Positions 1 to 64,000 of a DNA stretch of 64,000 bases are shown one piece after another. The position numbers were made by a program, and so were the translations under genes. Under the pieces are notes generated by a model. The model saw only the letters and a program-made list of their open reading frames with translations, was not told the origin of the DNA and did not search any database. Origin of the DNA: Shewanella sediminis HAW-EB3 (lineage in GTDB: Bacteria > Pseudomonadota > Gammaproteobacteria > Enterobacterales > Shewanellaceae); contig NC_009831.1 of NCBI RefSeq assembly GCF_000018025.1, positions 3,906,001-3,970,000 on the forward strand. Reading direction: 5' to 3'. Position 1 is the stretch's first letter; each line of letters starts with the position of its first letter.

Positions 1-745
1 TACCCGGCGCGATGGTAGAAGAACCACCAATATCAGGCTGGGCACGATTAGTGCCGTCGGCATCACGGTACTCAAGAGACAGGTTGATAAAGCCGCCGTC
101 ATCACCGAGATCGAAACCGGTATTGAGCCCTATAGAATAGTTGTCACCATCGCCTTCGCCCGTCGTGCCACCTTGAAGGTAACCGGTCGTCTCACCTGTG
201 GTGTCTTTGAGTGATAAGTTAATCACCCCTGCGATGGCATCAGAGCCATATTGTGCAGCTGCGCCATCACGCAGTACCTGCACATCTTTCAGTGCGATAA
301 GCGGGATAGCATTCATGTCAGTACCCGCTGCGCCTGCGCCAACTGTGCCATTGAGGCCGAAAATAGCTTGGTTATGACGACGTTTACCATTAATCAACAC
401 TAAGGTTTGATCGGGCTGGAGTCCGCGCAGTGTCGCCGGGCGAAACAGATCGGAGCCATCGGAGACTTGAGTGCGGCTGAAGTTAAATGAGGGAACACTC
501 GCCTGCAGGCTCTGACCCAATTCGGTAAAGCCACCACGGCTTAGGCTTTCGGCACTGATAATATCGACGGGAACAGCCGACTCAGTCGCCGTACGGCTCG
601 ATACCCGGCTTCCAAGTACAGACATCTTTTCCACGTTCGCATCGATTTGTGTTACTTCGGATGTTTCCGCGTAAAGGTTTGAGCTTGTTAAAGCTAAGGC
701 GATGGCCAGCGCTAACCCATCTGGTTGAAATCTTGTGTTCATCAT
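1..745 (-). CDS. TonB-dependent receptor, N-terminal part (C-terminus beyond window edge)
   Basis: Outer-membrane TonB-dependent receptor; only the first 248 residues lie in the window. Translation from the tandem ATG at 743-745 gives a signal peptide ending near LYAET, then a plug domain: a VPVDIISAESL stretch, a segment with RPATLRGLQPDQTLVLINGK, then LRDGAAAQYGSDAIAGVINL, and the start of a beta-barrel. The glycine-rich plug with RGL and the DGAAAQYGSDAIAGV motif is typical of the Shewanella/Xanthomonas type that imports substrates other than siderophores. A GGAAG ribosome site precedes the start. No Fur box is visible upstream. The substrate cannot be told from this fragment. Confidence 0.9.
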   Translation of the reverse strand, partial: MMNTRFQPDGLALAIALALTSSNLYAETSEVTQIDANVEKMSVLGSRVSSRTATESAVPVDIISAESLSRGGFTELGQSLQASVPSFNFSRTQVSDGSDLFRPATLRGLQPDQTLVLINGKRRHNQAIFGLNGTVGAGAAGTDMNAIPLIALKDVQVLRDGAAAQYGSDAIAGVINLSLKDTTGETTGYLQGGTTGEGDGDNYSIGLNTGFDLGDDGGFINLSLEYRDADGTNRAQPDIGGSSTIAPG

Positions 746-1134
746 ATTGCTTCCATTTTTATTATAAGGTCTCTGGCATCGCGCTCTTTATCCCATCAGT
801 TCTGAAGACTGCTTTAGATAAATAGTTTCCGTGTTGCAATTTCACGAAACTCGACTACGCAGACAATACTTATGCACTTTTAATGGATACAATGTCAACG
901 AATTTGTTAACGAGATGAAAAATATTATCAACAAGATTAACATCTATGTCTTACCCCATCTCTTTAAAAGGGAGAACGTTGCACTTAGGAAGATGAATAG
1001 TTATTTGCCGCTCGCATAAACGAGCAACAAACGAAAGCGAGGGGAAAGATCGTAAATAAGCGTGTGAAACAGACTGAATATTGGTTTTGAGGATTACGAT
1101 TTTGGCTTCAGTTCACTCAGGAAGAAAGTCGTGT
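746..1134. other. Intergenic region without a supported gene
   Basis: 389 bp between the receptor start and the end of a small lipoprotein gene. It should hold the receptor promoter (AT-rich, read to the left). A 62-codon plus-strand frame at 831-1019 has no convincing ribosome site and no recognisable protein character. Confidence 0.5.
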
Positions 1135-1677
1135 TTATGATCGAACAGGTGAGTGCGAACTCACCTGATTCGCCTGCTGTGATCTCTCCTGGGCATTGTG
1201 GAGTTCGACCCCATCACTGGCCACTTCGAGGGCGACGTTACAGCTGGCAGGTGATTGGTCTACCTTCTCACAACGGTTGAGTTCGAGTGTAAAGGCTTTC
1301 TTGTCGATAGCTTGGGCAAGCTTGGCACAACTCATTGGATGTTCATTTTCCTCGCGAAAGTACAAGCGTTGCCTGTTCCCCTCACCTTCCCCCTCGTCAT
1401 TGGCGATCAGGTACTCCCAATCGTCACCCCAGGAATCAATGCGAAATCGATGGGCGCCGGAATCGGTAAACACCGTGATCTGAGGTCCAACCTTAACGCC
1501 GTATTTCAGATGGTTAGTGGCGTATACTCGCAGATAACAGGTAAATAAAACGTCTTCACTGTCTTGAGAGCTAAACTCAGACTCTGAAACCGCATCCAGT
1601 TGAAATGAGAGATCTTTGTCACAACCTGATAATGCAACAACACTCAAAATGAGTGCAGTAATCCAGGTGTTCTTCAT
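1135..1677 (-). CDS. Predicted lipoprotein of unknown function
   Basis: A 180-residue product if started at the ATG at 1675-1677, which gives MKNTWITALILSVVALSGC: a classical lipoprotein signal peptide with lipobox LSGC. An upstream in-frame ATG at 1713 would add 12 residues before the signal and is less likely. The mature part is acidic, with cysteines in FTCYLRV, MSCAKL, NRCEKV and ASCNVA that could form two disulfides. No family is recognised. A perfect 9-bp stem with a 4-nt loop at 1146-1167 overlaps the last codons and may help termination. Confidence 0.7.
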   Translation of the reverse strand: MKNTWITALILSVVALSGCDKDLSFQLDAVSESEFSSQDSEDVLFTCYLRVYATNHLKYGVKVGPQITVFTDSGAHRFRIDSWGDDWEYLIANDEGEGEGNRQRLYFREENEHPMSCAKLAQAIDKKAFTLELNRCEKVDQSPASCNVALEVASDGVELHNAQERSQQANQVSSHSPVRS

Positions 1678-2001
1678 CGCGCTGCCGACTCTAATGTAAT
1701 TATTTGTATCCAAGCTTAACAGAGTCTGGTTTCATATTTTAAATCATTGCACTTACTTACAAAGCACCTGGCAAGAGATATAACCTTTAAACATCCCTTT
1801 CTTAGCCGATAAATTGGAAAAAAATACTAAATACGAATATCTATTCACCACAATTGTTCAATTGAAGATGTTTTATCTGAGTAAAACTTTTTTCAATCAG
1901 ACGCAAAACCTCAACACATCGACAGAAACTGACAATGTAAAGAGGTTAAGGCGATGACTAAGGCGATCTATTTGCCCAACAAACCGTCAGGCTACCGGGC
2001 G
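1678..2001. other. Intergenic region without a supported gene
   Basis: 324 bp of AT-rich sequence between the acylase-family gene and the lipoprotein gene, both read leftward. It probably carries the lipoprotein promoter. No repeat or terminator of note was seen. Confidence 0.4.
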
Positions 2002-4308
2002 TTATTGAACCGGTGTTATGACTATCCTATGCAGCACCTCACCCGGTAGCAAAGGCGTAGACTCTTGTTTAGCATATTCATCGAACCCTGCCCGGTAATA
2101 GTCAGATAAGGGATGGCCTGACTGACCACCGGGGATAGTCATGATGGCATTTTCCTCGGCTCCAGGCTGTACGATGAAACGCTGTGAAGCACCGAAAGAG
2201 CTGCGCTGGACGGCAGGCATAAAGGTGTCACCGAAGGCCTCGACTTCTGGCATATCTAACCAGGAGCTTAGAATTGGCAACTGCTTACTGAAGGGGTGCT
2301 GGATCTTCAGGGCATTGACCTTGCCCCAGCTCAGGTCGGCTAACTCCTCACCGTCACTATGATCTGCCAACAATTCGGCAACAGAGTGTTGATAGCTATC
2401 GATAGCAAAGTCATCCCAACTTTCATAACCATCGGCTAACCAGGTTTCAGGTCTCTCCTCGATTAACTGCCACATTCCAGGTTCCAGATAACGTTTAACT
2501 ACCGAAAGAGATAAGTTATGTTTCGATAAACCAGTCTCTATAGGTGCAAAACTGGCATCGATTAGCTTCGCCCTGAAATGCCGGACTAAGGTGTAGCCTA
2601 CCGAGCCTGAGCAGGCGCACGCTTGCCAGTCTCGAAGGTGCTGAATATCTTTGGCAAAGCGTTTGGGCTGGGTCGAGAGCAGCTCAAGCAGATAGCCGTG
2701 CCAAGGCTTTAAAAACTCTGCACGGTTGTCCAACTGAAGCCGATAAAATGCTGCTTCATCGAAATGAGAATTTGCCTGTAAATTATTGCGAATTTGCATC
2801 GCACGCGCACCGAGCGCATACCCGCCATCACCAAATCTGGCTTGTTCACTCGATGACATCACCCGTGCATTGGCACTCCAAAGACGGTCATTTTCAGGGT
2901 TGAGCACACAGGGAAGCGACGTTTCGTCAAGGTTCCACCCCTTGGCTTGGAACTCTGAGGCATCTTGAGCGACATCTGATGGATTAGTACGTGATGGGAT
3001 CGCACCGGTAGGTTTCCATGCGGCGTTGCCCTGCCCGTCCACGATCATCATGTTTTGTACCGGGATCCCAACTGTTGTCGCCACCTCCAGACCATCGGCC
3101 ACATCTGTTGCCGTCTCCAGTCCCATCAAGTCCACATCGACCGCATAGTCTTTATGGGCCACCCAGCTCAACGCATATCTCTGTCCGCCAACAGTGCGAA
3201 CCGGTCCATATTGAGACATCTCGATATTATATTCATGGCGCTTGCCATCGGGGAGTGGGATCTGCTCTGTCTCAAATACAGTGGGTTCATCGACGGCTAG
3301 CGTTATCCAGTCGGCCGTGTCGATATAGGCGTTAGTAAATCCCCAGGCAAGTTTATTATTACTACCGATCACAATGACCGGCGCGCCGGGCAGGGAGACC
3401 CCAGTGACCTGCACACTCTCTTTGGTTATCGGGTTCGGGTAATTAAGCTGAGCACGGTACCAGATGATAGGTACAGCAAATGAGAGGTGCATGTCATCGG
3501 ATAACATGGCGCGTCCCGACTCGGTCAGCGCCCCGGTTACCGCCCAGTTATTGCTGCCGATATCCAGGGGTTCTTCAATCGTTTGATTGACTGCACTCGC
3601 CATCAATTCGGGAGAGAGATTCGGAATACTGACATCTTCCATGAGGAGAATACTGGCATCGAGCGCCGCTTGAAAGGAGCTTGGCTGAGTAATAAACGCC
3701 AACATCTCCTCACCATAAAATCGTTTAATCTGCTCTAACACCAGGTCACGCTTAACCGTATTAGCCTGCAGGTCCAGATACATACTATAGATGACCAATA
3801 AACTATCGGCAGGTTTCCATGGAGAGGGAGTCGCCCCAGTGAGAAGGTATTCAAATGAATACACGGGCATGGATTTTAAGGCTTCATTGACGCCATAAGC
3901 ATAGGATTGCAACAATAACTTTTCGGTTACCGGCATCTTGGCAACGATGTTTTCGGCATGTTTTCTGAACTGATGAAAACGGCGAGATTCATCCAGCTTT
4001 AACGCCTTTTCACCAAATATTTCCGAGAGCTCGCCCGCGGAGTTTCGCCTAAGCAGGTCCATCTGAAAAAAACGGTCCTGACCATGGGCATAACCTAATG
4101 CAAATGCCACATCACGGCGACTATCGCCGCTCACAATCGCAGTACCTAATCGGTCTCGTTCAATCTTAACATCAGACGCAATGCCCCCGCTCTCCCATTG
4201 ACCCGACAACTTAGGTAAACTCAGGTGAAGCCCAAGGTAGATGCCCGTTGCGGCGAGAAAGGTGAGTGTTAAGGCTCCGAGCAGGAATATTCTTATTATT
4301 CTAAACAT
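2002..4308 (-). CDS. Penicillin acylase family Ntn hydrolase (possible acyl-homoserine-lactone acylase)
   Basis: A 768-residue secreted or periplasmic precursor of the penicillin amidase (S45) family. An N-terminal hydrophobic segment (about residues 5-30) serves as signal. An alpha-chain region with GYAHGQDRFFQMDLLRR follows, then a spacer, then GSNNWAV around residues 251-257. In this family the serine after glycine (here Ser252) becomes the beta-chain N-terminal nucleophile after self-cleavage. Further beta-chain marks are DDMHL and GVSLPGAPVIVIGSN. Members hydrolyse penicillins, cyclic lipopeptides or acyl-homoserine lactones; the substrate is not decidable here. It lies downstream of and codirectional with a LysR gene, without an obvious link to the carnitine genes. 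Confidence 0.88.
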   Translation of the reverse strand: MFRIIRIFLLGALTLTFLAATGIYLGLHLSLPKLSGQWESGGIASDVKIERDRLGTAIVSGDSRRDVAFALGYAHGQDRFFQMDLLRRNSAGELSEIFGEKALKLDESRRFHQFRKHAENIVAKMPVTEKLLLQSYAYGVNEALKSMPVYSFEYLLTGATPSPWKPADSLLVIYSMYLDLQANTVKRDLVLEQIKRFYGEEMLAFITQPSSFQAALDASILLMEDVSIPNLSPELMASAVNQTIEEPLDIGSNNWAVTGALTESGRAMLSDDMHLSFAVPIIWYRAQLNYPNPITKESVQVTGVSLPGAPVIVIGSNNKLAWGFTNAYIDTADWITLAVDEPTVFETEQIPLPDGKRHEYNIEMSQYGPVRTVGGQRYALSWVAHKDYAVDVDLMGLETATDVADGLEVATTVGIPVQNMMIVDGQGNAAWKPTGAIPSRTNPSDVAQDASEFQAKGWNLDETSLPCVLNPENDRLWSANARVMSSSEQARFGDGGYALGARAMQIRNNLQANSHFDEAAFYRLQLDNRAEFLKPWHGYLLELLSTQPKRFAKDIQHLRDWQACACSGSVGYTLVRHFRAKLIDASFAPIETGLSKHNLSLSVVKRYLEPGMWQLIEERPETWLADGYESWDDFAIDSYQHSVAELLADHSDGEELADLSWGKVNALKIQHPFSKQLPILSSWLDMPEVEAFGDTFMPAVQRSSFGASQRFIVQPGAEENAIMTIPGGQSGHPLSDYYRAGFDEYAKQESTPLLPGEVLHRIVITPVQ

Positions 4309-4441
4309 TAACTAACGCCATGATTAACAGATGCTTTTGTCTATCATAGCGAAAGTTACTTTGATGTTAAATACGAAAAGAGCAAAAAATCAGCAGCAAA
4401 TGCATTTATATGCACACAGCATGCTCAATCATAACCCTTCA

Positions 4442-5338
4442 TTAGTTACTACCGCTCACTCTGGGGTATTTATCACAGATCCAATCAACGATTTTCATAA
4501 TCCTGGCATCGCGCTGCTTCGATGCCTTATAAGCTATCGAATAATTAAAACCTGAATAACATGAAGGGAGATCTAATTTAACCAGATTACCGGATTCAAT
4601 TTCGACTCTTAAGGTTTGTTCAACTCCCAGTACAATACCTTCTCCATATATAGCGGCTTGAACGGCAAGCATATTATGATTGAACACCAACTTCTTCTGA
4701 GTCGAACTCATTTCGACGCCGTTATCCCTGAACCAGCTATCCCAATCCAGGCCATAATCTTTATGTTTGGAAAATAGCAAACAGTGCTCGTGTAAATTTT
4801 GCGTGGTAATTTCTTTCGACTTTTCAAGGTAGTCAGGACTACAGAATGCAATCAGCGTCTCTTTAATTAGCGGTTTAAAAACATAACCATCTTGAGACTC
4901 CCGTGTCACGATAAATATATCGGCAATCATATCGCTCATTTCAATGTCATTTTGAAACATACCGACGTTAATATTCAGCTCAGGATATTGCCTTCTTAAC
5001 TTCTCCATATTCGGAACCAACCATCTGGCCGCGAGAGAAGTATAAGAGTGTACCCTGACCTCCCCTGACATAGTCGGGACCAGACTGGCGCAGACACTAT
5101 TTAAATCATAAAAAACGGGGGACAGTCTCTGCCGAAGCTCAAGGCCAGCCTCGGTCAGGTTGATCTTTCCTGCATTTCGATAAAATAGCTTCTCTAAGAA
5201 GTAGTCTTCCAGCTGTTTAATTTGTTGCGACACTGCACTTTGAGTAATACTCAATTCATTAGCGGCAAGAGAGCAACTTTCTAATCTTGCACAGGACTCA
5301 AAAATCTGAAGCGCTCTTAACGGAATGTTATTATTCAT
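4442..5338 (-). CDS. LysR-family transcriptional regulator (GcvA-like)
   Basis: A 298-residue LysR regulator. The winged helix-turn-helix covers about residues 4-62, with LRALQIFESCARLESCSLAA and SITQSAVSQQIKQLE, followed by an effector-binding domain of periplasmic-binding-protein fold from about residue 90. The N-terminus resembles GcvA/AmpR-type LysR proteins. The gene lies just beyond the distal end of the cai operon and no CaiF-type activator is encoded in the window, so it is a candidate regulator of the cai and fix genes (inference). The start ATG at 5338 has a weak ribosome site. Confidence 0.92.
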   Translation of the reverse strand: MNNNIPLRALQIFESCARLESCSLAANELSITQSAVSQQIKQLEDYFLEKLFYRNAGKINLTEAGLELRQRLSPVFYDLNSVCASLVPTMSGEVRVHSYTSLAARWLVPNMEKLRRQYPELNINVGMFQNDIEMSDMIADIFIVTRESQDGYVFKPLIKETLIAFCSPDYLEKSKEITTQNLHEHCLLFSKHKDYGLDWDSWFRDNGVEMSSTQKKLVFNHNMLAVQAAIYGEGIVLGVEQTLRVEIESGNLVKLDLPSCYSGFNYSIAYKASKQRDARIMKIVDWICDKYPRVSGSN

Positions 5339-5802
5339 ACTTAGCTACATATCGAAATACCTTACAGAAGGTTACCATAAGCTTTTACTTAAAATATGTA
5401 ATCAGGCGCACAATAAAGTGTTACACCTTAGTTAAACAGGGTGGGATCTTTTAATTATAAGACCGGGCTCACAAACATTTGCAATAACGTGAACACCAAT
5501 AAAAAGGTAAATGTTATTGCAAATGAACATATCAATTTAATTGTGAAAAGAAATATAATTATAAATAAAAATGTGAATGAAATTATAACGATAAGTTCAA
5601 CACGTAAGCTAACTCAATTAGATTGTTAAAACAATATCGACAGTTTACAGACTATCACTCTAATAAAAATATTGTTCACACATTGATAACTTGAACGTTA
5701 TTACCAGTTAGTTACAAAAACGGCCAACTGAATTCAGTTGGCCGTTAATATATAGATGCTTAATTAAGCAATCAAGATTCAATTGATATACACGATATTT
5801 AA
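5339..5802. other. AT-rich intergenic region between LysR gene and cai operon end
   Basis: 464 bp that should hold the LysR promoter and, at its right end, the terminator of the leftward cai operon. A 62-codon plus-strand frame at 5441-5629 is rich in Asn, Ile and Lys as expected of random AT-rich DNA and is not called. A reversed-arm dyad CTAA-N5-TTAG sits at about 5609-5621. Confidence 0.5.
5719..5746 (-). terminator. Rho-independent terminator of the cai operon
   Basis: A perfect 28-bp palindrome with arms AACGGCCAACTGAA and TTCAGTTGGCCGTT. Read on the minus strand it is followed by a TTTTT run, so it terminates transcription coming from the alpha/beta hydrolase gene. Confidence 0.85.
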
Positions 5803-6753
5803 CTAACCGATTATTGCACTCAAGTCTTCGCTGACCTCATCGAGAAACTCATCGGCTTGATCGAACACACCCAACATCTTAATGAAACCGTGAATAACCC
5901 CCTCGTACATCTTATGTTTTACCGGCACGCCACATGCCTGAAGTTTTTGCGCATAATGACAGCCATCATCACACAAGGGATCATACTGAGCGGTATAGAT
6001 AAAAGTCGGTGGTAACGCACTATGGTCGGCAGCACCGAGGGGCGAGCAGTAGGGATTTTTTGCATCGGCCTCGCTGCGCATATAGTGATGCCAGTAATAT
6101 TTCATACTCGCTTGCTGCAATAGATAACCCTCGGCATTGGCGACGGCCGAAGGAGTATGCCACCCGTATTGTACAGCCGGATAGACTAAAACCTGATAAG
6201 CCAGCTTAGGACCATTTTCATCACGCAGGCGCAAACACACTGCGGCGGCAAGATTACCACCGGCACTGTCGCCTAAAATACCAATTCTGTTCACATCCAA
6301 ACCAAGTTGAGATGCGTACTCGAACACCCATTGTGTCGAGGCATAACAATCATCCATAGGGATAGGAAACTTGTGCTCCGGTGCCTTCTGGTAATTAATC
6401 GCAATGACCACGGTTCCGGTACGGTTGGCCAAGGCACGGCTAAATGAATCATTGGTTTCAATGTTAGATACTACCCAGCCGCTGCCATGAATAAAGATAA
6501 GCCCGGGCTGTAAACCGGCTGTATCTTCAACGCCTTCGGGGCGATAGATACGAATAGGCAGATCGGCCGTCGGCCCCGGAATAAATCTATGCTCTACGGC
6601 CGCAACCGTCTCGGGTTTACGGCTTGGTATTGCTATGGCTAATGCGGTTAGATCTTCACGTCGGGACTGTGCCGGCGTCATATCTTCATAAGCCGGGGCT
6701 CCCGAGTCACGCACCTCTTGCAAGAACTGTTCAACTTTTGGATCGAGCGGCAT
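5803..6753 (-). CDS. Alpha/beta hydrolase, hormone-sensitive-lipase family, at the end of the cai operon
   Basis: A 316-residue cytoplasmic esterase/lipase-like protein. It carries the oxyanion-hole motif HGSGW (family HGGG-like, near residue 90), the nucleophile elbow GDSAGG near residue 162, and a C-terminal Asp (YDPLCDDG) and His (VIHGF) completing a Ser-Asp-His triad. The ribosome site GGAGAGG is strong. It is the last gene before the operon terminator and follows caiE by 337 bp. Escherichia coli cai has no such gene. Hydrolysis of acylcarnitine esters to free carnitine would fit the context, but that is inference; other ester substrates are equally possible. Confidence 0.9.
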   Translation of the reverse strand: MPLDPKVEQFLQEVRDSGAPAYEDMTPAQSRREDLTALAIAIPSRKPETVAAVEHRFIPGPTADLPIRIYRPEGVEDTAGLQPGLIFIHGSGWVVSNIETNDSFSRALANRTGTVVIAINYQKAPEHKFPIPMDDCYASTQWVFEYASQLGLDVNRIGILGDSAGGNLAAAVCLRLRDENGPKLAYQVLVYPAVQYGWHTPSAVANAEGYLLQQASMKYYWHHYMRSEADAKNPYCSPLGAADHSALPPTFIYTAQYDPLCDDGCHYAQKLQACGVPVKHKMYEGVIHGFIKMLGVFDQADEFLDEVSEDLSAIIG

Positions 6754-7090
6754 GCTCCTCTCCTTATCTAAAATGTATGCTATTCAAATTATACGCATTG
6801 GCAGAATTTGCCTGTCGTGTCGATTCTCTGAGATTCTTACTTGAACAATAAAAGGGTATGCCGCCTGACAATCACTAACAGCAACAGAATCAAATGATGT
6901 GGGGATTGATAATCATCAATTGAATCCATTGAAATAGAGCAGATGAGTAATCAAACTCGTCAGGCGGCATGGAAACTGTCACGCTTCGATAAGCGTATAA
7001 CCTTATTCAAACTGGCCAGAGTTAAAACTAGCCAGAGTTCAAACTAGCCAAAGCCCAAACCAACCAAAGTTCAAACCGGCCAGCTTTACA
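6754..7090. other. Spacer between caiE and hydrolase gene, with repeats
   Basis: 337 bp with no gene. It holds a 12-bp inverted repeat, ATGCCGCCTGAC at 6858-6869 and GTCAGGCGGCAT at 6959-6970, 89 bp apart, and a 16-bp tandem repeat described separately at 7007-7084. Confidence 0.6.
7007..7084. repeat. Imperfect 16-bp tandem repeat, about 4.9 copies
   Basis: Units starting at 7007, 7023, 7039, 7055 and 7071 follow the pattern TCAAACTRGCCARAGT with one to five substitutions per copy. The array starts immediately downstream of the caiE stop codon. Confidence 0.8.
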
Positions 7091-7681
7091 CTAACTTTTC
7101 GGCTGAACCTCGGTTGAACCCGTTAGACGTGGACGATTAGCCTCCACCCGAGTCAGCGGCTCGACCTCCTGCATGGACCTCGACGATCGACCGGCAAGCA
7201 GCTGATACTCCAGGGTATTTAATCCTTTCCAATGGAGATCCTGCTCAGACACCTGTCTAATGACCTTAGCGGGCGAGCCAAGTAGGAGCTGCCGCGGCGC
7301 CCCTTTAAAGCCCCCTTTTACAAAGCTCATTGCACCGACAATACTGTCAGGTCCTATCACGGCGGCATCCATCACCACCGCGTTCATACCGACGAGTGCG
7401 TTTCGCTTAATCACACAGCCATGCAAGATGGCACCATGACCGATATGCCCATTCTCCTCTACCACGGTATCCATACCGGCGTAGCCATGCATGATACAGC
7501 CATCTTGCAGATTGGAACCTTTCTCTAAAATCAGCCGGCCATAATCACCACGCAGCGACGCATTTGGCCCGATATAGACATCGGCGCCGACTAGCACATC
7601 ACCGATTAATACCGCAGTCGGGTGAACATACGCACTGGGGTCCACCACAGGCACTAAACCTTCAAACTCATAACAGGGCAT
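7091..7681 (-). CDS. caiE: CaiE, carnitine operon hexapeptide-repeat protein
   Basis: 196 residues, the length of Escherichia coli CaiE. It is a left-handed beta-helix protein of the gamma-carbonic-anhydrase/hexapeptide transferase type, with [20 protein letters not shown], then [22 protein letters not shown] and [10 protein letters not shown]. The conserved histidines in MHGY, HIGHGA and LHGC are the usual metal ligands of this fold. In enterobacteria CaiE is thought to help synthesise or activate the cofactor needed by CaiB and CaiD; its exact reaction is not settled. It is separated from the upstream MaoC-like gene by 378 bp with a strong hairpin, so its expression may be lower or independent. 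Confidence 0.93.
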
Positions 7682-8059
7682 TTAAATTACTCTCTTTATC
7701 TATCTATTTTGTCAGGCTCATCAATTTAACCATCGGCTAAAGCCTTCCCCTTTCAAGATCATTACAGGGCATTTAAATCACTCATTTTATCTGGCCCAGC
7801 GGCTTCAGCCTTCACTCTTTCAAGACCATAACAGGGCATCTAAATGACTCTCTGGCATTACCCAAGAAATTAGCGGTTAACTCTCTGACTCAAAGCACAA
7901 AAAATTAACGGATACTTTCTCTTATACCAATGAGTTAAAAATTTGGTGAGCTCAGAATATCGAGGGGTCTTCGATATTGATGGGATCATTGAGCTCACCA
8001 TAAAAACGTATATCAGGTTATTTCTATTCGACTAATTCCACTCGACTATTTCCACTCGC
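7682..8059. other. Spacer upstream of caiE with degenerate direct repeats
   Basis: 378 bp without a gene. The caiE start context (CAGGGCAT on the plus strand, 7674-7681) recurs at 7765-7772 and 7832-7839, each embedded in a longer similar stretch containing CTTTCAAGA and TAAAT.ACTC, so about 70-90 bp appears to have been duplicated in tandem and then diverged. A composite hairpin at 7944-8000 and a 14-bp repeat at 8018-8073 complete the region. Confidence 0.65.
7944..8000 (-). terminator. Composite hairpin, probable terminator after the MaoC-like gene
   Basis: Outer arms TGGTGAGCTCA (7944-7954) and TGAGCTCACCA (7990-8000) enclose an inner stem AATATCGA (7956-7963) with TCGATATT (7971-7978). 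Read on the minus strand the outer stem is followed by AAATTTTTAAC. It may terminate or attenuate transcription before caiE. Confidence 0.7.
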
Positions 8060-8073
8060 CTAATTCCACTCGA
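8018..8073. repeat. Four in-phase 14-bp tandem repeats at the 3' end of the MaoC-like gene
   Basis: Plus-strand units TTATTTCTATTCGA, CTAATTCCACTCGA, CTATTTCCACTCGC and CTAATTCCACTCGA start at 8018, 8032, 8046 and 8060. Each begins with the complement of a stop codon. The rightmost copy carries the actual stop of the MaoC-like gene. Confidence 0.9.
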
Positions 8074-8911
8074 TTAGGCCAAAGTTCAGATAGACCATCT
8101 CCGGATCGTTGGCATCCACCATTCTGAAATGAATGCAGTTATCGTCCCATCTCCAGATTTGGGTCTTCACCGTGCTGCCCGGGTACAAAGATTTAGTCAG
8201 GCGAGTCTTAAAGCGCGTCAGACGTTCAGGTTCGCCGGGAAACATCGCCTGAATAATGTGGCGACAGGCAACACCGGCCGTGCTCACGCCATGTAGGTTC
8301 GGCTTAGGGTGACCAAATTCCCTAGCATACTCCCAGTCGACATGCTGAGGATGGTCGTCGCCGGATAATCGATAGATAAGCGCCTGATTCAGCGGGATAG
8401 CTTGTTCAATTTCAAAATCCGGTGCCCGCTCCGGCATCTCAACTATGTCTCTGGGCGCCTTGGGACCACCGAAACCGCCGTCATAGAGGGCGCAGTCCCA
8501 GCTTTCATTGGTAAAGAGTTTAGTGCCGGCTTCATCGAAGGTTTCGCCGATATGCTGAGCCAGGCAGCCACGACCTTCGCCACGGTCGAACAGGCCTTTT
8601 AACAATACTTTTGTACTTAGTTTACCGGGACAGGTGGGCAATGGCTGATGAATACGGAGATCGAAGCCCCAGTGCAGAGAGCCGCCCCACTCGAAACCGT
8701 AATCTATGGTCTTGGTCACTTCGGCGTCGACAATTTGGATTGCCGCAAACATAGGTAGTACTTTTAAATTCTTTTCATACACATAGTCTAAATCTGTTTT
8801 TCCGTCGCTAGCCGCACCGCAACCCAGTGCAAACAGCATGACATCCCTTTCGGTATATTCATTAATGAACGGACCATAGGTCTGCCCCTGCATCTCTAAC
8901 TTTAACGCCAT
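8060..8911 (-). CDS. MaoC-like enoyl-CoA hydratase 2 in the cai operon
   Basis: A 283-residue double hot-dog protein resembling the hydratase-2 part of peroxisomal multifunctional enzyme. The N-terminal half lacks the catalytic motif. The C-terminal half has YRLSGDDHPQHVDWEYAREFG (about residues 192-212), matching the hydratase-2 signature G-D-x-N-P-x-H, with Asp and His retained and the Asn replaced by His, then HGVSTAGVACRHI. The ribosome site AAGGAG is strong. It lies between caiD and caiE, where Escherichia coli has no gene. It probably hydrates a trans-2-enoyl-CoA, perhaps with the opposite stereochemistry to CaiD; the substrate is inference. Confidence 0.88.
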   Translation of the reverse strand: MALKLEMQGQTYGPFINEYTERDVMLFALGCGAASDGKTDLDYVYEKNLKVLPMFAAIQIVDAEVTKTIDYGFEWGGSLHWGFDLRIHQPLPTCPGKLSTKVLLKGLFDRGEGRGCLAQHIGETFDEAGTKLFTNESWDCALYDGGFGGPKAPRDIVEMPERAPDFEIEQAIPLNQALIYRLSGDDHPQHVDWEYAREFGHPKPNLHGVSTAGVACRHIIQAMFPGEPERLTRFKTRLTKSLYPGSTVKTQIWRWDDNCIHFRMVDANDPEMVYLNFGLIEWN

Positions 8912-9035
8912 TTGAAACTCCTTTTACCTACCAAGACTAACATCTGATATTTTGAAGAGAGGTCCCTTCAGAGACTCTCTAAAAAGCACATAGGATATGG
9001 ATACAACAAGATGAAACTAAGATTTGAACGGATAA

Positions 9036-9065
9036 CTGTGGGACCGGGAGCACCGGATCCCACAG
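9036..9065 (-). terminator. Intercistronic hairpin between caiD and the MaoC-like gene
   Basis: Arms CTGTGGGA (9036-9043) and TCCCACAG (9058-9065) enclose CCGG-GAGCA-CCGG, which extends the stem. There is no good T-run on the minus strand, so attenuation or mRNA end protection is as likely as full termination. Confidence 0.6.
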
Positions 9066-9093
9066 ATTGGTACTAAGGCAATTAATCGTTAGA

Positions 9094-9879
9094 TTATCGG
9101 CCTTTCCAAACAGGATCGCGCTTCTCAGAAAAGGCCAGAGGTCCCTCTGAAGCATCTTCTGAACGCAATACTGACGGATAGTTTTTCAAGCTTGCGGTGC
9201 GGATATGGCGATATCCATCTTCTACCGATAGCTCACTGGTTTCACGGTAAATTTCTTTAATAGCAGCAATGGCTAAAGGCGCACCTTGAGCGATTTGCTG
9301 AGCCAATTCACGTGCAGTATCCATCAGTTTATCGCTTTCAACCACACGGTTAACGACGCCCCAACGCAATGCTTCTTCGGCGTCCATACCACGACCAGTC
9401 ATCATCAACTCATTGACGATGGCAGGTGGCAACAATTTTGGAAGACGTAACATTCCGCCGCTGTCCGGCACAATGCCTAACTTGGCTTCAGGTAGAGCAA
9501 AGCTGGCGTTTTCAGAACAAACAATCATGTCTGCTGCTAGTGCAAGTTCAAAACCGCCACCGAACGCATAACCGTTCACCGCTGCGATAACCGGCTTGTC
9601 CAGATCGAAGATCTCGGTCAGTCCGGCAAAACCACCAGGACCAAAATCTGCATCCGGTGCTTCACCTTCTGCCGCAGCTTTCAGATCCCAACCTGCAGAG
9701 AAGAAACGTGCACCGGCACCGGTAATAATGGCGACGCGCAACTCAGGATCTTCACGAAATGCCAGGAAGACTTCACCCATCTCAAAACTTGTTTTTGCAT
9801 CGATGGCATTCGCCTTGGGTCTGTCCAAGGTAATTTCTAAAATACTGCCATTTCGGGTGACGTGTAATGATTCGCTCAT
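9094..9879 (-). CDS. caiD: CaiD, carnitinyl-CoA dehydratase (crotonobetainyl-CoA hydratase)
   Basis: 261 residues from the ATG at 9877-9879, the length of Escherichia coli CaiD, and nearly identical in its N-terminal [25 protein letters not shown] ribosome site lies 9 bp upstream; a longer frame to 9918 adds 13 residues absent from CaiD. It is a crotonase-fold enzyme: [18 protein letters not shown] carries the oxyanion-hole region, [19 protein letters not shown] the acyl-CoA-binding signature and [19 protein letters not shown] the catalytic glutamate region. It interconverts L-carnitinyl-CoA and crotonobetainyl-CoA in the cytoplasm. caiC lies 71 bp upstream in the same operon. Confidence 0.97.
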
Positions 9880-9950
9880 GCTAATACTCCATTCGGAGCC
9901 ATCAAAGATGACTCTCATTAAAAGATTAATTCACTCAATTCAACTTAAAG

Positions 9951-11504
9951 TCACGCAAGAAGTTTTTTGTCTATTTTACAAGTACAGGTTCTTGGGAATG
10001 ACTCTCTTATTTCAACGAAAGATGGAACTTTAAACTTCGCCATATTTTCAGAACAATAATTTAGAATTTCATCGATACTCAAGGACACTCCCTCGTTAAA
10101 AATAACGAAGGCTTTAACCGCTTCATCACGAATATGATCGGGTACGCCGATAACTGCTGCATCCAAAATATCGGGATGCGACATAAGAGCTTTTTCAATT
10201 TCACTGCTTGAAATATTCTCTCCGGAGCGTTTAATCATATTTGTCTTTCTATCGACAAAATAAAATAACCCTCTCTCATCGACATAACCTTTATCACCGG
10301 TGTAGAGCCAACCGTCGGCAGTCAGAACCTCTGCCGTCGCTTCGGGATCTTTATAGTAACCCTTGAGTATGGTTCTCCCGGGAACACCTTTGACCCGCAA
10401 ATCGCCGACGATATTAGGCGCAACTTCATTGCCATTTTCGTCCGTAATTTTGGCCTCATAAGATAGTCCGGGCCTGCCGATGGACGGCCAGTGACGTTCT
10501 TCACCTGGCGTGTCGCCAATCAGCCCGACTAAGGTCTCTGTCATACCATAGGAATTAAACAGCTCAACCTTGAATCGCGTCTCGAAATCCAATTTTTCCT
10601 GATCTGAAATATGCATAAAAAACAACATATCACGCAGACAATGCTCGCGTTCATTGGGCATTACGGGCTGCAACATCAGGGTCCGTACTATCATCGGCAT
10701 GCTGTGGGTGATAGTGGCCCTGTAATCACAAACCTGCTTCCAGAACTTACGCGCACTGTACTTCTCAAGCATGACCAGACGCGCACCAACGGTAAACGCT
10801 GCCATAGCCGCATTACACTGAAAATCGATATGAAAGCTGGGCATCATAGTCAAATAGGTGTCATCGGCTCTCAAGTTGGTTTGCCAAGCCGTGTAATAGC
10901 CCGCAAACAGTAGATTACAATGAGTGATCTCCACGCCCTTGGGCCTGGAGGTCGTGCCTGAAGTACATAAAATTTCGACTACATCGTCACTGCTTAAGGG
11001 CACCATCTTCTCTAACTGAGTAGACTGCTGGCTCAAAAGCAGATCAAAATTAATGGCATTCGAAATATCTGAACTTACCACCCTTGTCACTAAGATATTA
11101 TTTACTGAATTATCGTCATCCTGCTCTATTCTTTTAAAGGTAGGCAGAAACTCCTCTTCAATAACCACCGCTTTTACATCACATTTATTGATGATGTATT
11201 TACATTCCCCATAGACATATTGTGTATTAATAGGAACGATAACGGCGCCAATTTTTGCTAATCCAAACCAACAGAATATAAATTGAGGGCTGTTATATAA
11301 CTGTACGGCTACTTTATCCCCCTTATTAATACCTAATTGAAGGAATAGATTTGCGGCCTTGTTAATTTCATTGTTCAGTGCACTATAAGTTAACTCTCGG
11401 ACATCGCCAGCAGCATCCTCAAAAACTAACGCTGTGTTATCACTATATTTACGCGCACGCTCTTCCCACATGCATCTTATTGTTTTGCTACCAACGATAT
11501 CCAT
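9951..11504 (-). CDS. caiC: CaiC, crotonobetaine/carnitine-CoA ligase
   Basis: 517 residues from the ATG at 11502-11504, matching the 517-residue Escherichia coli enzyme. A GAGG ribosome site precedes this start, which lies 10 bp after the caiB stop; an upstream ATG at 11552 would overlap caiB. It belongs to the acyl-adenylate-forming superfamily, with the AMP-binding P-loop EILCTSGTTSRPKGVE, the NSYGMTET motif, YTGDKGYVDERG and C-terminal DRKTNMIKRSGENISSSEIE. The C-terminal lysine expected for adenylation is in TCKIDKK. It activates carnitine, crotonobetaine or gamma-butyrobetaine with ATP and CoA, priming the CoA cycle run by CaiB. Confidence 0.96.
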   Translation of the reverse strand: MDIVGSKTIRCMWEERARKYSDNTALVFEDAAGDVRELTYSALNNEINKAANLFLQLGINKGDKVAVQLYNSPQFIFCWFGLAKIGAVIVPINTQYVYGECKYIINKCDVKAVVIEEEFLPTFKRIEQDDDNSVNNILVTRVVSSDISNAINFDLLLSQQSTQLEKMVPLSSDDVVEILCTSGTTSRPKGVEITHCNLLFAGYYTAWQTNLRADDTYLTMMPSFHIDFQCNAAMAAFTVGARLVMLEKYSARKFWKQVCDYRATITHSMPMIVRTLMLQPVMPNEREHCLRDMLFFMHISDQEKLDFETRFKVELFNSYGMTETLVGLIGDTPGEERHWPSIGRPGLSYEAKITDENGNEVAPNIVGDLRVKGVPGRTILKGYYKDPEATAEVLTADGWLYTGDKGYVDERGLFYFVDRKTNMIKRSGENISSSEIEKALMSHPDILDAAVIGVPDHIRDEAVKAFVIFNEGVSLSIDEILNYCSENMAKFKVPSFVEIRESFPRTCTCKIDKKLLA

Positions 11505-11514
11505 TATCAATGCC

Positions 11515-12741
11515 TCACTTACTACCAGAGACTTTGGCCAAGCCTTTTTCACTTAAACTTTGGATCTCTTCTTGTGAATAACCAATGTCACTCAGGATAT
11601 CCGCGGTATCCATGCCGTGTTTCGGCATACCACGCCATATCTGACCCGGATTATTCTTGAACTTAGGCATCACGTTTGGCCCCTTGCAGGTCTTGCCATC
11701 GATGTTTTGCCATTGTGTGATTGACTCACGAGCAACATATTGTGGGTTAGACTCAAGCTCAGGAACGGTCAGCACTTTAGCGCAGGCCACTTTCAGCTCG
11801 GCGAATCTTGCTAACACCTCTTCGATAGTGCGAGTCGCCATATAAGCATCCAGGCAGTCTTCAACCTGCTCACCGAAAGGACATTCGACGCGATGGATCA
11901 ACTGAGTTCCTTCAGGGATCTCCTCTGTACCATAGAGATGAGAAATATTCATATCCTTGAACATCTCCTCTATCTGCATCGCACCGACCAGCTCCATAAC
12001 GATATAGCCATCCTCACAGGTGTACAGACCACAACCGGCGTAGTATGGATCTTTACCTTTGGTCATACGCGGGCACATCTCGCCGCCATTGAAATGATCC
12101 ATCATGAAGTACTGACCCATGCGTAACATCACTTCATACATAGCGATATCGATACTTTCGCCGACACCCGTTTCGCGTACACGATATAGGGCCGCCAGGG
12201 CTGAAGTGGTCGCTGTCATGCCTGAGAAGTAGTCTGCCGTATAAGGGAAGGCCGGCATTGGCTGGTCCTTATCCCCGTTCTGGATCAGGTAACCACTGAA
12301 TGCCTGAGCAATAGTGTTGTAAGCAGGAAGATTGGTGTACTCATCGGTGCCGTACTGTCCGAACCCTGACAGGTGAGCCACAACCAGCTTCTTGTTACGC
12401 TCCCACAAGACTTCGTCGGTGATGCCACGACGAGCGAAGGCTGGACCTTTACTCGCTTCGATGAAGATATCGGTGGTTTCCATCAGTTTAAGGAAAGCAT
12501 CACGACCTTCATCTTTAAAGATATTCAGAGACAAGGCATGTAGGTTACGACGAGACAGCTCAGGATAGTTAGGCTGTACACGTATGGTATCTGCATAAGC
12601 CACGTTCTCAATCCAAATGACTTCTGCGCCCCACTCGGCAAGCATCTGGGCAGCAAATGGCCCTGCGATCTCAATACCGGAAAATACAACCCGAACCCCG
12701 GATAGCGGGCCGAACGTAGGAGTGGTTAATTTCTTTGACAT
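11515..12741 (-). CDS. caiB: CaiB, L-carnitine CoA-transferase
   Basis: 408 residues from the ATG at 12739-12741 (ribosome site GAGAAGGG), against 405 in Escherichia coli, with very high similarity, for example [20 protein letters not shown] and [20 protein letters not shown]. It is a class III CoA-transferase. The catalytic aspartate, Asp169 in Escherichia coli, is retained as Asp170 in [12 protein letters not shown]. It moves CoA between gamma-butyrobetainyl-CoA or crotonobetainyl-CoA and carnitine. The 211-bp gap to caiA contains a 9-bp-stem hairpin. A longer reading frame to 12780 adds residues that CaiB lacks. Confidence 0.97.
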
Positions 12742-12901
12742 AATACCCTTCTCTTTTATATTCAAACTAAGACTCTGCACGACGATGGCGTCGGCAATCT
12801 CTGATAAAAACTAAATCGGATTTGAAGATAAGGCGTACGGGATCGTGAAAACGTGATGAAGACAGATGCGCGTTTTCAGGAACAGAGCAAGAATTTGATT
12901 T

Positions 12902-12924
12902 GCCTCCACAAGAGATGTGGAGGC
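12902..12924 (-). terminator. Intercistronic hairpin between caiA and caiB
   Basis: GCCTCCACA, a 5-nt loop and TGTGGAGGC form a perfect 9-bp stem. On the minus strand it is followed by AAATCAAATTC rather than a T-run, so it is more likely an attenuator or mRNA-stability element inside the operon than a full terminator. Confidence 0.55.
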
Positions 12925-12952
12925 CTTGCCGTACGGATTAACCCAGCATTAA

Positions 12953-14089
12953 TTATCTGTATTGCTTAAGTACAGAACGACCAAGGGTCAGAATTTGCAT
13001 CTCATCTGAACCGCCTGACACTCTGTCGACGCGAATGTCACGCCACATACGGCTGATACGATGTTCGCCAGCGATAGCATAGCCACCCAGAACCTGCATC
13101 GCAGAATCGATAACTTCGAAACCGGCATTCGCACAAAAGTATTTGCACATTGCAGAGTCACCAGATGTCATCGTGCCTTGGTCACACTTCCAGGCTGCTT
13201 CATAAACCATGTTTTTCATGCTGTTAAGCTTGATAGCCATATGAGCAAACTTATCCTGGATAAGCTGGTAGCGACCGATAGCCTCACCGAATTGAACCCT
13301 CTGGTTAGCATACTTAGCCGCATCTTCGAATGCGCAGTAAGCAGCGCCATAGTTGGTCAGTGCAACAAGGAAACGTTCTGAGTCAAACTCCTCCTTAACA
13401 CGTAAGAAGCCATTGCCCTCTTCACCAAACATGTCCGACTCTTCCAGCTCAAGTTCATCGAACTGAAGCTCGCAGCAGCTGTCCATCTTCAAACCAAGCT
13501 TAGGTAACTTGCCTAACTTGATACCCGGCTTTGACATATCCACAAACCACTCGGTAAAGATTGGCTTCTCTGAATCTGCATCTTTAGCCATAACCACGAT
13601 GTAAGGCGTACCCGCCGCACTGGTGATAAAGCACTTGCTACCGGTAAGATAAACTTTGCCGTTCTTTCTCTTATAAGTGGTTAGCAAGCTACCCACGTCA
13701 GAACCTGCGCTTGGCTCAGTGATAGCCGAGTTCCACATCTGCTTACCGGTACCACGTAGTTCCATGATCTTTTGGATTTGGTCTTGGTTACCGTGTTTCA
13801 GAATCGTTGTGATGCCAGGTAACTGATACAAGACATAAGTCGGTGCACCTAAACGGCCAAGCTCTTCCCAGATAACGGCAAGGGTAACCATTCCGGCGTC
13901 GAATCCACCGTGCTCTTCAGGAAGCAAAAGGCTATCAATTCCCATCTCGGCTAGCTCTTTGACGAATCTCTCCGGGTACTGACTATTTTCATCACACTCT
14001 GCAAAATAGTTTTCCCAGTTCTCCTTCGCCATCAAATCGCGAATACCAGAAACGAATAACTCTTGCTCGTCGCTTAATTTAAAATCCAT
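12953..14089 (-). CDS. caiA: CaiA, crotonobetainyl-CoA reductase
   Basis: 378 residues, against 380 in Escherichia coli. It is an acyl-CoA-dehydrogenase-family flavoprotein with N-terminal helical, middle beta ([20 protein letters not shown]) and C-terminal helical domains ([20 protein letters not shown]). It reduces crotonobetainyl-CoA to gamma-butyrobetainyl-CoA in the cytoplasm, with FixA/FixB as the presumed electron donor. An AGGAA ribosome site precedes the ATG at 14089. caiT ends 56 bp upstream, so caiT and caiA are cotranscribed. Confidence 0.97.
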
Positions 14090-14145
14090 CGTATATTCCT
14101 ATAAATTACTATTACTTGGCTCAAGTGCTGGCTCATTGGCCAACA

Positions 14146-15690
14146 CTAAGAGGCCCATTTGTTTTTACGCGCGTCTTTCAAGAAAGAGATGATAATCATG
14201 ACATTGACGACAATCAGTGGCGCACCACCTGCAATAATCGCCGTCTGTAGCGGCTTAAGTCCGCCAAGTGATAACAACACGATACCGATAACACCGACCA
14301 GTACAGACCAACCCACACGAACCCAGACTGGTGGCTCGTTGTCGGCATCGGCACCCTTACAGGTAGACATTGCCAACGTGTAAGAACAGGCGTTAATCAA
14401 GGTAACTGTTGCGAGGAAACATAAGATGAAGAAGCCCCACATGGTGATAGTGCTCATTGGCAGAGCAGCCCAGGTTTCGATGATCGCTCTGGGAGCACCA
14501 TGATCTGCAATCAGTTGAGGCATGTTGATGATATTTTCATTCATCAGATTCATGGTGTTACTGCCCAGGATGGTCCAAAGGAACCAAGTAGAAGCAGTCA
14601 AACCACCCACCATTGTCAGACAAAGTTGACGCACGGTACGACCACGAGAGATCTTAGCCAGGAAGATACACATCTGGATACCGTAAACGACCCACCACGC
14701 CCAGTAGAACACGGTCCAATCTTGCGGCCAGCTGCCTTCACTGATAGAACTGGTATAGAAGAGCATGCGAGGCAGGTAATCAAGCATCACACCCACAGAC
14801 TCGGTGAAGTAGTTAACTGTGAAGCTGGTTGCACCGATAAGGAACACCCAAACAAGCATGATGATACTCAGGTAGCTACGCAGATCACTGGCAATCTTAA
14901 TGCCCTTGGTCAGACCGAAAGCTACACACACAGCGTTAAAGATAATCCATGCTGAAATAACGATAGTATCGACTTCAATGGTACGTGGAATGCCGAACAG
15001 CCACTGGATACACTCAGTCACCAAAGGTGTCGCCAAGCCTAAACTTGTACCCATAGCCAAAATCAGTGCTACAACATAAATATTATCGATAATAGTACCG
15101 AGAATACCTTTATGATGTTTACCCAAAACTGGCTCTAATGTGCCACTGGGGCGAACCACATCCATCTTCTTAACATAAAGGAAGTAACCCAAAGCAACAG
15201 TGAAGAAGCCGTAACCCATCCAAGGCAGAGGTCCCCAATGGAAGAGACTATAAGCGACACCAAGCTCTTTCGCTTGAACCGAGAGGGAGTCAAGTTCGAA
15301 AGGTGGATAAGTCACATAGTAATAGACCTCTAACGATCCCCAGTACAGTACGGCGGCAGAAGTACAAGAGGCGAACATCAGGAATACCCAGCTTCCGGTA
15401 CTGAATTCTGGTGTTTCCTGACCTAAACGGTTATTTGCATAAGGTCCCCAGACCAGCCAGGCCCAACCTACTGCCATTGCGATCATGTACCACTCAAATG
15501 CCCAGCCCCATGAGTGGGTTAAATAGTGAAATACATCCTTAATAACTATATTAGCCGCATCCAGATCTCTAACTGTCAAGTAAGAGAGCAATATGACCAC
15601 AATCAATGACGGGAAGAAGATTTTCGGGTCAATGGTGACCTTCTTCTTTGTTCCTTCAGTGATACCTACATCCAAAGTTTTTTCATTCAT
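14146..15690 (-). CDS. caiT: CaiT, L-carnitine/gamma-butyrobetaine antiporter
   Basis: 514 residues; Escherichia coli CaiT has 504, the extra residues being at the N-terminus. It is a BCCT-family transporter with about 12 membrane helices. Conserved functional sites include LFHWGPLPW (substrate tryptophan), [15 protein letters not shown] (the Met and Trp of the binding site) and the arginine in SDLRSY near residue 271. That arginine corresponds to Arg262, which replaces a sodium ion in the Escherichia coli protein, so sodium-independent exchange is expected. First gene of the leftward cai operon; it imports carnitine and exports gamma-butyrobetaine. Confidence 0.97.
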
Positions 15691-15977
15691 CTTAATACAT
15701 CTCCCTCTTTTTTTTAGGAGGATAATAGTTAAGGTTTCGAAGTTCTTTCAATCTGTGTATTTATCAACACTTAGTATTAACTTATAGCCAGTCAGATTAA
15801 AGCTCTGACTATTAAGACTAACTATTAAGAATGGTTAAAAACGCAAATCAAAATAACCTAACACACCTTTTTCATTTTCTTACCAACAGACAATAACCAA
15901 CAATTAAACAATGATAATTTATTAATTGATATTCCTTAGTTGACGGCAGAATAATGCATGCCCTGAACTTCTTATTC

Positions 15978-15993
15978 AGTGATCGTTATCACG
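15978..15993. promoter_or_regulatory. Candidate CRP-binding site upstream of caiT
   Basis: AGTGA-TCGTTA-TCACG matches the CRP consensus TGTGA-N6-TCACA in all but the outermost base of each half. It is 288 bp upstream of caiT. CRP control of cai is established in Escherichia coli. Confidence 0.6.
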
Positions 15994-16039
15994 ATCATTT
16001 GAAATAGAAAAAAAACGAAAAAAACCACTTAGAAAATAG

Positions 16040-16055
16040 TGTTATTTCCATCACA
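16040..16055. promoter_or_regulatory. Second candidate CRP-binding site
   Basis: TGTTA-TTTCCA-TCACA has a perfect right half and a 4/5 left half of the CRP consensus. It lies 47 bp inside the first candidate site, towards fixA. Confidence 0.45.
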
Positions 16056-16260
16056 AAACAGGGGGTAAAGAGGAGATTAGAGGGAGGTGTAACAAAGCAG
16101 TAATACGTAAGAACATGACTCGTTAACCTGAGGTGGCGACGACGACAAGCACACGGCAACCTATTGTTTATACTGGACTTATTTCAATCTGAATTTTATT
16201 GAAAAATGAGAGCGATAGACCATAAACTAAGAGAAAACACCGCAACACGGCCCCTCCTAA

Positions 16261-16532
16261 ATAGTATTTCTAATAGTGATATTAGTACGGCTAAAACCCC
16301 TCATTAGTAGAGCTAACATTAATATTAGCCGCACTAAAAACATGCATTAAAACCACTAAAAAAAGACACCATTAGCTGGGCTAATATTATTATTACCCGA
16401 ACTAAAAACCCTTGTATTTAAAGCGCTAAACAGCCTATAGGAAGACGACTATTAGAACGGCTAATATTAACGTTAGAAACACTAACAGCAAACACTTAAT
16501 AAGTGTGACCCGCCTAACATTAGCGTCGATAA
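16261..16532. promoter_or_regulatory. Array of TTAG-N5-CTAA boxes (candidate LysR operators)
   Basis: Exact TTAG-N5-CTAA dyads begin at 16282, 16304, 16325, 16372, 16452 and 16473. Near matches with one or two arm changes begin at 16261, 16347, 16393, 16417 and 16520. Neighbouring starts are 21 or 22 bp apart in six cases (16261/16282/16304/16325/16347, 16372/16393, 16452/16473), that is two helical turns. The 13-bp dyad has the LysR T-N11-A form and carries CTAAT/ATTAG half sites like those described for GcvA. Confidence 0.7.
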
Positions 16533-16806
16533 TTCTAGTCATATAATTGCACCACTTACTAAATCAACATGCGGCAATAAAACAATATACTTTTAAACTA
16601 AGCACTAGCTACATATTGAAGTTGCTATAAATGATTTATTTACGATACCGACAGATAAACGTTATTGATACGCCGGATTGGCAACAAACAATAAGCATAC
16701 AGCGGTTTGACCGTCAAAACGTTATCAGATGTTATATAAGTAAAATCATAAGTAATATAGCCATACCTCAAATTTAGAAGTATGTAATATCTAAACTGGA
16801 GAAATA

Positions 16807-17580
16807 ATGAAAATTATTACGTGTTACAAATTAGTTCCCGAAGAGCAAGATATCACAGTGAAAGCTGACGGTATTCTGGACACAAGTAAAGCAGCCCCAA
16901 AGATCAATCAATTTGATCTCAATGCGGTAGAAGCAGCGGTGGAGATCAAAGCCCTCGTCGGTGAATGCAAGATCACAGCCTTAAGCATGGGCGGTAAGGC
17001 TTTGGACAACCCCAAAGCACGTAAAGACATCCTCTCTCGCGGACCCGATGATCTGACTGTCGTGGTTGACGAGAAATTCGAACACCTCCTACCTCACCAA
17101 ACTGCTCGCGTTCTTGCCGCTGCAGCACAAAAAAATGGTTTCGACCTGATTATTTGTGGTGATGGTTCAGGTGACCTCTATGCACAGCAAGTTGGTATAC
17201 AACTTGGTGAGCTGCTTGAAGTCGCGACTATCAACGCGGTAAGCAAAATCGTTTCGGCCCAAGACGGAACAGTTACCGTTGAAAGAGCCTTAGACGATGA
17301 AGTTGAAGTTCTTGAGATCACACTTCCTGCCGTTATCTCAGTTTCAGCCGACATCAACGAACCAACGATCCCATCGATGAAGACCATTTTAGCCGCAGGC
17401 AGAAAGCCGGTAACTAAGTTAAGTGCCGAAGATCTCGAGATTGCTGAAATTCCGGCTCTTGTTGAATCTGTTTCAGTACTGGCGCCAAAACAGGCCGAAC
17501 GTAAGCAGATCATTATTGACGGCGATGATGAAGATCAAGTCGCAGAATTTGCAGAACACCTGCGCAAAGCACTTAAGTAA
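16807..17580 (+). CDS. fixA: FixA, electron-transfer flavoprotein beta-like subunit
   Basis: 257 residues, against 256 in Escherichia coli FixA. It belongs to the ETF beta family, with N-terminal [20 protein letters not shown], the nucleotide-binding region [17 protein letters not shown], and [19 protein letters not shown], the partner-contact loop region. With FixB it forms a heterodimeric flavoprotein that is thought to deliver electrons to CaiA. GGAG ribosome site 6-9 bp before ATG. First gene of the rightward fix operon, divergent from caiT; fixB follows after 8 bp. Confidence 0.96.
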
Positions 17581-17588
17581 GGGGAAAA

Positions 17589-18533
17589 ATGATGAGCAAA
17601 CTGTCTAATGTATGGGTATTTAGTGATATCGCTTCCCGTTTACCTGAAGTTATCGCCGGCGGTGTTCAGCTAGGCGAAAAAGTCTCGGCTTTCGTGATTG
17701 GCTCAGAAGATGAGATAGCTAAAGCATACTCACTGGGTGCAACCCATGTGTATTACCTGGGTGAAAAAGATACCAGCAAGATTATTGAAGATTATGCTGA
17801 GACTATGGCCCATGCCATCTCAAATGGCGACACAAATACCTTAATGCTGCTCGGTGCAACCAAGCGCGGAAAAGCACTGGCTGCAAAATTGGGTGTACAA
17901 CTTAATGCCGGCGTTATCAACGATGCCTCTGAAGTCACTGTAGCTGATGGCGTAACAGCCAAGCACATGGTCTACGGCGGCCTGGCTATCGGTGAAGAAA
18001 AAATCGTATCACCTATTGCGCTTATCACTATCGGCAATGGCGTATTCGAAGCCGCCCAAGCCGACAATTCGAAAACCGGTGAAGCGGTTTCGGTTTCATT
18101 TATCGAACCAAAAGCGGCGATCAAGTGCATCGAACGCCGTGCTAAGCAAGGTGAAAGCGTTGACTTAGGTAAGGCAAAACGCGTCATTGCTATCGGTAGC
18201 GGCATCGGCAAGCAAGAAAACCTTCAGATGGTTGCCGATCTCGGTGCTGCACTTGGTGCAGAGCTGGGTTGTTCTCGTCCGATTGCCGAAACTGAAAAGT
18301 GGATGGAGCGCGAGCGTTACATCGGAGTTTCAGGGGTCATGCTAAAACCAGAACTCTATCTGGCTCTTGGCATCTCTGGACAGATCCAGCATATGGTTGG
18401 CGCATTAGGTTCACAAACTATTCTTGCGGTAAACAAAGATAAGAATGCACCAATCTTCCAATATGCTGACTACGGAATTGTTGGTGACCTGAATAAGGTT
18501 GTACCGGCACTGATCAGCGCCTTTAAAGGTTAA
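17589..18533 (+). CDS. fixB: FixB, electron-transfer flavoprotein alpha-like subunit
   Basis: 314 residues from the first of two tandem ATGs (the second at 17592 would also serve; AAGGGG ribosome site). ETF alpha family: the N-terminal domain starts SNVWVFSDIASRLPEV, and the C-terminal FAD domain contains VIAIGSGIGKQENLQMVADL, LGAELGCSRPIAE and the signature LYLALGISGQIQHMVGALGS, then NKDKNAPIFQYADYGIVGD. It pairs with FixA and shuttles electrons in carnitine reduction. A hairpin separates it from fixC. Confidence 0.96.
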   Translation: MMSKLSNVWVFSDIASRLPEVIAGGVQLGEKVSAFVIGSEDEIAKAYSLGATHVYYLGEKDTSKIIEDYAETMAHAISNGDTNTLMLLGATKRGKALAAKLGVQLNAGVINDASEVTVADGVTAKHMVYGGLAIGEEKIVSPIALITIGNGVFEAAQADNSKTGEAVSVSFIEPKAAIKCIERRAKQGESVDLGKAKRVIAIGSGIGKQENLQMVADLGAALGAELGCSRPIAETEKWMERERYIGVSGVMLKPELYLALGISGQIQHMVGALGSQTILAVNKDKNAPIFQYADYGIVGDLNKVVPALISAFKG

Positions 18534-18565
18534 TTGAAGATCGGGTCGTATTAATCTCCCGACGT

Positions 18566-18593
18566 AACACCGGACACATTCATGTCCGGTGTT
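18566..18593 (+). other. Strong intercistronic hairpin between fixB and fixC
   Basis: AACACCGGACA, a 6-nt loop and TGTCCGGTGTT form a perfect 11-bp stem. It is followed by AAAACCC, not a T-run, so it is not an ordinary terminator; mRNA processing, protection of the fixAB message or partial attenuation are possible roles. Confidence 0.65.
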
Positions 18594-18624
18594 AAAACCC
18601 AAATTATGTGAAGAGTAAATTTGT

Positions 18625-19917
18625 ATGGAAGAAGAAGCATTTGACGCGATTATCGTAGGAGCCGGGCTTGCTGGATGCGTTGCCGCTTATGTTTTAGCAA
18701 AAGAGGGAGCGGACGTTCTCGTTATTGAGCGCGGTAACTATGCCGGCAGCAAAAACATGACCGGTGGCCGACTCTATGCTCATAGTCTGGAGAAGATTAT
18801 TCCCGGCTTTGCTAAAGAAGCCCCGGTAGAGAGAAAAGTCACTAAAGAAAAAGTCACCTTCCTAACCGATGATACCGGCGTCACTCTGGACTACCATAAT
18901 GGCCGTTCACAAACATCGACACAAGAATCTTATACCGTATTACGAGGTGACTTTGACCAATGGTTGATGGCCAAAGCCGAAGAGGTTGGTGCCCAGTTTA
19001 TTACCGGTATTCGTGTCGATGAGCTGATTACTAAAGATGGCAAAGTCGTAGGTGTTAATGCAGACGGTGATGAGTTGATAGCTAAGGCTGTCATTTTGGC
19101 CGAAGGTGTTAACCCTGTGCTTGGTGAAAAATTAGGCATGGTAAAACCTAAAGTAAACGCCGATGCCATGGCTGTGGGTGCTAAAGAGCTGATTGAACTT
19201 CCCAAAGAGGTCATTCAGGACAGATTTAATCTCTCAGATGATGAAGGCGCAGCCTGGTTGTTCGCCGGCTCGCCATCAAATGGTTTGATGGGTGGTGGTT
19301 TCATCTATACCAACCAAACTACAGTCTCATTGGGTATCGTCTGCGGACTGCATGATATAGGCAGCTCAGATAAAACCGTTCCACAAATGCTTGAAGACTT
19401 CAAAAATCACTCAATCATTAAGCCTCTGCTTGAAGGCGGGAAACTACTCGAGTATTCGGGTCATGTAGTACCGGAAGCTGGCTTAAATATGGTCCCTAAA
19501 CTGGTTGATGATGGCGTATTGATAACCGGAGATGCGGCGGGTTTCTGCTTAAACATCGGCTACACCGTTCGCGGAATGGATCTTGCCATTGCTTCTGGCG
19601 AAGCGGCAGCGAAAGCCGTATTAACGGCGCGTGCAAACAAGGATTTCAGTGCACAAGGTTTGTCTTCATATCAGACTCTTTTGGAAGACAGCTTTGTAAT
19701 GAAAGATCTGAAACTCTATAAGAACCTTCCAGCTTTCATGGAGACTCCACGGATCTTCAACGAATATCCAAAGATGGTTGCCGACATAATGCAAAGCATG
19801 TTCACAGTAGATGGCAGCGAATCGCAACCACTTCGGAAGACCCTCATGAAACACTGTAAAGAAGTGGGTTACATGAACCTGATTAAAGATGGCATTAAAG
19901 GAGTGACTGCAATATGA
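18625..19917 (+). CDS. fixC: FixC, flavoprotein dehydrogenase (ETF-quinone oxidoreductase-like)
   Basis: 430 residues, against 428 in Escherichia coli. The N-terminal FAD-binding Rossmann motif is DAIIVGAGLAGCVAAYVLAK followed by VLVIERGNYAGSKNMTGGRL. A later LITGDAAGFCLNIGYTVRGM completes the FAD site as in ETF-ubiquinone oxidoreductases. It is presumed to pass electrons between FixX or a quinone and the FixAB flavoprotein at the inner membrane. The start follows fixB by 91 bp; the end overlaps fixX by 4 bp (ATGA), which implies translational coupling. Confidence 0.96.
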   Translation: MEEEAFDAIIVGAGLAGCVAAYVLAKEGADVLVIERGNYAGSKNMTGGRLYAHSLEKIIPGFAKEAPVERKVTKEKVTFLTDDTGVTLDYHNGRSQTSTQESYTVLRGDFDQWLMAKAEEVGAQFITGIRVDELITKDGKVVGVNADGDELIAKAVILAEGVNPVLGEKLGMVKPKVNADAMAVGAKELIELPKEVIQDRFNLSDDEGAAWLFAGSPSNGLMGGGFIYTNQTTVSLGIVCGLHDIGSSDKTVPQMLEDFKNHSIIKPLLEGGKLLEYSGHVVPEAGLNMVPKLVDDGVLITGDAAGFCLNIGYTVRGMDLAIASGEAAAKAVLTARANKDFSAQGLSSYQTLLEDSFVMKDLKLYKNLPAFMETPRIFNEYPKMVADIMQSMFTVDGSESQPLRKTLMKHCKEVGYMNLIKDGIKGVTAI

Positions 19918-20201
19918 CCGAAACAGTCAATGTAGACGTAAAACTTGGCGTCAATAAGTTTCATGTAGATGAAGGTCATCCACATATTATCTTGAAAGAT
20001 AATCCGAATATGACCGAGTATCGCAAATTGGTAAACGCCTGCCCTGCTGGTTTGTATAAACTTGAAGAAGATGGCTCTATCCGTTTCGATTCTGCGGGTT
20101 GTTTGGAGTGCGGTACCTGTAAGTTTCTTTGTGGTGACACAATTTTAGAAAAATGGGAATACCCAAGAGGAACATTTGGTATCGAATACCGATATGGATA
20201 A
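19914..20201 (+). CDS. fixX: FixX, ferredoxin-like protein
   Basis: 95 residues, the length of Escherichia coli FixX. A cysteine-rich C-terminal half has VNACPAGLYKL and GCLECGTCKFLCGD, giving ligands for one [4Fe-4S] cluster, as in the iron-sulfur part of ETF-quinone oxidoreductase. It partners FixC, with which it overlaps by 4 bp. The preceding fixC sequence supplies the ribosome site AAAGGAG. Confidence 0.96.
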   Translation: MTETVNVDVKLGVNKFHVDEGHPHIILKDNPNMTEYRKLVNACPAGLYKLEEDGSIRFDSAGCLECGTCKFLCGDTILEKWEYPRGTFGIEYRYG

Positions 20202-20711
20202 CCATTTGGAAACTGGGTGTTTATAGAACACCCATATTTCTGGCCCCTACAGTTTTAGAGTCAGAATAATGTTATCTCGGTTAAAGTTATTGATTACACA
20301 ATTATAAGAACAGTAACTTAACATGTTTGGTTCTAGCTTTATTGATAAGCGCGTGTGTTCATTTTATAACATGAACAACCTGGTAAAAAGATGTGAAGCC
20401 CATAGGCTTATTTGTTCAATGCGCGGTAAAAGCTAAAAGAAAAGCTTAACCAAATAAAGCATTACCCTGTGTTTGAAATAAATTTCAATATTTACAATAA
20501 AAATGAAAATATATAATCAAAAACATTGGTTACATCACCATTATTAAATTGTAAATATTGTAATATTTCAACATAGGATTATCTGATTCGGTGAAATATA
20601 CGTTAGTTCAAAATTGGTTCAATAATAATTTTGAAGCAACATTATAACCATTCGTGACTATGACGGTTGCGAACACTATTAATAGAACAAATAAAGTTGG
20701 TGGTTAGTAGT
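20202..20711. other. Intergenic region between fixX and yaaU
   Basis: 510 bp, very AT-rich, no gene. A probable terminator sits at its left end (20214-20241). The rest should hold a separate yaaU promoter; no clear operator was recognised. Confidence 0.5.
20214..20241 (+). terminator. Probable terminator after fixX
   Basis: TGGGTGTT, a 5-nt loop and AACACCCA form an 8-bp stem 12 bp after the fixX stop, followed by TATTTCT, a weak T-rich tail. Confidence 0.55.
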
Positions 20712-22049
20712 ATGAATTCAAAGAAAAACTTCGATGATATGGAGTTTACTCCACTTCATAGAAAAATAATGCTTTGGGGAAGCGGAGGTCCATTTTTAGA
20801 TGGCTATGTATTAGTTATTATTGGACTTGCACTTCAACAACTTACACCAGAATTAGGCTTAGATGCACAGTGGATCGGTTTAGTTGGTGCGGCGACACTG
20901 GCCGGTCTGTTTATCGGAACCGCGCTATTTGGCTATGTGGCAGATATAGTCGGTCGTAAGAAGATGTTTATGATAGACATTATTGCAATTGCAGTGCTTT
21001 CATTTGCAACCATGTTTATCTCATCTCCTATAGAGTTAGTCATCTTACGATTCTTAATCGGAATCGTTATCGGAGCCGATTACCCCATCGCCACCTCTAT
21101 GGTTGCCGAGTTCTCACCCACTAAGCAACGGGCATTCACAATGGGCTTCATTGCTGCCATGTGGTACGTTGGTGCTACTGCAGCCAACATGGTTGGCTAC
21201 CTTCTCTACGATGTTCAAGATGGCTGGAGATGGATGTTTGGTAGTGCGGTTATTCCCTGTCTCGTTATTCTACTCGGACGTTTTCACCTACCTGAATCGC
21301 CAAGATGGTTACTTAAAAAAGGCCGTGTGGAAGAGTGCCGTGAAATAATGCATAAGTTTTTTGGCAAGGATGTCGATATTAGTTTCGAAGAGGCGGAAGA
21401 GACTAAATATAGTAAACTATTTGAACCTATCTATTTAAAAAGAATTATATTCATCGGCACCATATGGAGCTGTCAGGTTATTCCCATGTTCGCCATATAT
21501 ACATTTGGGCCTCAAATAATCGAACTGCTTGGATTTACTGAGGGACAAGATGCGGCCCTGGGCAATATCGTTATCAGTATATTCTTTATGGCCGGGTGTA
21601 TCCCAGCGATGTACTGGCTGAACTCTATCGGTCGCAGACCACTTTTAATCGGCAGCTTTGCCATTATGACCGCCTCTCTGGCACTACTTGGCATAGTGCC
21701 AAATCCAAGCATCTGGCTGATTGTAGGCGCTTTTGCCATTTACGCCTTCTTCTCAGGTGGTCCAGGGATCTTGCAGTGGCTCTATCCAAATGAGCTGTTT
21801 CCTACAGAGATACGGGCGTCAGCCGTTGGCGCTGTGATGTCCTTTAGCCGAATTGGTACCATAGTCTCGACTTATGCCCTGCCCGTTTATATGGCCACCT
21901 ATGGCATATCATCGACATTGCTTGTCGGTGCTGCCATATCACTGATCGGATTAGTTGTTTCAGTGTTCATGGCACCAGAAACAAAAGGATTAACATTAGA
22001 AACAACCAGTTCAGTTGATTTCACAGCTTCAGCTGAAGTAAGTAGATAA
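20712..22049 (+). CDS. yaaU: YaaU-like major facilitator superfamily transporter
   Basis: 445 residues from the ATG at 20712, giving MNSKKNFDDMEFTPLHRKIM, which aligns with Escherichia coli YaaU (443 residues); the frame open to 20667 begins with TTG and adds unrelated residues. It has about 12 membrane helices and sugar-porter-type motifs: GYVADIVGRKKMFMID between helices 2 and 3, LPESPRWLLKKGR, and FPTEIRASAVGA. In Escherichia coli yaaU also lies directly downstream of fixX, so the cai-fix-yaaU block is conserved. Its substrate is unknown; a carnitine-related compound is inference. Confidence 0.93.
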   Translation: MNSKKNFDDMEFTPLHRKIMLWGSGGPFLDGYVLVIIGLALQQLTPELGLDAQWIGLVGAATLAGLFIGTALFGYVADIVGRKKMFMIDIIAIAVLSFATMFISSPIELVILRFLIGIVIGADYPIATSMVAEFSPTKQRAFTMGFIAAMWYVGATAANMVGYLLYDVQDGWRWMFGSAVIPCLVILLGRFHLPESPRWLLKKGRVEECREIMHKFFGKDVDISFEEAEETKYSKLFEPIYLKRIIFIGTIWSCQVIPMFAIYTFGPQIIELLGFTEGQDAALGNIVISIFFMAGCIPAMYWLNSIGRRPLLIGSFAIMTASLALLGIVPNPSIWLIVGAFAIYAFFSGGPGILQWLYPNELFPTEIRASAVGAVMSFSRIGTIVSTYALPVYMATYGISSTLLVGAAISLIGLVVSVFMAPETKGLTLETTSSVDFTASAEVSR

Positions 22050-22418
22050 ATTATTATCTAAGATATTAAAAGAGTCCCGTACATCTGAAAACATGTACAG
22101 ATAAGGTACGGGACTCAAGAAGTTATCGAATGAAGATATACTCTTAAACTTTAATTCTATAGCTTTAAATATTTACCAGCCGATATATCGACGAATATAT
22201 TTCGGCAAAACCTAATTAATTAGAGGAGGATATCCGCGCAAGCCGAAAAGGATGTCGAATATGTACGGAACCCATGAATTAAATATAACCTGTAATTAGA
22301 CGGGGGGATTACTTGCCTGTATTTAATTACCCATACTGTTTTATACATAAGTACAAACCATTTTAAATATAAGTACAAACTAAGTACTAAAAACTTTAAA
22401 TACAATTGGAATATAACG
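22050..22418. other. Intergenic region between yaaU and porin gene
   Basis: 369 bp without a gene. A long hairpin at 22072-22116 follows yaaU. The remainder is AT-rich with tandem ATAAGTACAAAC-like words near 22347-22381 and presumably contains the porin promoter. Confidence 0.5.
22072..22116 (+). terminator. Two-part hairpin after yaaU
   Basis: Outer arms GAGTCCCGTAC (22072-22082) and GTACGGGACTC (22106-22116) match perfectly; inner arms ATCTG (22083-22087) and CAGAT (22098-22102) extend the stem. No T-run follows, so termination is likely but not certain. Confidence 0.6.
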
Positions 22419-23552
22419 ATGATGAAAACTAACAAAACGTTTTATATCTCTCTTATTGCAAGTGCTATTGCATTAAGTAGCTTCAACACCATGGCTGCCG
22501 CTGAAGAAGATGGCATTAATATCCACGGTGGCGTGCGTATTAACTACTCATATAAAGATTACAGCGAGAGTTCAAAAGATAAAGGTGGTGATCTGACATT
22601 TAACATGGCGTCACTAAGATTTGACGGTAAGCATGGTAACTGGGGATTAAAGTCGGATTACCGTTTCACTGCCGACACTAACTATATCAAATATGGCTAC
22701 GGCTTCTACGATTTCAATCCTGAGTGGGAACTTCAGTTCGGTATTAACCAAGTGCCATTTGGCAACCTGGGATATATCTCTAACAGCTATTGGTTTGGCC
22801 TCCCCTACTACCTTGGTTTCGAAGACGACTATGATATTGGTGTAAAAGCCACCTTTGAGAAAAACGGTTGGCACACAGATATGGCTTTCTATAAGAGCGC
22901 CGAATATGGACCAAGCGAAAACAAACAGTACGCAGCCGACCTGTATACCGGCACTATCAACGGTACCGAGTATAACAACGAAGAGACAAACCAGCTTAAC
23001 CTTCGCCAAACCTACACCATGGAACACCAGGGCGGCTCAACCACTTTTGGTGGCTCGGTTGAAGTTGGCCAGATCTATAACGCTAAAACCGGTAACAATG
23101 GCGACAGATATGCCGTTGCCGCTAGCCTTGACAGCAAGTTCCATGGCTGGAACCTGCAACTTCAAGCCATGCAGTATGAGTATGATGCAGCCGATAGCGC
23201 GGATGACAACAAGATCGCCATCGCAGTGGTCAGCTGGCAGTATGAAATTGCCTCTAAGGCACAGGTATACAGTATCAACCTGGCAAAAACGATCCCGACC
23301 GATTGGGGTAGCGTAAAGTTCTACAATGACTTCGGCCTAATGACACCGGATGTTGCCGACGAAACCTACGATGACAGTATGCAAAACGTGTTAGGCGCCG
23401 CGATCGCAGCAGGTCCTACTTACACCCAAATCGACTTCATCATGGGTAAGAACATGACCTTCTCAACGGCAAACAACGACCATATCGGTCTGCCTGAAGT
23501 CGGTGATGATTGGGACAAGCGCTTCAACATCTCCATGGCTTACTACTTCTAA
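22419..23552 (+). CDS. Outer-membrane porin
   Basis: 377 residues with a signal peptide ending near NTMAAAEED, then a 16-strand-like beta-barrel sequence of alternating polar and aromatic residues, ending NISMAYYF with the C-terminal phenylalanine typical of outer-membrane proteins. Resembles the phosphate-selective/anion porin group of Shewanella (INIHGGVRINYSYKDYSES, FGINQVPFGNLGY). Tandem ATGs at 22419 and 22422 with a weak ribosome site. Its position after yaaU suggests it lets carnitine or related betaines through the outer membrane, but this is inference from position only. Confidence 0.85.
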   Translation: MMKTNKTFYISLIASAIALSSFNTMAAAEEDGINIHGGVRINYSYKDYSESSKDKGGDLTFNMASLRFDGKHGNWGLKSDYRFTADTNYIKYGYGFYDFNPEWELQFGINQVPFGNLGYISNSYWFGLPYYLGFEDDYDIGVKATFEKNGWHTDMAFYKSAEYGPSENKQYAADLYTGTINGTEYNNEETNQLNLRQTYTMEHQGGSTTFGGSVEVGQIYNAKTGNNGDRYAVAASLDSKFHGWNLQLQAMQYEYDAADSADDNKIAIAVVSWQYEIASKAQVYSINLAKTIPTDWGSVKFYNDFGLMTPDVADETYDDSMQNVLGAAIAAGPTYTQIDFIMGKNMTFSTANNDHIGLPEVGDDWDKRFNISMAYYF

Positions 23553-23573
23553 GCACAAGCACGGAGGAGACAG

Positions 23574-23600
23574 GCAATCAACTACACCCAGGTTGATTGC
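23574..23600 (+). terminator. First of two hairpins after the porin gene
   Basis: GCAATCAAC, a 9-nt loop and GTTGATTGC form a 9-bp stem followed by TCCTCTTCC. Confidence 0.45.
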
Positions 23601-23665
23601 TCCTCTTCCAGTTTAAGGGTCAACACGTTCTCATCTCGACACATTACATGGACATCTTATGACCC

Positions 23666-23694
23666 AGCCTTCGCCCTATCGAAGGCTTTTTTTT
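23666..23694 (+). terminator. Rho-independent terminator after the porin gene
   Basis: AGCCTTCG, a 6-nt loop and CGAAGGCT followed by eight T in total; a textbook terminator 29 bp before the chemoreceptor start, so the chemoreceptor is probably read from its own promoter or by read-through. Confidence 0.9.
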
Positions 23695-23722
23695 ACCACC
23701 AAAGGAATGAGGATCTCCGGTT

Positions 23723-25357
23723 ATGATGAATATTAAAAACTTATCGGTTAATAACAAAATTGCACTGGCCTTTAGCTGCATCGCCGTGGCAGTAATAGCC
23801 CTTAGCATGCTGTTTATATCGGGACTGAATAACACACGCGATAATATCCTGACGCTGACTGACGAAGTACTACCCAATGTCTTATTAGTCGAGAAAATAA
23901 AATTTGTCACCATCTTCATTCGCCGGGATCAGTTCTCTTTCCTGCCCAGTATCGGCGATCCGGAGATGAAAAGCTGGATGCAGACAACCGACAACATGAT
24001 TGATGATGTCACCGATATGATCAACACCTACGAAAAGAGCATTCAGACAGAAGAGGAGCGCCAAGCGCTCACATTAGCGAGACGCAACTGGCAAGATTAC
24101 CTCAGTGCTCAGAGTGGTTTCAACGACATCGTCCTGCAAAATGATCTGGCAGGCGCAAACACATACCTGCTGAGTTCATATAAACAGTTTAACAGGATGC
24201 AAGACGCCTTAACCAAGCTGACAGAGATCAATTTAGCACGCACGGAAACAGACCGCACCAATACGCTCGAAGGTGTCAGCACGGCAACCATGAAGACCTA
24301 TATCGGCGTTGGGGCATTATTTACCTTAATGGCAGTGATGACCCTCTTCCTTGGACGACAAATTCGCAACCCATTGCGTGAAGTCATGACTATGGCCGAA
24401 GAGATCGCCAATGGTAATCTGGCCTATCAGATAAAACGCGACCAGATAGGCAATGACGAGCTTGGCCAGCTGGCCGACTCCTGTATCAGCATGCAGAAAA
24501 ACTTGCGTGAGTTGGTCGATGAGATAGGCGGCGCCGTGGTGCAACTCAGCTCCTCGATCGAAGAGGTGAGCGCCATCTCTGAGCAGTCATCTCAGGGCAT
24601 GTCACAGCAGCAAAATGAGATCACTATGGTTGCCACTGCGATGCAGCAGATGCAGGCGACCGTCAATGAAGTCGCCATGAATACCGAAGATGCCTCGAGT
24701 TCGGCAAATTCGGCAACCGAGCGTGCCGATCAGGGCAATCAAGAGGTTCAACAGAACATCATCGAGATCCAGCAGGTTTCTGAGGTCATAGAAAATGCCG
24801 GTGAGATGGTGGCCCAGCTCGAGAAAGATTCAGCGAGTATCTCCATGGTGGTCGATGTTATCGGCGGCATTGCCGAGCAAACAAACCTGCTGGCCCTGAA
24901 TGCGGCCATCGAAGCGGCGCGCGCCGGTGAGCAGGGACGAGGCTTCGCCGTCGTCGCCGATGAAGTACGCACACTGGCAGGAAGAACCCAGGATTCTACC
25001 CGTCAGATTGTCGAGATAATCGAGAAGCTGCAACTCCGCGCCGTCGAGGCCGGAGCTGCGACTAAACAGAGCTGTGAAATGATCCGTGGCTGCGTGTCAC
25101 AAACCCACTCCACGGGCGAGAAGATCTCCGAGATTGAACAAGCAGTCACACAGATCGCGGCGATGAATATTCAGATCGCCAGTGCCTGCAGCGAGCAAAA
25201 CTCGGTGACCGAAGATCTCAGCCGTAGCGTAGAAACCATCAACGTCTCCTCATCGGAGGCGGCAACCGGAGCCGGCCAGACGGCGCAAGCCTGTATCGAA
25301 CTAAGCCAGCTCTCCTTAGGCCTCAAGAGCATGGTCGATCAATTTAAGACCGCCTAA
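23723..25357 (+). CDS. Methyl-accepting chemotaxis protein
   Basis: 544 residues. Membrane helix 1 at about residues 12-32, a periplasmic four-helix-bundle-like sensor (about 33-190), membrane helix 2 (about 191-212, [19 protein letters not shown]), HAMP (about 213-265) and a cytoplasmic signalling domain with the hairpin tip [20 protein letters not shown]. Starts at tandem ATGs with GAGG upstream. The ligand is unknown. It is the last gene of the rightward block after the fix genes, yaaU and the porin, so sensing of a carnitine-pathway compound is possible but unproven. Confidence 0.93.
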
Positions 25358-25513
25358 ATAATGGCAGACTTGTCACTTATTCAGTGATCCCAAGCACTCG
25401 ACCTGGGATCCTGGATGAGTGCACAGTTCGTCTATCCATTATAAAGCTGAGAAAGCCCTTAATTCCTCGATTTCAATTCGACCAAGGATAGAGCCATACA
25501 GGGCCTTATTTAC

Positions 25514-25780
25514 CTACATGCATTGAGCAATCGCCCCCTTCTTACTTGCCGCCATCACACAACCTCGCTCACTGTCCGATGCCGCTTTGCAGTCGGCCAT
25601 CATGGTCCTGCTATCCGGTGCCATACTCCCCAGCACTTTCCTTGCGTGTTTAACCACTTCATTACACTTCTCTACGGGAACGGGATCGTAATTACTGCAG
25701 GCACTGAGCAAGGCTGTGAAGGTGGCAAGTGTAAGTAAAATTAACGGCGTCGCTTTCCTGATATTAAAAATAGGGGACAT
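25514..25780 (-). CDS. Small predicted lipoprotein
   Basis: 88 residues. The N-terminus has a hydrophobic signal ending in lipobox LLSAC (about residue 28), so it is exported and lipidated. The mature part has paired cysteines (EKCNEVV, MADCKAA, RGCVMAA, AQCM) suggesting disulfides. No family recognised. Convergent with the chemoreceptor gene; a weak GATCCCA/TGGGATC hairpin at 25386-25410 lies between them. Confidence 0.72.
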   Translation of the reverse strand: MSPIFNIRKATPLILLTLATFTALLSACSNYDPVPVEKCNEVVKHARKVLGSMAPDSRTMMADCKAASDSERGCVMAASKKGAIAQCM

Positions 25781-25967
25781 GATGCTTCCTTAAACTTGAT
25801 TAGGGACTCTGTTGATAAGGAGAACGGTACGATTTATTTAACACTGAGATCCTATCCAGTCAGTCACAGTTCTTCTCATTAGAAAATGATAGCTAACTTT
25901 AGCGTAATACCCCTATTTTTATTACAATGGGCATAAGAACTTTACAGAGCTTAAATTAAACTCAAAT

Positions 25968-26219
25968 ATGGCAAAACCTAATAAGAAAGGCCCCTCCCGC
26001 ACCGTCGACATCTTCTGCGCTAAGTGTAAAACTCAGCTGTTTAAGTATCGCAAGGGAGGAAAAGGCGCCTTAGTCAAATGCTTCAAGGAGCGCATTGTCG
26101 AGGACTACACTAGAGTCCCCTGCACTTGCCCCGAATGTGGTCAGGTATTTGCCAGAGATTCCTTAGTCAGAGGCACACCGGCATTTAAGATGGTAGGCGG
26201 AAAGGTCACGTTTAAATAA
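25968..26219 (+). CDS. Small zinc-ribbon protein of unknown function
   Basis: 83 residues with two CxxC pairs, CAKCKTQ near residue 17 and CTCPECGQ near residue 53, spaced as in a zinc ribbon, in a lysine/arginine-rich, probably cytoplasmic protein. No signal peptide. The start has a poor ribosome site. A conserved-hypothetical type I associate with Shewanella; role unknown. Confidence 0.75.
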   Translation: MAKPNKKGPSRTVDIFCAKCKTQLFKYRKGGKGALVKCFKERIVEDYTRVPCTCPECGQVFARDSLVRGTPAFKMVGGKVTFK

Positions 26220-26234
26220 GCTCAACGCAGCCTG

Positions 26235-27015
26235 TTAATAGATCGAATCGACATACTTGTGTGTCGGCAGCTGCAATAGGTCTTGTGGATGATCGCCACC
26301 AAAGCTTGCCCACTTACTCTCTCCGGCAAAATTCGTACTGGCGACAGGCTTTTGTGTGTTGAGGTCATAAATTACCAACTGTATCTCTATCTTATCGGGC
26401 TTACCCGACCACTCCGTATTTCTATCTTCCCAATGTAATATCTCGGGTTTCACATAATAACCAAACCCTTGTTTATCGAGCGTGCTTAAACAGTTTTCAC
26501 CGTGGCAATCGGTAGTCACATCGACATTTAATGCCCGCTTAGAGAATGCACTTCTAACTGCGTTCGTCGTCATACGTCCCGATCCCGGGTACTTCTTATT
26601 ACCGTAGCTGCCATCCATAGGTACAGAGATAACGACACCTATAGCTGGATCGAGTTTAACCTCGGGTTTTAATACCAATCAGTATAAAGATGTGGTCGCT
26701 CAGCGAGAATTTAGCGCTTCTGAGGCAAGGCAACGAGTGAAGAACATAGTTATTCTACGTTTAAGCTCGTTAACACAGTATCAGATGCGCTAAAACTCGC
26801 CTTTTAGGAGTGTTTTTGGCTGCCTACTTCTGCGTTGAATGACTTCACAAGGGAGCACCATTCCCTCATCCATTCGCCTTGAATTAGTTTGCCAAAAATA
26901 CTCTGAGTAGATCACTTTCTTATACCGATTGGTATAATAATTCACTTTGCTGATAGGTAGATGAGCAACCCGCCAGTAACACTCCACCAGCAAGCATACA
27001 GATATGCCTCTTCAT
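26235..27015 (-). pseudogene. DUF4823-like lipoprotein gene split by a MITE-like insertion
   Basis: The 5' part begins at the ATG at 27013-27015 with a GGGAG ribosome site and encodes MKRHICMLAGGVLLAGCSST, a lipoprotein signal with lipobox LAGC, then YQQSELL. The 3' part (26235-26669) encodes KPEVKLDPAIGVVISVPMDG and some 125 further residues. A 262-bp element lies between. Deleting the element plus one copy of the flanking TAA rejoins the frame exactly as SELL-KPEVK, so a once intact gene of about 170 codons has been interrupted. The 5' fragment now stops at 26920-26922 inside the element. DUF4823 is a tentative family name. Confidence 0.85.
26673..26934. mobile_element. MITE-like element, copy 1
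   Basis: 262 bp with terminal inverted repeats TACCAATCAGTATAA (left) and TTATACCGATTGGTA (right, one mismatch), flanked by TAA on both sides (26670-26672 and 26935-26937) as a 3-bp target duplication. No transposase. A closely similar copy is at 61494-61756. A short frame inside it (part of 26790-26993, ending KTLLKGEF) is repeated in both copies and is not taken as a gene. Confidence 0.88.
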
Positions 27016-27090
27016 GTTTAATCTCCCAGATTTGATATGCGTGATTTATCGAACGAATGTATCCAGATACCAGTTTATTCAGATACCAAT

Positions 27091-27999
27091 TCACTTAACT
27101 ACCGATAATAAGCTGAATTGTTCGATTAGGAAATCGAGAAAAGCGCGTATATGAGGCTTTGGATACTGAGTGCCTTTATAGATAGCAAAAATCTCACCAC
27201 TGCCTTGGGCTCCGTGCGTTGCAGCCCAATCCGGTAGGATCTCGATAAGTTGCTTGTTGGCTATATAGGGTGTAACCATCCAGTCGGATAACAGCAGGAC
27301 ACCGCTCCCCTGCAGAGCAGCACTGAGCAGAGGTGACCCCCCCTTCGAGATTAAATTCCCCGTAACAGAGACCTTTTTCTCAACTTTTCCTCTACTGAAA
27401 TACCAGTGATTCCTCTGTCTCTCATGGCTGATCAGCAGACAGTTGTGTTGTTGGAGATCTTCAGGTTTTCCAATTCTTGGATGAGTGTGAATATAATCAG
27501 GTGAGGCAACAAGGGAGGTATAATTAGTGAGAAGCTTTCGCGCCTTCAGACGACTGTCTTGTGGTGTGCCTATGCGGATAGCCAAATCGATATTTTCACT
27601 ATTAAGATCGACAACTTTATTATCCAGTTCTATCTCTATCTGAACATTCGGGTAGCGCTCAAGAAATTCAGGGATGAGTGGAGCAAGATAAATATTACCA
27701 AAGCTTTCAAATACTGAGATCCGCAGTACTCCCTCGGGTTCAGGGTTAGTGCCTTTCATTTCGCTTAGCAGTTTATCTGCATCTTGCACTAACTTGGCCG
27801 ATTGCAGGTGAAAGTATTGACCCTCCTCGGTCAGAATTAGCTGACGAGTACTTCTTTTAAAGAGCGTGGTTTGTATCAGGGCTTCCAGATTATCTATATT
27901 TCGGGCAACGGAAGAGGGAGCCATATTTAATGCTTGCGCCGCCTGTGAGAAGCTTCCCGACTCGACAACCTGATGGAACACCTTAATCAAATCTAACAT
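27091..27999 (-). CDS. LysR-family transcriptional regulator
   Basis: 302 residues. N-terminal helix-turn-helix (about 1-60) with VFHQVVESGSFSQAAQALNM and SSVARNIDNLE; effector domain from about residue 88 with ENIDLAIRIG and ending in the region PHIRAFLDFLIE, as in the common CrgA/DmlR-like subgroup. It is divergent from the AhpD-like gene at 28167 with 167 bp between them, so it probably regulates that gene. Confidence 0.93.
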   Translation of the reverse strand: MLDLIKVFHQVVESGSFSQAAQALNMAPSSVARNIDNLEALIQTTLFKRSTRQLILTEEGQYFHLQSAKLVQDADKLLSEMKGTNPEPEGVLRISVFESFGNIYLAPLIPEFLERYPNVQIEIELDNKVVDLNSENIDLAIRIGTPQDSRLKARKLLTNYTSLVASPDYIHTHPRIGKPEDLQQHNCLLISHERQRNHWYFSRGKVEKKVSVTGNLISKGGSPLLSAALQGSGVLLLSDWMVTPYIANKQLIEILPDWAATHGAQGSGEIFAIYKGTQYPKPHIRAFLDFLIEQFSLLSVVK

Positions 28000-28166
28000 C
28001 TGTTTCTCCCCACATCTGTCAATTTTAATATCTAGTAATATCGCTCACCTTTGCGTTTTACGCAAAACAATCTCAGCTTTAGTGACTATTCCCCCACAAT
28101 ATCGAATGATGCACAATTTGGTCATCGCAATAGAGCGACTCACTTTATCAAGATAGAGAAGATGAC

Positions 28167-28601
28167 ATGACTAAACGTATCGATCTGGCTAAAACACAAC
28201 CTGCTGCACTTACCGCCATGCTTAGTGTTGAAAATTACCTTTCACAAACGGCACTTCCCGCTAAGTTGAAAGAGCTGATTAAGATACGTGCATCTATGAT
28301 TAACCAGTGCGCTTACTGTATCGAGATGCATACCGCCGAAGCACTAAAAGCCGGGATTGAACAGCAAAAGCTGTTCGCCATATCAGCCTGGAGAGAGTCC
28401 CCGTTATTCGATGACAAAGAGCGTGCGGTATTAGCATTGACCGATGAGATGACCTTGATTGCCGACTCAGGGGTATCCGATACAGCTTATCAGGCAACTC
28501 TGGAGAAGTTAGGAGAGGAGCAGCTCGCAGAGGCCATGATGCAAATAATTATGATCAACGCCTGGAATCGTTTTGCCTTGGCAACACAGATGAAACACTG
28601 A
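28167..28601 (+). CDS. Carboxymuconolactone decarboxylase family protein (AhpD-like)
   Basis: 144 residues, a small all-helical protein with the AhpD-type motif INQCAYCIEMHTAEA, giving the CxxC pair and following His used in alkylhydroperoxidase activity. Members act in peroxide or electrophile defence. Divergent from a LysR gene, the usual arrangement for such stress genes. The AGAGAAG stretch before the ATG may serve as ribosome site. Confidence 0.9.
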   Translation: MTKRIDLAKTQPAALTAMLSVENYLSQTALPAKLKELIKIRASMINQCAYCIEMHTAEALKAGIEQQKLFAISAWRESPLFDDKERAVLALTDEMTLIADSGVSDTAYQATLEKLGEEQLAEAMMQIIMINAWNRFALATQMKH

Positions 28602-28654
28602 GTCACGACAATAGTGAGCGACTTAATTAATTAGGAATTAGTGAGAGAATAAAC

Positions 28655-28683
28655 ATCAGGCCTCTAAAAAATAGAGGCCTGAT
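28655..28683. terminator. Bidirectional hairpin between convergent genes
   Basis: ATCAGGCCTCTA, an AAAAA loop and TAGAGGCCTGAT form a perfect 12-bp stem. It lies between the AhpD-like gene and the leftward siderophore receptor gene. Confidence 0.7.
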
Positions 28684-28699
28684 ACCAAACTTATAGCAT

Positions 28700-28755
28700 T
28701 AGCTCGTAGCTCGTAGCTCGTAGCTCGTAGCTCGTAGCTCGTAGCTCGTAGCTGA
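28700..28755. repeat. Heptanucleotide tandem repeat TAGCTCG, seven perfect copies
   Basis: Seven perfect TAGCTCG units at 28700-28748 followed by a variant TAGCTGA. It lies just downstream of the stop of the siderophore receptor gene. Confidence 0.95.
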
Positions 28756-28778
28756 CAGCTTATAACTTACGTCTGAGC

Positions 28779-31214
28779 CTACAACTGATAACTAAATGTC
28801 ACCTTAGCATTACGTTCCTCACCCGGCATACCACCTAAGAACATCGCCTTATTGTAGTAGGTCTCGTTGAACAGGTTATTCACGTTAAGCTGTAACTTCC
28901 AGCTGTCGGCCTGATAACTGACAGCGGTATCTACCACGGTATAACTCGGTACATACCCGGTCGGGATACCGAATGAGCTTGAGTTCGTGCTACGCTCATC
29001 GACATACTTCGCACCCAGGCTGATGTCCAGTGGACTGCTCAGCGAGAACCACTCGGCACCATAGGTGACCCAGGCACTGGCAGTGACGTAAGGTACACCT
29101 TTCTGGCGGGTATCATAGCTGCTTCGATTTGGATCTTTCTTGTCCCGCGCATCCTGATAAACACCGTTTACATTAATGGCCCACTGCTCATTGAGATGAG
29201 CGTTCATATCCAGCTCGACACCAGTGGTCTCTTCGCTGCCATCATAGAAAAATTCTTGCACCTCAGGACCACTGACACCCGCTTCAAAATCCAGGTTATT
29301 ATATCTAAGGTTGGTGCGTGAACTCTTGAACAGCACCAGAGATGTCAGCATCTGATCGTCAAATGCCTTCAATCGCATACCCAAGTCGTCACTCACCGAC
29401 TCAGAATCTTTTCTGTCTTTACCATTCCCGGCAACACCATCTAAGACACCGTAAGCCGTGCGTCCCTTAGAGTGGTTAACGAAGAAGGAGAGATCGTCCG
29501 TCGGCATATAGGTCACGCCTAAGTTATAGGTTACGCCGTTGTCACTGGTATCGGCTTCCGGTGTAGGCTCTGCGGCGCTGGCGCGATAACGCTCATCGAC
29601 ACCGAAGTGCTCATAGATCTGCTTGATCTCGTTAAACGCTACGCCGATACGAGTGGTAAATCCATAATCGAAATAGCCGACATGCTGCAGGCCGACGCCC
29701 CATGCATTGACCTTCTTGTTATAGTTGCTGGTCATCAGAGGATCGTGATCCTCAAAACTCCCTTCAGCCCAGTTTGGCTTGCGAATATCATAGATATAAG
29801 GCAACGCTCCCTGGTAGACAACCTCACCCGCCTTGTTTTTAATCACCTTATCGGCGTCATAGATAGAGTACTGCTTGAAGCGAATATTCCGGTCTTCGAA
29901 GTTAGCATTGACTAACAGCTCGTTATCGATACCTGCGAGCTCGAAGTCATATCTGAGATCGGCGAAATACTGCCATGAGGTCTCATCGGCAGATACCTGA
30001 CGGTACTCCTGACGACGTGCGGCAAACGGGTACAAGACACCATCTTCGACCAGAGGGGCACGGGGATCGGCGTTGATGGTGCCGCGACGGTTCCAGTACA
30101 CATAGTTATAGGCGCCCGTCTGGCGAGAGAAGCCTGAAGTGTAATCACGGTACTGCAGCTGCTGATTAAGGAACAGATTGTCATTGAAGAAGATGTTATG
30201 AGTCAGCTTAAATCGTAACTCCTCTCCTTCGTTATCTTTCGCCATAGGTGAGATTAGGCCCGCATGACCAAACTCATAAGGCGTCAGGCCATCACTATTG
30301 GCTAATGAGTCGGCTAACTGTTGGCGCTGCTCATCACTCAGCTGGATGCCTTTACCCTCAGGGTCATTAATCAAGTCTTCCCAGCTTGCCTCGCCGGCGT
30401 TTTTACCACCGACTGAGTCGGCATTATAAATGCGGATAGGGTGACCGATAGAGTCAACGGCAATGGAGTCATTGATATAGGATGCCGACAACATCAGGTC
30501 TTGAGAATCGTCAAACACATATTTAAGTGAGCTGTACACCTCATCCCTGTCGGTGCCGATATCACGGTAGCCGTCGCTACGTGCCGTTTTAGCCACGACG
30601 CGATAAGCCAGTTTATCGCTTAAACCACCCGTGCTATCCAAGCTTAACGAGTAGGTATCCCACTGACCGACCTCAACACCAAATTCGTTTTTAGACTCAA
30701 ACTGCGGCTTCTTCTCAATCAGGTTGATCACACCACCGGCGCTGCCCATGCCATAAAGCCCGGTTGCAGGTCCCTTAAGCACCTCGACCGACTCGACATT
30801 GGTGAGTGACCGTGTAGGGTTAAAGGTGTTACCCAAGCCCGCACCGCCATACATACCATCATAGGTATAGTTTGCGCCCAAACCACGGATAACCAGATTA
30901 TCTCCGATACCATAGTTATTACCCGCCTGAGTCACGCCACTGATGTTACGCACTAAATCTTGCAGGCTGTTGACGCCCTGAGCGTTAATCAATTCTTCAT
31001 CGACGATAACAACCGCCGCTGGCGTTTCCATCAAAGACATATCTGACTTTGTGGCCAGCCCTGAATTCATAACTACCTGATTTTGTCTTCCATAGACGGT
31101 GATACGTTCTACGTCCGTGTTTTCCAGCCCTTCGGCCTGTGCAGCGTGAAGCGTCATAGGTAAAAATGTTGAAGCACAAGCAACGGCAAGTAGTGAAAAA
31201 CGAAATTGATTCAT
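28779..31214 (-). CDS. TonB-dependent siderophore receptor
   Basis: 811 residues with signal peptide (cleavage near LHAAQA), a plug domain (about residues 55-165; METPAAVVIVDEELINAQGV and LVIRGLGANYTYDGMYGGAG) and a 22-strand barrel ending AKVTFSYQL with the VNNLFNETYYNK TonB-receptor signature. The protein is of the ferrichrome/hydroxamate-type siderophore receptor family; the exact ligand cannot be told. A probable Fur box sits 27 bp upstream of the start, implying repression by iron. Confidence 0.93.
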   Translation of the reverse strand: MNQFRFSLLAVACASTFLPMTLHAAQAEGLENTDVERITVYGRQNQVVMNSGLATKSDMSLMETPAAVVIVDEELINAQGVNSLQDLVRNISGVTQAGNNYGIGDNLVIRGLGANYTYDGMYGGAGLGNTFNPTRSLTNVESVEVLKGPATGLYGMGSAGGVINLIEKKPQFESKNEFGVEVGQWDTYSLSLDSTGGLSDKLAYRVVAKTARSDGYRDIGTDRDEVYSSLKYVFDDSQDLMLSASYINDSIAVDSIGHPIRIYNADSVGGKNAGEASWEDLINDPEGKGIQLSDEQRQQLADSLANSDGLTPYEFGHAGLISPMAKDNEGEELRFKLTHNIFFNDNLFLNQQLQYRDYTSGFSRQTGAYNYVYWNRRGTINADPRAPLVEDGVLYPFAARRQEYRQVSADETSWQYFADLRYDFELAGIDNELLVNANFEDRNIRFKQYSIYDADKVIKNKAGEVVYQGALPYIYDIRKPNWAEGSFEDHDPLMTSNYNKKVNAWGVGLQHVGYFDYGFTTRIGVAFNEIKQIYEHFGVDERYRASAAEPTPEADTSDNGVTYNLGVTYMPTDDLSFFVNHSKGRTAYGVLDGVAGNGKDRKDSESVSDDLGMRLKAFDDQMLTSLVLFKSSRTNLRYNNLDFEAGVSGPEVQEFFYDGSEETTGVELDMNAHLNEQWAINVNGVYQDARDKKDPNRSSYDTRQKGVPYVTASAWVTYGAEWFSLSSPLDISLGAKYVDERSTNSSSFGIPTGYVPSYTVVDTAVSYQADSWKLQLNVNNLFNETYYNKAMFLGGMPGEERNAKVTFSYQL

Positions 31215-31240
31215 CTGTTATCATCCCCTCAAATAATTGA

Positions 31241-31259
31241 GCGAATGATAACGATTTGC
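31241..31259. promoter_or_regulatory. Probable Fur box of the siderophore receptor gene
   Basis: GCGAATGATAACGATTTGC matches the 19-bp Fur consensus GATAATGATAATCATTATC at 13 positions and lies immediately upstream of the receptor gene. Confidence 0.65.
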
Positions 31260-31438
31260 ATTTAGATTACAACACCTGTTTCAGGCTCTGATACAAATAT
31301 GTGCGCCCCACTGGGGTTTTAGCGGGGTTTATGGTGAACTTTTACAATGTAAAGATAAGCAGGCTGTTTAAGTGTTGACCAATGTGCTTCATCCATCGGT
31401 AAGTGGAAAACTTTACGCGGTTATTTTATAGGCTTAGG

Positions 31439-31975
31439 TTATCGGTAAATCAGCTCCGGTGCTTGTCTGCAGTAACCGATTAAGTGCTCGGTCAATCTAT
31501 CGTAGAGATCTTCCTTTACATAGGGCAACTCTTCAATATAAACACGGCTATCTAACTCGGTAGGCAGAAGAAAATGGCTGAGTCTGTGTAGATCCTCTGC
31601 CGCCGATAGCTTGTCCTCTTCATTCATTGTCGCCGCAATCACCGAACCACTGGAAGTAAAGACCTCTCTCAAGAAGTCGACCAATCTGTCGAACTCCTTA
31701 TCCCAGTTGAGATTACCATTATTCTGCGCTTCCCAGGCCAGCAATTCGATAGCACGGATCACCTCCCCCTGAAGGGTGTCGGCGCGTCCCGATGAGGGCA
31801 CCAGGTTTTCCCATATCCACAATGCAATATCCTGGCTACAACCAGTAAGTTGAACCCGCCCATGAGTTGCCCCACACTCCGGAGCGCGCAAGTCTGTTGA
31901 TTGAATGTCTTGCGAATGAGTGTCTTGTGTTTGAGTATTAGGCATAAAATTGCGGCTTAGTTGTTCTATCAGCAT
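31439..31975 (-). CDS. Hypothetical protein
   Basis: 178 residues as read from 31975; an internal ATG at 31945 gives MPNTQTQDTHSQDIQSTDLR and is an equally good start, as neither has a clear ribosome site. No signal peptide or membrane helix. The C-terminal two thirds is acidic and helical, with LALWI-like and ELLAWEAQNNGNLNWDKEFD stretches. No family recognised. It lies between the siderophore receptor and a GlyGly-CTERM protein gene on the same strand. Confidence 0.6.
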   Translation of the reverse strand: MLIEQLSRNFMPNTQTQDTHSQDIQSTDLRAPECGATHGRVQLTGCSQDIALWIWENLVPSSGRADTLQGEVIRAIELLAWEAQNNGNLNWDKEFDRLVDFLREVFTSSGSVIAATMNEEDKLSAAEDLHRLSHFLLPTELDSRVYIEELPYVKEDLYDRLTEHLIGYCRQAPELIYR

Positions 31976-32037
31976 TAAACAGATGAGCCAGGCATTGTAA
32001 TACCAAGCTCATAACGAATAAAGCTGAAAAACCGGAA

Positions 32038-33024
32038 TCAGACTAAACGGCGTTTCAGGGAGACAAATCCAAGAACCAATAAGCCAAGCAGGGAGAGTGA
32101 TCCGCCACCATGTCCCTCACTGCTGCTATCACCGATATAGATTTCATCACGGTCACTGCTCTCCAGCGGCAAAGCATAGAGGTTATCGGTCTCGTCCGAG
32201 CTGATAGTCGCAACAATATCATCGAACCCCACCTCATAAAGGTCGATCAACACATCGTAATGATCTGCCGGGTAGCCAGTATGCAGCGTCGTTAACACCT
32301 CGAAATCATCGTCACTCGAGTCACCGATAATGGTGAATATATCGGTGGAATAGTAATGTACCCAAGGGCCCCCATCCCGGCTCAGATAGAGTTCGGCATA
32401 GACATCGGCGCGTTCATAACTGCCAAACCCGATTAAGTCAGCATCGAAGGTCACGCTGAACGTCTGGTAGAAACCGTCTAGATCATTGTCTGTGAACAGT
32501 CGACTGCTGGCCTCATAAATAGAAAATTCATGGAAAATAGGGTTAGCGAATTGAGCGGCTTCGCCAGCCATTTTTTGTTTGGCATACTTTGAAGACGTTT
32601 GACCATTTTTATGGGCTAATATCACCTCTTCTCTGGTTCTCATACCGTCTGATTTAACACCTTCACTGCTTGTCAGCAGTTGCAGTTTTTTCTGAGTTAG
32701 CATCTGCAGCAACTCATTATCAGTTTGAACACTAGCATCAAGGTTCACACCTTCCCCCTGAGCTGATTGAGCAGGGTTCATCTCACGCCCTACTGAGAAG
32801 GTTTGTTGAATCAAACCTGTAGCATCTAACACCTCGGATTGACTCACGGTGTCTGCATTGGCTGGGGCTAATAAAGCAAAGTTCAGCACCAGAATACTCA
32901 AGATTCCGGCACCAAACACACCAGGTTTCAGAGAGCGGGGGAAGGAGTTGTTAACGCCCGATCTATGCTCATCAGTGGAAATACTGTTTCGTCTCTTTTG
33001 GCTCATATTCGAGTTAGAGTTCAT
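32038..33024 (-). CDS. Choice-of-anchor H / GlyGly-CTERM sorted extracellular protein
   Basis: 328 residues from the ATG at 33022-33024, chosen for its GAGG ribosome site; the frame reaches 33063. A long N-terminal signal contains GVFGAGILSILVLNFALLAP. The C-terminus GHGGGSLSLLGLLVLGFVSL followed by KRR is a GlyGly-CTERM tripartite sorting signal, processed by rhombosortase and linked to type II secretion. The middle (about residues 160-290) is a beta-rich domain with Asp-rich loops (DLDGFYQTF). Divergent from the PepSY-two-component operon 285 bp away. Confidence 0.82.
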   Translation of the reverse strand: MNSNSNMSQKRRNSISTDEHRSGVNNSFPRSLKPGVFGAGILSILVLNFALLAPANADTVSQSEVLDATGLIQQTFSVGREMNPAQSAQGEGVNLDASVQTDNELLQMLTQKKLQLLTSSEGVKSDGMRTREEVILAHKNGQTSSKYAKQKMAGEAAQFANPIFHEFSIYEASSRLFTDNDLDGFYQTFSVTFDADLIGFGSYERADVYAELYLSRDGGPWVHYYSTDIFTIIGDSSDDDFEVLTTLHTGYPADHYDVLIDLYEVGFDDIVATISSDETDNLYALPLESSDRDEIYIGDSSSEGHGGGSLSLLGLLVLGFVSLKRRLV

Positions 33025-33308
33025 ATTCAAAGCCTCATTAATATTTTCGGTTGTTAAGGCCATTAGAGCCGGATCAAAGTGAACACAAGCTGAACGCTAA
33101 AAATTGAACGGTTAATCCAACTCCCCCCCTTTTCAAGCCAGCAGGCAAATTCAGCTAACGTTCATCTGGGATCGGTTATTGATATATGAAGATGGATAAA
33201 GGAAAGAGATAACAGGCATTCAGGATAAGGCCATTGCTGGTTTCTTAATATGACGGGATCTTTTACACTAGCCTATAACAACTATCCTGGCACTGAGCGG
33301 GGCATTTA

Positions 33309-33635
33309 ATGAAATTTGGTTCCATGTTGGTACTCACAACCTGTATTCTTATTCCGTTTTTCGGACAGGCATCGAGTGCCCAACTACCAGGGATTGGCGC
33401 TGCTTCGATGAGCATCGCCGCTCAGACATCGAAAAAAGCTCCCCAACAGCTCAAAGTCAGAAGTCGTGAACAGGCTATTCAGTTAGTTAAACGTCAATAT
33501 CAGGGAAAAGTACTCAAGGCACAATCGAGCCGAGTCAATGGTCATCCGGGTTACAGAGTTAAGTTGATATCGAGCGAGGGAGTGGTGTTTTATGTCTCTG
33601 TCGATGCCAAAACCGGCAGCGTGCGCAGAAATTAG
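33309..33635 (+). CDS. Small periplasmic PepSY-domain protein
   Basis: 108 residues with signal peptide (cleavage near QASSA) and a PepSY-type domain: SREQAIQLVKRQYQGKVLKA, then GYRVKLISSEGVVFYVSVDA with the usual final VDAKTGSV. It precedes the response regulator by 53 bp on the same strand, an arrangement common for PepSY/PhoPQ-like two-component operons, where the protein may modulate the sensor. Confidence 0.83.
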   Translation: MKFGSMLVLTTCILIPFFGQASSAQLPGIGAASMSIAAQTSKKAPQQLKVRSREQAIQLVKRQYQGKVLKAQSSRVNGHPGYRVKLISSEGVVFYVSVDAKTGSVRRN

Positions 33636-33688
33636 CTTCACATCTTGTTATCAAAGATAAAAGCACTTTATGACTAAGGAATGAAACC

Positions 33689-34384
33689 ATGAGAGTACTT
33701 CTGGTAGAAGATGACATTGAGCTACAAACCAATTTAAAACAGCATTTAGTGGACGCAAATTACAACATAGATGTGGCCGATGATGGTGAAATTGGCCTGT
33801 TTCAGGGCACCGAATACCGTTACGATGCAGCCATTATTGATGTTGGTTTACCCAAGCTCGATGGCATCGCATTAATCAAAACACTTCGCGAACAGGAGAT
33901 AGACTTCCCGATTTTGATCTTAACGGCCCGTGACAGCTGGCAAGATAAGGTTGAGGGGCTCGATGCCGGCGCCGACGATTATCTCACGAAACCATTTCAT
34001 CCCGAGGAGTTAGTTGCCAGACTCAAGGCGCTTATCCGTCGCTCGGCCGGTAAGGCCAGTCCGGTTGTGAATAACGGCCCCTTCAGCATTAATACCAGCA
34101 GTTTAGAGATCAAGAAAGGTGATGTGGTGATCACCCTAAGCGGCACAGAATATAAGTTATTTGAATACTTTATGCTGCACCCGGGTGAAGTGATATCTAA
34201 AACCGTACTCACGGAGCATATATACGATCAAGACTTCGATCTGGACTCTAACGTTATCGAAGTCTTTATCAGAAGATTGAGAAAGAAGCTGGATCCGGAT
34301 AATTCATTTAGCCTCATCGAGACCCTGCGGGGACAGGGATATCGCCTGACTCAGATGCAAAAAACAGAACAAAGTGATGAGTAA
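33689..34384 (+). CDS. OmpR/PhoP-family response regulator
   Basis: 231 residues. Receiver domain (about 1-115) with acidic pair in LLVEDD, phosphoacceptor Asp51 in IIDVGLP, the conserved Thr in LILTAR and Lys in YLTKPF. The C-terminal winged helix (about 128-225) has ITLSGTEYKLFEYFMLHPGE and VEVFIRRLRKKLD-like sequence. It overlaps the histidine kinase start by 8 bp. Similar to PhoP/QseB regulators that respond to cations or envelope stress. Confidence 0.94.
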   Translation: MRVLLVEDDIELQTNLKQHLVDANYNIDVADDGEIGLFQGTEYRYDAAIIDVGLPKLDGIALIKTLREQEIDFPILILTARDSWQDKVEGLDAGADDYLTKPFHPEELVARLKALIRRSAGKASPVVNNGPFSINTSSLEIKKGDVVITLSGTEYKLFEYFMLHPGEVISKTVLTEHIYDQDFDLDSNVIEVFIRRLRKKLDPDNSFSLIETLRGQGYRLTQMQKTEQSDE

Positions 34385-35786
34385 ACCGTCCTCTCAATCT
34401 CAATCGGAGACCGGAGTTAACCCTAATAAGGGCCTGCTTAACTCCCTCAAGGCCAGACTGGTTGTCAGTGCCCTGCTGTTGATCTTAGTCCTGCTGCCCC
34501 TGATTGGTTTCACTCTTAACGACGCCTTCAAGCAACAGGTGAAAAGCGCCGCTAAAAACGAACTCAGCGCTTACCTCTATTCAGTGTTAGCGGTCACCGA
34601 AGTCGACAATAACCGTTTACTCATGCCAGAGCTATTGGTGGAAAATCAATTTAACGTCATTCAATCCGGCTTATATGCTCTGATATCGACACCTGGTAAC
34701 ACATCGGGAATACCAGCTAAACATCTGCTGTGGCAATCAAACTCCTTTCTAGCGTCTGAACCGCCTCAACACTTGCCCCATCCGGCAACGGGTCAGAGTG
34801 AGTTTGGCGAAATACTGCTCGAAGGTAAACCCCATATTATCTACAGCTTCAGCGCCAGTTTCGAGCAGAGGCAAAATAAGCAGTTCCCCATCACGATTCA
34901 TATCATCAAAGATCAGGCCGACTTTCAGCTGCAGATAGATAAATTTACCCGCCAACTCTGGACCTGGTTACTGATCTTAATGGCACTCTTGGGCGGCGTG
35001 CAGCTGGCTTGGTTGCTCTGGACCTTGAAGCCCTTAGCTAAGTTTAAACAGGAACTCAGTGATGTCGAACAAGGCCGTGCCATGCAGCTCGAGGCAGACT
35101 ACCCAACAGAGTTGCAAGCCGTGGCGCGCCAGCTTAATACATTACTCAATACTGAACAAAGCCAGCGCAAAAGGTACCGAAATGCCCTGTCCGATCTGGC
35201 CCATAGCCTGAAAACGCCCTTAGCCGTGATCCAGAGTCAAAAAGATCTCAGTCAGGGCTCCTTTGAGCAGATAAGCGTGATCAATAGAATCATTGGCCAT
35301 CAACTCAAGCGCGCCCAAAGCGCGGCCGGCTCTTCGTGGCACTTAGGGGTTAAGGTCTGTTCAGTCAGTGAAAAACTCGTCAGAACCTTAGGGAAAATCT
35401 ACCGAGCCCCCGAGATACAGATCACCGAATCTGTCGATAGTGAGGCCATCTTTAAGGGCGATGAGTCCGACCTGACCGAGATACTGGGTAATCTGCTCGA
35501 TAATGCCTGCAAAGCGGCGAAGTCAAAGGTGTTATTAAGCGTCACCTCGAGTGACACTCAGTTAAATATAGCGATAGAAGATGACGGTAATGGGATAAGT
35601 CCCGAGCAACAGAGCCAGATATTCGAGAGGGGCATTCGCGCCGACTCATACAGCCAAGGTCACGGAATAGGCCTTGCCATCGTGCGCGATCTTATCGACA
35701 GCTATAATGGCAAGCTTTCAGTGTCCACTTCAGAAAGTCTCGGCGGCGCTAAATTTGAGATAAGCTTCAGCCTTGGGAGAAGGTAA
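34377..35786 (+). CDS. Sensor histidine kinase (PhoQ/QseC-like)
   Basis: 469 residues from the ATG at 34377; a GTG three bases earlier is in frame. Two membrane helices (about residues 24-46 and 192-215) flank a periplasmic sensor of about 140 residues. The dimerisation box has DLAHSLKTPLAVIQSQ with the phosphorylated His; the ATPase domain has LLDNACKAA (N box), EDDGNGIS (G1) and GHGIGLAIVRDL (G2). Translationally coupled to the response regulator. The signal is unknown. Confidence 0.94.
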   Translation: MSKPSSQSQSETGVNPNKGLLNSLKARLVVSALLLILVLLPLIGFTLNDAFKQQVKSAAKNELSAYLYSVLAVTEVDNNRLLMPELLVENQFNVIQSGLYALISTPGNTSGIPAKHLLWQSNSFLASEPPQHLPHPATGQSEFGEILLEGKPHIIYSFSASFEQRQNKQFPITIHIIKDQADFQLQIDKFTRQLWTWLLILMALLGGVQLAWLLWTLKPLAKFKQELSDVEQGRAMQLEADYPTELQAVARQLNTLLNTEQSQRKRYRNALSDLAHSLKTPLAVIQSQKDLSQGSFEQISVINRIIGHQLKRAQSAAGSSWHLGVKVCSVSEKLVRTLGKIYRAPEIQITESVDSEAIFKGDESDLTEILGNLLDNACKAAKSKVLLSVTSSDTQLNIAIEDDGNGISPEQQSQIFERGIRADSYSQGHGIGLAIVRDLIDSYNGKLSVSTSESLGGAKFEISFSLGRR

Positions 35787-35790
35787 GACT

Positions 35791-35860
35791 GGCTTTAGCC
35801 GGGAATTTTATTTAGGAGAAGCTTCGCGACTAAAGCCGCTCCTACAAATAAAATTTTACC
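35791..35860. repeat. REP-like palindromic element
   Basis: Read on the minus strand it begins AAATTTTATTTGTAGGAG and runs through CGGCTTTAGTCGCGAAGCTT to CTCCTAAATAAAATT. Arms AATTTTATTTaGGAG (35804-35818) and CTCCtacAAATAAAATT (35839-35855) pair with two extra bases on the right. The core resembles REP-type units; only this copy was seen in the window. Confidence 0.6.
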
Positions 35861-35929
35861 TTTCAGCTTGTGTTCATCTTCGACTCTTTATCATGACTCT
35901 AAAGTCAAAGACAAGAGTTTGGAGACGAC

Positions 35930-37351
35930 ATGAAAACATTCATCCAATGGTGTTACCTATCCCTATTGATAGTTTTCACTCCGGTGGCACTGATTCAAGA
36001 TGTCAGTGCCCAAGAGTTAAACAGTAACACGGCGCAATCAGCCTTTAGTGAAGCTGAGCTCGAGCAGATGCTTGCCCCCATCGCCCTATATCCGGACAGT
36101 CTGCTCACTCACATACTCATCGCGGCAACCTATCCTCTGGAAGTGGTGGAAGCCAGTCGATTGCAGAGTACAAATACGCTTCTGCCAGCCGAGCAGTTAA
36201 TGGAGAAGGCAGAGGGAAAAGAGTGGGATCCCAGTGTCATCGCCCTGCTCGCCTTCCCGAACGTGCTGGAAAAGCTCAGTAACGACTTAACCTGGACTCA
36301 AAAGCTGGGTGATGCATTCCTTCAAGATGAAGCCCGATTACTCGCTAGTATTCAATCATTGAGACAGCAAGCCGATGAGGCCGATAGCTTGTCAGAGATG
36401 GACAATGTATCGGTGACACGGGTTAACAATCAGATTGTCATTGAGCCTGCACAACCCGAGGTGATCTATGTACCCTACTACGATCCCAGAGTCGTCTATG
36501 GACATTGGCGCTGGTACCGTTATCCACCAGTGTATTGGACCCCTTATCCATATTATGTTCGCCGTCCCTATGGACATTTTTACTGGAACACTGGCGTACA
36601 TATCAGGTTTAACTTCTATTTCAGTGCGTTCCATTGGAGCAATCACCATATTGTGGTGACGCACCATCATAATTCACATCACTATCGTCACAGAGGCAGA
36701 ATCGTCACCAGTCACGGGGCTCAACGCTGGCAGCATAAGCCACAGCATAGACGTGGCGTTGCTTACCGCAGTAACCATGTGAAGCAAAGATATAATAGCC
36801 ACCGCCCAAGCATGGCGCATACCAAGCAGGTGAGAAAAGCCGAGCGTCATCAGCTGAGTCACGCAAAAGCGAGCAACAACCGACTCCATAAGGGGAGCAG
36901 CCTTGAGCGGAATAACAGTCTTGATAGAAACAAGAGCCATCAGCTGAATCGTAAGTTAGGTAAGAGTCGTGAACAGCAATTTACTAATAAGCTTCATAAC
37001 ACTCCCAGCCACAACCAGGTGAAGAGCCATCAGCGGGTGAAAAGTTATCAGCGAGATGTGAAGAGCCATCAACCTGCGAAGAGCCATCAGCCCCAACGCT
37101 CTACACAGCCAAAGCAAAGCCATCAACGAGATGTGAGGAGCCATCAGCCTGTGAAGAGTCATCAGCCCCAACGCTCTTCACAACCAAAGCAGAGCCATCA
37201 GCGGGTGAAGAGTCATCAACCCCAACGCTCTATACAACCAAAGCAGAGCCATAACTCCAGCAGGCCGAGTCACTCCACGGCCAATATGAGCAAATCTCAT
37301 AAAAGCGGGGGGCATCAACAAAGCGGCTCCCGGACCAAGATACGCGATTAA
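35930..37351 (+). CDS. DUF3300 protein with long repetitive basic tail
   Basis: 473 residues. Signal peptide ending near DVSAQEL. DUF3300 domain (about 40-245): ELEQMLAPIALYPDSLLTHI, TYPLEVVEASRL, LAFPNVLEKLSND and PEVIYVPYYDPRVVYGHWRW, followed by a tryptophan/tyrosine-rich stretch. From about residue 235 it is His/Arg/Lys-rich, and residues from about 365 consist of imperfect repeats on the words KSHQ, RDV/RV, QPQRS and PKQSH. The tail is very basic and probably disordered. Function unknown; exported. Confidence 0.85.
   Translation: MKTFIQWCYLSLLIVFTPVALIQDVSAQELNSNTAQSAFSEAELEQMLAPIALYPDSLLTHILIAATYPLEVVEASRLQSTNTLLPAEQLMEKAEGKEWDPSVIALLAFPNVLEKLSNDLTWTQKLGDAFLQDEARLLASIQSLRQQADEADSLSEMDNVSVTRVNNQIVIEPAQPEVIYVPYYDPRVVYGHWRWYRYPPVYWTPYPYYVRRPYGHFYWNTGVHIRFNFYFSAFHWSNHHIVVTHHHNSHHYRHRGRIVTSHGAQRWQHKPQHRRGVAYRSNHVKQRYNSHRPSMAHTKQVRKAERHQLSHAKASNNRLHKGSSLERNNSLDRNKSHQLNRKLGKSREQQFTNKLHNTPSHNQVKSHQRVKSYQRDVKSHQPAKSHQPQRSTQPKQSHQRDVRSHQPVKSHQPQRSSQPKQSHQRVKSHQPQRSIQPKQSHNSSRPSHSTANMSKSHKSGGHQQSGSRTKIRD
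37085..37255. repeat. Imperfect in-frame tandem repeats in the DUF3300 gene
   Basis: Repeated units built from GAGCCATCAGCGRGTGAAGAG, CCCCAACGCTCT and CAACCAAAGCARAGCCATCA words, encoding KSHQPQRS-xQPKQSHQRxV. All lengths stay in frame. Confidence 0.75.
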
Positions 37352-37409
37352 TGAGCCGACTCGGGTGCTAAACACCATGGCCCACACGTAACAAACCCAA
37401 TATAATCAA

Positions 37410-37450
37410 CCAAGAAATACCGCTACTTAGCGGTATTTCCTTTGGTTTTA
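37410..37450. terminator. Bidirectional terminator after the DUF3300 gene
   Basis: GAAATACCGCT, ACTT loop and AGCGGTATTTC form an 11-bp stem, extended by CCAA/TTGG outside, followed by CTTTGGTTTT on the plus strand. It can serve the DUF3300 gene and the convergent YgjV-like gene. Confidence 0.75.
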
Positions 37451-37485
37451 ACCCTGTCTTTAGCCATCTAATCGATAGAACAAAG

Positions 37486-37998
37486 TCAGCACCTAGCCTG
37501 CAGCCGCAGACTCACCCCATAATATCGGTAATAGCCGATGATGTTGCTGCCAATAAACAACAGCTCCATGACCACGGCGGTCGGCGAACCAGCCAGATAG
37601 TTATGAATCAGCCACAGAGAAGTCCCCACAATCATTAGCTGCCGCAGACGTTGGTCGCTTTGACAAAATGCAGCCGTGGTTTGAAATACCGTTCCGCTAA
37701 AACTCAACAAGCTGATTAAGCCGGTAAACGTCATCAAGGTGATCATTAAGGCGCTGGTTAAAAAGAGGAGCATCAACCTCTTAGAGGTAGTGAATATACT
37801 GGAAAAATAACGAATACTTGCCAGCAACATTAAGCCTGCTGCGGTCCACTGTTCCAGTAAAACAAAATGAGCACTAATCAAGATGCCTGAGACACATAAG
37901 CAACAGACGATTTTTTGCCTCTGCTTAAATTGAAATGATACCAGATCGAATACGATGGCAATGGCTATCAACACTTGAGACCAGATAAATGCCGACAC
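37486..37998 (-). CDS. YgjV-family inner-membrane protein
   Basis: 170 residues with about five to six hydrophobic helices and few charges. It resembles the bacterial YgjV inner-membrane family (WSQVLIAIAIVFDLVSFQFK at the N-terminus, SLWLIHNYLAGSPTAVVMEL and GSNIIGYYRYY near the C-terminus). Function unknown. The next gene on the same strand, upstream, is a Crp/Fnr-like regulator 93 bp away. Confidence 0.82.
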   Translation of the reverse strand: MSAFIWSQVLIAIAIVFDLVSFQFKQRQKIVCCLCVSGILISAHFVLLEQWTAAGLMLLASIRYFSSIFTTSKRLMLLFLTSALMITLMTFTGLISLLSFSGTVFQTTAAFCQSDQRLRQLMIVGTSLWLIHNYLAGSPTAVVMELLFIGSNIIGYYRYYGVSLRLQARC

Positions 37999-38090
37999 TG
38001 TTTCCCCCTGCGAAAATTATGATAAAAATTATGCAGGGATTATGGGGAGAAACCGCAAAGGAGGAATTAACTTAAGTTAAGTTGTTCTCT

Positions 38091-38666
38091 TTATTTTTCG
38101 CACTTAATTCTCGCTTTTAATCGAGACAGGCTGACAGGGTTGATGCCTATATAGCTGGCAATTTGAATGTTGTTAAGCTTACTCACCCAATGCGGCCAAT
38201 ACTGCTGCAGGTGCCGATACCTTTGTTCCGGGGTATTGAGTAATAAGAGGGCCTCTTTCTGCTCTTTAAATATCAGTTGTTGCTGCAATAGTGCGACTTT
38301 AGCGGGTAAGAAATGAGGTAATGCCAGTAAGCTCAAGGGGACTTTTATCACTTCAGCATCACAGATAGTTTCGATTTGATATTGAGCCGCCACTCCCTGC
38401 AACCAACTTGAATAGAGGAAACATAGCTCTCCCTCAAAATAAAACTCCTTACATCGTTCAAGGCCACTCTCCCCGTAATGACATGCTCTAAGCGTGCCAG
38501 ACACAATAAAATAACCATAGTCCTGCTCCGCCCCCTGAACGAGTAACACCTCAGCTGTGCCCAATGAGATCGACCTGAATTGAGACAGTTGTGATTTAAC
38601 CACCTCACTTGGAATGCCAAAACCGGAGAAAAAATTAACAACCTCTGTGAATCTACTCACCATCAA
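38091..38666 (-). CDS. Crp/Fnr-family cyclic-nucleotide-binding-domain regulator
   Basis: 191 residues. N-terminal cyclic-nucleotide-binding beta-roll with EVLLVQGAEQDYGYFIVSGT and FYFEGELCFLYSSW; C-terminal helix-turn-helix region KLNNIQIASYIGINPVSLSR. Such short members often sense small molecules loosely and control nearby genes; the effector is not predictable. It probably starts at the second Met (38663) or the first. Confidence 0.85.
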   Translation of the reverse strand: MMVSRFTEVVNFFSGFGIPSEVVKSQLSQFRSISLGTAEVLLVQGAEQDYGYFIVSGTLRACHYGESGLERCKEFYFEGELCFLYSSWLQGVAAQYQIETICDAEVIKVPLSLLALPHFLPAKVALLQQQLIFKEQKEALLLLNTPEQRYRHLQQYWPHWVSKLNNIQIASYIGINPVSLSRLKARIKCEK

Positions 38667-38860
38667 AACAACCAGCCTCTTCGAGTCTTATCGGCCAAGA
38701 CTAGCACATAAACCATTGAGAAAATGTTTAGTTAATTCAGGTCTAATAGATTTTCTAGATTCACCGAATCGATACATACCACTTCATGCAATCGCACATA
38801 TCGATCAATAATATTTACAGGCAGAAAGAGCACAACGTTATACATTTAAGAGACCCCCCA

Positions 38861-40369
38861 ATGGATCTAACAAAAAGCTGTTTAGTAATATCGATGAGTC
38901 TGGCATTTACCGTACAGGCTGAAACATTAACCCGTGACAATGGTGCACCGGTAGGTGATAACCAAAACTCAATCACGGCCGGTAGTAACGGCAGCGTACT
39001 TCTTCAAGACGTTCAACTTATTCAGAAACTACAACGCTTCGCCCGTGAACGTATTCCTGAGCGTGTAGTGCATGCCAGAGGTACTGGAGTGCATGGAGAG
39101 TTTATCTCGAGTGGAGATTTCGGTGAACTCACTCAAGCGGCACCATTTGCTAAAAAAAATAAGGTGACACCTGTATTTGTTCGTTTCTCAACGGTGGTCC
39201 ACTCCAAAGGCTCTCCTGAAACTCTTCGTGATCCCCGTGGGTTCGCCACCCGTTTTTACTCCGAGCAGGGTAACTGGGATCTGGTTGGTAACAATCTACC
39301 GGTATTCTTCATCCGCGATGCAATAAAGTTTCCGGACATGGTGCACTCACTAAAACCATCGCCGGTAACCAATAAGCAAGACCCTAACCGCTTCTTCGAC
39401 TTTTTCAGCCACGAAGCGACGGCAACCAATATGCTGACTTGGGTTTATACCAATTTAGGTACGCCTTCCAGTTACCGTAAGATGGACGGCTGGGGTGTAC
39501 ACGCTTACAAGTTTATTAATGATGAAAACCGGGTTAAATACGTTAAGTTCCATTGGGTGAGTCAACAGGGTGTCGAAGGACTAAGACCCAATGAAGTCAC
39601 AAAAATACAGGGGCAGAACTTTAATCACCTGACCGATGATCTTTATAGCCAAATAGATCAAGGTAACTTCCCTAAATGGGACCTTAAGGTCAAAGTAATA
39701 AGCCCTGAAGATCTGAACAAGTTTGACTATAACCCACTCGATGCAACCAAGATGTGGCTGGATGTGCCTGAAACTAAGGTGGGCACCATGACACTCAATC
39801 GTGTTCCCGACAACTTCTTCCAGGAGACTGAACAGGCGGCATTTGCCCCATCAAATCTGATCCCGGGCATAGAGCCATCTGAAGATAGATTATTGCAGGG
39901 ACGTATCTTCTCATATGCCGATACTCAACTGTATCGCCTGGGGGCCAACCTATCTCAGCTGCCGATCAACCAAGCTAAGGCCAATGTAGCTAATCATAAC
40001 CAAGAGGGAGCGGCTAATTTCGGTAATACACGCTCTGATGTTAACTATCAACCTAGTGTCAACTTAGATCTGGCTGAAGATGCGCGCTATCGTTCGGTAA
40101 ACACACCTCTGTCCGGTACGGTTCAGCAGGCGGCTATCCCTAAGCAAGATAACTTCACTCAGGCAGGCATCTTGTACCGTAGCTTAAGCAAACAAGACAG
40201 GAGCGACCTTATTACTAACCTATCGGGCGATCTGGGGAAAGTAAGAGATAGCAATGTGAAGCACCAGATGCTGAGCTACTTCTATCAAGCCGATAAGGAT
40301 TTTGGTGAACGACTCACTAAGGCCGTGAACGGTGATCTGAGCGAAGTGAAAAAAAGAATAAAAAGTTAA
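38861..40369 (+). CDS. katB: KatB-like periplasmic haem catalase
   Basis: 502 residues from the ATG at 38861, giving a signal peptide MDLTKSCLVISMSLAFTVQA, so it is exported; the frame extends to 38786. Clade-3-type catalase: catalytic His71 in VHARGTGVHGEF, the NADPH/haem region RFSTVVHSKGSPETLRDPRG, and proximal haem ligand Tyr in RIFSYADTQLYRLG. It breaks down hydrogen peroxide. The ankyrin gene follows at once, matching the katB-ankB pair known from Pseudomonas and Shewanella. Ribosome site weak. Confidence 0.92.
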   Translation: MDLTKSCLVISMSLAFTVQAETLTRDNGAPVGDNQNSITAGSNGSVLLQDVQLIQKLQRFARERIPERVVHARGTGVHGEFISSGDFGELTQAAPFAKKNKVTPVFVRFSTVVHSKGSPETLRDPRGFATRFYSEQGNWDLVGNNLPVFFIRDAIKFPDMVHSLKPSPVTNKQDPNRFFDFFSHEATATNMLTWVYTNLGTPSSYRKMDGWGVHAYKFINDENRVKYVKFHWVSQQGVEGLRPNEVTKIQGQNFNHLTDDLYSQIDQGNFPKWDLKVKVISPEDLNKFDYNPLDATKMWLDVPETKVGTMTLNRVPDNFFQETEQAAFAPSNLIPGIEPSEDRLLQGRIFSYADTQLYRLGANLSQLPINQAKANVANHNQEGAANFGNTRSDVNYQPSVNLDLAEDARYRSVNTPLSGTVQQAAIPKQDNFTQAGILYRSLSKQDRSDLITNLSGDLGKVRDSNVKHQMLSYFYQADKDFGERLTKAVNGDLSEVKKRIKS

Positions 40370-40403
40370 ACTGTAAACTTGGGCAAGTGTTAACCGAGTA
40401 AGC

Positions 40404-40455
40404 CCCGCAAGACGTAAATTAGCTCTTTCTGCCCACAAAGAGTGTGTCTTGCGGG
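40404..40455 (+). other. Hairpin between katB and the ankyrin gene
   Basis: CCCGCAAGAC (40404-40413) pairs with GTCTTGCGGG (40446-40455); inside, CTCTTT (40423-40428) pairs with AAAGAG (40437-40442). No T-run follows. It may limit read-through into ankB or stabilise katB mRNA. Confidence 0.55.
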
Positions 40456-40501
40456 CAACCCGACTTTGAAACTAATACCATATTTATCAAATATTAAGAT
40501 T

Positions 40502-41164
40502 ATGATGACAAGCTCACTATCGATAAAATCCATTTTGCTACTACTCTCAGTTAATCTGGCGGTAAGTACTTTTATATCGCTTCTGTATATCTCGCTTCCT
40601 ATGGCAAGCACACTCGATCTTGTAGAAGAAATTTCAATCTCCTCCCACCCGGGTAACACTTTGGCTCTTGATACAAATGTCACAGAAGTTAAGCAAACCA
40701 CCGCAACAAGGGATATCTTAAAGGCTGATAGCAAGCAAAATCCTGCCCAGGTTACTCCCCCTCAACACGGTGAACAAACAAGGGAACTCATGAACTACTT
40801 TTTTGCGGCAGCCAGAACCGGAGATATCGAACTGTTAACCCACTTCATCGATGCCGGGTTTCCCATCGATCAGCGAAATGCACAAAGCTATACCGCACTG
40901 ATGGTTGCAGCCTACAACGGACAGGAGAGAGCGACACTCAGCTTGTTAGCACGAGGATCCAACGCCTGCCTTCAAGATAAACGCGGTAACACAGCCATCA
41001 TGGGCGCGCTCATCAAGGGGGAATGGTCAATAATGAAACACCTCTACAGTCAGACTTGTGATGCCTATTTAACGAACAAATCGGGTATGACATTAAATGA
41101 ATTTGCCTTGTATTGGGGGCAGAGCGAGCGCTTACAACAGATGGAAAGCTCACTACAAAGATAA
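40502..41164 (+). CDS. ankB: AnkB-like ankyrin-repeat protein
   Basis: 220 residues from the ATG at 40502 (another at 40505). N-terminal hydrophobic helix (about 8-33) anchors or exports it; about three ankyrin repeats follow (about residues 100-215), with NYFFAAARTGDIELLTHFID, AQSYTALMVAAYNGQERATL and RGNTAIMGALIKGEWSIMKH. In Pseudomonas aeruginosa AnkB supports KatB activity in the periplasm; the same arrangement here argues for the same role. Confidence 0.85.
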   Translation: MMTSSLSIKSILLLLSVNLAVSTFISLLYISLPMASTLDLVEEISISSHPGNTLALDTNVTEVKQTTATRDILKADSKQNPAQVTPPQHGEQTRELMNYFFAAARTGDIELLTHFIDAGFPIDQRNAQSYTALMVAAYNGQERATLSLLARGSNACLQDKRGNTAIMGALIKGEWSIMKHLYSQTCDAYLTNKSGMTLNEFALYWGQSERLQQMESSLQR

Positions 41165-41229
41165 CGCTTAAGTTAGGGTTCAAGCTCAGGCTTGGGTTTG
41201 AAATTGTGCTCGGACTTGAGATCAGAAGG

Positions 41230-42126
41230 CTACTCAAGATAATGTTGCAACAGGGCCTCTCCCTGAGTTTCTCGGATACCCTTCAGGGTAAGCCAAAACT
41301 CTAATGAGAACTCAGAATGAGCCCTATACCATTGATGAGAAACAGGCATAAACCAATGCACACGCATAAAAGGAGTTGTTAGCGACACTAGCTTATCGGT
41401 CAGTTGCAGATCATCAATAACCCGGCGGCCAATGCTCTCCTCAACCACATAACCATCCAGACGATCCAACGCCAATAGCGCGAAGCCATCGGTAAGGGAG
41501 AGGTTTTGCTCATGTAACACCCCAAGTTCACTCAATTTTTGGTATGCAATATAACCCAGTGGTGCCGCAATACCGTGGCGGACACCAGAAAAATCACTGC
41601 CATCCCAATTGAGTCCAGAGCCTGACTTAGTATAGATGAGGTAATCGACAAACCAGATAGCCATCTCATTATCTACCGCTTCCCCCATCTTTGGAAATAC
41701 GCCCCATGAGTCACGTTCAGAAGACCAGATAGCGGCAATGATCCCATCGACCTTGCCTTGACCCAGCCGCTGAATGCAACGCTTCCAAGGCATAAAGGAG
41801 AAGCTTAACTCTATACCATGCTGCTCTGCCGCAAGGATTAACAGATCCGCTAAGACTCCATGCTCACCGAGTACTATCACACCATCCTCAGGTACCCCCT
41901 GAATAAAAGGCATATTATCTTGCATCTCAAAACAGACTCTAAATGGCCTGTCAGGTGACGCTGAAGCGACGGGAGCCCCAATAGCTGCCCCCATAGACAA
42001 CACTAACCCTACAAGGCAGAGGCTACGGCCCAATAAACGAATGGCAACTCTATGCCAGGATTTAATACTCAGTGCCAAAATGCAATTACTCAAGATGCTC
42101 TCCATCGGCCGAATTTTCCGATACAC
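41230..42126 (-). CDS. Periplasmic solute-binding protein, family 3-like
   Basis: 298 residues as read from 42126; an ATG at 42105 is an alternative start. N-terminal signal around LCLVGLVLSMGAAIGAPVASA. The mature part resembles family 3 (amino-acid type) binding proteins: FRVCFEMQDNMPFIQG, LADLLILAAEQHGIELSFSF, GKVDGIIAAIWSSERD. No permease or ATPase gene is nearby, so it may be an orphan receptor rather than part of an ABC transporter. Confidence 0.8.
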   Translation of the reverse strand: MYRKIRPMESILSNCILALSIKSWHRVAIRLLGRSLCLVGLVLSMGAAIGAPVASASPDRPFRVCFEMQDNMPFIQGVPEDGVIVLGEHGVLADLLILAAEQHGIELSFSFMPWKRCIQRLGQGKVDGIIAAIWSSERDSWGVFPKMGEAVDNEMAIWFVDYLIYTKSGSGLNWDGSDFSGVRHGIAAPLGYIAYQKLSELGVLHEQNLSLTDGFALLALDRLDGYVVEESIGRRVIDDLQLTDKLVSLTTPFMRVHWFMPVSHQWYRAHSEFSLEFWLTLKGIRETQGEALLQHYLE

Positions 42127-42524
42127 CTAAAGATCTTTTAGTCGATGAAATCGCCTTTGTCCATCGAAGCAATAAAGATAGCCTCAGTGTCACCTCACCA
42201 ACGAAAACTCCACTATTGAGCAACTGCCGGGGAGAACTCCTCGGTGATAAGAGGTAACTCTCTTGCCTGCTCCCTCAAGTAATCCATTCCAGAGAGGAAA
42301 CCTGTAATAATGAGTCTCAAAACGGCTTAAACGACTCAAAAATCAATATAGCCAGACCGACCAAGATATTCCAAATGGTCATATCAAACACTGGACATGG
42401 AACCGAGTTATCACGACAATTCGCCCATCATTTAACTCCTGTGTTTTTATCAGTTGAAACATGGCGACTCAGCCAATGTCACTTCTCTGTTATCTACTTC
42501 ATTTACTTTAAAATTGTTGTCTTA
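42127..42524. other. Intergenic region without a supported gene
   Basis: 398 bp between divergent genes for the solute-binding protein and a YeeE/YedE transporter. It should contain both promoters; no repeat, operator or small gene stands out. Confidence 0.45.
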
Positions 42525-43778
42525 ATGAATAAAAAACAAGCGCTATCTGCCGTCTTAATCCTTATTGTCACCCTCGTCTTAGGTGGCACACTGCTTGAGG
42601 ACTCATCTCTTTTTTTACGCTTACTGTTCGGTTTAAGTCTTGGGTTCGCCTTAGCCAAGGGCTCGATTGGTTTTGCCGGAAGTGTTAATCGTGCCTACAG
42701 GCGCGGCTCGACTCAACTCTTACAAACCTTAATGCTGATGTTCGTGGTGACCGCTGTTATCAATGCCGGGTTATTGCTCAATTCTGATATCAATCATTAC
42801 GATCTCTGGGTTAATCCAATCAATTTAGGCTTACTCCTGGGGGGCGTGATGTTTGGTGCAGGCATGAGTCTGTCGAGCTGCTGCGCGACAGGCGTCATGG
42901 TCGAGTTGGTGAGTGATGTTCCCCGTGCGTTAACGACATTGCTCTTTTTTGGCGCCGGTGTTTTCATAGGCTTTCCACTCCAGGCGACCCAGAGCTGGAT
43001 CACCACGACGGCATTTTCTTCAGCCAGCTTCACCGGTAAGGGCGTCTACCTCCCGGATCTATTTAGCTGGGGCCCATTAAACGGCTACTTTATGGCTGTA
43101 TTAATGACGATGATACTCGCCGGCATAGTGGTGTTTTGCGCCAAGAAGTATGAAAACTACCGTCGCGCCAATGGATCATTCTTAGGTGTCGATGGAGAGA
43201 TCGCACGTCAAAAAATGACAGCAAGAGGTACTGAGCAAGGCTTCACCCTATTGAGTATCGACAGCTATCGACAGTGGTTGGGTAACCTATGGGAGATGAA
43301 GACCACGGCGCTCGTTATCGCCTTAATCTTTGGTGTGATGATGATGTCCACAGGCGCTGGATGGGGCGCGTCGACGCCATTCGGGATCTGGTTCGCTAAA
43401 GGCTTAATGGCCTTTGGGGTCAGTGTAGATGACATTGCCAACTTTACCCATCGCCCAACGGCTATGTTTACCACCCCATTCTTCAGCCATGGGATTTCAG
43501 TGCAAAATTTTGCCATCATGTTAGGCGCCTTGGTGGCCGTGCTCTTCATGGGAAAATTTGCCTTCTCATTTAAGCTTAATCATTCACCGAAACAGTTCGC
43601 ACTTTTCGCCTTAGGCGGCCTCCTGATGGGATTGGGTACTCGCTTCGCCAATGGCTGTAATGTTGGCGCCCTATTTACCCCTATCGCTAACTTGTCGCTA
43701 TCTGGCTGGATTTACCTGATCTTTTTGCTTGTCGGCGGCGTGATCGGCAACCGATTTCATCAAGCGGTTGTAAAGTAG
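42525..43778 (+). CDS. YeeE/YedE-family sulfur-compound transporter
   Basis: 417 residues from the ATG at 42525, chosen because MNKKQALSAVLILIVTLVLG begins a membrane helix; 50 upstream in-frame codons lack membrane-protein character. About ten membrane helices. Two similar halves carry the Sulf_transp motifs, each with conserved cysteine: MSLSSCCATGVMVELVSD and TRFANGCNVGALFTPIANLS. Family members take up thiosulfate or similar sulfur compounds. No clear ribosome site. Confidence 0.87.
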   Translation: MNKKQALSAVLILIVTLVLGGTLLEDSSLFLRLLFGLSLGFALAKGSIGFAGSVNRAYRRGSTQLLQTLMLMFVVTAVINAGLLLNSDINHYDLWVNPINLGLLLGGVMFGAGMSLSSCCATGVMVELVSDVPRALTTLLFFGAGVFIGFPLQATQSWITTTAFSSASFTGKGVYLPDLFSWGPLNGYFMAVLMTMILAGIVVFCAKKYENYRRANGSFLGVDGEIARQKMTARGTEQGFTLLSIDSYRQWLGNLWEMKTTALVIALIFGVMMMSTGAGWGASTPFGIWFAKGLMAFGVSVDDIANFTHRPTAMFTTPFFSHGISVQNFAIMLGALVAVLFMGKFAFSFKLNHSPKQFALFALGGLLMGLGTRFANGCNVGALFTPIANLSLSGWIYLIFLLVGGVIGNRFHQAVVK

Positions 43779-43992
43779 CCAGAGTAAAGCAGTGGAACAA
43801 CCTAAGACAGAGTAGAGTAATGGAATACTTCACTCTCTCTTATGCCATTGGATATTCCCCTTAGCCCCCATCAACACTCCCGCTTACAAAATTTCTAAAC
43901 TCTGAAAGAGCAGATATCTATCACTCTTAGTCGCGCATATGTTATAAATAAGTTAAATTCAATCGTCATCAAGGATAGAGGGGGAGCTAGAT

Positions 43993-44508
43993 TTGATTAT
44001 TGCTGAAACGGACAGGCTGGTTTTACGGCAATTCAACGACCAGGATACTCATGCCATATACCTGCTTAACAGCATTCCCGAGATATTGACCTATATTCCA
44101 GGCGAACCTATGTCATCGGTATCTCAAGCCGAGCAGATACTCAATGAGGTCATACTTCCAAGCTATGAAGAGTTAGGTTATTGCCGCTGGGCTGTCGAGC
44201 ATAAAGCCGATAAAAAAGTGATTGGTTTTTGTGGACCAAAGTTTGTCACCGAATTTAACGAAGTCGAATTAGGATATCGCTACCTTCCGGAATATTGGGG
44301 CAAAGGAATAGGCTTCGAAGCCGGAAGTAAGGCACTGGAAGCCTTCCCGCAATTTGGTATCAATGAAGCCATAGCCTTAATCCTGTTAGGTAATAGAGGC
44401 TCCGAAGCATTAGCCAGAAAAGTGGGCATGATTGAACGTGGAAGAGATAGCTATATGGGGCATAAGGTCACGGTATTTCATAAGCAGTTATCGACTAAAA
44501 CAGATTAA
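43993..44508 (+). CDS. GNAT-family N-acetyltransferase
   Basis: 171 residues starting with TTG at 43993, supported by GGGGAG seven to eleven bases upstream; no ATG fits. RimJ/RimL-type fold: TDRLVLRQFNDQDTHAIYLL, WAVEHKADKKVIGFCGPKFV, ELGYRYLPEYWGKGIGFEAG (acetyl-CoA loop) and GNRGSEALARKVGM. The substrate is unknown. Confidence 0.88.
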   Translation: MIIAETDRLVLRQFNDQDTHAIYLLNSIPEILTYIPGEPMSSVSQAEQILNEVILPSYEELGYCRWAVEHKADKKVIGFCGPKFVTEFNEVELGYRYLPEYWGKGIGFEAGSKALEAFPQFGINEAIALILLGNRGSEALARKVGMIERGRDSYMGHKVTVFHKQLSTKTD

Positions 44509-44556
44509 GAGTGAGCCCACAGCAGCATTCCCGAATAAACAACACGTTAAAATAAA

Positions 44557-44584
44557 AAACCGGGAGCCGTTTGGCTCCCGGTTT
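44557..44584 (-). terminator. Rho-independent terminator of the chemoreceptor operon
   Basis: AAACCGGGAGCC, GTTT loop and GGCTCCCGGTTT form a perfect 12-bp stem, followed on the minus strand by TTTTTTATTTT. It can also stop the convergent acetyltransferase transcript. Confidence 0.88.
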
Positions 44585-44607
44585 ACACTTTCCTTTTCGA
44601 ATCTTGC

Positions 44608-46284
44608 CTACACTTTAAATTGAGTCAGCTGCTTTGAAAGCGTCTCGCTTATTCGATTTAACGACTCACAAGTCTCTACCGTATTTGACACTTGGATTGA
44701 TGTCAGGTTAGACAACTCGCTTATCTGAATTACCCTCTGATTCAACTCGTCGGTGACCCCGGTTTGCTCGGTCGCTGCATGAGCAATTTGAGTATTCATC
44801 TCTGTCACGGTGTGCATGGAGCCGGTTATCGCATCCAGCGCCTCACTCGCAGATTGCGCACCTTGCAGGGTATCAGAACTCACCGTTTTGCTCGACTCCA
44901 TTGCTGTCACAGCTTGCTTGGTCAAAGTTTGAATTTCATCAATAATCTCCCGAATATCCTTGGTACTACTTTCCGCTTTTGCGGCAAGGGCTCTAACTTC
45001 ATCGGCCACGACTGCAAACCCTCTCCCCTGCTCACCGGCCCTGGCAGCCTCGATAGCAGCGTTGAGTGCCAGCAAGTTTGTCTGCTCCGATACCGACTGA
45101 ATAACATTAACCACAGAATAGATAGATGAAGACTTTTGATCCAATGAATCGATGACATCGACTGCACTTTGTACTTCATCGGCAAGGCTGGCAACCGAAC
45201 TCAACGCACTGTTAACGACCAGCTTACCCGAATCTGCATGCCCATTGACTTCGACCGCTGCCGTTTCGGCGCCAATTGCATTCTGGGCCACTTCCTGAGA
45301 GGTCACACTCATCTCATTAATCGCGGTGGCGATCTGTTCAACTTCCTGCTGCTGTTTGTGCATCGCCTCATTGCCATCCGTCATCGCTTGCAGGGTTTGA
45401 TTCGAGGCCTGACGTAACTCCTCCATTGAGTGGGTGACGTCGGTAAGCAGAACCTGAATTTTTTCAACGAAACGATTGAAGGCGCCGGCAATTAACGCCA
45501 TCTCATCATCCCCCTCCGCCTCCAGGCGTTGAGTCAGGTCGCCATCACCATCGGCAATATCCTGCATAAGGTGCACAGTCTTATTGATAGGATGAATCAC
45601 GGCCCGCACGATAAGGAACGCGGCGGCCATAGACAACAAAGCCAAAATCACTAACGCAGACACAAACAGTTTTTGCTGCCATTGCACTTCGCCGGAAGCT
45701 TCAGTCGCCAGATCTTTAATTTCGGCGCTGGTATCCAGAGTTGACTGACTCACCTCAACCTGCTGACGCAAGAAGACGTCAAGCTCGGAGACCTTAGCAG
45801 CCTGCTGTGAAATTTGAACGCTGAAGTTGTCCATATTTTTAGACGAATCGACAATATTAATTAATGCCTCACGCCTGAGTCGCTCACTGATGTCGCCTAT
45901 CTCATCGCTAACCTCTTCCAGAATAGACAGCGCATCTTCGTCGGTCACATCTTCCGATAGCTCTTCGATCGTATCCATCAGCTCAGTCAGCGTCACGTTG
46001 ATATCATCGACTTTCTTACTGATAAGTTTTGTTCTTTGATTTGCACGCTTGATGCCATCGACAATCGACATCATGTCGGCATTGACGACGCCAAGTTGCT
46101 CGCTTCCGCTGGCCGAGCCTTGCGTTGCCTTCTCGGCACTCTTTGCACTACTCGATGACGCATCTACAACCTGCTCAAAACGTTGAGTCAGGCCATTAAA
46201 AGAGACCATAGCACCAAGACTAATCCCGATAAGCAAAACACAAAGTAGAGCGCCACTTGCATATAACTTCGTTTTTATTAGCAT
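44608..46284 (-). CDS. Methyl-accepting chemotaxis protein
   Basis: 558 residues. Membrane helix 1 (about 8-28), a periplasmic region (about 29-205) that is Ser- and Glu-rich and strongly coiled-coil, membrane helix 2 (about 206-228, [19 protein letters not shown]), HAMP, and a cytoplasmic signalling domain with [20 protein letters not shown]. It follows a double-PilJ protein gene by 28 bp and is probably cotranscribed, so the two may sense together. Confidence 0.93.
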
Positions 46285-46312
46285 AAAGTTATCCCCGCTA
46301 AGTTAAGTTCTA

Positions 46313-47209
46313 CTATTTTGCCGCCTCTTTCTCATATAGCTTTACTGCGGCATTCATCTGCTTGAGTAGTGGGAGGTTAGACTGAGCAACGGCGTCGACT
46401 TGGGCCGGAGATATTGCTGTCGTTTTATAATCGGCTCCCTGCTCGACTAATGGCTTAAACTTCACCCATAGGCCATCAACCACATCCAGTTGTTCGCGAA
46501 TGTGCTGAGGTTTTGTACCGGGCAAACCTAACACCTCATCACCACCTTTTAACCCTTTGAGCGTACGGTCGAACAGGGAGTAGGTTTCCAGCAAGTTCAA
46601 TTTATTCTGCTCAATGTCATGACTCAGGGCTATGAGGAAAAACTCTTTACTCATTTTCTGAGTCAGCATTCTCTGCTTACCCGAAAGGTTAAGTGTCGCT
46701 GCGAGCCCCGGCGCCGCTTTTAGCCCACTCTTCTTCGCCTCTTTTTCATATAAACCTACCGCTTTATTCATCTGCTTCAACAAGGGCAAATTCTGACTGG
46801 CAATCAGTGCCAGCTGCTCATCTGACACCGATTTTGAGGTGATGATAGATTGAATCACGGGGTAGAAATCGGCCCAAATGCCAGCAACCTTATCGAGTTG
46901 GCGGACGATACGTTTACTCTCGGTAGCTGGCAGACCCAGAGAGGCATCTCCCTCTTTCAAACCTTTAAGTGTCTTATCAAATAAAAATGAGGTAGCAGAT
47001 AAATTAGAGAGGTTTTTTTCGGCGTCGACACTAAGTCCTATCAGAGTGACCTCTTTAGACATCTTCTGAGATAACATACGTTGCTTACCGGAGAGGTTTA
47101 AGATCACACCATATTCGGCCGAGGTGGGTTCAGCGTAAGCTGAAAAGGTAAAGCCCAACATCAAGCCACATAAAACGCACGAACTGATAAACAGGTTATA
47201 GAGTTTCAT
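46313..47209 (-). CDS. Periplasmic protein with two PilJ-type sensory domains
   Basis: 298 residues from the ATG at 47207-47209 (AGGA ribosome site; the frame reaches 47236). Signal peptide ending near SAYAEP. Two homologous halves each begin with NLSGKQRMLSQKMSKE-type sequence (about residues 36-60 and 175-200) and end NLPLLKQMNKAVGLYEKEA or NLPLLKQMNAAVKLYEKEA: the type IV pili chemotaxis transducer N-terminal (PilJ) domain. It lacks membrane and signalling parts, so it is a free periplasmic binding protein, probably a partner of the adjoining chemoreceptor. Confidence 0.87.
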   Translation of the reverse strand: MKLYNLFISSCVLCGLMLGFTFSAYAEPTSAEYGVILNLSGKQRMLSQKMSKEVTLIGLSVDAEKNLSNLSATSFLFDKTLKGLKEGDASLGLPATESKRIVRQLDKVAGIWADFYPVIQSIITSKSVSDEQLALIASQNLPLLKQMNKAVGLYEKEAKKSGLKAAPGLAATLNLSGKQRMLTQKMSKEFFLIALSHDIEQNKLNLLETYSLFDRTLKGLKGGDEVLGLPGTKPQHIREQLDVVDGLWVKFKPLVEQGADYKTTAISPAQVDAVAQSNLPLLKQMNAAVKLYEKEAAK

Positions 47210-47507
47210 TTTCGAGATCCTTTCAATTAAAGCCAAATGTTTAGCTAAATAAAACTATAGTCCAATAACAAGGCAATAGCTCTCGCTATCCTTACAAAGT
47301 TAAGCTGATTTACCAATAACTTAAGATATAAACCCCTCTATCAAATCGTTAAGTTTTCTTTACATATTTTTGAGACCATTTAGCAAAATAGATGGTCAAA
47401 CTCTATGAACAAATAAAGAGCACAAACTCTTCGTTAGAATTATGTTCTGAAACAGAGTTAAAGACTATTAGACCCTTGGCTATTTGCCCAATAAACGATT
47501 TCCCCAT

Positions 47508-49154
47508 TCAGTAAATTCTCACTCCGTCTACCCAGGTTTGATTGACCTTTGTCTGCCATAGACTCTCAGGTTCAATGTTAAAGATATCGCTATCGATTAA
47601 GATGAAGTCGGCCTTCATACCGGGTTTGAGTTGACCAATTTGTTTTTCTTGATGGGCTGAGAACGCGGCATCACGGGTAAAACTATTCAATGCTTCACTA
47701 AGCGTCATCTTCTCCTGACTATACCAGCCGCCCTCGGGCAAATTTTGCTGGTCTTGCCTTGTCGCGGAGGCGTGCAGACCAAAGAAAGGGTTAGCCGACT
47801 CTATCGGAAAATCGGAACCGGCCGCAATTATCGCACCGGAGTCGAGCAACTTTCGCCAGGCATAAGCCCCCTTAATACGCTCACTACCGAGTCTCTCTTC
47901 AGCCATATTCTTATCACTGGTGGCATGGGTCGCTTGCATAGAGGCGATGACATTAAGCTTTGCAAATCGAGGGATATCATCGAGTCTTAATACCTGAGCA
48001 TGCTCGATCCTGTGTCTTAAATCCCGGGTACCGGTCTGTTTAATCAGAGCTTCATAATTATCCAGCACAAGTTTATTGGCATTATCACCGATGGCATGAG
48101 TGTTAACCTGAAAACCCGCCTCCATTGCCATCTTCATGGTATTTGTCAGCTTGCCATCTGAGTACAGAAGTAGACCTTTGTGACCGGGGAGATCGCTGTA
48201 ATCTTCGATGAGTGCAGCCCCGCGGCTACCTAAGGCGCCATCGGAGGATATTTTCACGCTGCTGATGACCAGCTTGTCTCTGGGATCCTGATAAGGCCCC
48301 TTCTCCATCAAGCTCTCAAACTGCTCATCTGCTGCCGAGACCATGGCATAGACGCGTATCGGCATCTGTTCTGACTGGGCTAACGACCGGTAAACCTCGA
48401 GGGTCATGCTTCCCACGCCGGCATCATGAACACTGGTGAGTCCAAGCTTTGCCAGTGCATTCATCGAGGTTAGCAGCACACTCTTTTGTTCAGAGCGTGT
48501 CAGAGAGGGAATATTCTCGGTGACAAGCTCCATGGCATTATCGATAAACACCCCGGTAGGTTCTCCGTTAGCATCACGGACGATCTCTCCACCTTTTGGA
48601 GACTGAGTTTGAGTGCCAATATTGGCCAACTTCATGGCAGCGCTGTTCGCCCAGCCCGCATGACCATCGATACGCCTGAGCCAAACCGGCGTATCGGGAA
48701 AGTGTTTGTCCAGGGTCGCTGCCGTTGGAAATGACTTTTCAGGCCAGAGTACCTGGTTCCAACCTCGTCCCTGGATCCAGTTAAGCTCAGGGTTTTCGAC
48801 GCGAAATAACTGTACCCGCTCCACCGCATCTTGCTCAGATTTAGCCCCCCTGAGTTGTACCCGCATCAGACTGAGGCCGTAGCCCAATACATGTCCGTGG
48901 GCATCTATCAGTCCCGGCAGCATGGTTTGTCCCTGACCATCGATATGTTTAATATCCGCATCATCGGGTAACGGCTCATCTTGGCCAAAAAGCCTATCGA
49001 TCTTGTCCCCTTTAAACGTGATAGCCTTAAACTGAGTCAGCTTGCCATCATTGACACTGTAACCTTTGATATTAGTGATTAAACTCGTTTCGGCGAACGA
49101 GCTAAAGCTGAGAATGATGCTACTGGCGAGAAGTGATTTTATTATTTTTTTCAT
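47508..49154 (-). CDS. Exported amidohydrolase (YtcJ-like)
   Basis: 548 residues with signal peptide (cleavage near SSFAE). Metal-dependent hydrolase of the Amidohydro_3 group: DAHGHVLG near residue 87 binds the metal, NTHAIGDNANK and HRIEHAQVL supply further ligands, AAGSDFPIESANPFFG carries the catalytic Asp, and C-terminal LKPGMKADFILID is the usual closing beta-sandwich. Substrate unknown. No operon partner is evident. Confidence 0.9.
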   Translation of the reverse strand: MKKIIKSLLASSIILSFSSFAETSLITNIKGYSVNDGKLTQFKAITFKGDKIDRLFGQDEPLPDDADIKHIDGQGQTMLPGLIDAHGHVLGYGLSLMRVQLRGAKSEQDAVERVQLFRVENPELNWIQGRGWNQVLWPEKSFPTAATLDKHFPDTPVWLRRIDGHAGWANSAAMKLANIGTQTQSPKGGEIVRDANGEPTGVFIDNAMELVTENIPSLTRSEQKSVLLTSMNALAKLGLTSVHDAGVGSMTLEVYRSLAQSEQMPIRVYAMVSAADEQFESLMEKGPYQDPRDKLVISSVKISSDGALGSRGAALIEDYSDLPGHKGLLLYSDGKLTNTMKMAMEAGFQVNTHAIGDNANKLVLDNYEALIKQTGTRDLRHRIEHAQVLRLDDIPRFAKLNVIASMQATHATSDKNMAEERLGSERIKGAYAWRKLLDSGAIIAAGSDFPIESANPFFGLHASATRQDQQNLPEGGWYSQEKMTLSEALNSFTRDAAFSAHQEKQIGQLKPGMKADFILIDSDIFNIEPESLWQTKVNQTWVDGVRIY

Positions 49155-49222
49155 CTTATTATGATCTGCTCCAGTTGATATCTGTTTGATACTATCACGG
49201 GGTAATAATTGCGCAAATCATC

Positions 49223-49257
49223 AAAAAAAATGCCAGTCACTCGCGGTGACTGGCATT
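49223..49257 (-). terminator. Rho-independent terminator of the octahaem cytochrome gene
   Basis: AATGCCAGTCAC, a 5-nt loop and GTGACTGGCATT form a perfect 12-bp stem followed on the minus strand by eight T in all. It lies 70 bp after the cytochrome stop codon. Confidence 0.9.
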
Positions 49258-49326
49258 GCCCTGGACTAATACCTCAAGGGACTGACTTCAGAGGATTTGC
49301 CTCAGGAAGTTGCAGGAAAACTAAAA

Positions 49327-50937
49327 CTAATACTTATGAATTTGTCCTATCTTCGAGGCACGCGCGTCATAGTCATCCGCATGACAGCCTGAACAACTAT
49401 CATAAGCACGAAGCCAAGGTTTCATATACTCGCCGTCTGCAGAGAAGTGTCTTGGGTCGTCCTTTGCCCCCTCGAGATCGATCTTGAGCAGGTGAGATTC
49501 ACTAGGCATGTGGCAATCGGTACACTTGGCGATGAACTCGTGAGCGGCTGAAGCGATTTCGCTACCAGGGACGTCGGCAAACTCCTTGTCATGACAGTCA
49601 GTACACTCTCTTACCATCGCGTCTTCATGACCAGGTTGATCCTGATAGTTTTCCGACCGGTGAGGGTTATGACAGGTTGAACAGGTGAAGTCCTTCTTCT
49701 TACCCATAGCCACGCCTGTATCCGGATCGGCACCAATCAAGGTTGTCGCAGCATGTCTGCCACCACGGCCATCTCTGCGCCCTTCAGGGCCAAAGCCGGA
49801 GGTCCGCTTCAAGCGTGCATTCAGAGTGCCTGCGCCAAACTTCTGTTCAAAGGGAGACTCGTAGGATGGGTAGCGTCTGACGGCATCATCGGTAGTATGG
49901 CACTCTTGACAGGTAGCCGGCTTACCATATCCCATATCATCTGCAGTGTAATCGCCAGGAACACGTGCATCAGCTAGTTTAACAATATTATGTTTTGACG
50001 GGCCCTTAACGTGTTCACTACCGGCACCGTGGCAACTTTCACACTGAACACCGGTCATAGCGAACGTACCGCCCATACCCGGCATATCATCTTGTCTGTT
50101 CAGGTTGCGGTTATCACCGGCTCCTTCGGTGTAATCTTGCCAACCTGTGGTATGACATCTACCACAGTAATCATAGCCATGTGAATCAGGTGCATCATTC
50201 GGGTTCCAGGGCCACGTCATGTGAGCATTCGCTTCAGTCCCCTCTGGAACAGGGAATGTACCAACCGCATTCCCTGTCATGATGTAGCCATTCTGGTCGA
50301 TGAACATGGTACTGCTTTTGTAACCACCGATAACGTAACTGATATCTGCCCAGCTTGAAGGGTTACCCAGCGTGTTATTTACATCAAAAAATTCCAGGAT
50401 TCCATTAGGAATAGAGGAAAACGGGTAGAGTGGTTTCTCTCCATTAACCTTAGTCAGCTTGAAGTTATGACCAGTCTCATAATAGGTTTTTTTATCCGTA
50501 TGACAGGCGATACAAGTATCTGTACCGACATAGGCCAGGGCCACTTCATCTGATAGCACCACGACAGTGACAGTCGACTCTGCCTCGCCGCCATTACCAT
50601 CTGAGATGGTGTAATTGAGTACTGTGGCACCGACTTTATCTGACACGAACAAGATTTTATTATCTTGAATCAATGCTGTTCCTGCGCCTGATGTCACGGT
50701 CACGGTTTCGATAGTCAATGGATCACCATCGGGATCGGTATCGTTGGCCAAAGCGTCTATCAGGATACTGGTACCTATAGTGGTTTCAGCACTGCTTGGA
50801 TTAGCAATCGGTGGATTATTTTCTTCCGGTGGTGGAAGCGGATCGTCGTTATCGCTACCACAAGCCACCAGCATAGAGATCATACCAGCCAGTATTAACT
50901 TCTTATATGGTGTGTGTTTATCTTTTATATTCATCAT
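49327..50937 (-). CDS. Octahaem c-type cytochrome lipoprotein with cadherin-like domain
   Basis: 536 residues. Lipoprotein signal with MLVACGSDN (lipobox LVAC, about residue 26), then a proline-rich linker and a bacterial cadherin-like/Ig-like domain (about 45-130: LANDTDPDGDPLTIETVTVT and LNYTISDGNGG). Eight CxxCH haem sites follow: CIACH, CGRCH, CESCH, CQECH, CSTCH, CTDCH, CTDCH and CSGCH. It is exported, lipidated and possibly surface-exposed, so an electron-transfer or reductase role in extracellular or periplasmic respiration is likely. Partner genes of the MtrABC type are absent here. Terminator at 49223-49257. Confidence 0.9.
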   Translation of the reverse strand: MMNIKDKHTPYKKLILAGMISMLVACGSDNDDPLPPPEENNPPIANPSSAETTIGTSILIDALANDTDPDGDPLTIETVTVTSGAGTALIQDNKILFVSDKVGATVLNYTISDGNGGEAESTVTVVVLSDEVALAYVGTDTCIACHTDKKTYYETGHNFKLTKVNGEKPLYPFSSIPNGILEFFDVNNTLGNPSSWADISYVIGGYKSSTMFIDQNGYIMTGNAVGTFPVPEGTEANAHMTWPWNPNDAPDSHGYDYCGRCHTTGWQDYTEGAGDNRNLNRQDDMPGMGGTFAMTGVQCESCHGAGSEHVKGPSKHNIVKLADARVPGDYTADDMGYGKPATCQECHTTDDAVRRYPSYESPFEQKFGAGTLNARLKRTSGFGPEGRRDGRGGRHAATTLIGADPDTGVAMGKKKDFTCSTCHNPHRSENYQDQPGHEDAMVRECTDCHDKEFADVPGSEIASAAHEFIAKCTDCHMPSESHLLKIDLEGAKDDPRHFSADGEYMKPWLRAYDSCSGCHADDYDARASKIGQIHKY

Positions 50938-51499
50938 GACATGCCCTTAATATATTTATTACTCAATATATTGGATGTTATTTTTATTCTAGAACCGTTA
51001 GTACTCTCTTTCAAAAAACATGTATCGTTTTTTGATTAGAGCTAATTATTGTGTGAGATATACACCCTCGAAAAACAGTTAGTTAACTCCAAGGTATATC
51101 TCTATGATTAAAATATGTATTAAGGATGAAAAATTTTATCCCTCTGTTCGCAGACAAAACTTAAACCACCAAGGCATTAGAAAATGCAGTCACTGACGAT
51201 ATTGAAACAGCAGTCAGGTTTCGGTGCTTAGTTTGTTTGCGAGAAGCATATTTGACACTTCTCACCCCATACTTTAATACCCTAAAAGTAGTAGAAAGAT
51301 TCGTTTTCTGGCATGGACTTATCGGCTTTAAAATGGTGCTTTTCGAACCTTGAAGTCATTTTGTGAACTCAGATAGATATCGGGGCCAACAGAGTGAAGA
51401 GGCCCCATCTGATTAGAGTCGGTTGAAGTTAGGCAACGGCTCACACAGGCCAGTCACGCCCTCATAAGAGGTCGCCTCGCTAACGGAACCATAACTGAG
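50938..51499. other. Intergenic region between AraC gene and octahaem cytochrome gene
   Basis: 562 bp that should contain the cytochrome promoter (leftward). An inverted repeat GAGATATAC (51055-51063) / GTATATCTC (51094-51102) encloses AGTTAGTTAACT and could be an operator. A 30-codon plus-strand frame at 51104-51196 is not supported. Confidence 0.45.
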
Positions 51500-52384
51500 T
51501 TATTTCGCCTTGGAATATTCTTTGAACTGAGAGGGAGTGAGTAGAGTGTGTCTCTTAAAAAACTTAACGAAGTAAGTCACATCATCGAAGCCGAGCTCAT
51601 AGGCGACCTCCTGTACCTGAGAGTTATCTATGATGAGTCTTCTCTTAATCTCCAATATTGTGTGAGCATCGATCAGCTGTTTAGCGGTTTGATCACAAGC
51701 CAGCTTGCAGAGTTGGTTCAAGGACTTATAGGAAATATGAAGTATCTCCGCATAGGCCGACGCTTCTCTTGTATGGGTGAACTTCTCCTCAATTGATAAC
51801 AGGAATTGATTGAAGCGCATCGTCTGCGTCTCACTCAGGTGCTCCGTATTACTTTTCCGCTCTCGAGCTAAGGCCACCAGCAGAGAAGAAAACAGCAACT
51901 GTATCAGTAGGGGGTCGCTGTTAGCCGGTGTTTGCGCCCTATCTATCTCCAATAACAAGGCATCACAAGTCTGTGTCAAAGTCTGACTCAAGTTGAGCAC
52001 AGGCAGGTATGAACTCACCAGATGAGTCGGCGTAAAGAGGGGAAGACGGATATTGGTCAGGATTGAGTCGAAAAATGCTTCAGTCACATTGATCATCTTT
52101 CCCTGAGGACGGCTGTCTAAATCAAACGCATGCACTTGATTTTTATTGACGAATATAAAGCTTCCCTTCTGAAAGGTATGATACTGAAAGTCAATGAAGT
52201 GCCCACCTTCACCTTCAGTTATATAGATAAAGCAAAAGTAGTTAATTCGATGAGGTTTTGAAGGATCGAATTTACACTGAGACAACTTCTTATAAAAAAT
52301 ATCGAGATCTAAAACTTCGACTCCTGATTTTTGAATGTTAGGCGCTCGAAATTCAACATTAGGTACATTTTTGATGCTTTTCAT
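51500..52384 (-). CDS. AraC-family transcriptional regulator
   Basis: 294 residues. N-terminal cupin-like sensing domain (about 40-105: GGHFIDFQYHTFQKGSFIFV and NKNQVHAFD) and a C-terminal double helix-turn-helix (about 200-290: ASAYAEILHISYKSLNQLCK, VQEVAYELGFDDVTYFVKFF, TPSQFKEY). It follows the diguanylate cyclase gene by only 8 bp and is the last gene of the cytochrome-cyclase-AraC operon; it may control this operon or the octahaem cytochrome gene downstream. Confidence 0.92.
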   Translation of the reverse strand: MKSIKNVPNVEFRAPNIQKSGVEVLDLDIFYKKLSQCKFDPSKPHRINYFCFIYITEGEGGHFIDFQYHTFQKGSFIFVNKNQVHAFDLDSRPQGKMINVTEAFFDSILTNIRLPLFTPTHLVSSYLPVLNLSQTLTQTCDALLLEIDRAQTPANSDPLLIQLLFSSLLVALARERKSNTEHLSETQTMRFNQFLLSIEEKFTHTREASAYAEILHISYKSLNQLCKLACDQTAKQLIDAHTILEIKRRLIIDNSQVQEVAYELGFDDVTYFVKFFKRHTLLTPSQFKEYSKAK

Positions 52385-52392
52385 TAAACTAT

Positions 52393-54501
52393 TTACTCAT
52401 CTTCACTCTTAAAAAAACTGAAACGATTCTTTCCCTGTTTTTTGGCCACATACATGGCTGTATCAGCCTTTTGCATCAATTTTTTAGCCTTAGTCGCATC
52501 ATCTGGAAAAACGGCAATTCCGATACTGGCTGACACCTTTATGGAACAATTTTCAATCAGAGGTTCTTGTGCGACCAATTTGATAATTTTACCGGCTACA
52601 GACTCAGCATCCTCACGTTTTTGAATATGATTCAATATCACCAGAAACTCATCGCCACCGAGGCGAGCAACGGTATCCTCTTTTCTTACTGCATTCTTCA
52701 TCAAGGTCGCCACTCTTTTCAAAAGCTCATCCCCGGCATGATGCCCCAGAGTATCGTTCACCTCTTTAAAGTTATCTAAATCGAGGAACAGCAGGGCACC
52801 TTTCTTGCCGTCTCTTTGGGCGGCTGAGAGTGTTTGATTCAGGCGGTATTCGGCCAAGAAGCGATTAGGTAACTGAGTTAAGGTATCAAACGTTGCCTGC
52901 TGAATTAGCTTCTCCTCGCTCTCTTTCTTCTCGGTAATATCTTCTATCGACCCTAAGTAATGAGATATCAGACCATCCTCATTCGTAATTGGCGTGATCA
53001 ACACTCTATGCCACAGCAGCTGTTCATGACTCGTCTTATTCAAAAACTCTCCCCGCCAGGAATGTCCCTGAGAGACCTGTTGGCAGAGCTGTTTAATCTT
53101 ATCTTCACTGGTATGTTCTGACTGTAATATTAGCGGCGTTTGCCCCACAGCCTCCTCCCTGGAATAGCCGGACAGCTCTGTAAACATTGGGTTGACGTAC
53201 TCTATAATTCCCGTCGAATCGGTGATGAGCATGCCAACAGGGCTTTTCTCAACGGCAACGGTCAGCTTTTTCAAATCATTCATCACAAGGTGCAGATCTT
53301 GTGTTCTCTCCTCGACCCGCTCCTCCAATGATTCATTTTGCTTTTGGATAAAGCAGTGCTGCTCCTCTATGGTTACCAGCATGGTATTGAAATTTCTGGC
53401 CAATACGGCAAACTCGTCACTGCTCTGGATTTCGGCCCTTATCCCCTGTTTTCCACTGGCAACCTCGATAGAGGCTTTCGTTAGATTGATCACCGGAGAT
53501 AGAAGGCGTCTGGTGATGACTGTACCTAATACAATTATGATCACTAAAGACAAGAGCGTCAGGTACATATATTGAGAAAACAGTGCAGACTCGATACTTT
53601 CAAGCTCTTTACGAGGCTTCAACAGTAAAATAGAACCCGGCATCCCCCCACTCATTTGAACAAGATTTTTAGCGGTTACAAAATACTTCTGTTTTGAAAA
53701 CGTGATCTCAATGATTGCATCAGTTTTCTTTAATAGCTGCAGATATTCCAAATAAGGCAGAGGAATATCGATAAGCGGTTCACCATCGATTTTTATTGTC
53801 GAGGCCATTACCGCCCTGTCTCGAACGATGGCCATCTCAATGTCATCATCACCCAATTGAATATTCGACAGGTAATTATCATCGATAATCTTCCCAACAA
53901 TGACAAAGCCTATACTCTCGGTCGTCGAGCCCTTTTTAAATACCGGGCTGGCAGCATAAAATGCAAACTTGTCGCTATCTCCGACAATCGCACTCTTAGT
54001 CGTTAATGCTCTTCTCACCTGCCGGATAAGTTCAACGCCTAAAAACGAGTTCCCGAGATATTCACATTGATGGGAGCAATAGATCACCTTTCCCTTGTTG
54101 TCGAGAAGATTAACAAATGTGCTCTCGAAGAAAACAACCTCATGCTCCTTAAAGAAATGTTCTGTATTCGCTGCAGACAGTTCGGAACGGCTTAAAATAT
54201 CTCTAAGCTCATTTTCATCCGCTAAATGCTTGGACCAGGTCTCGGACGCGGTGACATACTGTTTCATTGCAAACTCATGAGCATCTAAAATGCCTTGAAA
54301 CTCTGAATTCATCAGGTGTGAATAATTACTCTGAACCATTTTCAAATTGAAAAACAGGCCAACCGCAAGTACAAACAGAATAGCCACAAGGAAACTCCCC
54401 GTGAGCTTGTAACCTATCTTCTTCATGAAGGGAAAGTATTTAGTTAACTTACTCTTTGTTGGTAACCTATTCATTTCCGGTATATTCCGGATAATGTTCA
54501 T
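52393..54501 (-). CDS. Membrane-bound sensor diguanylate cyclase (PAS-GGDEF)
   Basis: 702 residues from 54501; an ATG at 54474 (MNRLPTKSK) is an alternative. Membrane helix 1 about 32-50, a periplasmic Cache-like sensor (about 51-308) with a CSHQC cysteine pair near residue 140, membrane helix 2 about 311-332, HAMP, a coiled coil, a PAS domain (about 415-530: MLITDSTGIIEYVNPMFTEL) and GGDEF (about 540-700) with intact RLGGDEFLVIL and an RKED inhibitory site five residues before GGDEF. It makes cyclic di-GMP. The gene overlaps the upstream multihaem cytochrome gene. Confidence 0.93.
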   Translation of the reverse strand: MNIIRNIPEMNRLPTKSKLTKYFPFMKKIGYKLTGSFLVAILFVLAVGLFFNLKMVQSNYSHLMNSEFQGILDAHEFAMKQYVTASETWSKHLADENELRDILSRSELSAANTEHFFKEHEVVFFESTFVNLLDNKGKVIYCSHQCEYLGNSFLGVELIRQVRRALTTKSAIVGDSDKFAFYAASPVFKKGSTTESIGFVIVGKIIDDNYLSNIQLGDDDIEMAIVRDRAVMASTIKIDGEPLIDIPLPYLEYLQLLKKTDAIIEITFSKQKYFVTAKNLVQMSGGMPGSILLLKPRKELESIESALFSQYMYLTLLSLVIIIVLGTVITRRLLSPVINLTKASIEVASGKQGIRAEIQSSDEFAVLARNFNTMLVTIEEQHCFIQKQNESLEERVEERTQDLHLVMNDLKKLTVAVEKSPVGMLITDSTGIIEYVNPMFTELSGYSREEAVGQTPLILQSEHTSEDKIKQLCQQVSQGHSWRGEFLNKTSHEQLLWHRVLITPITNEDGLISHYLGSIEDITEKKESEEKLIQQATFDTLTQLPNRFLAEYRLNQTLSAAQRDGKKGALLFLDLDNFKEVNDTLGHHAGDELLKRVATLMKNAVRKEDTVARLGGDEFLVILNHIQKREDAESVAGKIIKLVAQEPLIENCSIKVSASIGIAVFPDDATKAKKLMQKADTAMYVAKKQGKNRFSFFKSEDE

Positions 54502-55828
54502 CGAAGGCCTGCTTAGCCCACTCTAATGTTTTATCCTCGTGACACCCCCCATTCTGACAGGAGTTAGGCATATTCAGTGCCTCAGTAGCAGCAGGTGGTA
54601 CAATTTTAAAAGCATGACTACGAATAGGAAATGCTCCGCCGGATTTAATAATGTAGGGCATATGACAATCGGCACAGATCGCCGCACTCGGTGGACAGGG
54701 GCTATGCGCCCTGCCTGTATCGGCAGCCTTATTTGAAAAACTATCGAGATGACAGGAGCCACAACGCTCGGCACTCACATGTAATGATTTAAATTCACGG
54801 TCTAATCCATGGGGATCGTGGCAAACCACACAAGTTATTCCCTCCTGAGCCGTTTCGAGTGTTGGTTTACTGCCCTCTTCTGCAAACCGATAATCTGCCG
54901 AGTGGCACTCGAGACACTCATCGGTGAGTTCACCTCTGTCTGGTGTCATTTTCTCTTTCAAGTTTCGAAGAGACTTGCTATGCGCCGATACCGAAAAGTC
55001 CGCAAATTCCTGATGCCTGTTTTTTGATAAGCCCGTAGCCCACCAATTTTTGCCTTTACTGTCGTTTTGCTTCGTTGATTGCTGATAATCGGCTGGCAGC
55101 GCTTCTCCGGGTTTATAGTTCAACGGAAAATTAAAGCTGGTTTGCATGTGCTCGTTCCCTCGACTCTGCTGACCTCGGCTATGACACTGTCCGCAGACGG
55201 AGTTTTTAATCGACACGATTATCTCTTTATCCTCAGGGGGGAGATCATTAGCATGACAAAGGCTACACAGGGTATCGGGGGCGAGTCGCTGTTGCAGCTT
55301 TACGTGTTTACTCGCCTGCCCATGACAGGCTTCACAACCTATCCCATACTCAGAAAATTCATAGGTTTCGGAATTAAACCCTGTGGTATGGCAACCATTA
55401 CAATTGGTCGACATAGGAGTATCTCTCCAACTATCAACTTTATATGGGATCCATTGTTGAGTCGTTATCAGCCATTTGGCAGGGAATAGATAATATTCGC
55501 CATCGATCATTCTGGCATAGACCTGCTCCCACTTATTGCCTATGACAAATTCAACCTCCTCTTTTTTAAAGGTGACAACAGGGGTATCGATGTCAAAATC
55601 ACCTTGTATCTCATCCAGATTATTAATGGGATGAAACATGACGGGATGCAATGTTTGATTTTTCCAGGAGTCATATCTGACACTGTGGCACTGCTGACAC
55701 TCCTGTGAGGTGACATAATGTGCCTTATCGTTTACGTCATAATGAAAATAAACGGACCCGCTCAGCAGACAGAACACTACCGCTAAGAAAAGGTAAACAG
55801 TGATTAATACTCTTCTTTTACTCTTCAT
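54467..55828 (-). CDS. Multihaem c-type cytochrome (nine CxxCH plus one CX4CH)
   Basis: 453 residues from the ATG at 55826-55828 (AAGGG ribosome site; the frame reaches 55858). One N-terminal helix (about 5-27) exports or anchors it. Haem sites in order: CQQCH, CNGCH, CEACH, CSLCH, CGQCH, CLECH, CVVCH, CGSCH, CADCH and the CX4CH site CQNGGCH near the C-terminus. The pattern resembles NrfA/octahaem-type periplasmic cytochromes, but no lysine-ligated CxxCK site is present. It is the first gene of an operon with a diguanylate cyclase, whose start overlaps its 3' end, and an AraC regulator. Confidence 0.9.
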   Translation of the reverse strand: MKSKRRVLITVYLFLAVVFCLLSGSVYFHYDVNDKAHYVTSQECQQCHSVRYDSWKNQTLHPVMFHPINNLDEIQGDFDIDTPVVTFKKEEVEFVIGNKWEQVYARMIDGEYYLFPAKWLITTQQWIPYKVDSWRDTPMSTNCNGCHTTGFNSETYEFSEYGIGCEACHGQASKHVKLQQRLAPDTLCSLCHANDLPPEDKEIIVSIKNSVCGQCHSRGQQSRGNEHMQTSFNFPLNYKPGEALPADYQQSTKQNDSKGKNWWATGLSKNRHQEFADFSVSAHSKSLRNLKEKMTPDRGELTDECLECHSADYRFAEEGSKPTLETAQEGITCVVCHDPHGLDREFKSLHVSAERCGSCHLDSFSNKAADTGRAHSPCPPSAAICADCHMPYIIKSGGAFPIRSHAFKIVPPAATEALNMPNSCQNGGCHEDKTLEWAKQAFDEHYPEYTGNE

Positions 55829-55999
55829 CAAGACCCTTAATCCTGCCGAGTTGCTCACTAGCTTTTAGCTAATTGTTATTTTTTGTTACATTTAATATAG
55901 CGATTATAAAGAGTAAGGCAATATTGCTGTTTATATTAGTGAAGCTCTTTTGATCTACTCCCCGTTTTGACCACCAAATCAACTAATAATCCAGCTATT

Positions 56000-56440
56000 T
56001 CAGAAGGGCATTTTGCAACTACTTAGCAATACATTTAAGTTCCTCAGAATATCACTCTTTAGCGTCTCCTCCAGAGCATAACCCATATATGATTTAGTCA
56101 CGCAGCTTCGTTCGATAACTGAGAAATAGGTTTGCAGCGGATTGGCTAGCGATGCATAGATGGGGGATGAAAATTGGTCAAACTGATCAGCGGTGATATC
56201 GAATATATAACCGTCAACCTCGAGCCAATAGTGATGCTCATTTTTATATCGATTCGAACCATGGATAAGCTCAATCATTGAGTCAGGAAAACGTGCATTG
56301 AGTAAGTAGCCAAGGAAGATGGAAGCTCCGCGGCAGGAGTTCTTCGGAAAACCAGAGAAGAAAGGCAGATCGATCTTAGCTCTATCGTTCTGAAAAACCG
56401 CTCTTACTCGCTTGCTGAAGATCACAAGGTCTCTATTCAT
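56000..56440 (-). CDS. Transglutaminase-like cysteine-protease-fold protein
   Basis: 146 residues, no signal peptide. A possible Cys-His-Asp triad is visible: Cys in PKNSCRGASIFLG (about 35), His in KNEHHYWLEVDGY (about 69) and Asp in IFDITADQF (about 79), with the spacing of papain/transglutaminase-like folds. Function unknown. It is read leftward, 141-171 bp before the cytochrome operon start region in the opposite order, and lies divergent from eptA. Confidence 0.7.
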   Translation of the reverse strand: MNRDLVIFSKRVRAVFQNDRAKIDLPFFSGFPKNSCRGASIFLGYLLNARFPDSMIELIHGSNRYKNEHHYWLEVDGYIFDITADQFDQFSSPIYASLANPLQTYFSVIERSCVTKSYMGYALEETLKSDILRNLNVLLSSCKMPF

Positions 56441-56653
56441 CGCAGATCCATTAGTCTAGTCGCTAATTACAGCCTAGCTCACCCTCTCCAATTTGGCTTT
56501 CCGATGAAGCCTACTTACAGGGCGCTTACATACGCTTACCTGAGGCGGACAACCGCTTACATTCCAGACCTGCTGCCGATGATATGCTTCCTGCGCTTAG
56601 GGATGAGCACCAACATTACGCCGCAACTCATCTCTATCCTAGGGCTTTAAATC

Positions 56654-58324
56654 ATGTCATCTTTGCTAAACCGTTTCTCAAAATGCCAATTGAGCACGAA
56701 TCAACTTATCCTATTGGTTGCACTCTACTTTACTCTGGTATTTAACTTTCCTTTCCTGAAAGAGGTGACCACCACGGTACTGGCCTTAGATGACTTTAAT
56801 CTGCTATTTCTCGCCACGGTCCCGGTTCTGGCATTCAACCTATGTACGATTCTGTTTTCACTTTTTTCAGCAAGACCCATGCTAAAGCCCGTCCTGATCG
56901 GTTTGACTCTTATCTCCTCTTTAGTTTTCTATGCCAAGGTGAGTTATGGCGTCGTATTCGATTACGGTATGATCCAAAATTCGGCTGAAACCCATACGGC
57001 AGAGGCATTGTCTTACCTGAACTGGCATGTTGCGGCATTCTTTCTGTTTACCGGTGTGTTACCGGCGGCCTTTATCCTGCTGGTAAAAATTAAGCATTAC
57101 CCGAGGCTAAAGTCTTTGGTATCGAGAATAAAGTTAGTCGCGACCTCTATACTGTCAATACTCATCATCGCCGCTCTTTTTTACCCTAACTACGCCTCTG
57201 TTGGGCGTAATAACAGACAGCTACAAAAATCTTCCGTCCCCTTTCAATATCTGGTCGACAGTTTTAAATACACAAGAGACCAATATTTTACCGAGCCAAG
57301 AAGCTTTAAGACTCTGGACAGCCATCCCAGTCTGAACAACACCGATGTTAAACATAAAAAAGTAATTGTCATGGTGCTGGGTGAAACGGCCAGAGCCCAA
57401 AATTTCTCATACAACGGCTATGGTAAGCCGACAAACCAGGCCACCGAAAAATACAAGCTGATATCGTTTGAGCATATGTTTTCATGCGGAACGGCAACGG
57501 CGGTGTCCGTTCCCTGCATGTTCTCGGCTCTGACCAGAAGCAGTTTCGATAATCTTGATGCTGAGTATGAGCAAAATTTAGTGGATCTCGTATCGCTGGC
57601 CGGAGTCGATGTACTTTGGGTAGACAACAATGGCTGTAAGGGTGTGTGTGAACGCGTGCCCACCATCAATATCGATGTGAAATCCAATAACCCTCTGTGT
57701 GATGGTGAATACTGCTTAGATGAAGTGCTACTCGAACCGCTTCAAGAGAAACTTGCAAACTTAAGCGCTCCTACCACCCTAGTTGTGCTCCATATGATAG
57801 GTTCTCATGGGCCAACCTATTTCAGACGTTACCCCAGTGAAACTCGCCCCTTCAAGGACGACTGTCAAAGAAGTGATATACAAAATTGTTCTCCTGAGTC
57901 TCTGCTCAATACCTACGACAATACTATTGCCTATACCGATCTGGTGTTATCTAAGGTCATCGCAAGCCTCAATGCCCTGCCACAGGATGTACAGCCCTCT
58001 ATGCTATATGTCTCCGATCATGGTGAATCGCTCGGTGAATCCGGCGCCTACCTACACGGTTTTCCCTATGCGTTCGCCCCAGAAGAGCAGAAGCACATCC
58101 CCTTATTGGCCTGGTTTCCCGAGCAACGAAGCCCGTATATTGATACCGCTTGTCTTCAAGACCAAGCAAAGAGAGATACCTTCAGTCACGACAATATCTT
58201 CCATAGCATGTTGGGGATGTTGAATGTTCACTCGACGCAATACGATAAAGAGTTAGATATGTTCGCAAAGTGTATGCAGACCCCATCTCAAGAGGGGATG
58301 AGGCTCACTCAACTGCAGAATTGA
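56654..58324 (+). CDS. eptA: EptA-like lipid A phosphoethanolamine transferase
   Basis: 556 residues. Five N-terminal membrane helices (about 1-180) and a periplasmic sulfatase-fold catalytic domain (about 225-545). Zinc site and nucleophile: VLGETARAQNFS with the Glu, CGTATAVSVPCMFS with the catalytic Thr, and YVSDHGESLGE with Asp-His. Cysteines are paired as in the family (NNGCKGVCER, NPLCDGEYC). It adds phosphoethanolamine to lipid A phosphates at the outer face of the inner membrane, lowering susceptibility to cationic peptides. Starts with ATG after GGGC; single gene. Confidence 0.9.
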   Translation: MSSLLNRFSKCQLSTNQLILLVALYFTLVFNFPFLKEVTTTVLALDDFNLLFLATVPVLAFNLCTILFSLFSARPMLKPVLIGLTLISSLVFYAKVSYGVVFDYGMIQNSAETHTAEALSYLNWHVAAFFLFTGVLPAAFILLVKIKHYPRLKSLVSRIKLVATSILSILIIAALFYPNYASVGRNNRQLQKSSVPFQYLVDSFKYTRDQYFTEPRSFKTLDSHPSLNNTDVKHKKVIVMVLGETARAQNFSYNGYGKPTNQATEKYKLISFEHMFSCGTATAVSVPCMFSALTRSSFDNLDAEYEQNLVDLVSLAGVDVLWVDNNGCKGVCERVPTINIDVKSNNPLCDGEYCLDEVLLEPLQEKLANLSAPTTLVVLHMIGSHGPTYFRRYPSETRPFKDDCQRSDIQNCSPESLLNTYDNTIAYTDLVLSKVIASLNALPQDVQPSMLYVSDHGESLGESGAYLHGFPYAFAPEEQKHIPLLAWFPEQRSPYIDTACLQDQAKRDTFSHDNIFHSMLGMLNVHSTQYDKELDMFAKCMQTPSQEGMRLTQLQN

Positions 58325-58435
58325 AACTAAGCTCGCACAATTACGGTCTCTTTTCATTGTACGGCTATACTAAATGCTTGGTTATCGCGCTGGATAAACT
58401 CTACGAAAACTATAGGTAATACAGAACGGCCTGGA

Positions 58436-59134
58436 CTATAACTGGAGCACGGAAAATGAGTTAATCTCTTCAGTTGTCAGATACCGCCACTGTCCGAGCC
58501 CAATATCCAGTTTGATATCGCCAACTTGCTGTCGATGCAGGCCGTTAACCCGATTCCCCACGGCGGCAAACATGCGCTTTACCTGATGGTATCTGCCTTC
58601 CGTGATGGTTAATAGCACCTCTGTTGGGCTCACCACCTCAAGCTTTGCCGGTAGAGTCAGTGACGCTTCCCCCTGAAGCTGAACCCCGCAGGCAAATTTC
58701 CCGGCAACATCATCATTAATAGGATCGCGCAAACTAACCCGATAAACTTTTTCACAATGATACTTAGGGTTAATAATATTAAACGACCAACGCCCATCAT
58801 CGGTGACCAAGACTAAACCTGTGGTATCGGCATCTAAACGTCCGGCAATATGAAGGTCACACACCTTATCGACATCGAGGCAGTTCATCACAGAGGGATA
58901 ATCGCCATCGACATTTGAGCTGAGAGTATCGAGGGGCTTGTGCATCATGATATATCGTGAGGCTCGTGGGGTGAGCACTTGCCCATCCAAGGTGATCCGG
59001 TTATTTTCATGCACCTGAGTCGACGCCGATGTGACAGTTTGCCCATTGACGAGCACCTCACCAGCAACAATTAATGCCGTCGCCTCAATGCGAGTCAGTT
59101 CAGTACTCTTACACAAAAATTTATCAAGCCGCAT
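58436..59134 (-). CDS. rsuA: RsuA, 16S rRNA pseudouridine(516) synthase
   Basis: 232 residues. N-terminal S4 RNA-binding domain (about 1-60: MRLDKFLCKSTELTRIEATA) and a pseudouridine synthase domain with the catalytic Asp in GRLDADTTGLVLVTDDG (about residue 102) and EGRYHQVKRMFAAVGN. It modifies U516 of 16S rRNA during small-subunit assembly. Length and motifs match RsuA. Confidence 0.93.
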   Translation of the reverse strand: MRLDKFLCKSTELTRIEATALIVAGEVLVNGQTVTSASTQVHENNRITLDGQVLTPRASRYIMMHKPLDTLSSNVDGDYPSVMNCLDVDKVCDLHIAGRLDADTTGLVLVTDDGRWSFNIINPKYHCEKVYRVSLRDPINDDVAGKFACGVQLQGEASLTLPAKLEVVSPTEVLLTITEGRYHQVKRMFAAVGNRVNGLHRQQVGDIKLDIGLGQWRYLTTEEINSFSVLQL

Positions 59135-59204
59135 ATCTGTCCAAAAACGAAATTATTTAGCCCATATCAGGCCAATAAAAAAGGACTCACTATGTAAGCC
59201 CCTT

Positions 59205-59233
59205 ATTGAGTTGAATTGAGTTGAATTGAGTTT
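59205..59233. repeat. Short tandem repeat ATTGAGTTGA, about 2.9 copies
   Basis: Units at 59205-59214, 59215-59224 and a partial third from 59225, in the spacer between rsuA and the FAD-protein gene. Confidence 0.7.
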
Positions 59234-59259
59234 GGTTAACTTAAGCCAATCAACAATTC

Positions 59260-60879
59260 CTACGCTGATTTGCTGTCTGCTTGCTCATTGATACTTAAGG
59301 CCATTGCCTCAGCCACTTTAATACCATCGATGGCAGATGACATAATGCCGCCCGCGTATCCGGCACCCTCACCAGATGGGTAGAAACCCTTGGTATTGAT
59401 ACTCTGGAAATCATCGCTACGCTTGATGCAGATAGGTGAAGAGGTACGGGTCTCAACGCCGGTCAAGGTTGCATCTTCCATGGCGAATCCACGGATCTTT
59501 TTATTAAAGGCAGGAATAGCTTCACGAATCGCATCGACGCAGTATTGCGGTAACAGGCCCGTCATATCCGTCAGCTTAATACCCGGCTTATAAGAGGGTT
59601 CTACACCACCAATTGCAGCAGACGAAGTCCCGGTTAAGAAGTCTCCGACTAACTGAGCCGGCGCATCATAATTCTCACCACCAAGCACATAAGCCGCTTT
59701 CTCAAGTTGACGTTGTAACTCGATGCCCGCCAATGGATGTTCCGGGTAATCGTCTGGATCGATACCGACCACAATGGCGCTGTTGGCGTTGCGTTCATTA
59801 CGTGAATACTGACTCATACCATTAGTGACTACCGCATGCTCCTCAGAGGTTGCCGCGACTACAGTGCCACCTGGGCACATACAGAAGCTATACACTGAGC
59901 GGCCTGACTTACAATGGTGAACGAGCTTGTAATCTGCCGCACCTAAAATAGGGTGACCGGCAAATTTACCAAACAGAGCTTCATCGATAACAGATTGTTT
60001 ATGCTCGATCCTGAACCCAACCGAGAACGGCTTAGCTTCGATGTAAATACCGCTGTCGTAGATCATCTTGAAAGTATCACGGGCACTGTGACCTATGGCC
60101 AAAGCGATATGCTTCGACTTGATTTGAGTACCGTCCGCTAAAGTAAGGCCGAGTACCTGTCCATCTTCGATATGAAAATCGTCTACCCGAGCGCTGAAAC
60201 GAATTTCGCCACCTAACTCGATAATCTTAGCGCGCATCTTCTCGACCATGCTCACCAACTTAAAGGTACCAATATGTGGCTTACTGACAAATAAGATCTC
60301 TTCGGGAGCGCCTGCGGCAACAAACTCATTGAGTACCTTACGTCCATAATGTTTCTTATCTTTAATCTGGGTCCAGAGCTTACCGTCAGAGAAGGTCCCC
60401 GCGCCGCCTTCACCAAATTGCACATTCGATTCTGTGTTTAACTTCTTGGTGCGCCAAAACCCAAAGGTATCTTTAGTGCGCTCACGCACCTCTTTACCAC
60501 GCTCAAGGATAATCGGCTTGTAACCCATCTGCGCCAACACTAAACCGGCAAAAATACCACATGGACCGAAGCCAACCACCACTGGGCGCTCACCAAGATC
60601 TTCTGGCGCCTGAGCGACAAACTTATAGCTCATATCAGGCGTTGGTTTAATCGACTGATTATCAGCAAACTGCTCAAGCAGGGCTTCATCTTTCGATGTG
60701 GTGACATCGAGTGTATAAAGCAGGAAGATACGGTTTTTAGCTCGGGCATCGATGCCACGACGAAACACCACAGTTTCAACCAGCTCATCGGCCGCAATGT
60801 TAAGCATGGTTAAGATAGCTTGAGTCAGCTCTTCTGGAGAGTGATCGAGGTCGAGTTTAATATTAGAGAGGCGTATCAT
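59260..60879 (-). CDS. FAD-dependent oxidoreductase of the COG2509 type
   Basis: 539 residues. N-terminal extension (about 1-95), then FAD-binding VVGFGPCGIFAGLVLAQMGY and ILERGKEVRERT, GEGGAGTFSDGKLWTQIKDK, HIALAIGHSARDTFKMIYDS, VYSFCMCPGGTVVAATSE and FYPSGEGAGYAGGIMSSAID. A conserved bacterial family annotated as FAD-dependent or NAD(P)-binding proteins with no established reaction. Divergent from fdxA, 271 bp away. Confidence 0.9.
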   Translation of the reverse strand: MIRLSNIKLDLDHSPEELTQAILTMLNIAADELVETVVFRRGIDARAKNRIFLLYTLDVTTSKDEALLEQFADNQSIKPTPDMSYKFVAQAPEDLGERPVVVGFGPCGIFAGLVLAQMGYKPIILERGKEVRERTKDTFGFWRTKKLNTESNVQFGEGGAGTFSDGKLWTQIKDKKHYGRKVLNEFVAAGAPEEILFVSKPHIGTFKLVSMVEKMRAKIIELGGEIRFSARVDDFHIEDGQVLGLTLADGTQIKSKHIALAIGHSARDTFKMIYDSGIYIEAKPFSVGFRIEHKQSVIDEALFGKFAGHPILGAADYKLVHHCKSGRSVYSFCMCPGGTVVAATSEEHAVVTNGMSQYSRNERNANSAIVVGIDPDDYPEHPLAGIELQRQLEKAAYVLGGENYDAPAQLVGDFLTGTSSAAIGGVEPSYKPGIKLTDMTGLLPQYCVDAIREAIPAFNKKIRGFAMEDATLTGVETRTSSPICIKRSDDFQSINTKGFYPSGEGAGYAGGIMSSAIDGIKVAEAMALSINEQADSKSA

Positions 60880-60908
60880 GGTTTTTCCAGATTTATGTTA
60901 CTTGGTTA

Positions 60909-60957
60909 TATACCCAAACCACTTCAATATGCAGAATTCCGAAGTGGCTTGGGTATA
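60909..60957. repeat. Palindromic repeat with 17-bp arms
   Basis: TATACCCAAACCACTTC (60909-60925) and GAAGTGGCTTGGGTATA (60941-60957) pair with one mismatch over a 15-nt loop. I associate this CCCAAGCCACTTC hairpin with dispersed repeats of Shewanella genomes; it lies 29 bp upstream of the FAD-protein gene. Only one copy was noted in the window. Confidence 0.7.
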
Positions 60958-61150
60958 GTCAAAAATAAACGTCAAAGTGGTGCGGTATACTGAGCAGACG
61001 ATTTTCATATGTTTATCACGTCAATTTGTCATACTTGATGATATCGAAAAACATTGAAATTCGTGTTTGGATCCGTATGATCCCGGCACTGCGAGTTAGA
61101 CTTTCTAGCGGAAGTTTAACAGAAATCAAATCAAAGTTGCGAAGAATAAT

Positions 61151-61474
61151 ATGGCTTTCGTTGTCACAGATAACTGCATAAGATGTAAATACACCGACTG
61201 CGTAGCAGTTTGTCCCGTCGATGCATTCCATGAAGGGCCTAATTTTTTAGCCATCAATCCAGAAGTGTGTATCGATTGCGACCTTTGTGTCCCCGAATGC
61301 GCGGCTCAAGCTATCTTTCAAGAAGATGACCTACCCGAAGGGATGGAGCAATATCTCGAACTCAATGCCGAACTTGCTCAAATTTGGCCCGTGATCACTG
61401 AGGTAAAAGAGGCTCCGGCTGATGCAGAAGAATGGGATGGCGTTAAAAATAAAAGAGAGCACTTAATCATTTAG
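61151..61474 (+). CDS. fdxA: FdxA, seven-iron ferredoxin
   Basis: 107 residues. N-terminal clusters: [18 protein letters not shown] supplies ligands for a [3Fe-4S] and [16 protein letters not shown] for a [4Fe-4S] cluster, the Azotobacter FdI-type arrangement. The rest ([20 protein letters not shown]) is the usual C-terminal tail. A cytoplasmic electron carrier. It is preceded by GCGAAGAATA and stands alone; the MITE-like element begins 19 bp after its stop. Confidence 0.94.
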
Positions 61475-61493
61475 TCTGCTCCAGCCACATTAA

Positions 61494-61756
61494 TACCAAT
61501 CGGTATAAAGGTGTGGTCACTCAGCGAGAGTTTAGCGCTTGTGAGGCAAGGCAACGAGTGAGGAACATAGTTATTCTACGTTTAAGCTCGTTAACGCCGT
61601 ATCAGAAGTGCTAAAACTCGCCTTTCAGGAGTGTTTTTGGCAGCCTACTTCTGTGTTGAATGAGTTCAAAAGGGATCACCATTCCCTCACTCTTTCGCCT
61701 TGAATTATGCAGCCAAAAATAACTCTGAGTTGACCACTTTCTTATACCGATTGGTA
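61494..61756. mobile_element. MITE-like element, copy 2
   Basis: 263 bp with terminal repeats TACCAATCGGTATAA and TTATACCGATTGGTA, a perfect match. Internal sequence is closely similar to the copy at 26673-26934 (shared GAGGCAAGGCAACGAGTGA, TTATTCTACGTTTAAGCTCG). Flanks are TAA (left) and TTA (right), so no clean target duplication is visible. It has landed in the fdxA 3' region and contains no transposase. Confidence 0.9.
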
Positions 61757-61998
61757 TTAGAAGTACAGCGAAGCCGACTGACAAGTGAGCATAGATAAAA
61801 CTCAGCGAGTGGCTAACTACAATAAACATATCATCATGAATAGAAACTAAGGGCACTATCACCCTGATTCATATGTTAAGTTTAACTATTAGCCATCACG
61901 AGTCACTATGGGCTAAAATTCCTGAATACTGTAGTTACAGGATTACCCCATTTTTTCTAAGTAAACCCTTCTCTTAACTATGGAAAGAGGCCAATTCA
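61757..61998. other. Intergenic region after the MITE-like element
   Basis: About 240 bp with no gene supported. A frame reaching 61862 on the minus strand is partly made of the repeat element and is rejected. The ABM-domain gene promoter should lie at the right end. Confidence 0.45.
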
Positions 61999-62361
61999 AT
62001 GTCTACTCGCGTTTATGTTATCGCACAATTTCGCCCAAAAGCCGGTAAAGAATCTGAATTGTTTGAAGTATTAAAGGCACTCGAGCCAGATGCTCTGCGT
62101 GAGCAAGGCTGCATTCAATATATGCTCACACGTCAGATTGACCATCCCAGCGCCACCCGGACTAACTACCCCATCGTGTTTAATGAAATATGGGCCGATG
62201 GTGAGAGTTGGGCGGCACATGGCCGCCGTAAACAGATACACCACTTCTTCAATACACAGGTCATTGCAAAAGATGGCCTGGTCGATGATGCCATCGTCAC
62301 CGCATACACGGACGAAGGATACGACTACGACGCCCCCATCTTTGGATTAGGCGCCAAATAA
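61999..62361 (+). CDS. Antibiotic biosynthesis monooxygenase (ABM) domain protein
   Basis: 120 residues of ferredoxin-like dimeric alpha/beta-barrel type: VYVIAQFRPKAGKESELFEV, EQGCIQYMLTR, NEIWADGESWAAHGRRKQIH. Family members act as small monooxygenases on quinols or related aromatics, or as detoxifying enzymes. AAAGAGGCC near -14 may be the ribosome site. No neighbours suggest the substrate. Confidence 0.87.
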   Translation: MSTRVYVIAQFRPKAGKESELFEVLKALEPDALREQGCIQYMLTRQIDHPSATRTNYPIVFNEIWADGESWAAHGRRKQIHHFFNTQVIAKDGLVDDAIVTAYTDEGYDYDAPIFGLGAK

Positions 62362-62717
62362 CATACCGAAACACCTCTACTCTTACCTGTCAGTGATAAA
62401 CTGCAGGTAAGAGCGTCCGTACCATGCTCAACAGACTTAGCGAATGCCATGCTGCCCCTAAACCTAACAAGTTAAAGCAATCGAACAGCACCAAATAAAT
62501 CAAATAGATATACTAATTATTCGACCTTTTTCTACTTGCTTAAATCTAATACGACGTTTAACCTTTCTACACTCACCATCAGGGAGGTGAAATTGTGGGG
62601 GAAAATCGATTGATTGATGCCTAAAAACAAAGAGTCGAAGCGTTTCTCAGAGAAAGGTCATGATAATCTTACGATAACCAAGTGTTGCATAGCTTCATGG
62701 AAGAACGGAGTGTTGAG
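62362..62717. other. Intergenic region between ABM-domain and HD-GYP genes
   Basis: 356 bp. A hairpin at 62380-62413 follows the ABM gene. The rest should carry the HD-GYP promoter; GGGAGGTGAAATTGTG near 62581-62596 looks like a ribosome site but has no reading frame of note behind it. Confidence 0.45.
62380..62413 (+). terminator. Hairpin after the ABM-domain gene
   Basis: CTCTTACCTG (62380-62389) and CAGGTAAGAG (62404-62413) with inner CAGT/ACTG around a GATAA loop; 10 plus 4 bp of stem with one bulge. No T-run. Confidence 0.55.
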
Positions 62718-64000
62718 TGAATACTAAAGTCACGTATCTCAAATTCATTGTAGTAACGCTGTTTTTAATCTGGACAATCTTAATCGTTTCCATCCTGATA
62801 AATTGGTTTAGTCAGGAAAATCGTCACGCCGAAAGGCTGGCACTCAAAGAAGCCACGGTAAGCATAAAAAAAGATCTGGCCTACCGCTCTTGGGTCACTT
62901 CCCACGGTGGGGTCTATGTACCGATAACCGAACATACCCAACCCAACCCATATCTGGCTCATATCCCCAACCGTGATATAAAAACAGAGACTGGCCAGGG
63001 GTTAACACTCATGAACCCTGCTTACGCAATCAAGCAGACGATGAAAAACTACTCTGAGCTTTACGGAACGAAGGGACGCATAGTCAGTAATACACCACTC
63101 AACCCCGACAATAAAGCCGATAAGTGGGAATCTGACTCTCTGAATATTATCGAAGATACAAGAACTCCCCATCACGAAATCCACCCCATCGATGGCCAGG
63201 AGCATATGAGGCTTATTATCCCGCTATTTACCGAAGAGGGATGCTTAAAATGTCACGGTCATCAAGGCTATAAGGTTGGTGATGTGCGTGGTGGAATATC
63301 GGCGTCGATTGCACTCTCTCCCTATTACACTAGTGCTGTTTCACGCTTGAAAGCCAGCCTCCCCTATGTTGCCGTAGTGTGGTTAATCGGCGTGGCAACA
63401 ATCTTACTCGGATACTGGCGCACCAGGCGCTATATCTCAGAAAAAATCGCCAGTTATGAGCAACATATTTTTTCCATCGTCGACATGATAGAGAACCGCG
63501 ACAGCTATACCGCCGGCCATACTAAACGTGTTGGAAAATATGCATCTCTTATCGCAAAGCAGATGGGCTACAGCGACAGAGCCATAGATAAACTCTATCG
63601 CGCATCTATGGTTCACGATGTGGGCAAAATATCCACACCCGACTCAATCCTGCTGAAACCGGGAAGGCTATCACCCTTAGAGCGTAAAATAATTCAGCAA
63701 CATGTAGTAACCAGTTACCAGATGTTAAAGCGGGTGGATATCTTCCAGGGGATTGCAGAGATAGTGCGTCATCACCATGAACACTATGATGGCTCTGGCT
63801 ACCCCCAGGGTCTGAAAGGTGAACAGATCCCTATGCTGTCACAAATTATGAGTGTTGCCGATGCGTTCGATGCCATGACGACCGATCGTGTCTACAAGGG
63901 CAGAAAAACGATTCAATCAGCACTCGAAGAGCTTCAACTGCTGGGGGGTAAACAGTTTAACGCTGAAGTCGTTAAGGCAGCTCAGATAGCCTTGAAAGGT
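62718..64000 (+). CDS. HD-GYP cyclic-di-GMP phosphodiesterase with haem-binding sensor, C-terminus cut
   Basis: At least 427 residues; runs off the right edge. Starts at GTG 62718 with CGGAG seven to eleven bases upstream, NTKVTYLKFIVV following. Membrane helix 1 about 8-26; periplasmic DUF3365/Tll0287-like sensor (about 27-205) containing one CxxCH haem site, CLKCHGHQGYKVGD; membrane helix 2 about 213-232; then HD-GYP domain (from about 248) with HTKRVGKYA, MVHDVGKI and HHHEHYDGSGYPQGL. It probably degrades cyclic di-GMP in response to redox or a gas sensed by the haem. Confidence 0.88.

Follow-up and report, generated by a model that had tools for sequence, protein, structure and literature searches.

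In Escherichia coli, the divergent cai and fix operons share one interval, which is controlled by CRP, FNR and the dedicated regulator CaiF; CaiF binds a pair of 11-bp half-sites with 13 bp between them (PMC3680233). Shewanella sediminis HAW-EB3 has the same divergent layout, but its cai-fix interval contains an array of TTAG-N5-CTAA boxes, and the question is which protein reads these boxes and whether it takes the place of CaiF. CaiF control of this locus was rejected, since a search for the CaiF_GrlA family detected no member in any of 129 Shewanella genomes at E <= 0.001, while the control search did find the E. coli protein. The window studied here (64,000 nucleotides of the S. sediminis chromosome) encodes CaiT, CaiB, CaiD and CaiE proteins that exceed the NCBIfam cut-offs, and FixA and FixB proteins that carry ETF domains. 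The caiT-fixA interval is 1116 bp long, with the array in its middle.

The array comprises ten boxes between positions 16261 and 16532, six of which are exact dyads (starting at 16282, 16304, 16325, 16372, 16452 and 16473) and four of which deviate by one base (16261, 16347, 16393 and 16520). The first-pass annotation, made from the sequence alone, had listed six exact and about five near-exact dyads, of which the first number stands and the second comes down to four. Successive boxes are spaced 21, 22, 21, 22, 25, 21, 59, 21 and 47 bp apart, and this recount agrees with the six neighbouring pairs at 21 or 22 bp given in that annotation. In 5000 dinucleotide shuffles of the 272-bp span, the mean counts were 0.03 exact boxes, 0.48 boxes with at most one mismatch, and 0.001 pairs at 21 or 22 bp, and not a single shuffle reached the observed values of 6, 10 and 6, so the expectation that the array would stand out against shuffled sequence was borne out. 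One-mismatch matches are common in the window as a whole (36 with at most one mismatch, versus 26 expected), hence the signal of the array lies in the clustering and in the exact boxes. In the entire 5.5-Mb genome there are three pairs of exact boxes with 7 to 10 bases between them, all inside the array. Further arrays elsewhere in the genome were rejected because no exact pair lies outside cai-fix, and a search at a fixed spacing of 21 bp with up to three mismatches gave 33 matches versus 40 for the reversed control pattern. The features of the locus are listed in Table 1.

Table 1. Features of the cai-fix interval and the linked lysR gene, in window coordinates.
Feature	Position	Strand	Remarks
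lysR, GcvA-like LysR regulator gene	4442..5338	-	HTH_1 and LysR_substrate domains; candidate array binder
Weak CRP-like site upstream of lysR	5397..5412	-	2 mismatches; similar place in relatives
caiT, first gene of cai operon	14146..15690	-	NF002887, 917 bits (cut-off 541)
Putative cai -10 box CATTAT	15951..15956	-	29.5 bp from CRP-like centre, by eye
CRP-like site of cai promoter, AGTGATCGTTATCACG	15978..15993	-	2 mismatches to TGTGA-N6-TCACA; predicted class II
Second CRP-like site, TGTTATTTCCATCACA	16040..16055	-	1 mismatch; about -103 from predicted cai start
Module 1	16261..16294		Dyads 16261-16273 (ATAG..CTAA, 1 mismatch) and 16282-16294 (exact), 21 bp apart
Module 2	16304..16337		Dyads 16304-16316 and 16325-16337, both exact, 21 bp apart
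Doubtful box, TTAAAACCACTAA	16347..16359		1 mismatch; 4/8 half-site columns invariant
Module 3	16372..16405		Dyads 16372-16384 (exact) and 16393-16405 (TTAC..CTAA, 1 mismatch), 21 bp apart
Module 4, fix-proximal	16452..16485		Dyads 16452-16464 and 16473-16485, both exact
CRP-like site of fix promoter, TGTGACCCGCCTAACA	16504..16519	+	1 mismatch to TGTGA-N6-TCACA; predicted class II
Doubtful box, TTAGCGTCGATAA	16520..16532		1 mismatch; 6/8 half-site columns invariant
Putative fix -10 box TATAAT	16542..16547	+	Constant distance to CRP-like site, 19/19
fixA, first gene of fix operon	16807..17580	+	ETF domain; found upstream of caiT in relatives

Column conservation was followed in 16 of the 20 genomes with an array, in three clades of 4, 9 and 3 genomes, leaving aside L091, L096, L097 and L111, in which the array is inverted or too distant. 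Half-site columns were invariant in 73/80, 49/56 and 45/48 cases for the three clades (88-94%), box-centre columns in 25/50, 11/35 and 18/30 (31-60%), and columns between boxes in 95/142, 16/65 and 40/72, which suggests that the half-sites are under selection. All eight half-site columns are invariant in both dyads of module 1 (four genomes), of module 3, deviating base included, and of module 4, and module 2 follows with 8/8 and 7/8. The deviating base is kept across relatives in boxes 16261 and 16393. The boxes at 16347 and 16520, counted as sites in the first-pass annotation, are poorly conserved, and without them four pairs remain. Within each pair the box centres are 21 bp apart, and the distances between the last box of one pair and the first box of the following pair are 22, 47 and 59 bp. 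Among 117 distinct boxes from the 20 genomes, the dyad is preceded by A at a frequency of 0.76, and followed by T at 0.48 or A at 0.37.

The same annotation had also placed all sites on one face of the DNA, and this did not hold. Over the main clusters of the 20 genomes, neighbouring boxes are separated by 113 gaps, of which 52 measure exactly 21 bp and 12 measure 22 bp. Phase coherence at 10.5 bp nevertheless failed to exceed random expectation at P under 0.05 in 18 genomes, and one of the remaining two has only two boxes. Close phasing is therefore restricted to the boxes within pairs and to some neighbouring pairs, and one-face phasing of the whole array was rejected.

The array has also been rearranged. 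In S. canadensis (L091) and S. benthica (L096), 47-58 bp of it, corresponding to about 16271-16328, are inverted relative to the window. These inversions are probably two events, perhaps caused by template switching at imperfect inverted repeats, and palindromic sites should tolerate them. At another S. benthica locus (L007:4376-5293), a transposase-like gene, recognized by eye, splits the fix-proximal boxes from the others, so that the two groups lie about 1 kb apart.

The occurrence of the array was compared with that of caiT and of the lysR gene across the genus. CaiT is present in 27 of the 129 genomes, and orthologs of the LysR protein encoded at 4442-5338 were found in 22, all of them among these 27, when 18 candidates were scored per genome; ortholog identity ranges from 73 to 100%, and the next level of matches lies at 39%. 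Boxes occur in all 20 readable cai-fix intervals of the LysR-containing genomes, one of which (G015) could be read in part only; in the other two LysR genomes (G091 and G100) the contig ends before the array. By contrast, in the five CaiT genomes in which no LysR ortholog was found, neither an exact nor a one-mismatch box occurs in the sequence covered (0/5), which for three of them (G005, G017 and G043) comprised 1479 bases upstream of caiT. The exact pair is absent from the whole genomes of these three, and the full cai-fix intervals of the relatives L020 and L021 contain no exact box. Conservation upstream of homologous cai-fix genes, which had been proposed from the S. sediminis sequence, is thus confirmed for other Shewanella species, and the association with the array (20/20 versus 0/5) sustains the early suggestion that the LysR protein at 4442-5338 is the likely partner of the boxes.

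Individual array genomes hold 1 to 6 exact boxes and 4 to 10 boxes with at most one mismatch, compared to shuffled means of 0.03-0.09 and 0.6-1.4. In 19 of 20 genomes there were more exact boxes than in any of 200 shuffles, the exception being G051 (1 versus 1), and the count with at most one mismatch did not exceed the shuffled maximum in G015 (5 versus 6), G051 (4 versus 4) and G056 (6 versus 6). The exact pair pattern was found in 18 of the 129 genomes, 16 times at cai-fix and twice elsewhere (both with a spacing of 20), and the reversed control pattern matched in 2 of the 129; pairs spaced 21 or 22 bp were confined to cai-fix. Four of the 20 array genomes (G009, G044, G051 and G052) lack an exact pair.

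On the CaiT tree, the presence of the array amounts to two changes, so the co-occurrence with LysR rests on few independent events. The window CaiT is 99% identical to that of S. canadensis. Ferrimonas CaiT nests within the array clade, and the Ferrimonas cai-fix interval has no exact box, nor was a LysR match found within 6 kb of Ferrimonas caiT. An order-wide search of 394 genomes, with six candidates scored in each, returned only the window's own LysR gene, and a search with the LysR protein gave 10 clusters at E <= 1e-60; organisms are named for five of these clusters, all of them Shewanella and none Ferrimonas. The CaiT scan kept 78 loci, with no Vibrio locus among them. At six loci (L008, L009, L011, L014, L020 and L021), from Ferrimonas and S. 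carassii/indica, a gene of 364-369 amino acids, porin-like by eye, lies between fixA and caiT, and no exact box is present.

The LysR protein encoded at 4442-5338 scores above the cut-offs for both of its domains (HTH_1, 64.5 bits; LysR_substrate, 94.6 bits). Its best NCBIfam match is GcvA (NF008352), but with 195.4 bits this remains below the curated cut-off of 288, whereas the best match to this family in the genome is the native gcvA with 480.9 bits; judged by these profile scores, the protein is GcvA-like and not GcvA itself. The nearest solved chain is 8y6u, a glycine cleavage system activator. The stretch TQSAVSQQIK, which we take to be the recognition helix, is invariant in all 22 orthologs, and is close to TQAAVSHQIK of GcvA.

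This relationship agrees with the DNA sites. The E. coli GcvA box has been described as ATTAG-n5-CTAAT, with dyad centres predicted at -65 and -43 (PMC5002191), and the array matches it in both sequence and spacing: the boxes have the T-N11-A dyad form and, within pairs, lie about two helical turns apart, as in a GcvA-type LysR operator, so the assignment to this type in the first-pass annotation is upheld. All 13 native Shewanella gcvA genes examined (L164 and L179-L190) have an exact ATTAG-AAAAA-CTAAT box upstream, which precedes the start by 36-37 bp in 12 cases and lies at -110 in the other. LysR systems commonly, though not universally, regulate their own gene through a box at its promoter. 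Of the 22 stretches upstream of the cai-linked lysR (500 bases long, except for one of 169), 20 contain neither an exact nor a one-mismatch box, so this common form of autoregulation is not seen, and autoregulation through an array-type box was rejected.

The first-pass annotation had set the array apart from enterobacterial control by both CaiF and CRP. CaiF was indeed not detected, but the exclusion of CRP is not supported, since on either side of the array there is a conserved CRP-like site suitably placed for the promoter there. On the fix side, the centre of the CRP-like site lies 30.5 bp before the first base of the TATAAT hexamer in all 19 genomes whose fix promoter could be read. The centre of the second dyad of module 4 precedes this CRP-like centre by 32.5 bp in 11 genomes and by 33.5 bp in 4, whereas in 3 genomes the distance is 42.5-43.5 bp, about one helical turn further, spacing classes that were read by eye; in the 19th genome (L100) this dyad has two mismatches. 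Relative to the predicted fix start, the dyad centres of module 4 fall at about -95 and -74. On the cai side, all 20 array genomes share the same CRP-like sequence, which is followed by CATTAT or a similar hexamer near class II distance (hexamers assigned by eye). These distances would fit a class II geometry, in which the CRP site is centred near -41.5 of the start, at both putative promoters. The second cai-side CRP-like site has an equal place in L091 and L093-L096, and occurs with two mismatches in L111.

Taken together, these data are best explained if the cai-linked LysR uses the boxes as its operators, with LysR and CRP jointly driving fix and LysR standing in CaiF's place, a reading to which we assign a probability of about 0.7 on the strength of sequence comparisons. 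Each 34-bp module, with its two dyads 21 bp apart, would accommodate one LysR tetramer (a dimer of dimers). Inducer-bound LysR on module 4 and cAMP-CRP at the class II-like site would then jointly activate the fix operon, and this co-activation is the most likely mechanism. Modules 1 to 3 may strengthen occupancy and help the complex reach across about 320-540 bp to the cai promoter, where there is another class II-like CRP site. The inducer is assumed, from gene context, to be a compound of the carnitine pathway. In this scheme LysR would occupy the role that CaiF has in E. coli, and as CaiF was not detected in Shewanella, LysR looks like a non-homologous replacement. Besides the missing box upstream of lysR, the few independent events on the CaiT tree and the low box counts in single genomes such as G051, two further points count against this explanation: the boxes are far from the cai promoter, and native GcvA or paralogs could bind the same box. 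More tentatively, and with the odds rather against it, LysR tetramers might assemble one after another along the four-module operator into an extended nucleoprotein complex, bridge two divergent CRP-dependent promoters about 610 bp apart and so turn on carnitine respiration as a sharp switch, with CaiF replaced in one Shewanella lineage.

If housekeeping GcvA were the protein that binds the array, carnitine respiration would be tied to glycine and not to a dedicated cai regulator. The genome does contain a native gcvA preceded by its own exact box, but all 12 other genomes tested have GcvA, the five array-less CaiT genomes among them, and so GcvA does not track the array; moreover, the centre of the native gcvA box is AAAAA in 13 of 13 genomes, whereas the centres of the array boxes vary. 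We consider this improbable. Another LysR protein could also be responsible, namely a GcvA-like paralog (G000:C1:5227218), which has a similar helix stretch (TQSAVSHQVR), or the LysR encoded at 27091-27999 within the window. The paralog, however, is present in 26 of the 27 CaiT genomes, four of the five array-less ones included, and relatives of 27091-27999 (E <= 1e-90) occur in only 11 of the 27 and the helix stretch of this protein differs. Both were rejected as array regulators, because their distribution does not track the array, and the chance that either binds the boxes seems very small. That neither GcvA nor these two follows the array points to the cai-linked LysR as the binder.

The main rival concerns the sign of control, since LysR might act mainly as a repressor that, bound to the array, silences both CRP-driven promoters until the inducer arrives. 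CRP alone might be able to activate both promoters, as the LysR-less G055 has a 544-bp interval with two CRP-like sites and no array, and the doubtful box at 16520 follows directly 3' of the fix CRP-like site, ahead of the putative -10 box. This box, the nearest to the fix promoter, is not well conserved, however, and the best-placed module precedes the CRP-like site, as is usual for activators. Repression before induction is thus unlikely, though less so than binding by GcvA. It could finally be argued that the array is a repeat family or minisatellite, or a chance periodicity in AT-rich DNA, without a regulatory role. The modules are alike beyond their half-sites and small inversions occur within the array, so duplication may have produced it. 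Against this stand the shuffles (0/5000), the much better conservation of half-sites than of centres, and the restriction of 21/22-spaced exact pairs to cai-fix among the 129 genomes, and we regard an array without regulatory role as the least credible of these alternatives.

GcvA-type LysR operators and CRP-linked control of cai-fix are already known. As in E. coli GcvA operators, the boxes have the ATTAG-n5-CTAAT sequence and the T-N11-A form with CTAAT, and at E. coli gcvA-gcvB two dyads lie 22 bp apart (PMC5002191, PMC3658693). The Shewanella array differs from gcvA-gcvB in having four pairs over 225 bp, located at cai-fix, and from E. coli GcvA operators in its neighbouring CRP-like sites and variable box centres. 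The CRP involvement suggested here resembles E. coli cai-fix, as does a dedicated regulator, but a LysR gene and a multi-box array appear where CaiF would be. LysR assembly beyond tetramers has a parallel in OxyR of Shewanella oneidensis, which forms octamers on DNA, although signal and sites are different and the relevant sections of that report describe no four-module operator (PMC8787470). The carnitine genes caiABCDE have been reported in Shewanella sp. MTB7, with no regulator named in the corresponding part of the paper (PMC10059138), and the word carnitine is absent from the main text of a study of Shewanella regulons (PMC3223726) and of PMC5343134. Our literature searches returned no account of this array or of any LysR regulator of cai; the four-module layout, the cai-fix target, the CRP setting and the exchange of CaiF for LysR thus appear to be new with respect to the literature searched. 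OxyR belongs to a different LysR subfamily from the protein at 4442-5338.

If our reading is correct, carnitine respiration would have a dedicated regulator and operator where CaiF is missing, and global CRP control of the pathway would have been kept while the specific activator was exchanged for an unrelated protein. The array would also be a natural multi-module LysR operator whose box number varies by species, and which could be used to test cooperativity beyond one tetramer.

CRP may act on the lysR gene as well. In an alignment of 18 of the 22 upstream stretches, the weak CRP-like site is followed by a conserved -10-like element before lysR, although a CRP-like match as good as this one was reached by 4-8% of shuffles per genome. 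If this site is real, CRP would control both the LysR gene and its targets, and thus form a feed-forward loop. CRP, caiF and cai-fix form such a loop in E. coli (PMC3680233), and many loops of this kind are seemingly missing from Shewanella sugar catabolism according to a 2011 regulon study (PMC3223726). Beyond the usual cai genes, the cluster contains an alpha/beta hydrolase gene of the LipP1 family (5803-6753), which lies before lysR, and a gene for a MaoC-like hydratase (8060-8911) between caiD and caiE.
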